36,761 bases of DNA, taken from positions 1 to 36,761 of the forward strand of contig QNDS01000004.1 in the NCBI GenBank assembly GCA_003644925.1. Reading direction: 5' to 3'. Below the pieces are notes generated by a model that was not told where the DNA came from, searched no databases, and was given only the letters and a program-made list of their open reading frames with translations. The stretch comes from Candidatus Fermentibacterota bacterium (GTDB taxonomy: Bacteria; Fermentibacterota; Fermentibacteria; Fermentibacterales; JCC-6). Shown here in pieces: positions 1-36,761 of the stretch. The position numbers and the translations under genes are program-made. Numbering within the stretch: position 1 is the first letter of the stretch; each line of letters opens with the position of its first letter.

Positions 1-1664
1 ATATGCAGGACCTGGCAGGTGAAGAAAACACTCATGTCTACAGGCTTAATGTTGAAACTGAAGAAGTAACCGACCTTACTCCTTTTGATGAGGTTAAAGC
101 TTACGTTAGCGCCACTGATCGTGATCAGCCCAACAGGATCATCGTAGAAATGAACCGCAATAATCCTATGTTCTTCGATGTCTATTCCTGTGACCTTGAG
201 ACGGGTGAGCTTACTCTGCTCCAGGAAAACCCGGGAATGACAGAAGATGGCTGCATGATTCTTGGCTATATGACCGACGAAGAAATGAATATCCGCGGAA
301 TGGCTACTATAGATCCCGAGGTTGGCACGATCGTCTTTTATCTTAAGGATGCTGGTGCTGAGGAATGGGAGGAGTTCGTAAGTTTTTCCGCTCTTGATAC
401 AGTTAGTCCCCAGCGTTTCAGTGAGGACGGCAGGGGTCTTTACTACCAGTCCAACCTGGAATCCAACACAACAAAGCTTCTCTATCAGGATCTGGATACA
501 GGAGAGGTGACAGAGATAGCTCACGATTCACTGGCCGATATCGGCGGTGTTTCCTTCGACCCCTTCACAGGTGAACCCAGATCTGTCAGTTTCCATTATT
601 TGAGGAGAGATGTGCAGATCCTTGATCCTTCCATCCGGGAGGATTACGATTTCCTGGGTGAATTCAACCCCGGAGACTTCGGGATCACGTCCAGGGACAA
701 CGCGGACAGTACGTGGATAGTGGTATACTTCACTCCACAGAGCCCGGCGATTTACTACCTGTACAATCGTACAACCAGATCCATGGATTACCTTTTCAAT
801 GCTATCCCGGCCCTCGATGATTATCAGCTGGCTGAGGTGGAACCTCTTCTTATTCCCGCTCGTGACGGGTTCATCCTGCCCAGTTACCTGACAGTTCCCA
901 TTAATGCCGGAGAAGAACTGCTACCCATGGTTCTGTACGTGCATGGCGGTCCCTGGGCCAGGGATTACTTCGGTTACGATCCCTTCGCTCAGTTGCTTGC
1001 CGATCGGGGATTTGCCGTTCTGCAGGTGAATTTCAGAGCGTCATCCGGATTCGGCAAGGAGCATCTGAATGCGGGTAACAAGGAGTGGGGAGGTCTGATG
1101 CAGGATGACCTTACAGATGCCGTTAACTGGGCTATCGACCAGGGTTTTGCAGATCCTGACAGGATTGTCATAATGGGAGGATCCTATGGAGGTTACGCCA
1201 CACTTGCCGGAGTGACATTCACCCCTGACCTCTATTGCGCGGGAGTGGATTTCTTCGGACCTTCCAATCTCATCACTTTCAGGGAAACTGTTCCGCCGTA
1301 CTGGAAGCCAATGGGCGCCATTATGGATATCAGAGTTGGGGATATGGACGAAGATTCACTTATGCTCGAAGAACGTTCACCCCTTAATCATGTTGAAGAT
1401 ATCAGGGTTCCGATGCTGATAGTTCAGGGAGTGAACGACCCAAGGGTTGTCCAGGCTGAATCCGATCAGATGGTTGCAGCTTTGAGAGAGAATGGTAACG
1501 AAGTTTACTACGTGCTTTACGAGAACGAAGGGCACGGTTTCGCTATAGAAGCAAACAGGCTTGAATTCGCAGGCAGGGTTGAGGAATTCCTCTACAACCA
1601 TGTACCAGGCGTTGAATGCCAGATGTTCGAGGAGATACCGAACTCTACTGCCATTGTCAGGTAG
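1..1664 (+). CDS. S9 family serine peptidase (prolyl oligopeptidase-type), 5' truncated
   Basis: This is the C-terminal 553 residues of an S9-family (dipeptidyl/acylaminoacyl peptidase-like) serine hydrolase; the gene runs off the left edge. Residues 1 to about 270 (numbered from the ATG at 3) look like beta-propeller repeats of the kind that gate S9 active sites, and the first blades are missing. The alpha/beta hydrolase domain follows, with an oxyanion-region HGGPW, nucleophile motif GGSYGGY (Ser394), Asp479 in QGVNDPRV and His511 in NEGHGF, so the catalytic triad is complete. S9 enzymes cleave short peptides after proline or release acylated N-terminal residues. Whether it is secreted cannot be told without the N-terminus. 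The stop is followed 20 bases later by a terminator. The family call is firm; the exact subfamily and substrate are open. Confidence 0.93.
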   Translation, partial: MQDLAGEENTHVYRLNVETEEVTDLTPFDEVKAYVSATDRDQPNRIIVEMNRNNPMFFDVYSCDLETGELTLLQENPGMTEDGCMILGYMTDEEMNIRGMATIDPEVGTIVFYLKDAGAEEWEEFVSFSALDTVSPQRFSEDGRGLYYQSNLESNTTKLLYQDLDTGEVTEIAHDSLADIGGVSFDPFTGEPRSVSFHYLRRDVQILDPSIREDYDFLGEFNPGDFGITSRDNADSTWIVVYFTPQSPAIYYLYNRTTRSMDYLFNAIPALDDYQLAEVEPLLIPARDGFILPSYLTVPINAGEELLPMVLYVHGGPWARDYFGYDPFAQLLADRGFAVLQVNFRASSGFGKEHLNAGNKEWGGLMQDDLTDAVNWAIDQGFADPDRIVIMGGSYGGYATLAGVTFTPDLYCAGVDFFGPSNLITFRETVPPYWKPMGAIMDIRVGDMDEDSLMLEERSPLNHVEDIRVPMLIVQGVNDPRVVQAESDQMVAALRENGNEVYYVLYENEGHGFAIEANRLEFAGRVEEFLYNHVPGVECQMFEEIPNSTAIVR

Positions 1665-1684
1665 AGGATACTCAGTATAGAAGC

Positions 1685-1718
1685 GAGCCGGGGGTGTTCC
1701 CGCCCCCGGCTCTTTTTT
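1685..1718 (+). terminator. Rho-independent terminator after the S9 peptidase gene
   Basis: A perfect 10-bp inverted repeat (1685-1694 GAGCCGGGGG and 1703-1712 CCCCCGGCTC) with an 8-base loop is followed directly by six T residues (1713-1718). It lies in the 68-bp gap between the convergent S9 peptidase and proS genes. The T tract serves the + strand. The same stem would form in the proS transcript but without a good U tract. Confidence 0.9.
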
Positions 1719-1732
1719 CAGGGAGATATCGG

Positions 1733-3175
1733 TCAGTAAGCCCTTGCGATAATAACTCTCGTGTTCGTCTCCCTGCCTGTCATGAAGCATTTCCCGGTAC
1801 CTTCGCGCTGCTCGAGGGGGATGCACCTCACTGTTGCTTTTGTTTCCTTCTGAAGCCTTGCTTCATCTTCGGTATCACCATCCCACCATACATTGTAGAA
1901 ACCGGGCTTGCTGACTATGGCTTCGCGGAAATCGTCCAGGTTTTCTGCAGTATAGGTTCGCGAATCACGCTTCTGAATCGCCTCTTCAAACATCTCACTC
2001 TGTATTCTCTCTAAAATTCCTGGAATACTGTCCACGATGGAATCAAGTGAAATCGTGAATTTACTGTCTCTGCCCGGCCTGTTCCGCTGGCTGGCCATTA
2101 CATGTCCCTCTTCGAGGTCACGCGGTCCGATCTCAAGTCTGAGGGGAACTCCGCGGACTTCCCAGTGATTGAATTTGAAACCGGGGCTCATACCTTCGCG
2201 GTCATCCACTTCAACCCGGATACCTTTTTTATCCAGATCATCCCTGATACGCTCAACAACAGTCATTACATCAGCCCTTGCCGTTTCATCCCTGGCTATA
2301 GGGACGATGACAACCTGTACAGGCGCCAGCTCTGGAGGCAGACGCAGACCGTTTTCATCGCCATGAGCCATGATAACAGCGCCGACAAGCCTTGTGGATA
2401 CACCCCAGCTGGTCTGGTGGACGAACTGCTGTTCGTTACTGCTGTCAAGGTACATTGTTTCGAACACTCTGGCGAAATTCGTTCCCAGGTAATGGCTTGT
2501 GCCGCTCTGCAGCGCCCAGCCGTTACCCATCATAGCTTCTATCGTATAGCTGTCCACCGCGCCGGCGAATTTCTCCCGTTCCGTCTTCCTTCCGGGTATT
2601 ACGGGGATAGCAGCCACATTCCTGGCGAAATCTGCATACACATTCAGCATACGCAGAGTTTCTTCTCTGGCTTCTTTCTCATCAGCGTGGGCTGTGTGCC
2701 CCTCCTGCCAGAGGAATTCAGTGGTTCTGAGGAATGCTCTGGGACGCATTTCCCATCGAACTACATTCGCCCACTGATTTAAGAGCATGGGCAGGTCTCT
2801 GTAACTGTTGATCCATTTGGAGAACATATGGTTGATTATTGTCTCTGAAGTAGGCCTTACAACCAGGGATTCCTCAAGCTTCTTGCCTCCCGCATGGGTA
2901 ACTATGGCCAGTTCAGGAGCAAATCCTTCAACATGCTCGGCTTCCCTTTTAATGAAACTCTCAGGAATGAACAGAGGGAAGTAGGCGTTCTTGTGTCCGG
3001 TTTTTTTGAAGCTCGCATTAAGGCTCGCTTTAATATTCTCCCAGATTGAGTATCCATAAGGGCGTATTACCATACACCCGCGGACTGGAGCTGAATCAGC
3101 CAGCTCAGCTTCGCGGATAACATCCTGGTACCATCTTGCGTAATCCTTTTCTGGATTTGTAATATTCTTTGCCAT
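1733..3175 (-). CDS. proS: Prolyl-tRNA synthetase, archaeal/eukaryal (short, class IIa) type
   Basis: Charges tRNA-Pro with proline in the cytoplasm. At 480 residues it is the short ProRS without the inserted editing domain of the E. coli type. The class II motifs are clear: an early segment RGCMVIRPYGYSIWENI, motif 2 around NVVRWEMRPRAFLRTTEF, and motif 3 around AHGDENGLRLPPELAPVQ, followed by the anticodon-binding domain. The C-terminal domain ends in the conserved ARAY tail. This domain normally carries a four-cysteine zinc site, but here only the Cys of KCFMTG and a Cys in TVRCIPL remain, so zinc binding is probably lost. The ATG at 3173-3175 has an upstream AGGAAG. It converges with the S9 peptidase gene and diverges from the PAP2 gene. 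Confidence 0.97.
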   Translation of the reverse strand: MAKNITNPEKDYARWYQDVIREAELADSAPVRGCMVIRPYGYSIWENIKASLNASFKKTGHKNAYFPLFIPESFIKREAEHVEGFAPELAIVTHAGGKKLEESLVVRPTSETIINHMFSKWINSYRDLPMLLNQWANVVRWEMRPRAFLRTTEFLWQEGHTAHADEKEAREETLRMLNVYADFARNVAAIPVIPGRKTEREKFAGAVDSYTIEAMMGNGWALQSGTSHYLGTNFARVFETMYLDSSNEQQFVHQTSWGVSTRLVGAVIMAHGDENGLRLPPELAPVQVVIVPIARDETARADVMTVVERIRDDLDKKGIRVEVDDREGMSPGFKFNHWEVRGVPLRLEIGPRDLEEGHVMASQRNRPGRDSKFTISLDSIVDSIPGILERIQSEMFEEAIQKRDSRTYTAENLDDFREAIVSKPGFYNVWWDGDTEDEARLQKETKATVRCIPLEQREGTGKCFMTGRETNTRVIIARAY

Positions 3176-3500
3176 TTATCAGCACTTCCTGTCCGGGTGT
3201 TTGTTAAGATTTCCCATCGCGAAAACTAATTGAGATTCGCTGATAGTCCAAGGGCAGAATTGACACAAGAAGCGAAGAGTATTAACTTTTTGATGTAGGG
3301 GGCCATTTGCTGAGAGTGCCAAAGATGAGCAATGAAGGCCGCGCCCTGATGCCCTGCTGATGCGTGACCTGGTAAAATCAGGTAGACTGAAGCTGCAACA
3401 GGCCGTAATAAGACCTTTAACCCTGTTTAAGAGACATTCTTCAGGGATATGGTCCCCACATCCTTATCACTTCAATCTGCATTGTACGGAAGGTATTAAA
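3176..3500. other. Intergenic region between divergent proS and PAP2 genes
   Basis: About 325 bases if the PAP2 gene starts at the TTG at 3501 (184 bases if it starts at the ATG at 3360). It must hold the promoters of both divergent units. On the + strand TTGACA at 3260-3265 is followed after 17 bases by TAACTT, or after 14 bases by TATTAA, so it is a possible but weak sigma-70-type promoter. No T-box, tRNA or hairpin terminator is evident. Confidence 0.4.
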
Positions 3501-4424
3501 TTGTTTTCGTTCAGGACGATATACTCTTCTGTAAAAGACAGAAATTACCGATTAATACTTATCTTCTTCTCAGTATACACTGCTATCATGCTGATCGTTC
3601 CCCTTTCAAGGCTTGTGCCCAGAATCCCGGTTCCTCTCATGTCTTTTGTAGTGTGTTACTTGCTGTACAGATGGAAAGGCCTTCCGGGAGTCCTCCGGCC
3701 CTGGTTGTTCTACCCTCTGCTCGTTGTTTCATACTGGCAGCTGCAGTTCGTTGTATCTTCCCATTTTCAGGCATTCCATGGCGCTTCAATCATTGCTCTG
3801 GAAAGGGCCATATTCGGACAGCTGCCGGTAGTATGGCTTCAGGAACATCTGTATACTGGCGGTATCGCGTGGTACGACTATGTTTTCGCCGTTTTCCATT
3901 CATCTCTGTTCTTCATTCCGATAGCGTTTCCGCTCCTTCTATTCTTCAGAAAGGGAGTAGAAAGGATGAAAAGGGCAACCGTGGCGATAGCCCTGATCAC
4001 CCTCGCCGGATATGCTACGTATGTTCTGTTTCCTCTTACGCCGCCCTGGATGGCTTCCCTTGAGAATATGATCCCCCATGTTGAAAGGATTACCCTCCGT
4101 GCACTCGGAGAACTCGCTCCCGGAGGAATAATATCTTCATTCAGCCCGAGCCCGAGGGGAGCGATGCCCTCGCTCCATGCCGGGGTACCGATACTGATAC
4201 TGATGATAGCTTTCCGGGAATTCCGATACAAAGCCTGGTGGTTCACGATTTTAGTGGCAGGGATATGCTTCGAGATCGCTTACGGTGCGGAGCATTATAT
4301 TGTTGATATCATTGCGGGTCTGGTTTATGCTGTAGCAGCATATCTGATAGTCTATAAATGGCTGATTCCGGATAGCCGCCTTGCAGCGAGCCGTCCATCT
4401 GAAGTTAAGGAGCAGTCAACATGA
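3501..4424 (+). CDS. PAP2_3-type integral membrane phosphatase / lipid phosphotransferase
   Basis: A polytopic membrane protein of the phosphatidic-acid-phosphatase type 2 superfamily, closest in style to the PAP2_3 (Aur1/Ipt1-like) branch. About six hydrophobic helices are visible. The C2 motif appears as AMPSLHAG and C3 as GAEHYIVDIIAG, giving the two active-site histidines and the aspartate; the lysine-containing C1 motif is not obvious, as in that branch. Such enzymes remove or transfer lipid-linked phosphates at the membrane; the substrate here is unknown. I prefer the TTG at 3501 because GGAAGG sits 7 bases upstream and the segment before it is not membrane-like or recognisable. An in-frame ATG at 3360 would add 47 residues but has no clear ribosome site. 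The stop overlaps the panB ATG (ATGA). Confidence 0.82.
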   Translation: MFSFRTIYSSVKDRNYRLILIFFSVYTAIMLIVPLSRLVPRIPVPLMSFVVCYLLYRWKGLPGVLRPWLFYPLLVVSYWQLQFVVSSHFQAFHGASIIALERAIFGQLPVVWLQEHLYTGGIAWYDYVFAVFHSSLFFIPIAFPLLLFFRKGVERMKRATVAIALITLAGYATYVLFPLTPPWMASLENMIPHVERITLRALGELAPGGIISSFSPSPRGAMPSLHAGVPILILMIAFREFRYKAWWFTILVAGICFEIAYGAEHYIVDIIAGLVYAVAAYLIVYKWLIPDSRLAASRPSEVKEQST

Positions 4425-5230
4425 AAAAGGATGTACATTCCCTGCTGCTGAAGAAGAAGAGGGGGGAAAAGATAGTATCACTCACCGCGTACGATTACAT
4501 GACCGCCAGGCTGCAGGAGGAAGCCGGAGTTGATTTCATACTTGTTGGTGATTCCATTGCGATGGCGGTATTCGGTGAGGAGACCACGCTTGGTGCAGAT
4601 CTTGATGTCATGATTGCCCATACAAAAGCTGTTTCCAGGGGAGCTGCCAATACCCTCGTTGTTGGTGATATGCCTTTTGGATCCTACGAACGTTCCGATT
4701 CGCTGGCTGTTAAGAATGCCGTACGATTTCTCTCCGAAGGCGGTGCAGACGCTGTGAAGCTTGAGGGTGGGAACAGTCGCTCTGTATCCCGCGCAGAGGC
4801 TATCATCGATTCTGGAATACCTGTTATGGGACATGTGGGTCTGCTTCCTCAGTCGATCAAGCAGGCAGGAGGTTACAAAGTCGTTTACAGCGATAAACGC
4901 GATGAGCTGTTCGAGGAAGCCTTTGCCCTGCAGCAGGCCGGTGTATTCTCAATCGTTTTCGAGTGTATTGAGGAGGAACTTGCGGCTGAGCTTACCGGGA
5001 AACTCGAAGTGCCCACCATAGGTATCGGTGCTGGAAGGTACACGGACGGTCAGATACTTGTAGTGAACGATATGCTCGGCCTGTCGGGAGACTTCGAGCC
5101 CAGATTTGTCAAAAAATACATTCAGCTTGACAGTATCATTCTTGAAGCTCTGAAGAAGTTCTCGAGCGAGGTCAGAGACGGAAAATTCCCGGCAGATAGC
5201 AACGTATACCATACCAGGGAGGAAAAGTGA
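4421..5230 (+). CDS. panB: 3-methyl-2-oxobutanoate hydroxymethyltransferase
   Basis: Transfers a hydroxymethyl group from methylenetetrahydrofolate to 2-ketoisovalerate to give ketopantoate, the first committed step to pantothenate and CoA. The 269 residues match the family length (264 in E. coli). Diagnostic segments are TAYDYMTARL, LVGDS (Asp44) and VGDMPF (Asp83) for the metal, KLEGG, MGHVGLLPQS, FECIEEELA with catalytic Glu181, and GIGAGRYTDGQILV. An AAGGAG lies just before the ATG, which overlaps the previous stop by 4 bases; its own stop overlaps the purD GTG. panC and panD are not in this window. A CoaB domain, further along the same pathway, lies at about 29600-30260. Confidence 0.98.
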   Translation: MKKDVHSLLLKKKRGEKIVSLTAYDYMTARLQEEAGVDFILVGDSIAMAVFGEETTLGADLDVMIAHTKAVSRGAANTLVVGDMPFGSYERSDSLAVKNAVRFLSEGGADAVKLEGGNSRSVSRAEAIIDSGIPVMGHVGLLPQSIKQAGGYKVVYSDKRDELFEEAFALQQAGVFSIVFECIEEELAAELTGKLEVPTIGIGAGRYTDGQILVVNDMLGLSGDFEPRFVKKYIQLDSIILEALKKFSSEVRDGKFPADSNVYHTREEK

Positions 5231-6474
5231 CAATTCTGGTCGTAGGCAGCGGAGGTCGAGAGCACGCGCTTGTATGGGCATTATCAAGATCAGGTGATCA
5301 TTCTCTGATATGTGCTCCGGGGAACCCCGGAATTGCAGAGATCGCTGAGTTGTTTCCTGTAAAGGCTTCCGATATCGACGGCCTTGTGAGCCTTGCTGCA
5401 GATGAGAAGGTTGATCTTGTGGTTGTCGGTCCTGAAGTGCCGCTTGTAGCCGGGCTTGCCGATGAATTGAGAGAGGCGGGTATTCCATGTTTCGGTCCCG
5501 GTGCGGATGGCGCACAGCTTGAAGGCAGTAAATGGTTCGCAAAGGAGATAATGGAATCGGCTGGAGTGCCGACCGCAAGAGGGAGGGTTTTCTCCGATCT
5601 GGTTTCTGCCAGGGAGTATATTGGTAAGGATGCATGCAAATATGTTATTAAAGCAGACGGACTTGCAGCCGGAAAAGGAGTATTCCTGCCGAACGATTCT
5701 GTTGAGGCGGGCGGTATCCTTGAGGAACTCTTCGCAGGGAAGTTCGGGAAATCGGACATTAAAGTATTGATTGAAGATAGACTTGAAGGCAGAGAGGTAA
5801 GCATACTCGCGATCTGCAGCGGAGGGGAATGCGTGATTCTTCCCCCAAGCCGTGATCATAAGAGGCTTGGAGATGCTGATACTGGTCCTAATACAGGAGG
5901 AATGGGAGCCGTCTGTCCTCCCCCCGGAACAGGTAATTGCTCCGGGGAGCATGCCCGGACCAGGATTATTCTGCCTGTCCTTTCCGAACTCGCATTGAGG
6001 GGGATCGACTACAGGGGGGTTCTGTACGCAGGGTTGATGATAACCGATGATGGTCCGAAGGTACTGGAGTTCAATGTGCGTTTTGGTGATCCTGAGACAC
6101 AGGCGGTGCTGCCGCTTATCCTTGGTGATCTGGGGGAGATTTTCATGTCCGCAGCTGCTGGAGGTGCGCTTCCGGAACATCTTACCGTTGAAGAAGGATT
6201 CTGCAGCTGTGTTGTAATGGCCTCGGGAGGCTATCCTGGCACCTACGGGAAGGGATTCCCGATAACCGGTCTGGACACAATCGAAGATGCCGTCGTTTTT
6301 CATGCCGGTACGGCAGTGGAGAACGGAAAGCTTGTGACAGGAGGCGGCCGGGTGCTCAGTGTTGCATCCATTGGAGATTCTATGGAGGACTCTCTGGACA
6401 GGACCTACAGAGAACTTGAGAAGATCGATTTCAGTGGAAAATATTTCAGGAAAGATATCGGGAGGACAGTCTGA
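5227..6474 (+). CDS. purD: Phosphoribosylamine-glycine ligase (GAR synthetase)
   Basis: ATP-grasp enzyme joining glycine to 5-phosphoribosylamine in step two of purine synthesis. It has 415 residues (E. coli 429). Segments seen in order: the N-terminal VVGSGGREHAL, APGNPGIA, VVGPEVPLVAGLAD, GSKWFAKEIM, the ATP-binding IKADGLAAGKGV, RDHKRLGDADTGPNTGGMGA, and the metal-binding LEFNVRFGDPETQAVLP. The GTG start overlaps the panB stop (GTGA) and follows GGGAGG. The stop overlaps the purE ATG by one base, so panB, purD, purE and the downstream tsaC-like gene are translationally coupled. Confidence 0.98.
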   Translation: MTILVVGSGGREHALVWALSRSGDHSLICAPGNPGIAEIAELFPVKASDIDGLVSLAADEKVDLVVVGPEVPLVAGLADELREAGIPCFGPGADGAQLEGSKWFAKEIMESAGVPTARGRVFSDLVSAREYIGKDACKYVIKADGLAAGKGVFLPNDSVEAGGILEELFAGKFGKSDIKVLIEDRLEGREVSILAICSGGECVILPPSRDHKRLGDADTGPNTGGMGAVCPPPGTGNCSGEHARTRIILPVLSELALRGIDYRGVLYAGLMITDDGPKVLEFNVRFGDPETQAVLPLILGDLGEIFMSAAAGGALPEHLTVEEGFCSCVVMASGGYPGTYGKGFPITGLDTIEDAVVFHAGTAVENGKLVTGGGRVLSVASIGDSMEDSLDRTYRELEKIDFSGKYFRKDIGRTV

Positions 6475-6917
6475 TGCTTGTTGGAATTCTTATGGGAAGT
6501 GCAAGTGACAAAGAAGTCATGAAGCTTACATCCGAAATTCTCGGAGACCTCGAGATTCCCTGCGAGGTGAATATAATGTCCGCCCACAGGACTCCGGATA
6601 AGGTAAAAGAATATGCTTCAAGAGCATCCGAAAGAGGTTTGAAAGTTCTGATCGCAGGTGCGGGGCTTGCAGCCCATCTTGCCGGAGCAGTAGCGGCACA
6701 TACCATACTTCCGGTAATAGGGGTTCCCCTGGCTGCGGGTCCGCTCAATGGAATGGATTCGCTTCTCTCAACCGTCCAGATGCCCAAGGGTATCCCGGTG
6801 GCAACAGTTGCCATAGGGTCGCATGGCGCCAGGAATGCAGCATACCTTGCAGCGCAGATAATAGCCCTTGAGAATCCGGAAGTAGCAGCTCGACTGAAGG
6901 AGCTTCGCGGCTGGTGA
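6474..6917 (+). CDS. purE: N5-carboxyaminoimidazole ribonucleotide mutase (class I PurE)
   Basis: Catalyses the carboxyl shift of N5-CAIR to CAIR in purine synthesis. The 147 residues begin MLVGILMGSASDKEVM, with the phosphate-binding GSASD and SAHRTP (His38) typical of the active site. AGAGLAAHLAGAVAAHTILPVIGVP and LLSTVQMPKGIPVATVAIG place it with class I PurE and not the AIR-carboxylating class II. A class I enzyme normally needs PurK to make N5-CAIR, and purK is not visible here. The ATG shares a base with the purD stop and the stop overlaps the next GTG (GTGA). Confidence 0.96.
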   Translation: MLVGILMGSASDKEVMKLTSEILGDLEIPCEVNIMSAHRTPDKVKEYASRASERGLKVLIAGAGLAAHLAGAVAAHTILPVIGVPLAAGPLNGMDSLLSTVQMPKGIPVATVAIGSHGARNAAYLAAQIIALENPEVAARLKELRGW

Positions 6918-7492
6918 GAACACCGGAATTTTCAATAGATATCAGCAACCCTGAAGAGGAAATCGTTGAGAAAACAGTAACGCTTCTTCTATCGGGGGGT
7001 GTGGTCATTTACCCGTCCGATACCGTCTACGGAATGCTGTGCCGCGCAGACGACAGGGTTTCTGTGGAGAGGCTCGCGAAGATCAAGGGTTACGCTAAAC
7101 CTCGATCGTTCATCCTCATCGTAAGTGGACTCGAGATGGCAGGGAAGCTTACTTCCAGCATCGACCCGGAAGTAATGGAGATACTGAAAATCCGGTGGCC
7201 GGGGAAACTCACCTTTGTGCTTCGGGCTGGAGATGAATGCCCGAAATGGATCAGGGGAGAGGATAATACAGTGGCGCTCCGTCATCCCGCCGACTCCCTG
7301 AGCGGACAGCTTCTGAATCGTTGCGGTGTCCCTCTTGTTTCCACCAGCGCTAATCGTTCGGGCGACGATGTGCAGCTGAGTATAGAAGCCATTCCGGAAA
7401 GCATAATTGCAGGCGTAGACATGGTGCTCGATGGCGGATATCTGCCCCCATCATCCCCCTCAACGATCATCAAACTTCTTCGGCACGGATAA
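6914..7492 (+). CDS. tsaC: L-threonylcarbamoyladenylate synthase (TsaC/YrdC/Sua5 domain)
   Basis: Makes threonylcarbamoyl-AMP from threonine, bicarbonate and ATP, the activated intermediate for t6A at position 37 of ANN-decoding tRNAs. The 192-residue length fits the short TsaC form without the extra Sua5 domain. Seen motifs are GGVVIYPSDTVYGMLC, a basic KIKGYAKPRSFIL loop, WPGKLTFVL, ALRHPADS and STSANRSGDD. YciO-type paralogues share this fold, so the symbol is slightly less certain than the family. The GTG start overlaps the purE stop by 4 bases. It appears to be the last gene of the PAP2-panB-purD-purE run; no hairpin terminator is visible after it. Confidence 0.9.
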   Translation: MRTPEFSIDISNPEEEIVEKTVTLLLSGGVVIYPSDTVYGMLCRADDRVSVERLAKIKGYAKPRSFILIVSGLEMAGKLTSSIDPEVMEILKIRWPGKLTFVLRAGDECPKWIRGEDNTVALRHPADSLSGQLLNRCGVPLVSTSANRSGDDVQLSIEAIPESIIAGVDMVLDGGYLPPSSPSTIIKLLRHG

Positions 7493-7501
7493 CCAGCCCG
7501 G

Positions 7502-7529
7502 CCCCCTTGATTCGACCCCCTTGATTGAC
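7502..7529 (+). repeat. 14-bp tandem repeat upstream of the secreted-protein gene
   Basis: CCCCCTTGATT occurs twice (7502-7512 and 7516-7526) with a 14-base period; the second unit runs into TTGACA at 7530-7535. It lies between the tsaC stop and the start of the secreted-protein gene, where a promoter is expected. It may be an operator or a chance duplication. Confidence 0.55.
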
Positions 7530-7578
7530 TTGACAACGGAGTTTGTTTTTATCAATGTAAATTTATGGAGGTATAATC

Positions 7579-9375
7579 ATGAGATTGTTGATGTTAGTCG
7601 TATTCGCTCTTTTCTTTTCAGCCAGTGCGGAACTTATCTTCTATGATGACTTCGAGGATAATAACATCGGTGACTGGACATCTCATGGTCAGCCGGGAAC
7701 ATGGTGGGCTGTCGATGGCAAGGCACATGGTTCTACAAATTATAACTGGTCAGCGATATCACCTCCAGGTACTATTGTGCTGGAAAACTGTATAGTGGAA
7801 GCAAGCGGCACTGCATACCATACTGTGGCCCTTTTCTTCAGGCTTGATAACACGGATTCAGGTATAAATGCTACGGTATCACCGGATCATGATATTGCAG
7901 TCATAAGAACTGTTGTAAACGGTGTAGCCGGTGATGCTCTCGGTGCAATCTATCATGATTTCCCATCGGGAGTCTGGTATGACATCACCTTCTCTTGCAA
8001 TGGCGACTCTATCTTCTACGATATATACATCCCGTCAACTGGAGAACACTTCTCTCTTTCTGCTATCGATCCGAACCCGCATCCCGGGGAATGCGGTCTT
8101 GCCGTTGGTGATGAAGCGCATGGTCAGTACGAATGGTTCTCCGTATCCGAGTTCGTCGAATCCGGTGAACTTGTGCTGAATGGTCTTTCTACCGATGATG
8201 ATGACCAGGGGGGATCAAGCGGTAATGGTAACTGGGCGTTCGAGGCAGCAGAGGAGATCGAGTTTGGCGTAGAATTTCTTAATGCAGGCGAAGAGCCACT
8301 CATGAATACATTTGCGATACTCCAGTCACTGGATACGCGATTGATTGTATCCGAACCGGTTCAGGACTACGGAACCATTCCGGCAGGACAATCCTGCTGG
8401 AATCAGTATCCATTCCTGGTCTATGCATCTCCTGGAACACCTGAGGATGAAACCTATCCGTTCAGAATTAATATTTTCGCCGATGGCGGGTATTATGAGG
8501 ACCTGTATTTTGATCTTCCTCTGGGAGCTGGAATGTTCTGTGATGTGGAATCGGATACATCCCCATGGGCAATGACATTCATAGAAGCCGGCTGGCTGAA
8601 CAACTGGCATGTATCACCCCAGAGGAATCATACATCCGCTGGTTCCAATAGTTTTAAGTGTGGTGATACCGGTGCTGGTGATTATGACAATCACTTGTTT
8701 TGCGGTTTATCATCACCATGGTTCAACCTTCCTCTCGAAGGTAATCTGTCTTTCTGGATATGGATTGATGCTCAACTATACTCAACAGCCTATCAGGGTC
8801 TGGCGATCGATGGCGGCCTGGTTCAGCTGGGTCAATTCGACAACTGGCTTACTGTTGAGCCTTCTTCTGGTTATCCCTTTGAGATTGTTCAGCCTACTTC
8901 CGGGCCTTATGAACCCGGAACAGGTGTATTTTCAGGTTACCAGGGCTGGCATCTGGTGACGATTGATGTTCCTGTCGAGATAAAGGGTCCCCAGCAGCTA
9001 AGGTTCATTTTTGGAAGCGATAATGACGGTACGCGTGAGGGCTGGTATGTGGATGATATTCTCGTTACAGGTAATACAGGGGTTGAAGAGCCTCATTCCA
9101 GACCGGGATATCTGGAATCTATTTCAGTATATCCCAACCCATTCAGCGAATCCATATCAATCTCAGCGCAGACCGGTGATGATGGTGAGTATTCAATCAG
9201 AGTGTTCGACCTGAGCGGCAGACTTGTTTATGAGACATCGTTTTCAGGTTCAGGTACTACACAGGTATGGGGAGCTACCGATATGAACGGGCGAATTCTT
9301 CCAGCTGGAGTGTATACCATGCAGTTTGAAACCTCCGGGTGCTGTAGAAATATTCGCCTCGTAAAACTGTTCTGA
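7579..9375 (+). CDS. Secreted multidomain protein with type IX-like C-terminal sorting domain
   Basis: A 598-residue exported protein of unknown function. A signal peptide is clear (hydrophobic residues 3-14, likely cleavage after ASA at 17). Residues about 18-195 look like a concanavalin/LamG-type beta-sandwich starting IFYDDFEDNNIGDW. A segment around 205-315, opening with an acidic DDDDQGGSSGNGN stretch, resembles CARDB-like Ig modules. Residues about 325-500 look like a MAM/immune-inhibitor-A-like adhesion module (SFKCGDTG, GWYVDDILVTG). The last 85 or so residues carry the YPNPF motif, FDLSGRLVYE and LPAGVYTMQF, typical of type IX secretion type A sorting domains. No catalytic motif was recognised, so adhesion or polysaccharide binding is an inference. 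A perfect GGAGGT lies 6 bases before the ATG. Confidence 0.88.
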   Translation: MRLLMLVVFALFFSASAELIFYDDFEDNNIGDWTSHGQPGTWWAVDGKAHGSTNYNWSAISPPGTIVLENCIVEASGTAYHTVALFFRLDNTDSGINATVSPDHDIAVIRTVVNGVAGDALGAIYHDFPSGVWYDITFSCNGDSIFYDIYIPSTGEHFSLSAIDPNPHPGECGLAVGDEAHGQYEWFSVSEFVESGELVLNGLSTDDDDQGGSSGNGNWAFEAAEEIEFGVEFLNAGEEPLMNTFAILQSLDTRLIVSEPVQDYGTIPAGQSCWNQYPFLVYASPGTPEDETYPFRINIFADGGYYEDLYFDLPLGAGMFCDVESDTSPWAMTFIEAGWLNNWHVSPQRNHTSAGSNSFKCGDTGAGDYDNHLFCGLSSPWFNLPLEGNLSFWIWIDAQLYSTAYQGLAIDGGLVQLGQFDNWLTVEPSSGYPFEIVQPTSGPYEPGTGVFSGYQGWHLVTIDVPVEIKGPQQLRFIFGSDNDGTREGWYVDDILVTGNTGVEEPHSRPGYLESISVYPNPFSESISISAQTGDDGEYSIRVFDLSGRLVYETSFSGSGTTQVWGATDMNGRILPAGVYTMQFETSGCCRNIRLVKLF

Positions 9376-9388
9376 TCAGCGGATTAAT

Positions 9389-11491
9389 TCATCGTCCTCT
9401 GAATGCTGTCCAGAGGGTCTTCAGCAGGCTTGGAGGATGAAGCAGAATATTGGAGTAGGCCTGATTGGCAAGGGGGCATGCGCAGGAACCATGCCTGATG
9501 GAAGTTCTTATTTCCCTGGCTTTCTTCGAATTCCATATATCCTGAAAATCAGTATTATCATCCAGTTTACCCATCTGCCCTTTGTATGCAAGTACGGCAC
9601 ACGGCCAGATTCCTCCGTCGGAGTTGATATGCACGTTCATCAAACCTGCTGAACAGGGAATGACCTGTCTTTTCTCATTGAGTATTCTGACAACAAGATC
9701 ATAGTAGACAACCCTCAGGGCTGTTGTCATTCTGGGGAGAAGTTTCATATCCTTCATTTTCTCTACTACTGAATCCTTGAAGACATCCATTATTTTTTCA
9801 TAGCTGTCACTGTCCGGTGTTATACCTGAACCGAGATTGAAAAATTCCTCTCTCTCCTCGGCAATTTCGTTTATATAGGAATCAACTCCCAAACTCTTCG
9901 AGTATTCGATAATTTCTCCAAGATGAGCAGCGTTGTATTTGGATATTACCGTACCAACCCCAACATGGAGATTTTTGTGTTCTTCCTGCAGTTGCTTAAG
10001 CTGTTCCACCGTCTCAAGCAGTTTGTCGAAATTCCCCGGGATACCTCTGATCTCGTCATGAAGCTTGCCTATGCCGTCAAACGAGGGTTTGATAGTCAGA
10101 ACAGTTCCCGGAGCTTCCTTATCAATCACATTAAGAATCTCATCAGTCATCCGTATTATTCTGTCCGATGATATCGCGTTCGTTGGAATATGAATAACTG
10201 CTGGGGTCATAAACCTGCAGGCAAGCTTAATTATTTCAGGAAGATCGTCCCTCAGAAACGGCTCTCCCCCTGAAACGTTGAAGAAGTAGGTCCAGCCGAT
10301 GGATCGGAACAACCTTTCAATAGTGTTCATATCAAGATCATCATCGGAATCATGTTTCCAGATGAAGCACGTTTTGCATTTTGACTGACAACTTCTTGTA
10401 ACAGAAAATGTTACGTTAATAGGATTTGGTGCCTTGGCCAGTCCGTACATTGCCAGCTTACTTCTTATCACACTGCCGGTCAGATGGAAGATCTGCTCTA
10501 TATGGTTCATGGATTTCGTGAATCTGCGGCGGAGCGAACCGTATATTATTGCCTGAAGGGCGTACAATCCCTCAACGATCATCAGCATGACCCTTTGTCC
10601 AAGTGCAATTACAGTAGCGACTTCAACTCCGCCCCGGACAAAACTTGAAAGAAGAAGCCCCTGAACACCTTCCCTGATACCGATGCCTCCCGGTATGAAA
10701 ACCATGGCAAGCGCAATAAACCAGGAAACCGGTCCTGCAAGAAGGCAGATAGCTATCATTGCGAAGGGCTGATCCGGTTTCACTCCGAAACCGCGGAACC
10801 AGAAATAGAGAGCCATACTTCGAAGACTCCATGAAAGCAGATGATAGCCAACGAAAATTGCCTGATGCTTGTGTGAGATATGAGGAAGGCTGTCTATATC
10901 CGCGCCGAGTTTGTGACTGAGCTTATGGGTAATTCTTCTCTGGATTTTCGGTGCGAAGAGCATGATAACTCCCAGACCAGCTGAAATCCACAGGGCTATT
11001 ACTACGGGAAGAGGGACATTTGCCAGCCCGAGAAAGGGAAGGCCTATCAAAGCCATAATAGTCATGGCGACCATCATATATAGGTTTTCAAGAATGAATG
11101 CTGTTATAGCCTTTACGGGGCCAATACCATTTGCCTTAAGAAAAGTAAGCCTTCCAACAACCATCCAGAGTTTCCCCGGAACGTATTGGCCCATTTGCGT
11201 GATGTACCAGTTCCTTCTTACTTCACCCTTATCGATTTTTGGGATCTTCAAGGCATCAAGGATCTTTCGCCAGGCAGCGGGAGCGAAATAATAACCAAGC
11301 ATCAAAGAGAAAAAGGAAAGTGCGATCATTGGAAGGCTGGCGCTCTCCTTTGAAGTCTCCCAGAAACTAATAAGCCCGGGCTGCCATTTTGGCCAGAGTT
11401 CAAGTATAAAATATAGAATTGCTGTTATCAGGAGGATAATACCTCCCCATGTGGTAACTATATGAAATAACCTTTTTCGGTCTCTGGTCAT
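9389..11491 (-). CDS. Fusion of UPF0104/LPG-synthase-type membrane domain with radical SAM/SPASM-like enzyme
   Basis: One uninterrupted 700-residue frame joins two families. Residues 1 to about 325 form a polytopic membrane domain (about 8 helices) of the lysylphosphatidylglycerol-synthase TM/AglD family, with YVPGKLWMVVGR and the hallmark PGGIGIREG. After a basic linker, residues about 355-690 form a radical SAM domain: cluster motif CxxxCxxC at Cys368, Cys372 and Cys375, SGGEPF near 406-411, and a SPASM/twitch-like tail with Cys613, Cys631, Cys670 and Cys672 that could hold an auxiliary Fe-S cluster. It is the last gene of the 11-gene unit; its ATG overlaps the YfhO stop (ATGA). I infer a membrane-tethered enzyme acting on a lipid or lipid-linked glycan; substrate and reaction are unknown. 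Confidence 0.9.
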   Translation of the reverse strand: MTRDRKRLFHIVTTWGGIILLITAILYFILELWPKWQPGLISFWETSKESASLPMIALSFFSLMLGYYFAPAAWRKILDALKIPKIDKGEVRRNWYITQMGQYVPGKLWMVVGRLTFLKANGIGPVKAITAFILENLYMMVAMTIMALIGLPFLGLANVPLPVVIALWISAGLGVIMLFAPKIQRRITHKLSHKLGADIDSLPHISHKHQAIFVGYHLLSWSLRSMALYFWFRGFGVKPDQPFAMIAICLLAGPVSWFIALAMVFIPGGIGIREGVQGLLLSSFVRGGVEVATVIALGQRVMLMIVEGLYALQAIIYGSLRRRFTKSMNHIEQIFHLTGSVIRSKLAMYGLAKAPNPINVTFSVTRSCQSKCKTCFIWKHDSDDDLDMNTIERLFRSIGWTYFFNVSGGEPFLRDDLPEIIKLACRFMTPAVIHIPTNAISSDRIIRMTDEILNVIDKEAPGTVLTIKPSFDGIGKLHDEIRGIPGNFDKLLETVEQLKQLQEEHKNLHVGVGTVISKYNAAHLGEIIEYSKSLGVDSYINEIAEEREEFFNLGSGITPDSDSYEKIMDVFKDSVVEKMKDMKLLPRMTTALRVVYYDLVVRILNEKRQVIPCSAGLMNVHINSDGGIWPCAVLAYKGQMGKLDDNTDFQDIWNSKKAREIRTSIRHGSCACPLANQAYSNILLHPPSLLKTLWTAFRGR

Positions 11492-13824
11492 TCTGCTGCT
11501 TTCTTTCTCTGTTTTCCTAACCTGATATCAAACACGATAATAAGACATGCGGACAGTAAACCCACGATTGATAATATAAGACCGGTTGTGACATCGGATG
11601 AATCGAAAATGTATTCTACTTCATGTTGCCCCGAAGGCACAATAACACCCCTTTGCCAGTGATTTGACTGTATTACTGAGGCAGGTTCTCCATCTATGAA
11701 TACTGTCCACCTCGGATACCACGTGTCGGCAAGTATGAGAAGGCCATCCTCCGGATTGTCAGTCCGGATTGTAACCCTGTGAGGTTCGTCAATCACTATT
11801 GAAGCTTCCGCTTGCTCAGTGTTGAGTATTTCAGGCAGTTCCGGACTCTCGTAAAGGATCGTGATCTCGCGTGGATTAATTCCGCTTGACAGGAGGTTCA
11901 GACACTGATTCTCTGAGAGTTCCATCCAGGATTCAGCAAACCATATCCTTGGAAGGGATTCAACTGGAATGAGAGCTTCAAGTGTATCAACATATGATGG
12001 ATCTGAAGTGGTAGTCTGCTCGATAAGATAGTCTCTGAATTGTGCGTATGTGAGGTATCCATCCTGGGTCTGGAGGACCGAGAAGGCAGTCTGGTGGATT
12101 GCTGCGATTCCACCGGATGACATCATAGTCTGAAGATCGTCAACAACAGCGGTTTTGGCTGCATGGTAACCGCTCACCGATCGGATATGCAAAGGAACGA
12201 ACTCGTTGCCGCCGGGTAGAAGCCTTCCTGATCCTGTCATGACAGTCAGATCACTGTCATGCATAAAGAGAGCATCGACGCTCGTTTCGTTCAGATAGAA
12301 CTGAAAATCTCTGTCCAGCGGGATTACTTCCACTGCAATCAGAATGGAAAGAGCTGCCCCTGGTATTAAAATACCTGCTTTGCCTCTGTTTCTGAAATAG
12401 ATTAAACCAGCAAGTATAAGAGCAGCTGCAGCAGCCTTCAGGAAATCCGGTGATGCCATGTCAACTCTTCTGTTTACTACAGCCGCGTATCCTGAAGCCT
12501 GAGGATTTCCCACTCTGGTCCACCATCCGGATTGCAGACCTGGCAGTATAGAATCGGCAAGCAGGAAGATCAATATGCAGACGCCTGCAAAAACAGAGAT
12601 TCCAATCAGAAACTTTCTTCCTGAAAAACGTTCGCTCCTGAAAATTGTATCGAAACCGGGTCCTGCAGCCAGAGCGATAGCAGAGGTTGTCAGAAATGCT
12701 GCCATATGAGGAGCTCTCAGTTTACGTAGGATCGGCACGATGCTGTAAAGGACTTTGAACACAGGTGTGTAACCGCCCCATGATATTAGCAATCCTGCCA
12801 CCATGATACCCAGCAGGGGCCATCTGTACTTTTTCGAGAAACCAAGGAATGCAGCAAATGCCAGCAGAAAGACCAGTATACCGGTGAACTCACTGCTGAG
12901 CCGCAGTCCGAGTCTACCAAAATACAGAGGAACTCCGGAGACTGTACTGTCTGGAAATCCGTGACGGTAACCGAAAAGGTGCGGGAAAATCATCGTAAGT
13001 GTTTCTTCAGGAGGTAGCGAATAGCTTGAAGCCTGGTCGAGGGACAGGTCACTTCCTCTTGTAGAGTAATGTGAGAAATTATATCCAGGCAGGAGCTGAA
13101 CGGCTCCTATTGCTGCTGCAAGGAGCAGGATAACCGTTATTCCGATTGCTGCGCTTCCAAGGTTCTTCCATCTGGATCCTCGATTAGAGATAACCCGGAA
13201 ACCGAGCCAGATAATCGCAGCTCCCACTGAATACAAAACCATCTGGGGATGGCTGGCTAGGGTCTGCATACCTATTGCTATGCCGCCGATTGCGATAAAT
13301 TTTCCTCTCCTTGTCTGCATCCACATTTCGCATGAATACAGCAGCAGCGGTAGAAAGCTCCAGCAGATAATCTTACTGCCGTGTCCCGCGTAGAACAGCG
13401 TATTTGACCAGGCTGTAACAGCGTAAGCAATGGAACCCGCAATTCTGCCCCACCTGCTTACTCCAATTGATCCGAGGAAAAGCCATGCGAATATTCCACC
13501 GAGGAGCATCTGAATGGGAAAGAGAAAACGAACCATACCCTCAACACCCGTAATCAGTAGAAGCAGACCTCGAACCGGGTAGAAGACTGGTGCAGAGAAT
13601 GATGAGTAAAAAGGAATTCCGCAGAATACGTATGGATTCCAGTGGGGAAGACTGCCCTCCTGCAGAGATTCTGCAGTGTATGTGAAGAATGGATATCCCT
13701 GGCTTACCGTATCGCTGAGCTCTCCACCCGGCAGTTTTCCGGATGTAAACACAGTTGAATACGTTATAATTACCGCAGGAATCAAGAAAAGCAGGTATCC
13801 GGTTCTTTTCGGAAATGAAATCAC
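11488..13824 (-). CDS. YfhO-family GT-C-type membrane glycosyltransferase
   Basis: A 778-residue protein with a dozen or so membrane helices and a large external domain (about 490-740) before a last helix near 748-768. It matches the YfhO family: an N-terminal acidic loop (GGELSDTVSQGYPFF), SLPHWNPYVFCGIPFY, and the C-terminal SVSGYHAAKT and WYPRWTVFIDGEPA segments. In Bacillus and Staphylococcus, YfhO works with the GT2 CsbB, moving a sugar from undecaprenyl phosphate onto lipoteichoic acid outside the cell. A CsbB-like GT2 is encoded upstream in this unit, so a similar outward-facing transfer onto an envelope acceptor is a reasonable inference. The GTG start overlaps the previous stop (GTGA). 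Confidence 0.88.
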   Translation of the reverse strand: MISFPKRTGYLLFLIPAVIITYSTVFTSGKLPGGELSDTVSQGYPFFTYTAESLQEGSLPHWNPYVFCGIPFYSSFSAPVFYPVRGLLLLITGVEGMVRFLFPIQMLLGGIFAWLFLGSIGVSRWGRIAGSIAYAVTAWSNTLFYAGHGSKIICWSFLPLLLYSCEMWMQTRRGKFIAIGGIAIGMQTLASHPQMVLYSVGAAIIWLGFRVISNRGSRWKNLGSAAIGITVILLLAAAIGAVQLLPGYNFSHYSTRGSDLSLDQASSYSLPPEETLTMIFPHLFGYRHGFPDSTVSGVPLYFGRLGLRLSSEFTGILVFLLAFAAFLGFSKKYRWPLLGIMVAGLLISWGGYTPVFKVLYSIVPILRKLRAPHMAAFLTTSAIALAAGPGFDTIFRSERFSGRKFLIGISVFAGVCILIFLLADSILPGLQSGWWTRVGNPQASGYAAVVNRRVDMASPDFLKAAAAALILAGLIYFRNRGKAGILIPGAALSILIAVEVIPLDRDFQFYLNETSVDALFMHDSDLTVMTGSGRLLPGGNEFVPLHIRSVSGYHAAKTAVVDDLQTMMSSGGIAAIHQTAFSVLQTQDGYLTYAQFRDYLIEQTTTSDPSYVDTLEALIPVESLPRIWFAESWMELSENQCLNLLSSGINPREITILYESPELPEILNTEQAEASIVIDEPHRVTIRTDNPEDGLLILADTWYPRWTVFIDGEPASVIQSNHWQRGVIVPSGQHEVEYIFDSSDVTTGLILSIVGLLSACLIIVFDIRLGKQRKKAAE

Positions 13825-14765
13825 AGCGGCTTCCCCTCTCCGAAGAGCTTAAGTTTTCCAGTAGATACAAGAGCAAAGACAACCTCTATTATAGATAATA
13901 TCAAACGTTGTCCGACTATGACAGCAAGAACAGGACCCGCAGCACCAGAAGGAGCTACAAGGGCTACCGCAGCCGCTTCTCTGATACCGATTCCTCCGGG
14001 AACCAGAAAAACTATATATCCAGCCAGCCATGCTAGCGGTGCAGCTGCGCAGCAGAGAAGGAGACTGATATCTGAAACACCGAAGCCCTTCAACCAGAGG
14101 AAAAGTGCAAGTCCGCGAAACCACCATAGGCTCGAGTAAAAGATAAGAAGCTTAATAGAATCGATTAATCCCGGCAAAGGTAATTCCTCAGGAATTCGAC
14201 CATGTTTTAACCTGTACAGCCATTTCTGGATGGGAGTAAGAAAAGGAATCACAAGAAGTGAGAATCCCGCTGCCAATACCGCATACTTCAAGCCCGAATG
14301 CGAAAAGATCGCATTACCGGATATGATAACTGGTATCATTGCAGTCAGACCTGCTCCAGCAGCTGTATACAGCAGCTCGAGAAATGGAACGCTTGTAGCC
14401 CTGAATCCGGCAAGACCCCGGGATTTCAGAAAGGCAGCCCTACCGGCGAAAAGCCATACTTTACCCGGGATATACCTCCCAAGTTGAGACATGAACCAGG
14501 CAGCCCGTAGTTCCTTAGATACGGTTTTACTTCCTGCGGCATGTGACAGAACTATCCAACCTGCCGGGATGATGAAGTAGGAGAGTCCAAGCAGTATGGC
14601 CGAGGTGCAGATAAGAAACCAATCAAAGTGCCAGCTGAACCTGCTTATCTGCTCAAACCAGTTCTCAGCATTGACAGTAATGATCCATGCGGCGGCTGCA
14701 AGGAGAAGTACTGCACCTGCTCTGACCAGCCACTTCACTCGGGTTTTCATACCAGAAGTAATCAT
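13821..14765 (-). CDS. UPF0104/LPG-synthase-TM family membrane protein
   Basis: A 314-residue polytopic membrane protein (about 8 helices) of the lysylphosphatidylglycerol-synthase TM/AglD family, without any soluble catalytic domain. It shares with the N-terminal half of the radical SAM fusion two genes downstream the segments YIPGKVWLFAGR, a LFLWLKGFGV-type helix and VPGGIGIREA, so the two are paralogues. Some relatives transfer or flip lipids, and AglD adds a dolichol-linked sugar in archaea; others are of unknown role. In this unit it is plausibly involved in moving or processing a lipid-linked glycan. Its ATG overlaps the epimerase stop and its stop overlaps the YfhO GTG. Confidence 0.88.
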   Translation of the reverse strand: MITSGMKTRVKWLVRAGAVLLLAAAAWIITVNAENWFEQISRFSWHFDWFLICTSAILLGLSYFIIPAGWIVLSHAAGSKTVSKELRAAWFMSQLGRYIPGKVWLFAGRAAFLKSRGLAGFRATSVPFLELLYTAAGAGLTAMIPVIISGNAIFSHSGLKYAVLAAGFSLLVIPFLTPIQKWLYRLKHGRIPEELPLPGLIDSIKLLIFYSSLWWFRGLALFLWLKGFGVSDISLLLCCAAAPLAWLAGYIVFLVPGGIGIREAAAVALVAPSGAAGPVLAVIVGQRLILSIIEVVFALVSTGKLKLFGEGKPL

Positions 14766-15664
14766 CCTGGTAGAATCCTGTTCTCCCGATACCAGGACAC
14801 AGTTTTATCTACGCCTTTCTTCACGTCATATTCCGGATAGAAACCCGCCTTCTCGGCTCTGGATATTGAAACGTAATGATCTGTACCAAAGAGCCTGAAT
14901 TTACTTTCGGAAAGTGCTCGGGGGCAAAGTGGACCAAGTTTCAGAGCAAGGAAAAAGAAAAGTCTGGGAACCGGTAGTATTTTAAGTTTAATACCCATTG
15001 ATAATGCTGTTTTCAATATGAAATCTCTGAATTTGAGAACTTCAGGGCCACCGATATTGTATAATCCTCCGTTAAGACAACCACCGGGAAGTGAAGCGTT
15101 AACAGCTCTGCATACATCAGCGCAGTATGTTGGTCGAATTCTGGCACCATTGAATCCGATCAATGGAAACCAACCTTTCTGAACCTGTTTAAAGAGTTCG
15201 AGTTTGTGCATATCACCGGGGCCGTATACAAAATCGGGGCGAAGAACAGTCAGTAGATGAGATGGCAGTGAATCATGCTCACGCAGACTGATCTCACCTT
15301 TCATTTTGGATAACTCGTATTCACCCCACGGATTGTACTCCAGATCTTCTGAAGCGTTAGCCAGCAAGCCAGAAACCCCTGGAGTACTGAGATGTATTAA
15401 GTGAATACTTTTCTTCGTGCAGAAATCAGCAAGCATTTCAGGTAGAACAGCGTTTGATTGAGTTAACTCAGATGTATTTACATTTGGTGATCCAAGTCTT
15501 CCAGCCGAGTTCACGATCACTTCACTGTTATCTGGTATTCCATCCGGAGATAGATCTCCGTTCTTAGATCTGTTATGCTCAATTATCTCATGCCCTTTGT
15601 ATGAAAGGTAATTTGAAATGCATGATCCTATAAATCCGCCAGCTCCTGTAATGAAAATTCTCAT
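14762..15664 (-). CDS. NAD-dependent epimerase/dehydratase (extended SDR)
   Basis: A 300-residue extended short-chain dehydrogenase/reductase. The Rossmann motif GxxGxxG is at 7-13 (TGAGGFIG) and the catalytic YxxxK at Tyr116 and Lys120 (GEYELSK), with HLSTPG supplying the upstream Ser/Thr. Later LRPDFVYGPGD and RPTYCADVCRAV fit nucleotide-sugar epimerases or reductases. The substrate cannot be assigned; in this setting a nucleotide sugar or lipid-linked sugar is likely. The ATG overlaps the GT4 stop (ATGA), and its own stop overlaps the start of the UPF0104 gene. Confidence 0.9.
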   Translation of the reverse strand: MRIFITGAGGFIGSCISNYLSYKGHEIIEHNRSKNGDLSPDGIPDNSEVIVNSAGRLGSPNVNTSELTQSNAVLPEMLADFCTKKSIHLIHLSTPGVSGLLANASEDLEYNPWGEYELSKMKGEISLREHDSLPSHLLTVLRPDFVYGPGDMHKLELFKQVQKGWFPLIGFNGARIRPTYCADVCRAVNASLPGGCLNGGLYNIGGPEVLKFRDFILKTALSMGIKLKILPVPRLFFFLALKLGPLCPRALSESKFRLFGTDHYVSISRAEKAGFYPEYDVKKGVDKTVSWYRENRILPG

Positions 15665-16773
15665 AGCAGATGTTCCATTAGTTCTGCACCATAAGTTTCC
15701 CAGCTGAATGAGGCTGCTTTCCTTCTTATCCTGTTTTCTGTGTCTGGATCGGAAACAAGCTTAAAGGCAGCAATGATTGATTCTGCCAGTTTTGATGGTG
15801 AGAAGGGAGGCGCTAGAAATCCTGTGGAACCGGGGTCAACCAGTTCCGAGAGACCACCTGTATCCGTGAGGACAAGAATCCGGTCGAACGAAAGAGCGAT
15901 CTGGGCTACTCCGCTCTGAGTGGCATTCCGGTAGGGTAGGGCGACAATATCTGCAGCATTGAAATACATGGATACGTCCTCATCAGGAACGAATTTGTCT
16001 ATCCACCTGATTCTCCTGGAAAGCTGAAGAGAAGTAATGGTTTCCAATATCTCGTTTCTATCCACATAGGATTCACCGACAATTAGAAGTGAGATGTTAT
16101 CCGGAAGCAAGTTCATTGCTCTTACAAGATCCGGAACACCCTTATAGGACCTTACCAGGCCAAAGAATAGAACAAGATTTGTATTACTTGAGTAGCCAAG
16201 TCGTTTCCTTGCATCCTCCCTGGAAATTTCCGGATTTCTGTACTGATCGTAAATTGGATGGTAGAGTTTCAGAAGTTCCGAACTCATATCAAGTGTCTCG
16301 GCTTTCTTCAGGTCCGATTCACTGTGAATGACCATAAGATTCATTCTGTTGAGGAATGCCTTTGATAGTTTTCCCGAAAATGGAAATGATTCATGGGGAA
16401 TAACATTATGACAGACTGCAGCGGATGGAATTCTACTCGGCAGCGATGCGAGAAGTGATGCTGCAAAAAATGGATGCCACCATTGAATGATTAAACGGCT
16501 GAATTCTGAATTCTCAATGTATTTCCTGGAAGAAATCCAATTCACAGGATTGCATGAATCAATAAGGTTGATGGCATTTAAGGAGCTTGGCTCCTTTTCC
16601 GGCTCAAGCTGTGACGTTCCTGGGAATAGAATGGATGGGTACAGTCTTCTGTATGATATCGGAACGAAGGTATGTTCCGGATAGCATTTGGTAAGGGTTT
16701 CGTACAATCTTGCTGTGAACTGGGCTATACCCCCTCTGAAGGGGGGAAAGGGTCCAACAAGGGCTATCTTCAT
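15661..16773 (-). CDS. Glycosyltransferase family 4 (GT-B fold)
   Basis: A 370-residue retaining-type GT-B glycosyltransferase. It starts MKIALVGPFPPFRGGIAQF, the glycine-rich acceptor loop of GT4 enzymes. The C-terminal half has LFFGLVRSYKGVPDLVRAM, ADIVALPYRNATQSGVAQIAL and TDTGGLSELV, the nucleotide-sugar-binding region. It should act in the cytoplasm or at the inner face of the membrane. Donor and acceptor are unknown. The ATG overlaps the GT2 stop and the stop overlaps the epimerase start, both as ATGA. Confidence 0.92.
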   Translation of the reverse strand: MKIALVGPFPPFRGGIAQFTARLYETLTKCYPEHTFVPISYRRLYPSILFPGTSQLEPEKEPSSLNAINLIDSCNPVNWISSRKYIENSEFSRLIIQWWHPFFAASLLASLPSRIPSAAVCHNVIPHESFPFSGKLSKAFLNRMNLMVIHSESDLKKAETLDMSSELLKLYHPIYDQYRNPEISREDARKRLGYSSNTNLVLFFGLVRSYKGVPDLVRAMNLLPDNISLLIVGESYVDRNEILETITSLQLSRRIRWIDKFVPDEDVSMYFNAADIVALPYRNATQSGVAQIALSFDRILVLTDTGGLSELVDPGSTGFLAPPFSPSKLAESIIAAFKLVSDPDTENRIRRKAASFSWETYGAELMEHLL

Positions 16774-17735
16774 TTCTTCTCGCCGCTGGATTCAGCTTTC
16801 TCCAGTATTACGAATGATTTCCTGCCGGATAGCTTAAGAAGCATTTCCCCTAGAAGACCGAGGGATATGAACTGGAATCCAACTACCAGAAGGAGTACAC
16901 CGAGCAGCAGCAAAGGCCTTCTTCCTATGGGTTCCCCGCCGAACCAGAGAACGGTCATGTATGCGGATATCCCGAATCCGACAAGTGTAAGAAGCGTCCC
17001 TATAGCTCCGAAGAAATGCAGAGGCCGGTAGGAGTACCTGTGCAGGAAAAGAACTGTCAGGAGATCTGAGAACCCCCTGAAGAAACGGGCCACTCCATAT
17101 TTCGTCTTTCCATATTTCCTTGGTCTGTGGTGCACCACTTTCTCGCCCACTGAGAAACCCTGCTGTGCTGCAAGAACAGGGGTATAGCGATGCATTTCTC
17201 CATAGAGTTCCAGATTCTTGACCACGTTATTCCTGTAGACCTTCAGCCCGCAGTTGAAATCATGGAGCTTCACGCCTGTTGTGAGTTTAACCGTGAAATT
17301 GAACAGTTTCGAAGGAAGAGTCTTGCCTGCCGGATCCTTCCGGTTCTTCTTCCAGCCGCTTACAAGATCGTAATTCTTCTCCTCCATGAGGCTTATCATC
17401 TCGTTTATTTCGGACGGATCATCCTGAAGGTCGGCATCCATTGTCACCACGAATTTACCCGATGATTCAGCGAAACCAGCTGCAAGAGCTGCAGCTTTTC
17501 CCTGGTTGCTGTTCAGTTTGAGACCCTTCAGAGGGAATCGGGAGGAGAGTTCAACGATGCGTTCCCAGGTTCCATCAGTGCTTCCATCATCGATCACAAT
17601 GATTTCATACAGCACATCCTTCATGCATTCACTGATCTCCCGAGCAAGCTCGGATATACTTTCTTCCTCGTTGAATGCCGGAATCACTATAGAAACATCC
17701 AGGTTCCTGCCGCTTTTTTCCGAAACCAAGTTCAT
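16770..17735 (-). CDS. GT2 polyprenyl-phosphate glycosyltransferase (CsbB/GtrB/DPM1-like)
   Basis: A 321-residue GT-A glycosyltransferase with two C-terminal membrane helices (roughly 230-260 and 275-305). N-terminal SIVIPAFNEEESI, VIDDGSTDGT, the metal-binding DAD at 100-102 followed by LQDDP, and FNCGLKVY are typical of enzymes that move a sugar from a nucleotide donor to undecaprenyl phosphate (CsbB, GtrB, ArnC). In Bacillus, CsbB supplies YfhO, and a YfhO gene lies four genes downstream. I chose the ATG at 17733-17735, which sits just after AAAGGGG and 11 bases past the LpxH stop; an in-frame ATG at 17759 inside lpxH has no ribosome site. The stop overlaps the GT4 start. Confidence 0.92.
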   Translation of the reverse strand: MNLVSEKSGRNLDVSIVIPAFNEEESISELAREISECMKDVLYEIIVIDDGSTDGTWERIVELSSRFPLKGLKLNSNQGKAAALAAGFAESSGKFVVTMDADLQDDPSEINEMISLMEEKNYDLVSGWKKNRKDPAGKTLPSKLFNFTVKLTTGVKLHDFNCGLKVYRNNVVKNLELYGEMHRYTPVLAAQQGFSVGEKVVHHRPRKYGKTKYGVARFFRGFSDLLTVLFLHRYSYRPLHFFGAIGTLLTLVGFGISAYMTVLWFGGEPIGRRPLLLLGVLLLVVGFQFISLGLLGEMLLKLSGRKSFVILEKAESSGEKK

Positions 17736-17746
17736 CACCCCTTTAG

Positions 17747-18499
17747 TTATTCCCTGCATTCGGGACTGTTGGAGGAATACTCAAGAAGTTCTTCTGCTTC
17801 CACACCATCTCTCATGTGGAAGTAGGTGAATCTTGTCAGCCAGTCTCCAAGAGAAACATAAGTACTTTCATCAGTCCTGATAAGAGTATCGAGGTGTGTA
17901 TGACCGGTGATGATAATATCAATACCTTCATCGAATTTCTCATTGATCCATTTCTGCATCCCGGACGGTATTCTATCAAGATCACGCCTGAGAATTCTCT
18001 TGCTGGTATCTGAGAAATATCTCGCGAGAAATGTACCTAGATCCGGATGAAGAAGATAGAAGAGGAACCTGCTTATCGTCGATCTGAGGACCGGCTTCAT
18101 CAGCTTATATCCGATATCACCCGGTCCTAGGCCGTCGCCATGAGAAAGAAGTACCTTTTTACCATCGAAATCCAGTATCAGATAATCATCCGGATGGAGT
18201 ACGGCTTCAGTCGATTCAACGAAATGTTTTCCGACCCAGAAGTCGTGATTTCCCGGAATGAAATGGAATACCCAGCCCTTATCCGTCAGTTTCCTTATTG
18301 AGGAGATACATCTTTCGTACCCGGAGGGGATTACAGTTCTGTATTCGAACCAGAAATCGAAGAGATCACCCAGTATCCAGAGCTCCCCCGGATCGAATGA
18401 ATCATGGATGTAATCAAGAAAGGAAATGAGCGCTTCCCGACCGGGATGAAACTCCGGTTCCGGAAAAAGATGGACGTCACTCAGGAAGAATCTATCCAT
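17747..18499 (-). CDS. lpxH: UDP-2,3-diacylglucosamine pyrophosphohydrolase, Bacteroidetes-type LpxH
   Basis: A 250-residue calcineurin-like phosphoesterase that should cleave UDP-2,3-diacylglucosamine to lipid X in lipid A synthesis. All metal motifs are present: DVH (Asp8, His10), GDLFD (Asp45, Asp48), GNHD (84-86), SHGDG (His120, Asp122) and GHTH (His200, His202). The segments GDLFDFWFEY, HGDGLGPGD and GYKLMKP resemble the LpxH subtype I know from Bacteroidetes. If so, the cell makes lipid A or a related saccharolipid, which implies an outer membrane. A related substrate within this operon's own pathway remains possible. The ATG shares a base with the preceding stop (TAATG). Confidence 0.87.
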   Translation of the reverse strand: MDRFFLSDVHLFPEPEFHPGREALISFLDYIHDSFDPGELWILGDLFDFWFEYRTVIPSGYERCISSIRKLTDKGWVFHFIPGNHDFWVGKHFVESTEAVLHPDDYLILDFDGKKVLLSHGDGLGPGDIGYKLMKPVLRSTISRFLFYLLHPDLGTFLARYFSDTSKRILRRDLDRIPSGMQKWINEKFDEGIDIIITGHTHLDTLIRTDESTYVSLGDWLTRFTYFHMRDGVEAEELLEYSSNSPECRE

Positions 18500-18999
18500 T
18501 ATTCCCCGCTCTGGATTTGAGCTAGAAGCCTTGCTGGCGCTCCAAAACCACTTTCCGAGAAGACCTCACCGTCTGAAGTCATAATCAGGCAGGATGGCAG
18601 GATACTGGTATCGATAACTTCCATAACGGTTGAGTCGGCCAGGAATACCGGCAGAGATATCTCCATATTGTTTACAACCCGCTGCGCATGATTGCGTGAT
18701 TCATGGTCCGGCTGCAGCGGCAGCACAAGATATAGAGTATCAAGTGTGGTTAAAAAACGGAGATCGTCCTGCATCTCGTCGTATTTTTCAAGAGGAAGCC
18801 AGTAATACAGGATTACATCAGTTCCGGGAGGAGCCTGTACCGTGTCTCCTGTGGGTGCAATGAGAATACCGGGCAGCTGTACTGTAAGCGGAGCAATTGA
18901 GGTTGAGTCTATATCACCGGATACAGTTTCCTCCGTTCGCTCATCGCAACCGCAGATAGGAATCAAGGCAATCATAACCAGAACAATCATTCTTTTCAT
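18499..18999 (-). CDS. Thioredoxin-like lipoprotein lacking catalytic cysteines
   Basis: A 166-residue predicted lipoprotein: MKRMIVLVMIALIPICGC gives a signal peptide with lipobox ICG-C (Cys18). The rest looks like a redoxin/thioredoxin fold: VILYYWLPLEKYDEM stands where TlpA-like proteins have a WxxWCxxC segment, and LPSCLIMTSDGEV resembles the cis-proline region. The CxxC is missing, so it is unlikely to be an oxidoreductase and may be a binding or sensing protein. The fold call is by pattern only. I start at the ATG at 18997-18999, just after the previous TAA, with GGAAAG upstream; a longer in-frame extension to 19140 runs through the preceding gene and has no signal-peptide logic. Confidence 0.72.
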   Translation of the reverse strand: MKRMIVLVMIALIPICGCDERTEETVSGDIDSTSIAPLTVQLPGILIAPTGDTVQAPPGTDVILYYWLPLEKYDEMQDDLRFLTTLDTLYLVLPLQPDHESRNHAQRVVNNMEISLPVFLADSTVMEVIDTSILPSCLIMTSDGEVFSESGFGAPARLLAQIQSGE

Positions 19000-19000
19000 A

Positions 19001-19480
19001 TTAATGTCTTTCCATAGTAAAAATCGAAAACAGGTCGACAGGCCAGGATTCAGAGTTCTGAGAATGTATGAGAACCAGTGCCCCGGAATCATGCACATAA
19101 GAGGTGAAACAATGGTTCTGAGGGCTTTCTCTACGCGCACCCGGCGGAATATTGATACTCAACGTTGAAACAATCCTTACGAGAACATCACCTGTTTGGA
19201 TATCTCTCGCTGTAATAAGTTGAAAAGGATATAGATCATGCGTCCCGAAAGCTACGCAGCCGGGAAGCGGAGAATCAATCCCGTCATACATCCACCAGCT
19301 GCCGGGCCAGGCAGAATCGGTTTTAGAAAGTTCCGATGCATGTATTGCTATCTCTTCGAGGCTTGTGAATGTGGTCGCAGGTTTCCCGAAAAGTATAAGC
19401 GTCGATGAAAGAAGCAGAAATGCGATTACAGGGGGTAATAGCCTGCTGACTGTCGAATAAGGCCTCTGCAGATCATGCAT
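19001..19480 (-). CDS. Single-pass membrane protein coupled to the anti-sigma gene, function unknown
   Basis: About 159 residues: a short cytoplasmic N-terminus, one hydrophobic helix at residues 11-31 and about 128 residues that should face the periplasm, with no family I recognise. The ATG at 19478-19480 lies inside the last codons of the anti-sigma gene (8-base overlap), implying coupled translation. A longer frame starting at 19516 is possible. Because the anti-sigma protein has no membrane helix of its own, this protein may be its membrane or sensor partner; this is inference. It contains two cysteines in the external part and several tryptophans in an SAWPGSWWMY segment. Confidence 0.65.
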   Translation of the reverse strand: MHDLQRPYSTVSRLLPPVIAFLLLSSTLILFGKPATTFTSLEEIAIHASELSKTDSAWPGSWWMYDGIDSPLPGCVAFGTHDLYPFQLITARDIQTGDVLVRIVSTLSINIPPGARRESPQNHCFTSYVHDSGALVLIHSQNSESWPVDLFSIFTMERH

Positions 19481-19694
19481 TTGCCAGTATGCTTGAAACC
19501 GCGTTCTGCAGTTCATGGGGAGCCTTATACTGCATAAAATCCCTCATGGTTGTCTGAATGTTTGCAGTCTGCCGGAAGAACTCGCGGCAGTTCGGACATT
19601 CGTCCATATGATCCATAAGGGGTTTTTGCTGTTCTGCTGCCAGCTCCCCCGAAATGTAATCGTGCATGTTTAAATGAGCATCCTCACAGGTCAT
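19473..19694 (-). CDS. Zinc-binding anti-sigma factor (ZAS/zf-HC2), soluble
   Basis: A 73-residue protein with the anti-sigma zinc-finger signature H-x3-C-x2-C (His29, Cys33, Cys36 in HMDECPNC) and an upstream Cys3, directly following an ECF sigma gene. The family binds its sigma factor and holds it inactive until a signal (redox or envelope stress) arrives. Unlike many anti-sigma factors it ends after the cytoplasmic domain, with no membrane helix. GGGGAAG precedes the ATG, which comes one base after the sigma stop. Confidence 0.88.
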   Translation of the reverse strand: MTCEDAHLNMHDYISGELAAEQQKPLMDHMDECPNCREFFRQTANIQTTMRDFMQYKAPHELQNAVSSILANA

Positions 19695-19695
19695 G

Positions 19696-20253
19696 TTAAC
19701 TTCCCCCCATAGCTACGTTTTTCCAATCGGCAAGTAGATTCCGCAGTATTAACCTGCCTCTGTGTATTCTGGACCTCACTGTACCAATCGGAATATCAAG
19801 AATTGTTGCGATATCCGCGTAGGAAAACCCCTGTACGTCGCAGAGTATCACTGTATCCTTGAACTCATCGGGAAGATCTTCGATAGCTCTGGCAATATCT
19901 TCTTTCAGAAGATTATCCAGGCATTTGACACTGGGATCGGGGCCGTGCTTTCTCAACTCCGAAACATCTTCCCTGGCCATCTGTTCTATCCATTCCCCGG
20001 CCATACCAGCCGGTTTCCTGCTCATTCTACGGATTCTATTCAGAAACGTGTTTCGCATTATCGTAAACAACCATGCTCCCGCATTTGTTCCTATGGAGTA
20101 CTGCTTTTCTGATTTCAGCGCATTCAGATAAGTATCCTGGACAAGGTCAGATGCGTCTTCACCGTTCTTGCAGAGGTGCATCGCGTATCCATAGAGCCTG
20201 TCAAGATGACCGAGGACTTCCTTCTCAAAAATCTTTCTCCGCTTGCTTTTCAT
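19696..20253 (-). CDS. ECF-family RNA polymerase sigma factor
   Basis: A 185-residue sigma-70 family protein with region 2 (LYGYAMHLCKNGEDASDLVQDTY, then AWLFTIMRNTFLNRIRR) and region 4 (DLPDEFKDTVILCDVQGFSYADIA, then IPIGTVRSRIHRGR), and no regions 1 or 3, the ECF layout. It is the first gene of the - strand unit, followed by its putative anti-sigma factor, so it probably controls this operon and itself. I use the ATG at 20251-20253, which has GGAG 5 bases upstream; an in-frame ATG at 20304 has no clear ribosome site and would overlap the putative promoter. Confidence 0.92.
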   Translation of the reverse strand: MKSKRRKIFEKEVLGHLDRLYGYAMHLCKNGEDASDLVQDTYLNALKSEKQYSIGTNAGAWLFTIMRNTFLNRIRRMSRKPAGMAGEWIEQMAREDVSELRKHGPDPSVKCLDNLLKEDIARAIEDLPDEFKDTVILCDVQGFSYADIATILDIPIGTVRSRIHRGRLILRNLLADWKNVAMGGS

Positions 20254-20294
20254 GTTACTCCAAGCATATGAATTCCGTTGCTTGTAAACTAGCA

Positions 20295-20323
20295 AACGAA
20301 TCATACATATGCCAATAGGTTAC
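20295..20323 (-). promoter_or_regulatory. Possible ECF-type promoter of the sigma-led operon
   Basis: On the - strand GTAACC (20323-20318) is followed after 17 bases by TTCGTT (20300-20295), about 40 bases before the sigma-factor start. ECF promoters often have an AAC-containing -35 and a CGT-containing -10, so an autoregulated promoter fits by pattern. The match is short and uncertain. Confidence 0.3.
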
Positions 20324-20478
20324 TGCCGGGTACAACCTGTAGTAGTCCCCCCTTGCCAACGGCACAAAATATTGATAGTCTACCCCTGTAGATGGGTTTT
20401 ATTACTCGCGCATTTAATCGGGATTTCCTTGGCAGTTTAAGTAACTTTATTAGTTAAAACGGGGATGAAGTTTAAGAA

Positions 20479-20514
20479 ATGCAGATTATCCCTTGATATC
20501 TGAAATATCTGCAT
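20479..20514 (+). repeat. 8-bp inverted repeat in the nrdJ leader
   Basis: ATGCAGAT (20479-20486) and ATCTGCAT (20507-20514) are exact reverse complements; they can be extended by two pairs with one bulged base. The loop is about 20 bases and no T run follows. It ends 35 bases before the nrdJ start. It may be an operator or an mRNA hairpin; function unknown. Confidence 0.5.
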
Positions 20515-20549
20515 GGAGTTTCCCCCATTCAAGGGGCGGGAGGGCGTAG

Positions 20550-22961
20550 TTGGCGGAGTTCCACCTGCAGAGTGATCTATTTTCACAGACGGACAGCAAG
20601 GAACAAGTTGTTGAAGTAGATCGCCCTTCATCAGGTTTAAGCGGTTTAATCGAACCACAATTCAACAAAAATGCACAATTCGTTCTTAAGAAGCGTTACC
20701 TGAAGAGATCGGTTTCCGGGGAAATTCTTGAGGAACCATCGGACATGCTTCTTCGTGTTGCTGAGGCAGTTGCATCGGCAGAGGAGAAGTTCGGGAACGA
20801 TGTTCAGGAAATGACGATTACATTTTACAATATGATAGCGAAAAAGGAGTTTCTTCCCAATTCACCGACACTTATGAATGCCGGGCGGGAACTGGGCCAG
20901 TTATCAGCATGTTTCGTTCTTCCGATTGAAGACAGTATGGATAGCATATTCTCCGCTGTTAAGAATACTGCACTGATCCATAAGAGTGGCGGGGGAACAG
21001 GATTCTCGTTTTCCAGGATACGCCCTGTAAACGATACGGTAATGTCAACAAAGGGAGTTTCCAGCGGTCCGATATCCTTTATGAATGTTTTTGATAAAGC
21101 CACCGAAACTGTCAAGCAGGGCGGAGTTCGCCGGGGAGCGAATATGGCGGTTCTCAGAGTGGATCATCCGGACATCGACGAATTTATTAACGTGAAACGC
21201 AATATGGATAAGCTGAACAATTTCAACCTGTCGGTTGCAGCTACAGATGAATTCATGGATGCTGTTGAAAGGGGCTCAAAGTACAATATCGTCAACCCCA
21301 GAAACGGCGAGATAATCGACTCAAAAGATGCAAATGAAGTATTCGATGCAATTGTTGATTCCGCATGGAATTCAGGAGAACCCGGCTTGATCTTCATTGA
21401 CCGTATGAACGACGCGAACCCGACTCCGCATATTGCAGAGATTGAAGCCACGAATCCATGCGGTGAGCAGCCGCTGCTTCCATATGAAGCATGCAATCTG
21501 GGTTCTGTTAATGTTTCTATTATGACAGATAGATGCGAAAGCGGCAAATTCAGATTGAACTGGAACAGACTTGAAACAACTGTGAAAACTGCAGTTAGAT
21601 TTCTGGACGATGTCATTGAGATCAATCGCTATCCTCTTCCGGAGATCGCCGAAATGGTGGCAGGTAACCGGAAAATCGGTCTTGGTATTATGGGATTTGC
21701 CGATCTTCTATTCAAGCTGGAAATACCATACGATTCCGAGGAAGCGCTGCTGTTCGCTGAAGAACTTATGAGTTTTGTTGCGGAAAAGGGAAGAAAAGCA
21801 AGTATCGACCTGGCCAAGGAAAGAGGACCTTTTCCGAATTTCACTGGAAGTGTATATGACAATAAACATATGCCTCCGCTGCGTAATGCAACCGTCACCA
21901 CAATAGCTCCAACCGGTTCGATCAGTATACTTGCAGGTTGTTCGGGTGGTATTGAACCTGTATTTGCTCTTGTTTTTACAAGATCCAATCTTCTGGATGA
22001 GAATGATGAACTGCATGAAGTAGTACCCGAATTCGGGAGAATTGCAAGGGAGCGGGACTTCTTTTCAGAAGAGGTATTTGCGCAGGTTGCCCAGAAGGGG
22101 ACCTGCCAGGGAATTCTGGAGATCCCAAGAGATACCCAGAGGTTGTTTGTCACGTCTCATGATATCTCTCCTGCATACCACGTAAGAATGCAGGCTGCTT
22201 TTCAGAAATACACGGATAATGCTGTTTCAAAAACAGTGAATCTTCCGGAGAACGCTTCGCGCAAAAGTGTTGCCGAGGTATTCAAACTTTCCCGAAGACT
22301 CGGGTGCAAGGGTATCACAGTCTACCGGGATAAGAGCAGGGATAAACAGGTTCTTAACCTTGCTAAATCCAAGGAAGCGGAGAAGGCAGACGATATTGCC
22401 CTGCCTTCAGTTCCCATTGGTCCGCGTGACAGGGGAGACGTAACATCAGGGATAACAAGAAGAATCAGAACCGGGTGCGGTAAACTGTATGTAACTATAA
22501 ACATGGACGATAATGGCCCTGTTGAGCTATTTTCGCAGATGGGGAAAGCGGGCGGATGTGCCGCCAGTCAGTCTGAAGCGATTAGCAGGCTCATTTCACT
22601 TGCTTTGAGATCCGGCATCAGACCAGAGGCTATAGTTAAGGAACTTAAGGGAATCAGCTGCCATAGAATCGTATGGCAGGGCGGCAACAGGATTCTTTCA
22701 TGTGCTGATGCTATAGGCCAGACAATTGAGTGGTACATTGATGAAAAAATGCATGTATCATCCATGAATAATACGGACACCATTCAGTCCATTGAGCCGG
22801 TACCGGAAGAGGAAATTGCAAACAATATTGATGCAGGCTTTAACGATGAAGAGGTTGCAGAAAACCTTGCTGGAGCATGTCCCATGTGCGGAGGACCTCT
22901 CAAATACGAATCAGGGTGCGTGGCCTGCGCTCTCAATTGCGGCTACTCGGAATGCGGTTAA
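20550..22961 (+). CDS. nrdJ: Adenosylcobalamin-dependent (class II) ribonucleotide reductase
   Basis: Reduces ribonucleotides to deoxyribonucleotides using coenzyme B12, without oxygen being needed or harmful. The 803-residue single chain has Cys121 in QLSACFVLP, the active-site NPCGE (Asn302, Cys304, Glu306), APTGSISILAGCSGGIEP and VNLPENAS. Residues about 640-740 form the TSCPD domain (RRIRTGCGKLYVTIN to SCADAIGQTIEWY), and the end is a cysteine-rich zinc-ribbon-like tail (CPMCGGPL to CGYSECG) that likely carries the redox shuttle cysteines. The only upstream start is the TTG at 20550 with GGGAGG 6-8 bases before it. No intein is present. It is divergent from the sigma operon. Confidence 0.96.
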   Translation: MAEFHLQSDLFSQTDSKEQVVEVDRPSSGLSGLIEPQFNKNAQFVLKKRYLKRSVSGEILEEPSDMLLRVAEAVASAEEKFGNDVQEMTITFYNMIAKKEFLPNSPTLMNAGRELGQLSACFVLPIEDSMDSIFSAVKNTALIHKSGGGTGFSFSRIRPVNDTVMSTKGVSSGPISFMNVFDKATETVKQGGVRRGANMAVLRVDHPDIDEFINVKRNMDKLNNFNLSVAATDEFMDAVERGSKYNIVNPRNGEIIDSKDANEVFDAIVDSAWNSGEPGLIFIDRMNDANPTPHIAEIEATNPCGEQPLLPYEACNLGSVNVSIMTDRCESGKFRLNWNRLETTVKTAVRFLDDVIEINRYPLPEIAEMVAGNRKIGLGIMGFADLLFKLEIPYDSEEALLFAEELMSFVAEKGRKASIDLAKERGPFPNFTGSVYDNKHMPPLRNATVTTIAPTGSISILAGCSGGIEPVFALVFTRSNLLDENDELHEVVPEFGRIARERDFFSEEVFAQVAQKGTCQGILEIPRDTQRLFVTSHDISPAYHVRMQAAFQKYTDNAVSKTVNLPENASRKSVAEVFKLSRRLGCKGITVYRDKSRDKQVLNLAKSKEAEKADDIALPSVPIGPRDRGDVTSGITRRIRTGCGKLYVTINMDDNGPVELFSQMGKAGGCAASQSEAISRLISLALRSGIRPEAIVKELKGISCHRIVWQGGNRILSCADAIGQTIEWYIDEKMHVSSMNNTDTIQSIEPVPEEEIANNIDAGFNDEEVAENLAGACPMCGGPLKYESGCVACALNCGYSECG

Positions 22962-23058
22962 TCAGCCCCTTTTCTTTTCAGATATTATAGAGATCGTAAA
23001 CCGATCATCAGTTTTGACCTGCAGCGGGCTTGCATTTCACCTGCTCTTTTTATTAGAC

Positions 23059-23075
23059 TTCCGGTTCAACCGGAA
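23059..23075. repeat. Perfect 17-bp palindrome upstream of the PC4-like gene
   Basis: TTCCGGTT and AACCGGAA flank a single central C at 23067. The palindrome lies between nrdJ and the PC4-like gene, about 30 bases before the likely GTG start. No U tract follows, so an operator is more likely than a terminator. Confidence 0.6.
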
Positions 23076-23106
23076 TCAGTGAACTACTATATTGAATGGA
23101 GGAACT

Positions 23107-23319
23107 GTGGAGAAGACAATCAAGGATATAGAAAAAGGAGAGGACCTGATCAGAGTCGAGCTCTCCGAATTCAAGGGGAATCAGTACGTAGGAGTCAGGA
23201 TTTATTATATGGATGACAAGGGAGACTGGAAGCCGACCCGCAAGGGACTTACACTGGTTCCCGACGTGATGGTCCAGGTCCGTGATGCGTTAAATCAGGC
23301 ACTTGAAGACCTGGGGTAG
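23107..23319 (+). CDS. PC4/YdbC-like ssDNA-binding protein
   Basis: A 70-residue protein resembling the transcriptional coactivator p15 (PC4) family, also found in bacteria as YdbC. The pattern is one short beta-rich domain (DLIRVELSEFKGNQYVGVRIYY, then GDWKPTRKGLTL) followed by an amphipathic helix (VMVQVRDALNQALEDL). Such proteins dimerise and bind single-stranded or melted DNA; a general nucleic-acid role is inferred. I start at the GTG at 23107 because GGAGGA lies just upstream; a TTG at 23092 in frame would add five residues. It sits between nrdJ and tex. Confidence 0.85.
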   Translation: MEKTIKDIEKGEDLIRVELSEFKGNQYVGVRIYYMDDKGDWKPTRKGLTLVPDVMVQVRDALNQALEDLG

Positions 23320-23367
23320 ATTTCCAGCAAGCTGATTCAGTACACAAACAGTTCTGAAAGAGTGATA

Positions 23368-25506
23368 ATGCAGAGCATTCATTTTGAGAAGATATCCTCT
23401 GAAACAAAATTGAACAGAATGTACGTGGCCGCCGTTGCTTCCCTGCTTGCAGACGGAGCAACCGTGCCATTTATCGCAAGGTATCGAAAAGAAGCTACTG
23501 GAAGCATGGATGAAGTTTCCGTCATGACTGTCCGGGACAGACTGGAACAGCTTGAAAAACTCGATGAGAGGCGGAAAGTCATACTGCGCTCACTGGATGA
23601 GCGGGAGCTTTTAACAGCCGAGTTAAGTGAGAAAATCGGTAACGCAGGCACTCTAACCTCTCTTGAGGATATCTACCTTCCTTTCCGCCCGAGAAGAAGA
23701 ACCAGAGCCACAAAAGCACGGGAGAAGGGGCTGGAACCTCTTGCGCAGAGGATACTGCTTCAGAAGGGTGATGATCCTTTCCTGTACGCCCTCGAGTACG
23801 TGGATTCCGAAAAAGGTGTTGACACTGTAGAAGACGCTGTCTCCGGCGCACGGGATATTATTGCCGAAGATCTGGCGCACAACGCACAGATCAGGGATCC
23901 GATGCGAAGGCTTTACTGGAGTACCGGCAGCTACGGGTGTCGAGTGATTTCGGGTATGGAACAGGAAGGATCAAAATTCAGGGATTATTTTGAGTGGAAT
24001 GAACCAGTGCGCACTGCTCCATCACACAGGGTTCTTGCAATGCGCAGGGGGGAGGAAAAAAAGTTCCTCTCGCTGAGGATAACCGTTTCATTCGAGAGAG
24101 CGTTGGATATAATTCTGCCGGCGGTATGCCTGAACCCGGATACCCCGGAGGGGAGAGTTATATCTGAAGCGGCATCGGATGGTTTTCGCAGGCTTCTTGC
24201 ACCATCGATGGAGACGGAGACCCGGCTTAGAAGTAAGGAAGCTGCCGATGAAGAGGCAATAAGGGTGTTCACCTCCAATCTGAGAGAGCTTCTGCTCGCC
24301 GCGCCGCTCGGTCCAAAAGGTGTTCTTGCGGTTGACCCGGGTTTCAGAACAGGGTGCAAGCTTGTATGCCTTAATTCACAGGGTTCGGTTCAGCACAGCA
24401 CGACGATTTTCCCCTTCATGTCAGAATCTAAGAAATCAGAGGCTGTGAAAACCGTAATCGAACTGATAGACAAATTCGAACCGGAATTCATTGCGGTTGG
24501 TAACGGTACTGCCGGAAGAGAGACCGAAGCATTCCTGAGAGAATCAGGTCTGCAGAAGGAAGTTAAGGTTATCCCGGTAAATGAAAGCGGGGCATCCATC
24601 TATTCAGCCTCCAAAGTTGCCAGGGAAGAGTTTCCCGATTTCGATCTTACAGTCAGGGGAGCTATCTCGATCGGGAGAAGGCTTCAGGATCCCCTGGCAG
24701 AACTTGTTAAGATCGATCCAAAGTCAATCGGAGTTGGTCAGTATCAGCACGATGTGGACAGCAGGAAACTCAGGAAGGCTCTTGACGACACAGTTGAAAG
24801 CTGTGTGAACAGCGTTGGAGTCGATCTTAATACCGCAAGTTCCCAGCTTTTATCATACGTATCCGGTCTGACTGAACGGGTTTCACGGAATATTGTTAAA
24901 TGGAGCGAGGAAAACGGGGCGTTTCTAAACCGCCGGCAGCTTCTTAAAGTTTCAGGTCTCGGTCCTGCTGCATTCGAGCAGTCCGCCGGCTTTCTTAGAA
25001 TCAGGAACGGGCAGAACCCGCTGGACGCAAGCGCTGTTCATCCTGAAAGCTATTCCGTGGTGGAACGGATGGCCGGATCGAAAGGACTGAGTGTCGCGGA
25101 GCTGATGTCGTCGGAGAACTCACGGAAATCGATAGATCTGAAAGATTTTGTCGACGGGAAAACCGGTCTTCCTACTCTGCGCGATATCATGGAAGAACTG
25201 GAGAAACCGGGCAGAGACCCCAGGAAATCTTTCCAGGTGTTCAATTTTGCTGATGTCCATGATATCAAGGATCTTGAGGAGGGTATGATACTTCCGGGCA
25301 TAGTGACCAATGTTACAAATTTCGGTGCTTTCGTAGATATCGGAGTGCATCAGGACGGACTCGTTCACATAAGCCAGATGGCTGACAGATTCGTCAAAAA
25401 CCCGGCGGATATAGTCTCTGCAGGCGAACAACTCATGGTCAGGATTCTGCAGGTGGATGTGAAGAGAGGTCGAATATCTCTCTCCATGACCGGGATTTTA
25501 ATCTAG
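23368..25506 (+). CDS. tex: Tex-family S1 RNA-binding protein
   Basis: A 712-residue Tex protein, bacterial relative of Spt6, a nucleic-acid-binding factor associated with transcription. The domain order is complete: an N-terminal helical region (VPFIARYRKEATGSMDE, LEDIYLPFRPRRRTRATKAR), the YqgF/RNase H-like domain (LAVDPGFRTGCKLVCL), helix-hairpin-helix segments (VDLNTASSQLLSYVSGL, LLKVSGLGPAAFEQSAGFLR) and a C-terminal S1 domain (GIVTNVTNFGAFVDIG to GRISLSM). I use the ATG at 23368; a GTG two codons earlier is possible. Its TAG overlaps the stop of the convergent cdd gene. Confidence 0.96.
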   Translation: MQSIHFEKISSETKLNRMYVAAVASLLADGATVPFIARYRKEATGSMDEVSVMTVRDRLEQLEKLDERRKVILRSLDERELLTAELSEKIGNAGTLTSLEDIYLPFRPRRRTRATKAREKGLEPLAQRILLQKGDDPFLYALEYVDSEKGVDTVEDAVSGARDIIAEDLAHNAQIRDPMRRLYWSTGSYGCRVISGMEQEGSKFRDYFEWNEPVRTAPSHRVLAMRRGEEKKFLSLRITVSFERALDIILPAVCLNPDTPEGRVISEAASDGFRRLLAPSMETETRLRSKEAADEEAIRVFTSNLRELLLAAPLGPKGVLAVDPGFRTGCKLVCLNSQGSVQHSTTIFPFMSESKKSEAVKTVIELIDKFEPEFIAVGNGTAGRETEAFLRESGLQKEVKVIPVNESGASIYSASKVAREEFPDFDLTVRGAISIGRRLQDPLAELVKIDPKSIGVGQYQHDVDSRKLRKALDDTVESCVNSVGVDLNTASSQLLSYVSGLTERVSRNIVKWSEENGAFLNRRQLLKVSGLGPAAFEQSAGFLRIRNGQNPLDASAVHPESYSVVERMAGSKGLSVAELMSSENSRKSIDLKDFVDGKTGLPTLRDIMEELEKPGRDPRKSFQVFNFADVHDIKDLEEGMILPGIVTNVTNFGAFVDIGVHQDGLVHISQMADRFVKNPADIVSAGEQLMVRILQVDVKRGRISLSMTGILI

Positions 25507-25880
25507 AAGCGGTGGGGGAGCAGTTCGCCCAGGGTGTAATGCTTGATAGAATCTGGTGTTGCCAGTATAACAGGAAAATCATCATCGCAGAACTCGGCTA
25601 GCACCTGCCTGCAGGCGCCGCAGGGAAGAGGGTAAGAGTCAGGAGAGTATATCAGTATTCTTCTGAATTTTTTCTGCCCGCGCGAGATTGCATTGAAAAC
25701 AGCTGCTCTCTCGGCACAGATGGTAAGTCCGTAGGAGGAATTCTCGACATTGACCCCCCAATGCAGCCCCCCTTCGTCATCCTCAATAACCGCTGTAACA
25801 TGAAATCCTGAATACGGACAGTAACAGCTCGAAATCGCTTCTTTTGCTTTCGCCAGAAGTTCTTCAGAGCCATCGTCCAT
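25503..25880 (-). CDS. cdd: Cytidine deaminase
   Basis: Deaminates cytidine and deoxycytidine to uridine and deoxyuridine in pyrimidine salvage. The 125-residue length fits the small tetrameric form. Zinc and catalytic residues are present: CAE (Cys55, Glu57) and PCGAC (Cys87, Cys90); CYCPYSGFHV and NVENSSYG bind substrate. Its stop and that of tex overlap on the palindrome CTAG. It lies two bases after the cyclic-nucleotide-binding gene. Confidence 0.96.
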   Translation of the reverse strand: MDDGSEELLAKAKEAISSCYCPYSGFHVTAVIEDDEGGLHWGVNVENSSYGLTICAERAAVFNAISRGQKKFRRILIYSPDSYPLPCGACRQVLAEFCDDDFPVILATPDSIKHYTLGELLPHRF

Positions 25881-25882
25881 TT

Positions 25883-26365
25883 TTAGAAAGTTCTTTCGAT
25901 GAAAGGCAGTGATCTCAATTTATCGTTGGCATTACGCAGCCTCAGGGAAATAACCTCTGAGAAAGCTCGAAGCACTTTCAGGCCTATTCTTGGATTATCG
26001 TTCAGTATGGAGGCCACTTTGGAATGCTGTATCCTGGCTAATTCCACCCTTGTGTGCGCGTATACGGAGGCGCTTCTGCTCCTGCGGTCAAGAAGGACCA
26101 TCTCACCGAAGAAATCCCCTGTTTCCAGGATACCAAGTATCTGCTCGATCCCTTCGTAGGTTCTTTTTGTAACACGGACTTTTCCGGACAGGATCAGGTA
26201 GAGGTATTCACCCTGCTCATCCTCCCTGATGATCACACTGTTGGGAACGTGCTCTGCGTACTGTGTGTTGTTTATGAACAGGTCGAGTTCATCAGGTTCG
26301 AGGTCCCGGAAAAGGTATGCGGAACTGAATACGTCGAGATGCTCCTGTGTAAATTCATTGTTCAT
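25883..26365 (-). CDS. Cyclic nucleotide-binding domain protein
   Basis: A 160-residue protein made of one CRP-like cNMP-binding domain. The phosphate-binding cassette reads FGEMVLL then RSRSASV (FGE 86-88, Arg97, Ser98, Ala99), so the residues that contact the cyclic nucleotide phosphate and ribose are intact. Helices follow, but no winged helix-turn-helix DNA-binding domain, so it is not a CRP-type regulator by itself. AAGGGG lies 7 bases before the ATG. It sits between rqcH and cdd; ligand and partner are unknown. Confidence 0.9.
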   Translation of the reverse strand: MNNEFTQEHLDVFSSAYLFRDLEPDELDLFINNTQYAEHVPNSVIIREDEQGEYLYLILSGKVRVTKRTYEGIEQILGILETGDFFGEMVLLDRRSRSASVYAHTRVELARIQHSKVASILNDNPRIGLKVLRAFSEVISLRLRNANDKLRSLPFIERTF

Positions 26366-26394
26366 ATTATTACCCCTTTCTTCTTTATTTCATA

Positions 26395-27984
26395 TCAGGA
26401 CAGTTTGTCCAGATCAACAAAAACAGTTTTCTCTCTGGTATATACAACCTGTCCCGGTTTTCCCTTCCTTATCCGGTTAACATACTGAACCCTGGTGTAG
26501 TCAACAGGGATCACTCCACTTGAGGCTCCGCATCTCCTTGCAGCCTCAATCGATGCTTCGAGTATTATTTCACCGGGCGGGCTGTCCGTTTTCCCATCGA
26601 GTTTAAGTACCACATGAGCTCCCGGATACCCTCTTGCATGGAACCAGAGATCGCCCCGTTTTCCGATTCTGAAAGTAACCTCTTCGTTCTCCCTGGCATT
26701 TCTTCCCGAGAAGCATCTCCAGCCGCCTGTGAGCAGTTTCGCCTCTGTCTTCTTCTTCCGGTCATACTGATCCCGGACTTTCTTCCTGTATTTTCTGATG
26801 CTTGCTTCAAGTTCGTCAACCGTAAGGTCAGGAGCCGATGCAAGGGAAATTTCCAGAGATTCTATTTCACTTAGCGCACTGAGCTTATGCTCTTGCAGAT
26901 TGCGCTTTTCCTTTCCGGTGTTGGATGCCTTCCTGAAGAATCTTGCGGCATTTGATTTAAGTGACCTGAAGGGTTTAAGAGGAATAGTGTGTTCGCAGCC
27001 GTTCCAGTCCTTAAGCTCTATCTCTTTGAGTCCTTTCCTTGAATTATTCTCTGTTGAGAGGAGAAGGCTGCCCCATGTTCTATACTTTTCAGGAGATACC
27101 AGGCCATCCAGAGCGGTTTCCACACCCGTCAGCCGTTTCCGCAGGAAGGAGAGCCTTCTGCGGAGAATCAGCGTCCATGTTTCGTACCTGTCCTCCCGGA
27201 TGCCTGCGATATCTTTTTCCGCTGTTTTCATGGAGAGGGGGTTCTCTATCGGTTTCCCCCCGGCAAGCTCGATGGGAAGCGGGCCATCCGGACCCTCCCA
27301 CGGGCTGAAATTCTGTTCAAGCAGAGCCTGTTCCAGTTCTGCCACCACTTCAATCAACGGTGTCCTGTTGGCTTCTGCATGACGCAGCAGAGCTCTGGCC
27401 GTAACAGGGCCGACACCTTCGAGCAATTTGTAAAGTAAGGCCGGAGATTCTTTCCTGTTTTCTATCGAATTCTTCAATTCAATGGAAGAGCTCCATGACC
27501 CCGGAGATAGCCCTGAAGAGGGCGGCGGTACGTATACCTGTCCCGGAGCTACGGTTCTGTATCTGTTTCTGGATGAGGGTATCTTCCTGTGACAGGCAAG
27601 AATCCTGCTGTCTCCGCTCCTGACCAGGATTATATTGGCATTTCGACCTGCAGCTTCAAAGATGAGCGTAACATCTGAATTCCCGTAAAGCATCCCGCTT
27701 TGAAAGTGTATATGGAGTACCCTGTCTGCGCCCGGCTGGGTGAGATCCTGAACCTTCGCCCCATCGATATGGTGGCTCCATGCCGGAGAGGGCAGCTCCG
27801 TCATGTTCACCGCACTGCTCCAGGTAAGCCCGGGAGAATCAGGTCTCGCATTCAGTATTAGAACGCTTTCACCGAACAACAGACCGAAACCATCCCTCGA
27901 AGAAGAACCGACCTTTATGCATTTCATTCCCAGGATCAGGTCTTTCAGGGGAGGCACAAGGGCGCTGAGGAAAACACCGTCCAC
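26395..27984 (-). CDS. rqcH: NFACT family protein, RqcH-like ribosome quality control factor
   Basis: A 529-residue NFACT protein; bacterial RqcH binds split 50S subunits carrying stalled chains and adds alanine tails that mark them for decay. The N-terminal domain contains the Asp-Arg pair needed for tailing (Asp87, Arg88 in PGADRVLHI). A helix-hairpin-helix segment (LLEGVGPVTARALLRH), a coiled-coil region and the C-terminal NFACT-R domain (FRIGKRGDLWFHARGYPGAHVVL) follow. Alanine tailing is inferred from these motifs. The GTG at 27982-27984 follows AAGGAG. It is read toward the cNMP-binding and cdd genes and away from yicC. Confidence 0.92.
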   Translation of the reverse strand: MDGVFLSALVPPLKDLILGMKCIKVGSSSRDGFGLLFGESVLILNARPDSPGLTWSSAVNMTELPSPAWSHHIDGAKVQDLTQPGADRVLHIHFQSGMLYGNSDVTLIFEAAGRNANIILVRSGDSRILACHRKIPSSRNRYRTVAPGQVYVPPPSSGLSPGSWSSSIELKNSIENRKESPALLYKLLEGVGPVTARALLRHAEANRTPLIEVVAELEQALLEQNFSPWEGPDGPLPIELAGGKPIENPLSMKTAEKDIAGIREDRYETWTLILRRRLSFLRKRLTGVETALDGLVSPEKYRTWGSLLLSTENNSRKGLKEIELKDWNGCEHTIPLKPFRSLKSNAARFFRKASNTGKEKRNLQEHKLSALSEIESLEISLASAPDLTVDELEASIRKYRKKVRDQYDRKKKTEAKLLTGGWRCFSGRNARENEEVTFRIGKRGDLWFHARGYPGAHVVLKLDGKTDSPPGEIILEASIEAARRCGASSGVIPVDYTRVQYVNRIRKGKPGQVVYTREKTVFVDLDKLS

Positions 27985-28012
27985 CGAAGACTCCTTTCAT
28001 GAGAGATGACTG

Positions 28013-28042
28013 GTGATACCTTTGAATTATGTTTAATATACT
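28013..28042 (+). promoter_or_regulatory. Possible sigma-70-type promoter for the yicC-led operon
   Basis: GTGATA (28013-28018; 4 of 6 to TTGACA) is separated by 18 bases from TATACT (28037-28042; 5 of 6 to TATAAT), about 50 bases upstream of the yicC ATG. This fits the first promoter of a long + strand unit. Pattern match only. Confidence 0.4.
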
Positions 28043-28090
28043 TCCTACCGTATGATGTTGTACGAGTCGCCGCACTTGAGGGGATATCTA

Positions 28091-28972
28091 ATGGAATCTA
28101 TGACTGGCTTCGGTCGAGCTGAAACCGCAGGTGATGGTTTCACCGTGACGGTTGAGGCGAAATCGCTTAATCACAGAAGCCTCAGTGTTTCACTGAAACT
28201 GCCCGAGGTTATTTCCGCTCTGGAACCTGAGGTAAGGAAAACCGTCGGCGGCATGTTTGACAGGGGACGCATAAGGCTGGATGCGTCTGTTGAATTAAGC
28301 GGAGACAGCGGTTCCCGCGTATCGGTCAATATGGAGACAGCCAGTCTGTATATTGCTGCCGCGGAGCTTCTTTCGAAGGACAACGAATGTGTTGGAGGAA
28401 TATCCGCCGGTGAGCTTCTCAACCTGCCGGGAGTTGCTGCAAGAACTGAGCCGTCGATGCTCGATCGAAAGGAACTGACGGCAGCGTTCAGGGGAGCCAT
28501 ATCCCGGGCACTTGCAGAGCTCAGGGAGAACCGGCGCAGGGAGGGAGCGGCACTGGAGCCTCTTTTCCGGGAAGGATTTTCAAATATCAGAGAACTGACC
28601 ACTCCCGTTCTGGCGCAGCAGAAGGAAACCGTGGCGGAAAGATACGAACGGCTCAAAATAAGAATATCCGATCTTCTTGATGATTCCCGGCTGGACGAAG
28701 ATCGTATGATGCAGGAACTGGCCCTTCTGGCAGACAGGTCCGACGTGACCGAGGAGGTTCAGAGATTGCTGTGCCACCTTGACTATGCCGTTGAAATAGT
28801 AGATTCTGATGACGGTCCCGTCGGGCGGAAACTGGAATTTCTTATCCAGGAAATGCACCGTGAAATGAATACGATGGGAGCAAAAGTTGACGATCCGGAA
28901 CAGTCACTCAAGGTTATAGAGATGAAGAATATTCTTTCATCACTGAAGGAACAGGCTGCAAATATTGAATAA
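28091..28972 (+). CDS. yicC: YicC family endoribonuclease
   Basis: A 293-residue member of the YicC/YloC family, an RNA endonuclease implicated in small-RNA decay in E. coli. The N-terminal signature MESMTGFGRAE and the C-terminal FLIQEMHREMNTMGAKVDD are highly typical. I place the start at the ATG at 28091, with GAGGGG 6-7 bases upstream; an in-frame ATG at 28052 would add 13 unrelated residues. It precedes gmk in many bacteria, as here, and its stop overlaps the TTG start of the gmk-coaB fusion. Confidence 0.95.
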   Translation: MESMTGFGRAETAGDGFTVTVEAKSLNHRSLSVSLKLPEVISALEPEVRKTVGGMFDRGRIRLDASVELSGDSGSRVSVNMETASLYIAAAELLSKDNECVGGISAGELLNLPGVAARTEPSMLDRKELTAAFRGAISRALAELRENRRREGAALEPLFREGFSNIRELTTPVLAQQKETVAERYERLKIRISDLLDDSRLDEDRMMQELALLADRSDVTEEVQRLLCHLDYAVEIVDSDDGPVGRKLEFLIQEMHREMNTMGAKVDDPEQSLKVIEMKNILSSLKEQAANIE

Positions 28973-30260
28973 TTCTCCCGGTCAACTGATAGTACTTGCA
29001 GGACCTTCGGGGGCCGGTAAGACTACGCTTGCCCATCATCTTGTCGAGAGATTCGAGTTTACGGCGTTCTCCGTTTCAACAACAACAAGACCGCTGCGCG
29101 GCTCGGAGATTGAAGGGGTGGATTACTTCTTCGTAAGCAGGGAAGAGTTCCGCAGGAGGATAGAAAGCGGTTATTTCCTTGAGTATGCGGAGGTTCACGG
29201 GCATCTTTACGGAACCTCAAGAGAATTGGTTGCAGAAGAAATTTCCCGCGGCGGCACTGTTATTCTTGATATAGATGTTCAGGGAGCACTTCAGATCAAG
29301 GAAGCTTTTCCGGCTTCCATACTCATATTCATCCTGCCCCCTTCCCCAGGCGTACTGTCGGGCAGGCTCAGCTCCAGAAATACTGATGATCCGGAAGTTG
29401 TTCAGAGAAGGATGGAAATGGCGGCATGGGAGATCCGCTGGATCGGTTCTTTTGACTACTACCTTTGCAACAGCCGTCTTGAGGATTCCCTGCTGAACGT
29501 CGAATCAATACTGCGGGGCTGCCGGCTGAAGATGGTTAATACCAGCTTTCCTCAGGAAGTTATTGCCTTCACTCCCGATCGTTTTGCCGGTCTTGAACAC
29601 TGGCATGGCAGAAGGGTGATAGTTACATCAGGACCCACCAGGGAAGCTCTGGATCGTGTTCGATATATTTCCAACAGGTCAAGCGGCCGGATGGGATGCA
29701 GTATGGCGATGGCATTCCGTGATGCCGGCGCTGACGTACTGTTCATTAGCGGTCCTGCCTGCATCTCCCATCCGTCCGGAGTGGACACGGTTCCCGTGGA
29801 AACGGCGCAGGAAATGCTTGATGCGCTGGTCAGTGAAGTTGAAAAAGCTGACCTCCTGGTAATGGCAGCTGCGGTTTCTGATTTCAGACCTTCCGCCTTT
29901 CATGACGGGAAAACCGAGAGATCCGGAACCCTCCGGATCGAGCTTGAGGCTACTCCCGATATTCTGTCCGAACTTGACAGAACGATGGACAATATGTGTC
30001 CGGTGATGGCTTTTGCCCTTGAATTCGGACCCGATGGAGAAAAGCGGGCGCTGGGAAAAATGAAACGCAAGGGAGCAGCCGCCATTTTCTACAATCCGGG
30101 GGATGCTCCAGGAACCGGGATGGAGGCATCCTCCAACCAGGGAAAACTCTTCTTCAGCGATGGCAGTTACGTCGAAGTCAAGCGTTCTTCGAAAAGGTAT
30201 ATTGCAGAGCTTCTGACCGCTGCAATGGGAAGATATTTTATGAAAGGCAATGAAAGTTAA
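28965..30260 (+). CDS. gmk-coaB: Guanylate kinase - phosphopantothenate-cysteine ligase (CoaB) fusion
   Basis: One 431-residue frame encodes two enzymes of unrelated pathways. Residues 1 to about 190 are guanylate kinase (GMP + ATP to GDP + ADP): P-loop GPSGAGKT at 13-20, TTTRPLRGSE, GVDYFF, EYAEVHGHLYGTS and DIDVQGALQI. After a short linker, residues about 213-431 are CoaB, joining cysteine to phosphopantothenate: VIVTSGPTREALD, YISNRSSGRMG (Asn237), AAAVSDFRP and the lysine segment KMKRKG at 365-370. The flavin-dependent CoaC decarboxylase domain is missing and must be supplied elsewhere or by another enzyme. No stop codon or frameshift separates the halves. The start is a TTG overlapping the yicC stop. 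Confidence 0.93.
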   Translation: MNNSPGQLIVLAGPSGAGKTTLAHHLVERFEFTAFSVSTTTRPLRGSEIEGVDYFFVSREEFRRRIESGYFLEYAEVHGHLYGTSRELVAEEISRGGTVILDIDVQGALQIKEAFPASILIFILPPSPGVLSGRLSSRNTDDPEVVQRRMEMAAWEIRWIGSFDYYLCNSRLEDSLLNVESILRGCRLKMVNTSFPQEVIAFTPDRFAGLEHWHGRRVIVTSGPTREALDRVRYISNRSSGRMGCSMAMAFRDAGADVLFISGPACISHPSGVDTVPVETAQEMLDALVSEVEKADLLVMAAAVSDFRPSAFHDGKTERSGTLRIELEATPDILSELDRTMDNMCPVMAFALEFGPDGEKRALGKMKRKGAAAIFYNPGDAPGTGMEASSNQGKLFFSDGSYVEVKRSSKRYIAELLTAAMGRYFMKGNES

Positions 30261-31000
30261 TGGCAGAAAGCAGGGATACCGGCGCACCCGGTGGCAGGAA
30301 AGATCCATTCTGGAATTCGGTGGCAAGTTTCGGTATGGATGATATTTTTGTGCTTCCCGAATGGATTTCCGAACTGAAAGGCGAAAAGACCGCTTCAGTA
30401 ACTGTAGAAGAAAGCGGAAGTATACCTCTCGAACTGGCCGCGCTCATGCAAAGAGTAGGTGACTGCCGAGGCTGCAGACTCTCTGAAGAACGGAATACGA
30501 TAGTCTTCGGAGGAGGAAACCCGTCTGCGGGGATACTTTTCATCGGTGAGGGACCCGGTGCCAACGAGGATATTCAGGGAGAGCCGTTCGTAGGCCGTGC
30601 GGGGAAACTTCTTGATAAAATATTGGCTGCCATCGATCTGGATAGGGATACTGTGTTCATCACGAACATCGTGAAGTGCAGGCCTCCTGGAAACAGAACA
30701 CCTTCTAAAGATGAAGTAGCCGCATGCTGGTGGATACTTGAAGAGCAGATAAGAATTATGCAGCCGGGAGTTATTGTCGCTCTGGGCGCTCCGGCCAGCA
30801 GAACAATGACAGGAAGCAGCGATGGTATAGGTAAACTCAGAGGGACAATTCACAGGTACGGCGATATTCCGGTCCTTCCTACCTATCACCCTGCTGCTCT
30901 ACTGCGAACCGATGCCCTGAAAAGACCTGTTTGGGATGATATGAAGACGCTGAGAAAGCTTCTTGATGAACTGGGTCTGCCCAGAGCTGGTAAGGATTGA
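30260..31000 (+). CDS. Family 4 uracil-DNA glycosylase (Fe-S)
   Basis: Excises uracil from DNA to start base-excision repair. The 246-residue protein has the four iron-sulfur cysteines of family 4 (Cys69, Cys72, Cys140, Cys156), the catalytic-loop motif GEGPGANEDIQGEPFVGRAG and the C-terminal motif HPAALLR (His210). An N-terminal extension of about 55 residues with no motif precedes the core. The ATG shares a base with the stop of the gmk-coaB frame, and the gene is followed directly by dnaB. Confidence 0.94.
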   Translation: MAESRDTGAPGGRKDPFWNSVASFGMDDIFVLPEWISELKGEKTASVTVEESGSIPLELAALMQRVGDCRGCRLSEERNTIVFGGGNPSAGILFIGEGPGANEDIQGEPFVGRAGKLLDKILAAIDLDRDTVFITNIVKCRPPGNRTPSKDEVAACWWILEEQIRIMQPGVIVALGAPASRTMTGSSDGIGKLRGTIHRYGDIPVLPTYHPAALLRTDALKRPVWDDMKTLRKLLDELGLPRAGKD

Positions 31001-31002
31001 GT

Positions 31003-32361
31003 ATGACTGAGGAAAAGGGATTCAGACCTCCCCAGAGTCTGGATGCCGAAAAGAGTGTTCTAGGAGCAATGCTCCTTGATCAGGAATTGACCGTTGAGGC
31101 CCTTGATGCACTTAACACAAAGGATTTCTTCGACCGTAAGCACAGAATGATCTTCCAGGCCTGCCGCGACCTTGACTCGAAGAACAGCGTAACCGATATG
31201 GTTACTGTCGGTGAGGAGCTGCAAAGGAAGAAGAACCTCGAGGAGGCGGGAGGTATAGAGTATCTTGCCTCCCTGACAGACGATATTCCCCTGCTTTCGA
31301 ATGTGCTTCAGTACATAAAGATCATCAAGGATAAAGCCATGCTTCGTCAGCTTATCAAGGTGAGCAGGGAGAACATCAATGAAGTCCTCGAAGGTATAGA
31401 GGACGTCGAGATCGTTCTTGATACAGCCGCCAGCAAGATCATGGCTATAACCGAATCAAGAGCATCAGGGGATTTCAAACCCATATCGCAGCTTGTTTCC
31501 AGAGGTATCGAGGACCTTGAAAAACTCCGTAACACCAAGGGTTACGTAACCGGACTTTCAACTGGATTCAAGAAACTGGATAAAATGACTACCGGATTCC
31601 ACGCCGGAGAACTGATTATCCTGGCTGCCCGGCCTGGTATAGGCAAGACAAGTATGGCTCTGAATATGGCTGCCCATATAGCGAAGGAAACGGAGCGGGG
31701 CGTTGCCATTTTCAGCCTGGAAATGTCCGATGCGATGCTGACTCAGAGGCTGCTCTGCGCCGATGCCCATATAGGGACAAAACCGATCATAGAGGGGACC
31801 CTTTCTCAGAAAGCGTGGTACGAGCTTCAGGCGGCAGCCGACAGGCTCCAGAGGTTGAAGATATTCATCGATGATAAAGCCAGTATCGGCTCGATGGAGA
31901 TAAGAGCGAAGATCAGGAGCCTGAAAAGGCGGGAAGATATCTGTATGGTCTTCGTCGATTACCTTCAGCTCATGCGTGGTGACGGGAATACCGAGAACAG
32001 GCAGCAGGAAGTTGCTCGTATTTCAGGAGATCTCAAAGCACTTGCAAAGGAGATGGAACTGCCGGTTATGGCTCTTTCGCAGCTTAGCCGGATGGCTACG
32101 AAAAGAAGCGGTTCCCCGAGACTCAGTGACCTGAAAGAAAGCGGTGCCATCGAGCAGGATGCCGACCTTGTGTTGTTCCTTCATCGCCCGGGGGAGTATT
32201 CCGATACAGACGAAGAGTTCGAAGATCAGATTGATTATCTCAATATTCAGACAATACTGAAGATCGGAAAACAGAGAAACGGTCCGCTCGGAAGTATTGA
32301 CATGATCTTCAGAACTGACATAACCCGCTTTTTCCTGCCTGAAAAAGACGAATTCGTTTAG
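31003..32361 (+). CDS. dnaB: Replicative DNA helicase
   Basis: Hexameric helicase that unwinds the chromosome at the fork. The 452-residue protein has the DnaB N-terminal domain (QSLDAEKSVLGAMLLD) and the RecA-like ATPase: Walker A ARPGIGKTS (Lys215), SLEMSDAML, Walker B VFVDYLQLM and DLKESGAIEQDADLVLFLHRP. No intein is present. I take the ATG at 31003, which has AAGGA 7 bases upstream; a TTG at 30997 overlapping the UDG stop is possible. It is followed at 11 bases by radA. Confidence 0.98.
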   Translation: MTEEKGFRPPQSLDAEKSVLGAMLLDQELTVEALDALNTKDFFDRKHRMIFQACRDLDSKNSVTDMVTVGEELQRKKNLEEAGGIEYLASLTDDIPLLSNVLQYIKIIKDKAMLRQLIKVSRENINEVLEGIEDVEIVLDTAASKIMAITESRASGDFKPISQLVSRGIEDLEKLRNTKGYVTGLSTGFKKLDKMTTGFHAGELIILAARPGIGKTSMALNMAAHIAKETERGVAIFSLEMSDAMLTQRLLCADAHIGTKPIIEGTLSQKAWYELQAAADRLQRLKIFIDDKASIGSMEIRAKIRSLKRREDICMVFVDYLQLMRGDGNTENRQQEVARISGDLKALAKEMELPVMALSQLSRMATKRSGSPRLSDLKESGAIEQDADLVLFLHRPGEYSDTDEEFEDQIDYLNIQTILKIGKQRNGPLGSIDMIFRTDITRFFLPEKDEFV

Positions 32362-32372
32362 TTAGGAGCATA

Positions 32373-33749
32373 TTGGCCAGAAAGAGAACACTATTCGTCT
32401 GCAACGAGTGCGGAGGTGATGCTGCAGGGTGGTCCGGCAAGTGTCCCCACTGCGGGGCATGGAACACCATGGTGGAGGAAGTGATAGCTAAACTTCCCGG
32501 AAAACCGCTTTCTCACGGATTGATATCCCTTCCTGTCCCTCTCACAGAGATCACGGAAGTTTCGGGTGAGAGACTTGTTACAGGTATAGGGGAGCTGGAC
32601 AGAGTTCTTGGCGGAGGTGTCCTGAGGGGATCGGTAAACCTCATAGGGGGCGAACCGGGTATTGGAAAGAGTACCCTGATGCTTCAGCTATCCTCCGAAC
32701 TTGCCCGCAGGGGGGAGAAGGTCCTTTACGCTACCGGTGAGGAATCCCCCGAGCAGGTAGCCGGGAGGGCACGCAGAATCAATTCTCTCCAGGATAATAT
32801 TATTATCCTCGCAGCAACGGATCTTGATACTGTCCTGAATAATCTGGTGAATTCAGATTGCACTATCGTAATTATCGATTCCATCCAGACGCTCTATTCT
32901 GCAGATCTGTCCAGTGCACCCGGTTCAGTCTCACAGGTGAGACACTGCACTGCGGAGTTGATAAGGGTGTGTAAGGCAAGACGCATATCCGCATTCATAG
33001 TTGGACACGTAACCAAGACAGGTTCACTCGCTGGTCCGAAGGTTCTCGAGCATCTTGTGGACTCTGTTATATATTTCGAGGGAGAGGGGGACCGGTTATA
33101 CCGTCTTCTGAGGGCTGCCAAAAATCGTTTTGGTTCAACAAACGAGCTGGGCGTCTTCGAAATGACAAAGGAAGGACTGAAGAGCATAAGTGAAGTATCA
33201 TCCTACTTTCTGCGGAGGGATGATGCCTGCCGCGCCGGCACGGTGATTACTGCGGTGATGGAGGGCACAAGACCGTTTCTGGTGGAGGTTCAGGCTCTGA
33301 CCAGTACTACCAGGTATGGTTATCCTCAGAGAAGTGTGAACGGGATGGATTCCCGAAGGCTGCCGATGCTTCTGGCAGTACTGGAGAAAAGGTGCGGGAT
33401 GGACTTAGGCAACCAGGACGTTTACGTAAATGTTGCGGGAGGCGCAAGCCTGACCGACCCCGGAGCCGATCTGGGGGTTTGTCTTGCCGTTGCATCAAGC
33501 AGACTGGAAAAGCCGGTGAGAGAAGGTATTACCGTCAGCAGCGAGATCGGGCTTGGCGGAGAGCTCAGACCGGTAACACATTTTGATCTCAGGCTCAGAG
33601 AAGTTCTCTGTCTGGGGTTTACAGGGCTGGCAGGAGCCGCGGAAGACGCGTCGAACGCCGGCAGAGGAGCAGAGGGTTTCAGCAATTTAATTGATTCAAT
33701 AGGAAGCCTTCTCTCAAGTCGAAAGGAAAAAGGAGGAGATTGGTTATGA
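32373..33749 (+). CDS. radA: DNA repair/recombination protein RadA (Sms)
   Basis: A branch-migration helicase of recombination. The 458-residue protein shows the N-terminal C4 zinc finger (Cys10, Cys13, Cys24, Cys27), a RecA-like core with Walker A GEPGIGKST (Lys99), the RadA-specific KNRFG motif (250-254) and a C-terminal Lon-protease-like domain (VYVNVAGGASLTDPGADLGVCLAV). It starts with TTG, preceded by AGGAG. The stop overlaps the next ATG (ATGA). Confidence 0.97.
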   Translation: MARKRTLFVCNECGGDAAGWSGKCPHCGAWNTMVEEVIAKLPGKPLSHGLISLPVPLTEITEVSGERLVTGIGELDRVLGGGVLRGSVNLIGGEPGIGKSTLMLQLSSELARRGEKVLYATGEESPEQVAGRARRINSLQDNIIILAATDLDTVLNNLVNSDCTIVIIDSIQTLYSADLSSAPGSVSQVRHCTAELIRVCKARRISAFIVGHVTKTGSLAGPKVLEHLVDSVIYFEGEGDRLYRLLRAAKNRFGSTNELGVFEMTKEGLKSISEVSSYFLRRDDACRAGTVITAVMEGTRPFLVEVQALTSTTRYGYPQRSVNGMDSRRLPMLLAVLEKRCGMDLGNQDVYVNVAGGASLTDPGADLGVCLAVASSRLEKPVREGITVSSEIGLGGELRPVTHFDLRLREVLCLGFTGLAGAAEDASNAGRGAEGFSNLIDSIGSLLSSRKEKGGDWL

Positions 33750-34753
33750 AAACTTCGGGCTGGGAAGTACGTGTACTTTTCATTCTTGTTCTCGGCCTGC
33801 TGGGGACATTCGCATTCGATGGGCTTTCGCCTTCCCCATGGTACGGACTCACTGGTCTGGGGATCGGCATATTCGCCGTAATCCTGCAGATCGTATTCGT
33901 TAAGATTCCTGCGGATGAGATTATATACACGACTGTTGGTGCGATTATCGGGCTGATTGCAGGTATTCTGATTATGCTGGCTCTGCGCATGGGAAATCTC
34001 CCTGCGCCTGAACACGGTGTAACGCCGCTCATAATGATACCATTTGCGTTCTCTTATGTATTCGGCCATGTTGCGTTCACAAAAGGTAAGAAGCTCGGGC
34101 TCATGCAGCCCGCAAGGGAAAAAGAAACCTCGGCAACACCGCTGCTGGTTGATCTTACCGCTGTTATAGACGGCCGGATCGCTGATATGATGCTTGCAGG
34201 GCTCATCAGAGGTCCCTTCATCCTTCCCGCTTCCATTAAGGATCGGCTTGAGGAGATGAGCGATTCGGAGGATATAATTGAAAGAGGCAGGGCCAGAAGA
34301 GGAATGGAGACCCTTGAGCGGCTCGAAGAGGCCGCAGGTAATTCCGGAGGACTTGAGTATATGGATTTCGGGAAGCTTGAGAGAGAACGCTTCCGTATGC
34401 TTGAGTATCTCAGAAGGGAAAGTGTTTCCCTCCTCAGCAGTGACGAAGACATCCTCGATATCGCTGTTAAGGAAGGCAATCATGTCATCAACCTTGAAGA
34501 GGTCGGACCTGCTGCCAGACCGGTGACACTGCCCGGGGAAGTCCTTTCCATAAGACTGGTGCGGAAGGGCAGGAATCCCAGACAGGCGGTCGGTTTCATG
34601 GATGACGGAACCATGATCGTAGTAGAGGGCGCTGAAGAGATGTTAGGCAATACAGTTGAAGCTCAAGCTCATACAACATTCAGATCTTCCGGTGGAACCA
34701 TGGTCTTCGCAAGACTCTGCAAGGACATCGGCGAAGAAGAAGCAGATGCCTGA
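33746..34753 (+). CDS. Membrane-anchored PIN-TRAM domain protein (YacL-like)
   Basis: A 335-residue protein with four membrane helices (about 10-25, 33-52, 60-80, 93-112), then a PIN nuclease domain starting LLVDLTAVIDGRI (Asp136, Asp142), and a C-terminal TRAM domain (GEVLSIRLVRKG to GNTVEAQAHT). This is the YacL architecture, often found next to ispD and radA as here. The third acidic region reads LLSSDEDILDIA where relatives usually have TNDxNL, so acidic residues remain but the motif is diverged. RNA cleavage is inferred from the fold only. The ATG at 33746 overlaps the radA stop and follows GGAGGAG; a TTG at 33740 is an alternative. Confidence 0.9.
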   Translation: MKTSGWEVRVLFILVLGLLGTFAFDGLSPSPWYGLTGLGIGIFAVILQIVFVKIPADEIIYTTVGAIIGLIAGILIMLALRMGNLPAPEHGVTPLIMIPFAFSYVFGHVAFTKGKKLGLMQPAREKETSATPLLVDLTAVIDGRIADMMLAGLIRGPFILPASIKDRLEEMSDSEDIIERGRARRGMETLERLEEAAGNSGGLEYMDFGKLERERFRMLEYLRRESVSLLSSDEDILDIAVKEGNHVINLEEVGPAARPVTLPGEVLSIRLVRKGRNPRQAVGFMDDGTMIVVEGAEEMLGNTVEAQAHTTFRSSGGTMVFARLCKDIGEEEADA

Positions 34754-34784
34754 CAGACCGGCAGTGAACTGAAGATCTGAATCC

Positions 34785-35951
34785 ATGCATAAGAATACAT
34801 GGGGAGCTGTGATAGTAGCCGCCGGATCGGGCACCAGATTCGGTTCGGGATTGCCCAAGCAATTCCTGAGACTCGGCGGCAGAGCCCTGATCAACTGGTC
34901 GATCGATGCATTCTCCGCCATTGAGGAGATCGGGGAGATCATTGTGGTTACCCCGTCTGACAGCGATTTGTGGGAGCCCTTCTGGGATCCACCGTCAAAT
35001 GTCAGGACAGTTGCAGGAGGTCTGAGGCGCCAGGATTCCGTTCTCGCCGGTCTTCTGGCGCTGGAGTCATCTACAATGGTACTTGTACACGATGCCGCAA
35101 GACCCCTTGTTTGCGGTCCTCTTATCAGGAGGGTTATGAAGGGCGCAACGGATTCGGGAGCTGCCGCACCTGTCATACCCGTCAGGGATACGGTTAAAAA
35201 CGTAACATCTTCTGTGATCAGCGGTACTGTTTCAAGGGAAACCCTCCGCAAAAGCCAGACTCCACAGGGATTCGCGCTCGATGTTCTTCTGGACGTACTG
35301 AGGACAGCAGGCGATGTGACCGATGAGTGTGAGGCTATGGAACTTGCCGGTCACGAAGTACTTGCGGTAGACGGAGACCCCGGGAACATGAAGCTTACAG
35401 ATCCTGAGGATCTGATGATACTTGAATCGATAACGGGGGGGAATATGGAAAGCAGAACCGGGATTGGCCTTGATTTTCACCCTTTCGAAAAGGGAATACC
35501 GCTTGTGGTGGGCGGCTGCCGTATTGAAGCGGAATCCGGCCTTTCGGGTCATTCCGATGGAGATGCTGTGCTGCATGCGGTTGCTGATGCTCTTCTTTCG
35601 GCATCGAGGCTTGGGGATATCGGGTCACTTTTTCCCCCTGAAGACGACAGGTGGAAAGGAGCTGACAGCGCCATCCTTCTGGAAAAAGTCTGCTGCCTTG
35701 TCCTCGCGCAGGGCTGGAGGATCGGACAGATCGATATAACCGTTATTGCAGGCTTCCCGAAGATCTCACCCATCCGGGAAATCATGATTGAGCGGATAGC
35801 CGGAATAACCGGCACCCGACCGGAAAGAATATGGGTAAAGGGAACAACCACCAACACACTTGGCGATATCGGGAGAGGTAAGGGATTGGGCTGCATGGTT
35901 ATGGTCAGGATATCAAGGGGTACCGGCACTGAAGGGACAAAGGATAGTTGA
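34785..35951 (+). CDS. ispDF: Bifunctional IspD-IspF (MEP pathway)
   Basis: A 388-residue fusion catalysing two non-adjacent steps of isoprenoid synthesis by the MEP route. Residues 1 to about 222 are IspD, the CDP-ME synthetase (IVAAGSGTRFGSGLPKQF, HDAARPLV, RETLRKSQTPQGF). Residues about 223-388 are IspF, the MEcPP synthase (GIGLDFHPFE with Asp230 and His232, LSGHSDGDAVLHAVADALL with His264, and TTTNTLGDIGRGKGLG). The stop overlaps the TTG of the DedA gene. The products feed polyprenyl carriers of the kind the GT2/YfhO operon would need. Confidence 0.97.
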   Translation: MHKNTWGAVIVAAGSGTRFGSGLPKQFLRLGGRALINWSIDAFSAIEEIGEIIVVTPSDSDLWEPFWDPPSNVRTVAGGLRRQDSVLAGLLALESSTMVLVHDAARPLVCGPLIRRVMKGATDSGAAAPVIPVRDTVKNVTSSVISGTVSRETLRKSQTPQGFALDVLLDVLRTAGDVTDECEAMELAGHEVLAVDGDPGNMKLTDPEDLMILESITGGNMESRTGIGLDFHPFEKGIPLVVGGCRIEAESGLSGHSDGDAVLHAVADALLSASRLGDIGSLFPPEDDRWKGADSAILLEKVCCLVLAQGWRIGQIDITVIAGFPKISPIREIMIERIAGITGTRPERIWVKGTTTNTLGDIGRGKGLGCMVMVRISRGTGTEGTKDS

Positions 35952-36559
35952 TCGAAGGGATACTTGAATATCTCGCGAATAACCCGCCTGGAGCGTGGAC
36001 AGGACCGCTTCTGGGAGTGATCGCCTTTGCAGAAACTCTTTTCCCTCCAATTCCCGGAGATATTCTCTTCATAGTCATATCCGGGTGGGCACTTTCAGGC
36101 GGTCTATCTCTTATGACAGCTGTTTTCTATGGGGTAACAGGGTGTATTCTGGCCAGCTGTATTCTATTCTACGTCGGGCACAAACCGGGGAGACAGTTCG
36201 TTGAAGGCTGGCTTTCGAGAAAGGTCGAGCCGGACAAGATCGACCGGGCAAAATCCCTGATCGCGGATCGCGGTCCTCTGATCCTTGCCGTAAGCAGGTT
36301 TATTCCGGGCGTAAGGTCCCTGCTGGTTTTCATGGCGGGATCTTCAGGCATGAGATTTGCTCTGGCCGTAATACCCATGGCTTTCAGCGCTTTAGCATGG
36401 TACCTGCTGCTTTCCGTCGCCGGTTCGATTTTCAGAAGCAATATAAAGGCTGCAGAGGGATTCATGAAGCATTTCGAGATATGGCTCTGGATCATTCTGG
36501 CTGTTGTTGTTCTCATTTTCCTCATTACGGGAATTCGCAAACGAAGGGAGATGAGGTGA
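35948..36559 (+). CDS. DedA/SNARE-associated family membrane protein
   Basis: A 203-residue polytopic inner-membrane protein of the DedA (VTT-domain) family, members of which recycle undecaprenyl phosphate or other lipids across the membrane. Typical segments are AETLFPPIPGDILF near the N-terminus and AVSRFIPGVRSLLVFMAG in the second half, with a final helix near 178-196 and a basic tail. The TTG start overlaps the ispDF stop and follows AAAGGA. The GTG of the next gene overlaps its stop (GTGA). Confidence 0.92.
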   Translation: MIEGILEYLANNPPGAWTGPLLGVIAFAETLFPPIPGDILFIVISGWALSGGLSLMTAVFYGVTGCILASCILFYVGHKPGRQFVEGWLSRKVEPDKIDRAKSLIADRGPLILAVSRFIPGVRSLLVFMAGSSGMRFALAVIPMAFSALAWYLLLSVAGSIFRSNIKAAEGFMKHFEIWLWIILAVVVLIFLITGIRKRREMR

Positions 36560-36761
36560 GGATACTTTTCGCCGCCTCCGAGGCATATCCGTTCGCAAGT
36601 ACAGGCGGACTTGCAGGGGTAACAGGTTCCCTTCCCAAAGCCCTTTGCGATGCCGGGCATGATGTAAGCATTATCATGCCCCTGTATCAGGATGTTGAAA
36701 AGGCCGGGAATTTCAAGTGGGTCAGCGGAGAATTCCTGACTTCGGCGGGAGAGAGTTTCGG
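36556..36761 (+). CDS. glgA: Glycogen/starch synthase-like GT5, N-terminal fragment
   Basis: The first 68 codons of a gene running off the right edge. The translation opens MRILFAASEAYPFASTGGLAG and continues VTGSLPKALCDAGHDVSIIMPLYQDV, the N-terminus of GlgA-type glycosyltransferases (family GT5) that extend alpha-glucan from ADP-glucose. The position of the conserved ADP-glucose-binding lysine (KTGGL in E. coli) is serine here (STGGL), so donor use may differ. The GTG start overlaps the DedA stop. The family is clear, but the symbol is tentative because only a fragment is seen. Confidence 0.85.
   Translation, partial: MRILFAASEAYPFASTGGLAGVTGSLPKALCDAGHDVSIIMPLYQDVEKAGNFKWVSGEFLTSAGESF

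Follow-up and report, generated by a model that had tools for sequence, protein, structure and literature searches.

The window (the whole stretch of 36,761 nucleotides analysed) carries on its minus strand an operon of seven genes arranged head to tail, coding in this order for an LpxH-like phosphoesterase, a GT2 and a GT4 glycosyltransferase, an SDR epimerase, a free UPF0104 protein, a YfhO-like protein, and, as the product of the last gene, the fusion protein X (Table 1). The last five gene joints are four-base overlaps of stop and start codons (ATGA or GTGA), including the ATGA in which the YfhO-like gene stops and fusion X starts. The gene order is constant across the taxonomic order save for a few upstream replacements, and no GtrA-type protein was seen among the products of the operon. 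Next to fusion X lies a convergent gene (positions 7579-9375) that only some of the relatives possess; its product has a sorting domain for Por secretion (type IX) at the C-terminus.

Table 1. Positions of the operon genes and of the domains and motif of fusion protein X in the window.
Feature	Positions	Strand	Basis or composition
LpxH-like UDP-2,3-diacylglucosamine diphosphatase	17747..18499	minus	NF003743 9e-29
GT2, polyprenyl-phosphate type (ArnC/PgfS-like), C-terminal membrane helices	16770..17759	minus	NF007986, NF047588
GT4 glycosyltransferase, allele unusually unlike that of close relatives	15661..16773	minus	PF13692 2.1e-19
SDR-type NDP-sugar epimerase/dehydratase	14762..15664	minus	PF01370 3.6e-14
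Free UPF0104 protein J, paralogue of the fusion membrane domain	13821..14765	minus	PF03706 9.8e-6, below cut-off
Divergent YfhO-type GT-C membrane protein, 778 aa	11488..13824	minus	family PF09586 matches
Fusion protein X, 700 aa	9389..11491	minus	UPF0104/LPG_synthase_TM membrane domain + radical SAM + Twitch
N-terminal UPF0104 (PF03706) membrane domain, residues 1-327 (about)	10511..11491	minus	Pfam + model
PGGIGIREG motif, residues 267-275	10667..10693	minus	alignment
Radical SAM core, residues 363-515	9947..10405	minus	PF04055; CX3CX2C at 368/372/375, GGEP at 408-411
Twitch domain, residues 613-672	9476..9655	minus	C613-X17-C631-X38-C670-X-C672; PF13186

Fusion X is encoded by one open frame (ATG at 11491, stop at 9389), and three Pfam models match it above their cut-offs: LPG_synthase_TM (PF03706) at residues 49-294 (2.9e-17, with 63.5 bits where the cut-off is 33.4), Radical_SAM (PF04055) at residues 363-515 (1.2e-10, above the gathering cut-off), and SPASM (PF13186) at residues 613-672 (9.9e-9, likewise above the gathering cut-off). 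The claim of the first-pass annotation that a single chain joins a UPF0104 domain to a radical SAM domain is thus borne out, and this architecture can be taken as practically certain. Based on its score and on the P-G-G-I/L-G-x-x-E motif at residues 267-274, the N-terminal part belongs to the PF03706/UPF0104 family; the PGGIGIREG motif and Cys368/372/375 had both been read exactly. Glu274 within this motif is invariant in all of the 17 UPF0104 proteins aligned (17/17), and Arg300 across the fused set. With respect to the enzyme part, the motif, the PF04055 match, and the fold matches agree that fusion X is a member of the radical SAM superfamily, and Cys368/372/375 and GGEP408-411 are invariant or nearly so in relatives. 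A positively charged stretch, LRRRFTK, follows the last helix of the membrane domain and, together with the need of an iron-sulfur enzyme for the cytosol, would place the C-terminus inside.

A total of nine cysteines are present in fusion X (residues 249, 368, 372, 375, 425, 613, 631, 670, and 672), among which C368/372/375 and C613/C631/C670/C672 are invariant both in the fused proteins and in a 30-sequence alignment set that takes in free relatives from other phyla. The full form of SPASM contains seven cysteines and two auxiliary clusters, while Twitch is its truncated form with up to four cysteines and one cluster (PMC6231123, PMC9012708). The Pfam SPASM model covers only the first half of the seven-cysteine domain on fusion X, and a full SPASM was ruled out because the domain contains only four cysteines, none being found past C672 in the whole protein sequence. 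The four C-terminal cysteines suspected earlier of holding an auxiliary cluster are therefore present and might do so, but as a Twitch and not as a seven-cysteine SPASM: by cysteine count this part matches Twitch with one predicted auxiliary cluster, a reading that follows from the closeness of C613-X17-C631-X38-CXC to the pattern of SkfB, C333-X17-C351-X33-CXC (C385XC387; PMC6231123).

Full-length fusions with 48-95% identity were found in about 35 of the 42 Fermentibacterota genomes, all of one order and recorded under the names Candidatus Aegiribacteria, Candidatus Sabulitectum, and Fermentibacteria, and in these relatives no stop codon separates the two domains. In several further genomes (G003, G032, G035, and G040), the fusion is interrupted by contig ends, gaps, or frameshifts. 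An artefact of assembly or annotation that merged two genes, raised in the first-pass annotation as one way in which the fusion could fall, might draw on the two relatives with separate domains, but it is refuted by the intact frames in about 35 independent metagenome-assembled genomes and retains a negligible probability. The other way, that no relatives of like architecture exist, fails on the same genomes. The radical-SAM part stands unfused at the same operon place in two genomes only (G004/L056 and G036/L062), both of which retain the free UPF0104 gene, and the tether is thus not strictly needed. Since L056 nests among the fused sequences in the tree, its membrane domain was lost. No fusion of UPF0104 to radical SAM was detected in about 385 genomes of other phyla, a survey of mostly one or a few genomes per family in which scoring was limited, for most genomes, to the two best candidates. 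Nor did 17 genomes from four small phyla, home to the closest free relatives, yield such a fusion. One candidate for a second such fusion, in G277, was rejected, as its radical SAM domain is joined to a flavin/NAD reductase domain instead. Within the genomes surveyed, the architecture is seen in one order alone. In one locus of the order (L038:2975-3229), the YfhO-like gene and the intact fusion are separated by an 85-residue remnant that resembles fusion residues 6-90 (72%), the trace of a tandem duplication.

The free UPF0104 protein J is 31% identical to the N-terminal domain of fusion X. The fused domains group in a single clade (support 100/99) of the UPF0104 domain tree, with the operon's own free UPF0104 as sister group, and the joint clade (99/97, counting in the free copy L072) stands apart from the other UPF0104 proteins of these genomes. 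A test of the fused and free proteins as a clade, as they had first been named, gave rejection (p 0.0006), apparently because L072, which falls inside, had been mislabelled as 'other'. Because the fused and free domains are sister clades, the membrane domain of the fusion most likely arose by duplication of UPF0104 within the operon, as judged from the tree.

When the fusion is modelled in full (pLDDT 78), a helical domain extends to about residue 323 and is followed by a linker helix and then by the enzyme, and short half-helices (H88-101/H107-120 and H272-284) are included as expected for an MprF-type domain. Foldseek with this model gave radical-SAM enzymes and then, lower in the list, MprF (7duw, 7f47, and 9j8q; 3.6e-4 to 9e-4), with TM-scores that are low, the full-length model having been the query. 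A sequence profile of the UPF0104 domain against the PDB did not find MprF and gave only low-value matches to designed helical proteins. MprF likewise consists of an N-terminal PF03706-type membrane domain fused to a cytoplasmic lipid-modifying enzyme; in RtMprF, the membrane domain contains two half-helix pairs, with the first subdomain at residues 24-325, and is fused to the cytoplasmic synthase (PMC8131360). The gate of RtMprF is formed by Glu280 and Arg304, Glu280 being located five residues past Gly275, and G269..E274 (G-x4-E) with Arg300 in the fusion resembles this Gly275-Glu280-Arg304 set by motif spacing only. The catalytic part, however, is a radical SAM/Twitch enzyme in place of the double-GNAT aminoacyltransferase of MprF, and subdomain 2 (TM9-14, PMC8131360) has no counterpart in the fusion, whose membrane domain stops close to residue 323. 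In place of the YRXXY motif of MprF the fusion reads LGQRVML, and fusion X as an MprF proper was ruled out by its radical SAM C-terminus and its lack of subdomain 2. AglD-type proteins carry a GT2 fused to a PF03706 domain and are similar in joining this domain to an enzyme of lipid-linked sugar metabolism, but differ in domain order and enzyme type.

The radical-SAM part modelled alone (pLDDT 91) matched anSME, SkfB, SuiB, BlsE, DesII, and BtrN by Foldseek. The substrates of these enzymes are peptides in some cases and sugars or sugar-like molecules in others, and the fold therefore does not name the substrate. SkfB and BtrN share one auxiliary cluster site with the fusion (Foldseek 6efn, 2.7e-11, and 4m7t, 4.2e-6), but they differ from it in sequence (about 13-16% identity), in partner genes, and in the membrane tether of the fusion. 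The radical-SAM family of the fusion is without any NCBIfam equivalog match, the best being PTO1314 (64.8 against 306 bits) and the others, among the matches listed, staying far below cut-off; membership in the Tes, NirJ, PqqE, mycofactocin, and PTO1314 families was rejected on these scores.

The GT2 of the operon matched NF007986 (ArnC; 2.5e-50, 171 against 529 bits) and NF047588 (PgfS; 1.6e-30, 106 against 500 bits), both below the equivalog cut-offs, and is thus ArnC/PgfS-like by family resemblance only, without equivalog membership. ArnC and PgfS are enzymes that load undecaprenyl phosphate. The YfhO model PF09586 was matched by eight of the 14 aligned family members (best 1.8e-21), the copy of the window having no Pfam match, and the PgfM1 model NF047589 matched the window copy with an E-value of 0.006. 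The LpxH-like gene is the sole LpxH-like match in this genome, in which an LpxC-like gene is also present, and lipid A is therefore a possible acceptor. GT-A, flippase, and GT-C proteins work together in known systems of transmembrane glycosylation, with YfhO as the GT-C component (PMC8035078). The combination of GT2 and YfhO-type GT-C in the operon is similar to CsbB-GtcA-YfhO, to PgfS-PgfM1 of S. mutans, and to the ArnC-ArnT relay, but is different from these GT-A/flippase/GT-C systems with respect to its two UPF0104 domains instead of a GtrA-type protein and the addition of a radical-SAM step, a GT4, an epimerase, and an LpxH-like gene.

Two of the sugar genes vary between close relatives. 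In L036, the operon neighbours are 93-97% identical to those of the window, whereas the GT4 is only 59% and the epimerase 75% identical; the GT4 of the window is 76% identical to that of L039, to which the GT4s of L035-L037 are 56-58% identical. This mosaic at 14762-16773 suggests allele exchange of glycan-determining genes, a pattern typical of surface-glycan loci, and the operon, with the fusion among its best conserved genes, looks built for a variable surface sugar.

Free orthologues of the enzyme part occur in other phyla, the closest being 42-49% identical. In one family (G110, G251, and G380), the parts of the fusion lie side by side but unfused, in the gene order metallophosphoesterase, GT2, radical SAM, DUF362, methyltransferase-like (named by eye, with no Pfam match), UPF0104, epimerase, ArnC-like GT2, GT4, and GT2. 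This linkage across phyla with UPF0104, GT2, GT4, and epimerase argues most strongly for assigning the radical-SAM step to the assembly of a lipid-linked glycan. Outside the order, UPF0104 is nearby in four, and GT4 in six, of the 20 free-relative loci.

Several single loci add variants of these arrangements. A conserved cassette of another phylum (L117, L118, and L124) runs RibH-NusB-phosphoesterase-GT2-radical SAM-DUF362-methyltransferase-like-UPF0104-epimerase-GT2-GT4-GT2, and we know of no name for its larger pathway. At L114:8902-11239 and L121:7963-10295, the radical-SAM relative adjoins a protein that scores above the TIGR02032 geranylgeranyl reductase cut-off. The free relative at L113:9124-11127 carries a fused C-terminal FAD_binding_6/NAD_binding_1 reductase, possibly as its own electron supply. 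The head-to-tail overlap of UPF0104 and YfhO-like genes known from the window recurs in another phylum at L070:783-4158, with no radical-SAM gene at this locus.

Taken together, we propose that fusion X is the Twitch radical-SAM enzyme, tethered to the membrane, of a cassette for polyprenyl-phosphate glycans, in which a lipid-linked sugar would be modified and then flipped (probability roughly 0.45). The lipid-linked glycan context is indicated by the presence in the operon of a polyprenyl-phosphate-type GT2, a YfhO-type GT-C, a second UPF0104, a GT4, and an epimerase, and membership in a lipid-linked surface-glycan pathway is highly probable. This setting gives partial support to the suggestion of the first-pass annotation that the tethered enzyme would work on a membrane lipid or lipid-linked sugar at the inner face. 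In the proposed scheme, the ArnC/PgfS-like GT2, judging from its family, would charge undecaprenyl phosphate with a sugar at the inner leaflet. The UPF0104 domain would hold the radical-SAM/Twitch domain at the cytoplasmic face, where cleavage of SAM and abstraction of a hydrogen atom could lead to oxidation, epimerisation, deoxygenation, or a similar reaction of the lipid-linked sugar; that such a sugar is the direct substrate has nearly even odds. By analogy with MprF, of which the homologous domain moves aminoacyl-phospholipid, the product might then be passed to the outer leaflet by the UPF0104 domain, by its free paralogue, or by both; flipping by the fusion's own domain is a tentative assignment with the odds somewhat against it. 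Finally, the YfhO-type GT-C would deliver the sugar to an acceptor on the outside, for which lipid A or some other surface glycan is a possibility. The whole would be a relay like that of MprF or of ArnC-ArnD-flippase-ArnT, except that the modifying domain is a radical enzyme.

The domains with their invariant cysteines, the fold matches of the radical-SAM part and those to MprF, the constant operon, the family matches of GT2 and YfhO, the UPF0104 paralogy, the unfused cassettes, the overlap of UPF0104 and YfhO in L070, and the variation of GT4 and epimerase are all consistent with this role. Against it count the unfused radical-SAM part in G004 and G036 and the presence of UPF0104 near just 4/20 of the outside relatives, and we know of no transport activity for UPF0104 proteins of this subgroup. 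The strictest version, a two-in-one enzyme of which the radical-SAM/Twitch part alters a polyprenyl-phosphate-linked sugar and the own MprF-type domain flips the product, with the free relatives acting likewise in the glycan cassettes of other phyla, is doubtful as a whole.

The same evidence may be read with the UPF0104 domain as a mere membrane anchor or scaffold, the enzyme acting on a soluble NDP-sugar before GT2 and GT4 and the fusion serving to co-localise the pathway. The free versions that occupy the fusion's place in the operons of G004 and G036 agree with this, as do the sequence or fold matches to BlsE, DesII, and BtrN, which act on small sugar-like molecules, the sugar-preparing epimerase of the operon, and the weaker conservation of the membrane domain (36% identity between the window and L064, against 62% for the enzyme). 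A pure anchor, however, would have no need of the conserved Glu274 and PGGIG, and an entire flippase-like domain was duplicated for the fusion; we regard the anchor as an unlikely but serious alternative.

The substrate could also be a lipid chain, either the carrier's isoprenoid or an acyl chain in a phospholipid or in lipid A, as with the tetraether synthase Tes. Tes (7tol) is the best PDB sequence match of the order-level profile (4.1e-7), NF045702 matches at 4.3e-12, and the LpxH-like gene lies in the operon, but the profile of the wider family scores SkfB and MoaA better (Tes 1.3e-6), the Tes score is far below cut-off (45 against 450 bits), and sugar-handling genes dominate the operon. 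Modification of a lipid chain is thus improbable; it is kept alive by the neighbours of the geranylgeranyl-reductase family in L114 and L121, which would be more easily reconciled with a lipid chain than with a sugar as substrate. Many SPASM/Twitch enzymes modify peptides or proteins, and the best fold matches include anSME, SkfB, and SuiB, with many NCBIfam matches to peptide maturases, all under cut-off. A RiPP or sulfatase-type maturase is nevertheless very unlikely, since the partner genes are glycosyltransferases in several phyla, and the operon, in which genes overlap by a few bases, contains no conserved small ORF; a RiPP maturase in particular was rejected because no precursor-like small gene is conserved there.

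The combination of UPF0104 with radical SAM is real and conserved, and it is apparently undescribed: in the part of the literature that was searched, no report was found of a UPF0104- or MprF-type fusion to radical SAM, or of radical-SAM chemistry on a lipid-linked sugar coupled to transport, nor do we know of any description of the latter. The parts and the logic of the fusion resemble known systems such as MprF and the ArnC-ArnT relay, and the combination points to radical chemistry directly on a membrane-bound sugar or lipid. Lipid-linked sugars are a common currency of bacterial envelope assembly, and the general role of UPF0104 proteins is unsettled. As a Rosetta stone, the fusion ties a multi-phylum radical-SAM family to UPF0104 proteins and to YfhO-type transferases, and this link opens to concrete experiments a function that cannot be read from the sequence by itself. 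If the two-in-one version is true, radical chemistry would be covalently coupled to lipid translocation.
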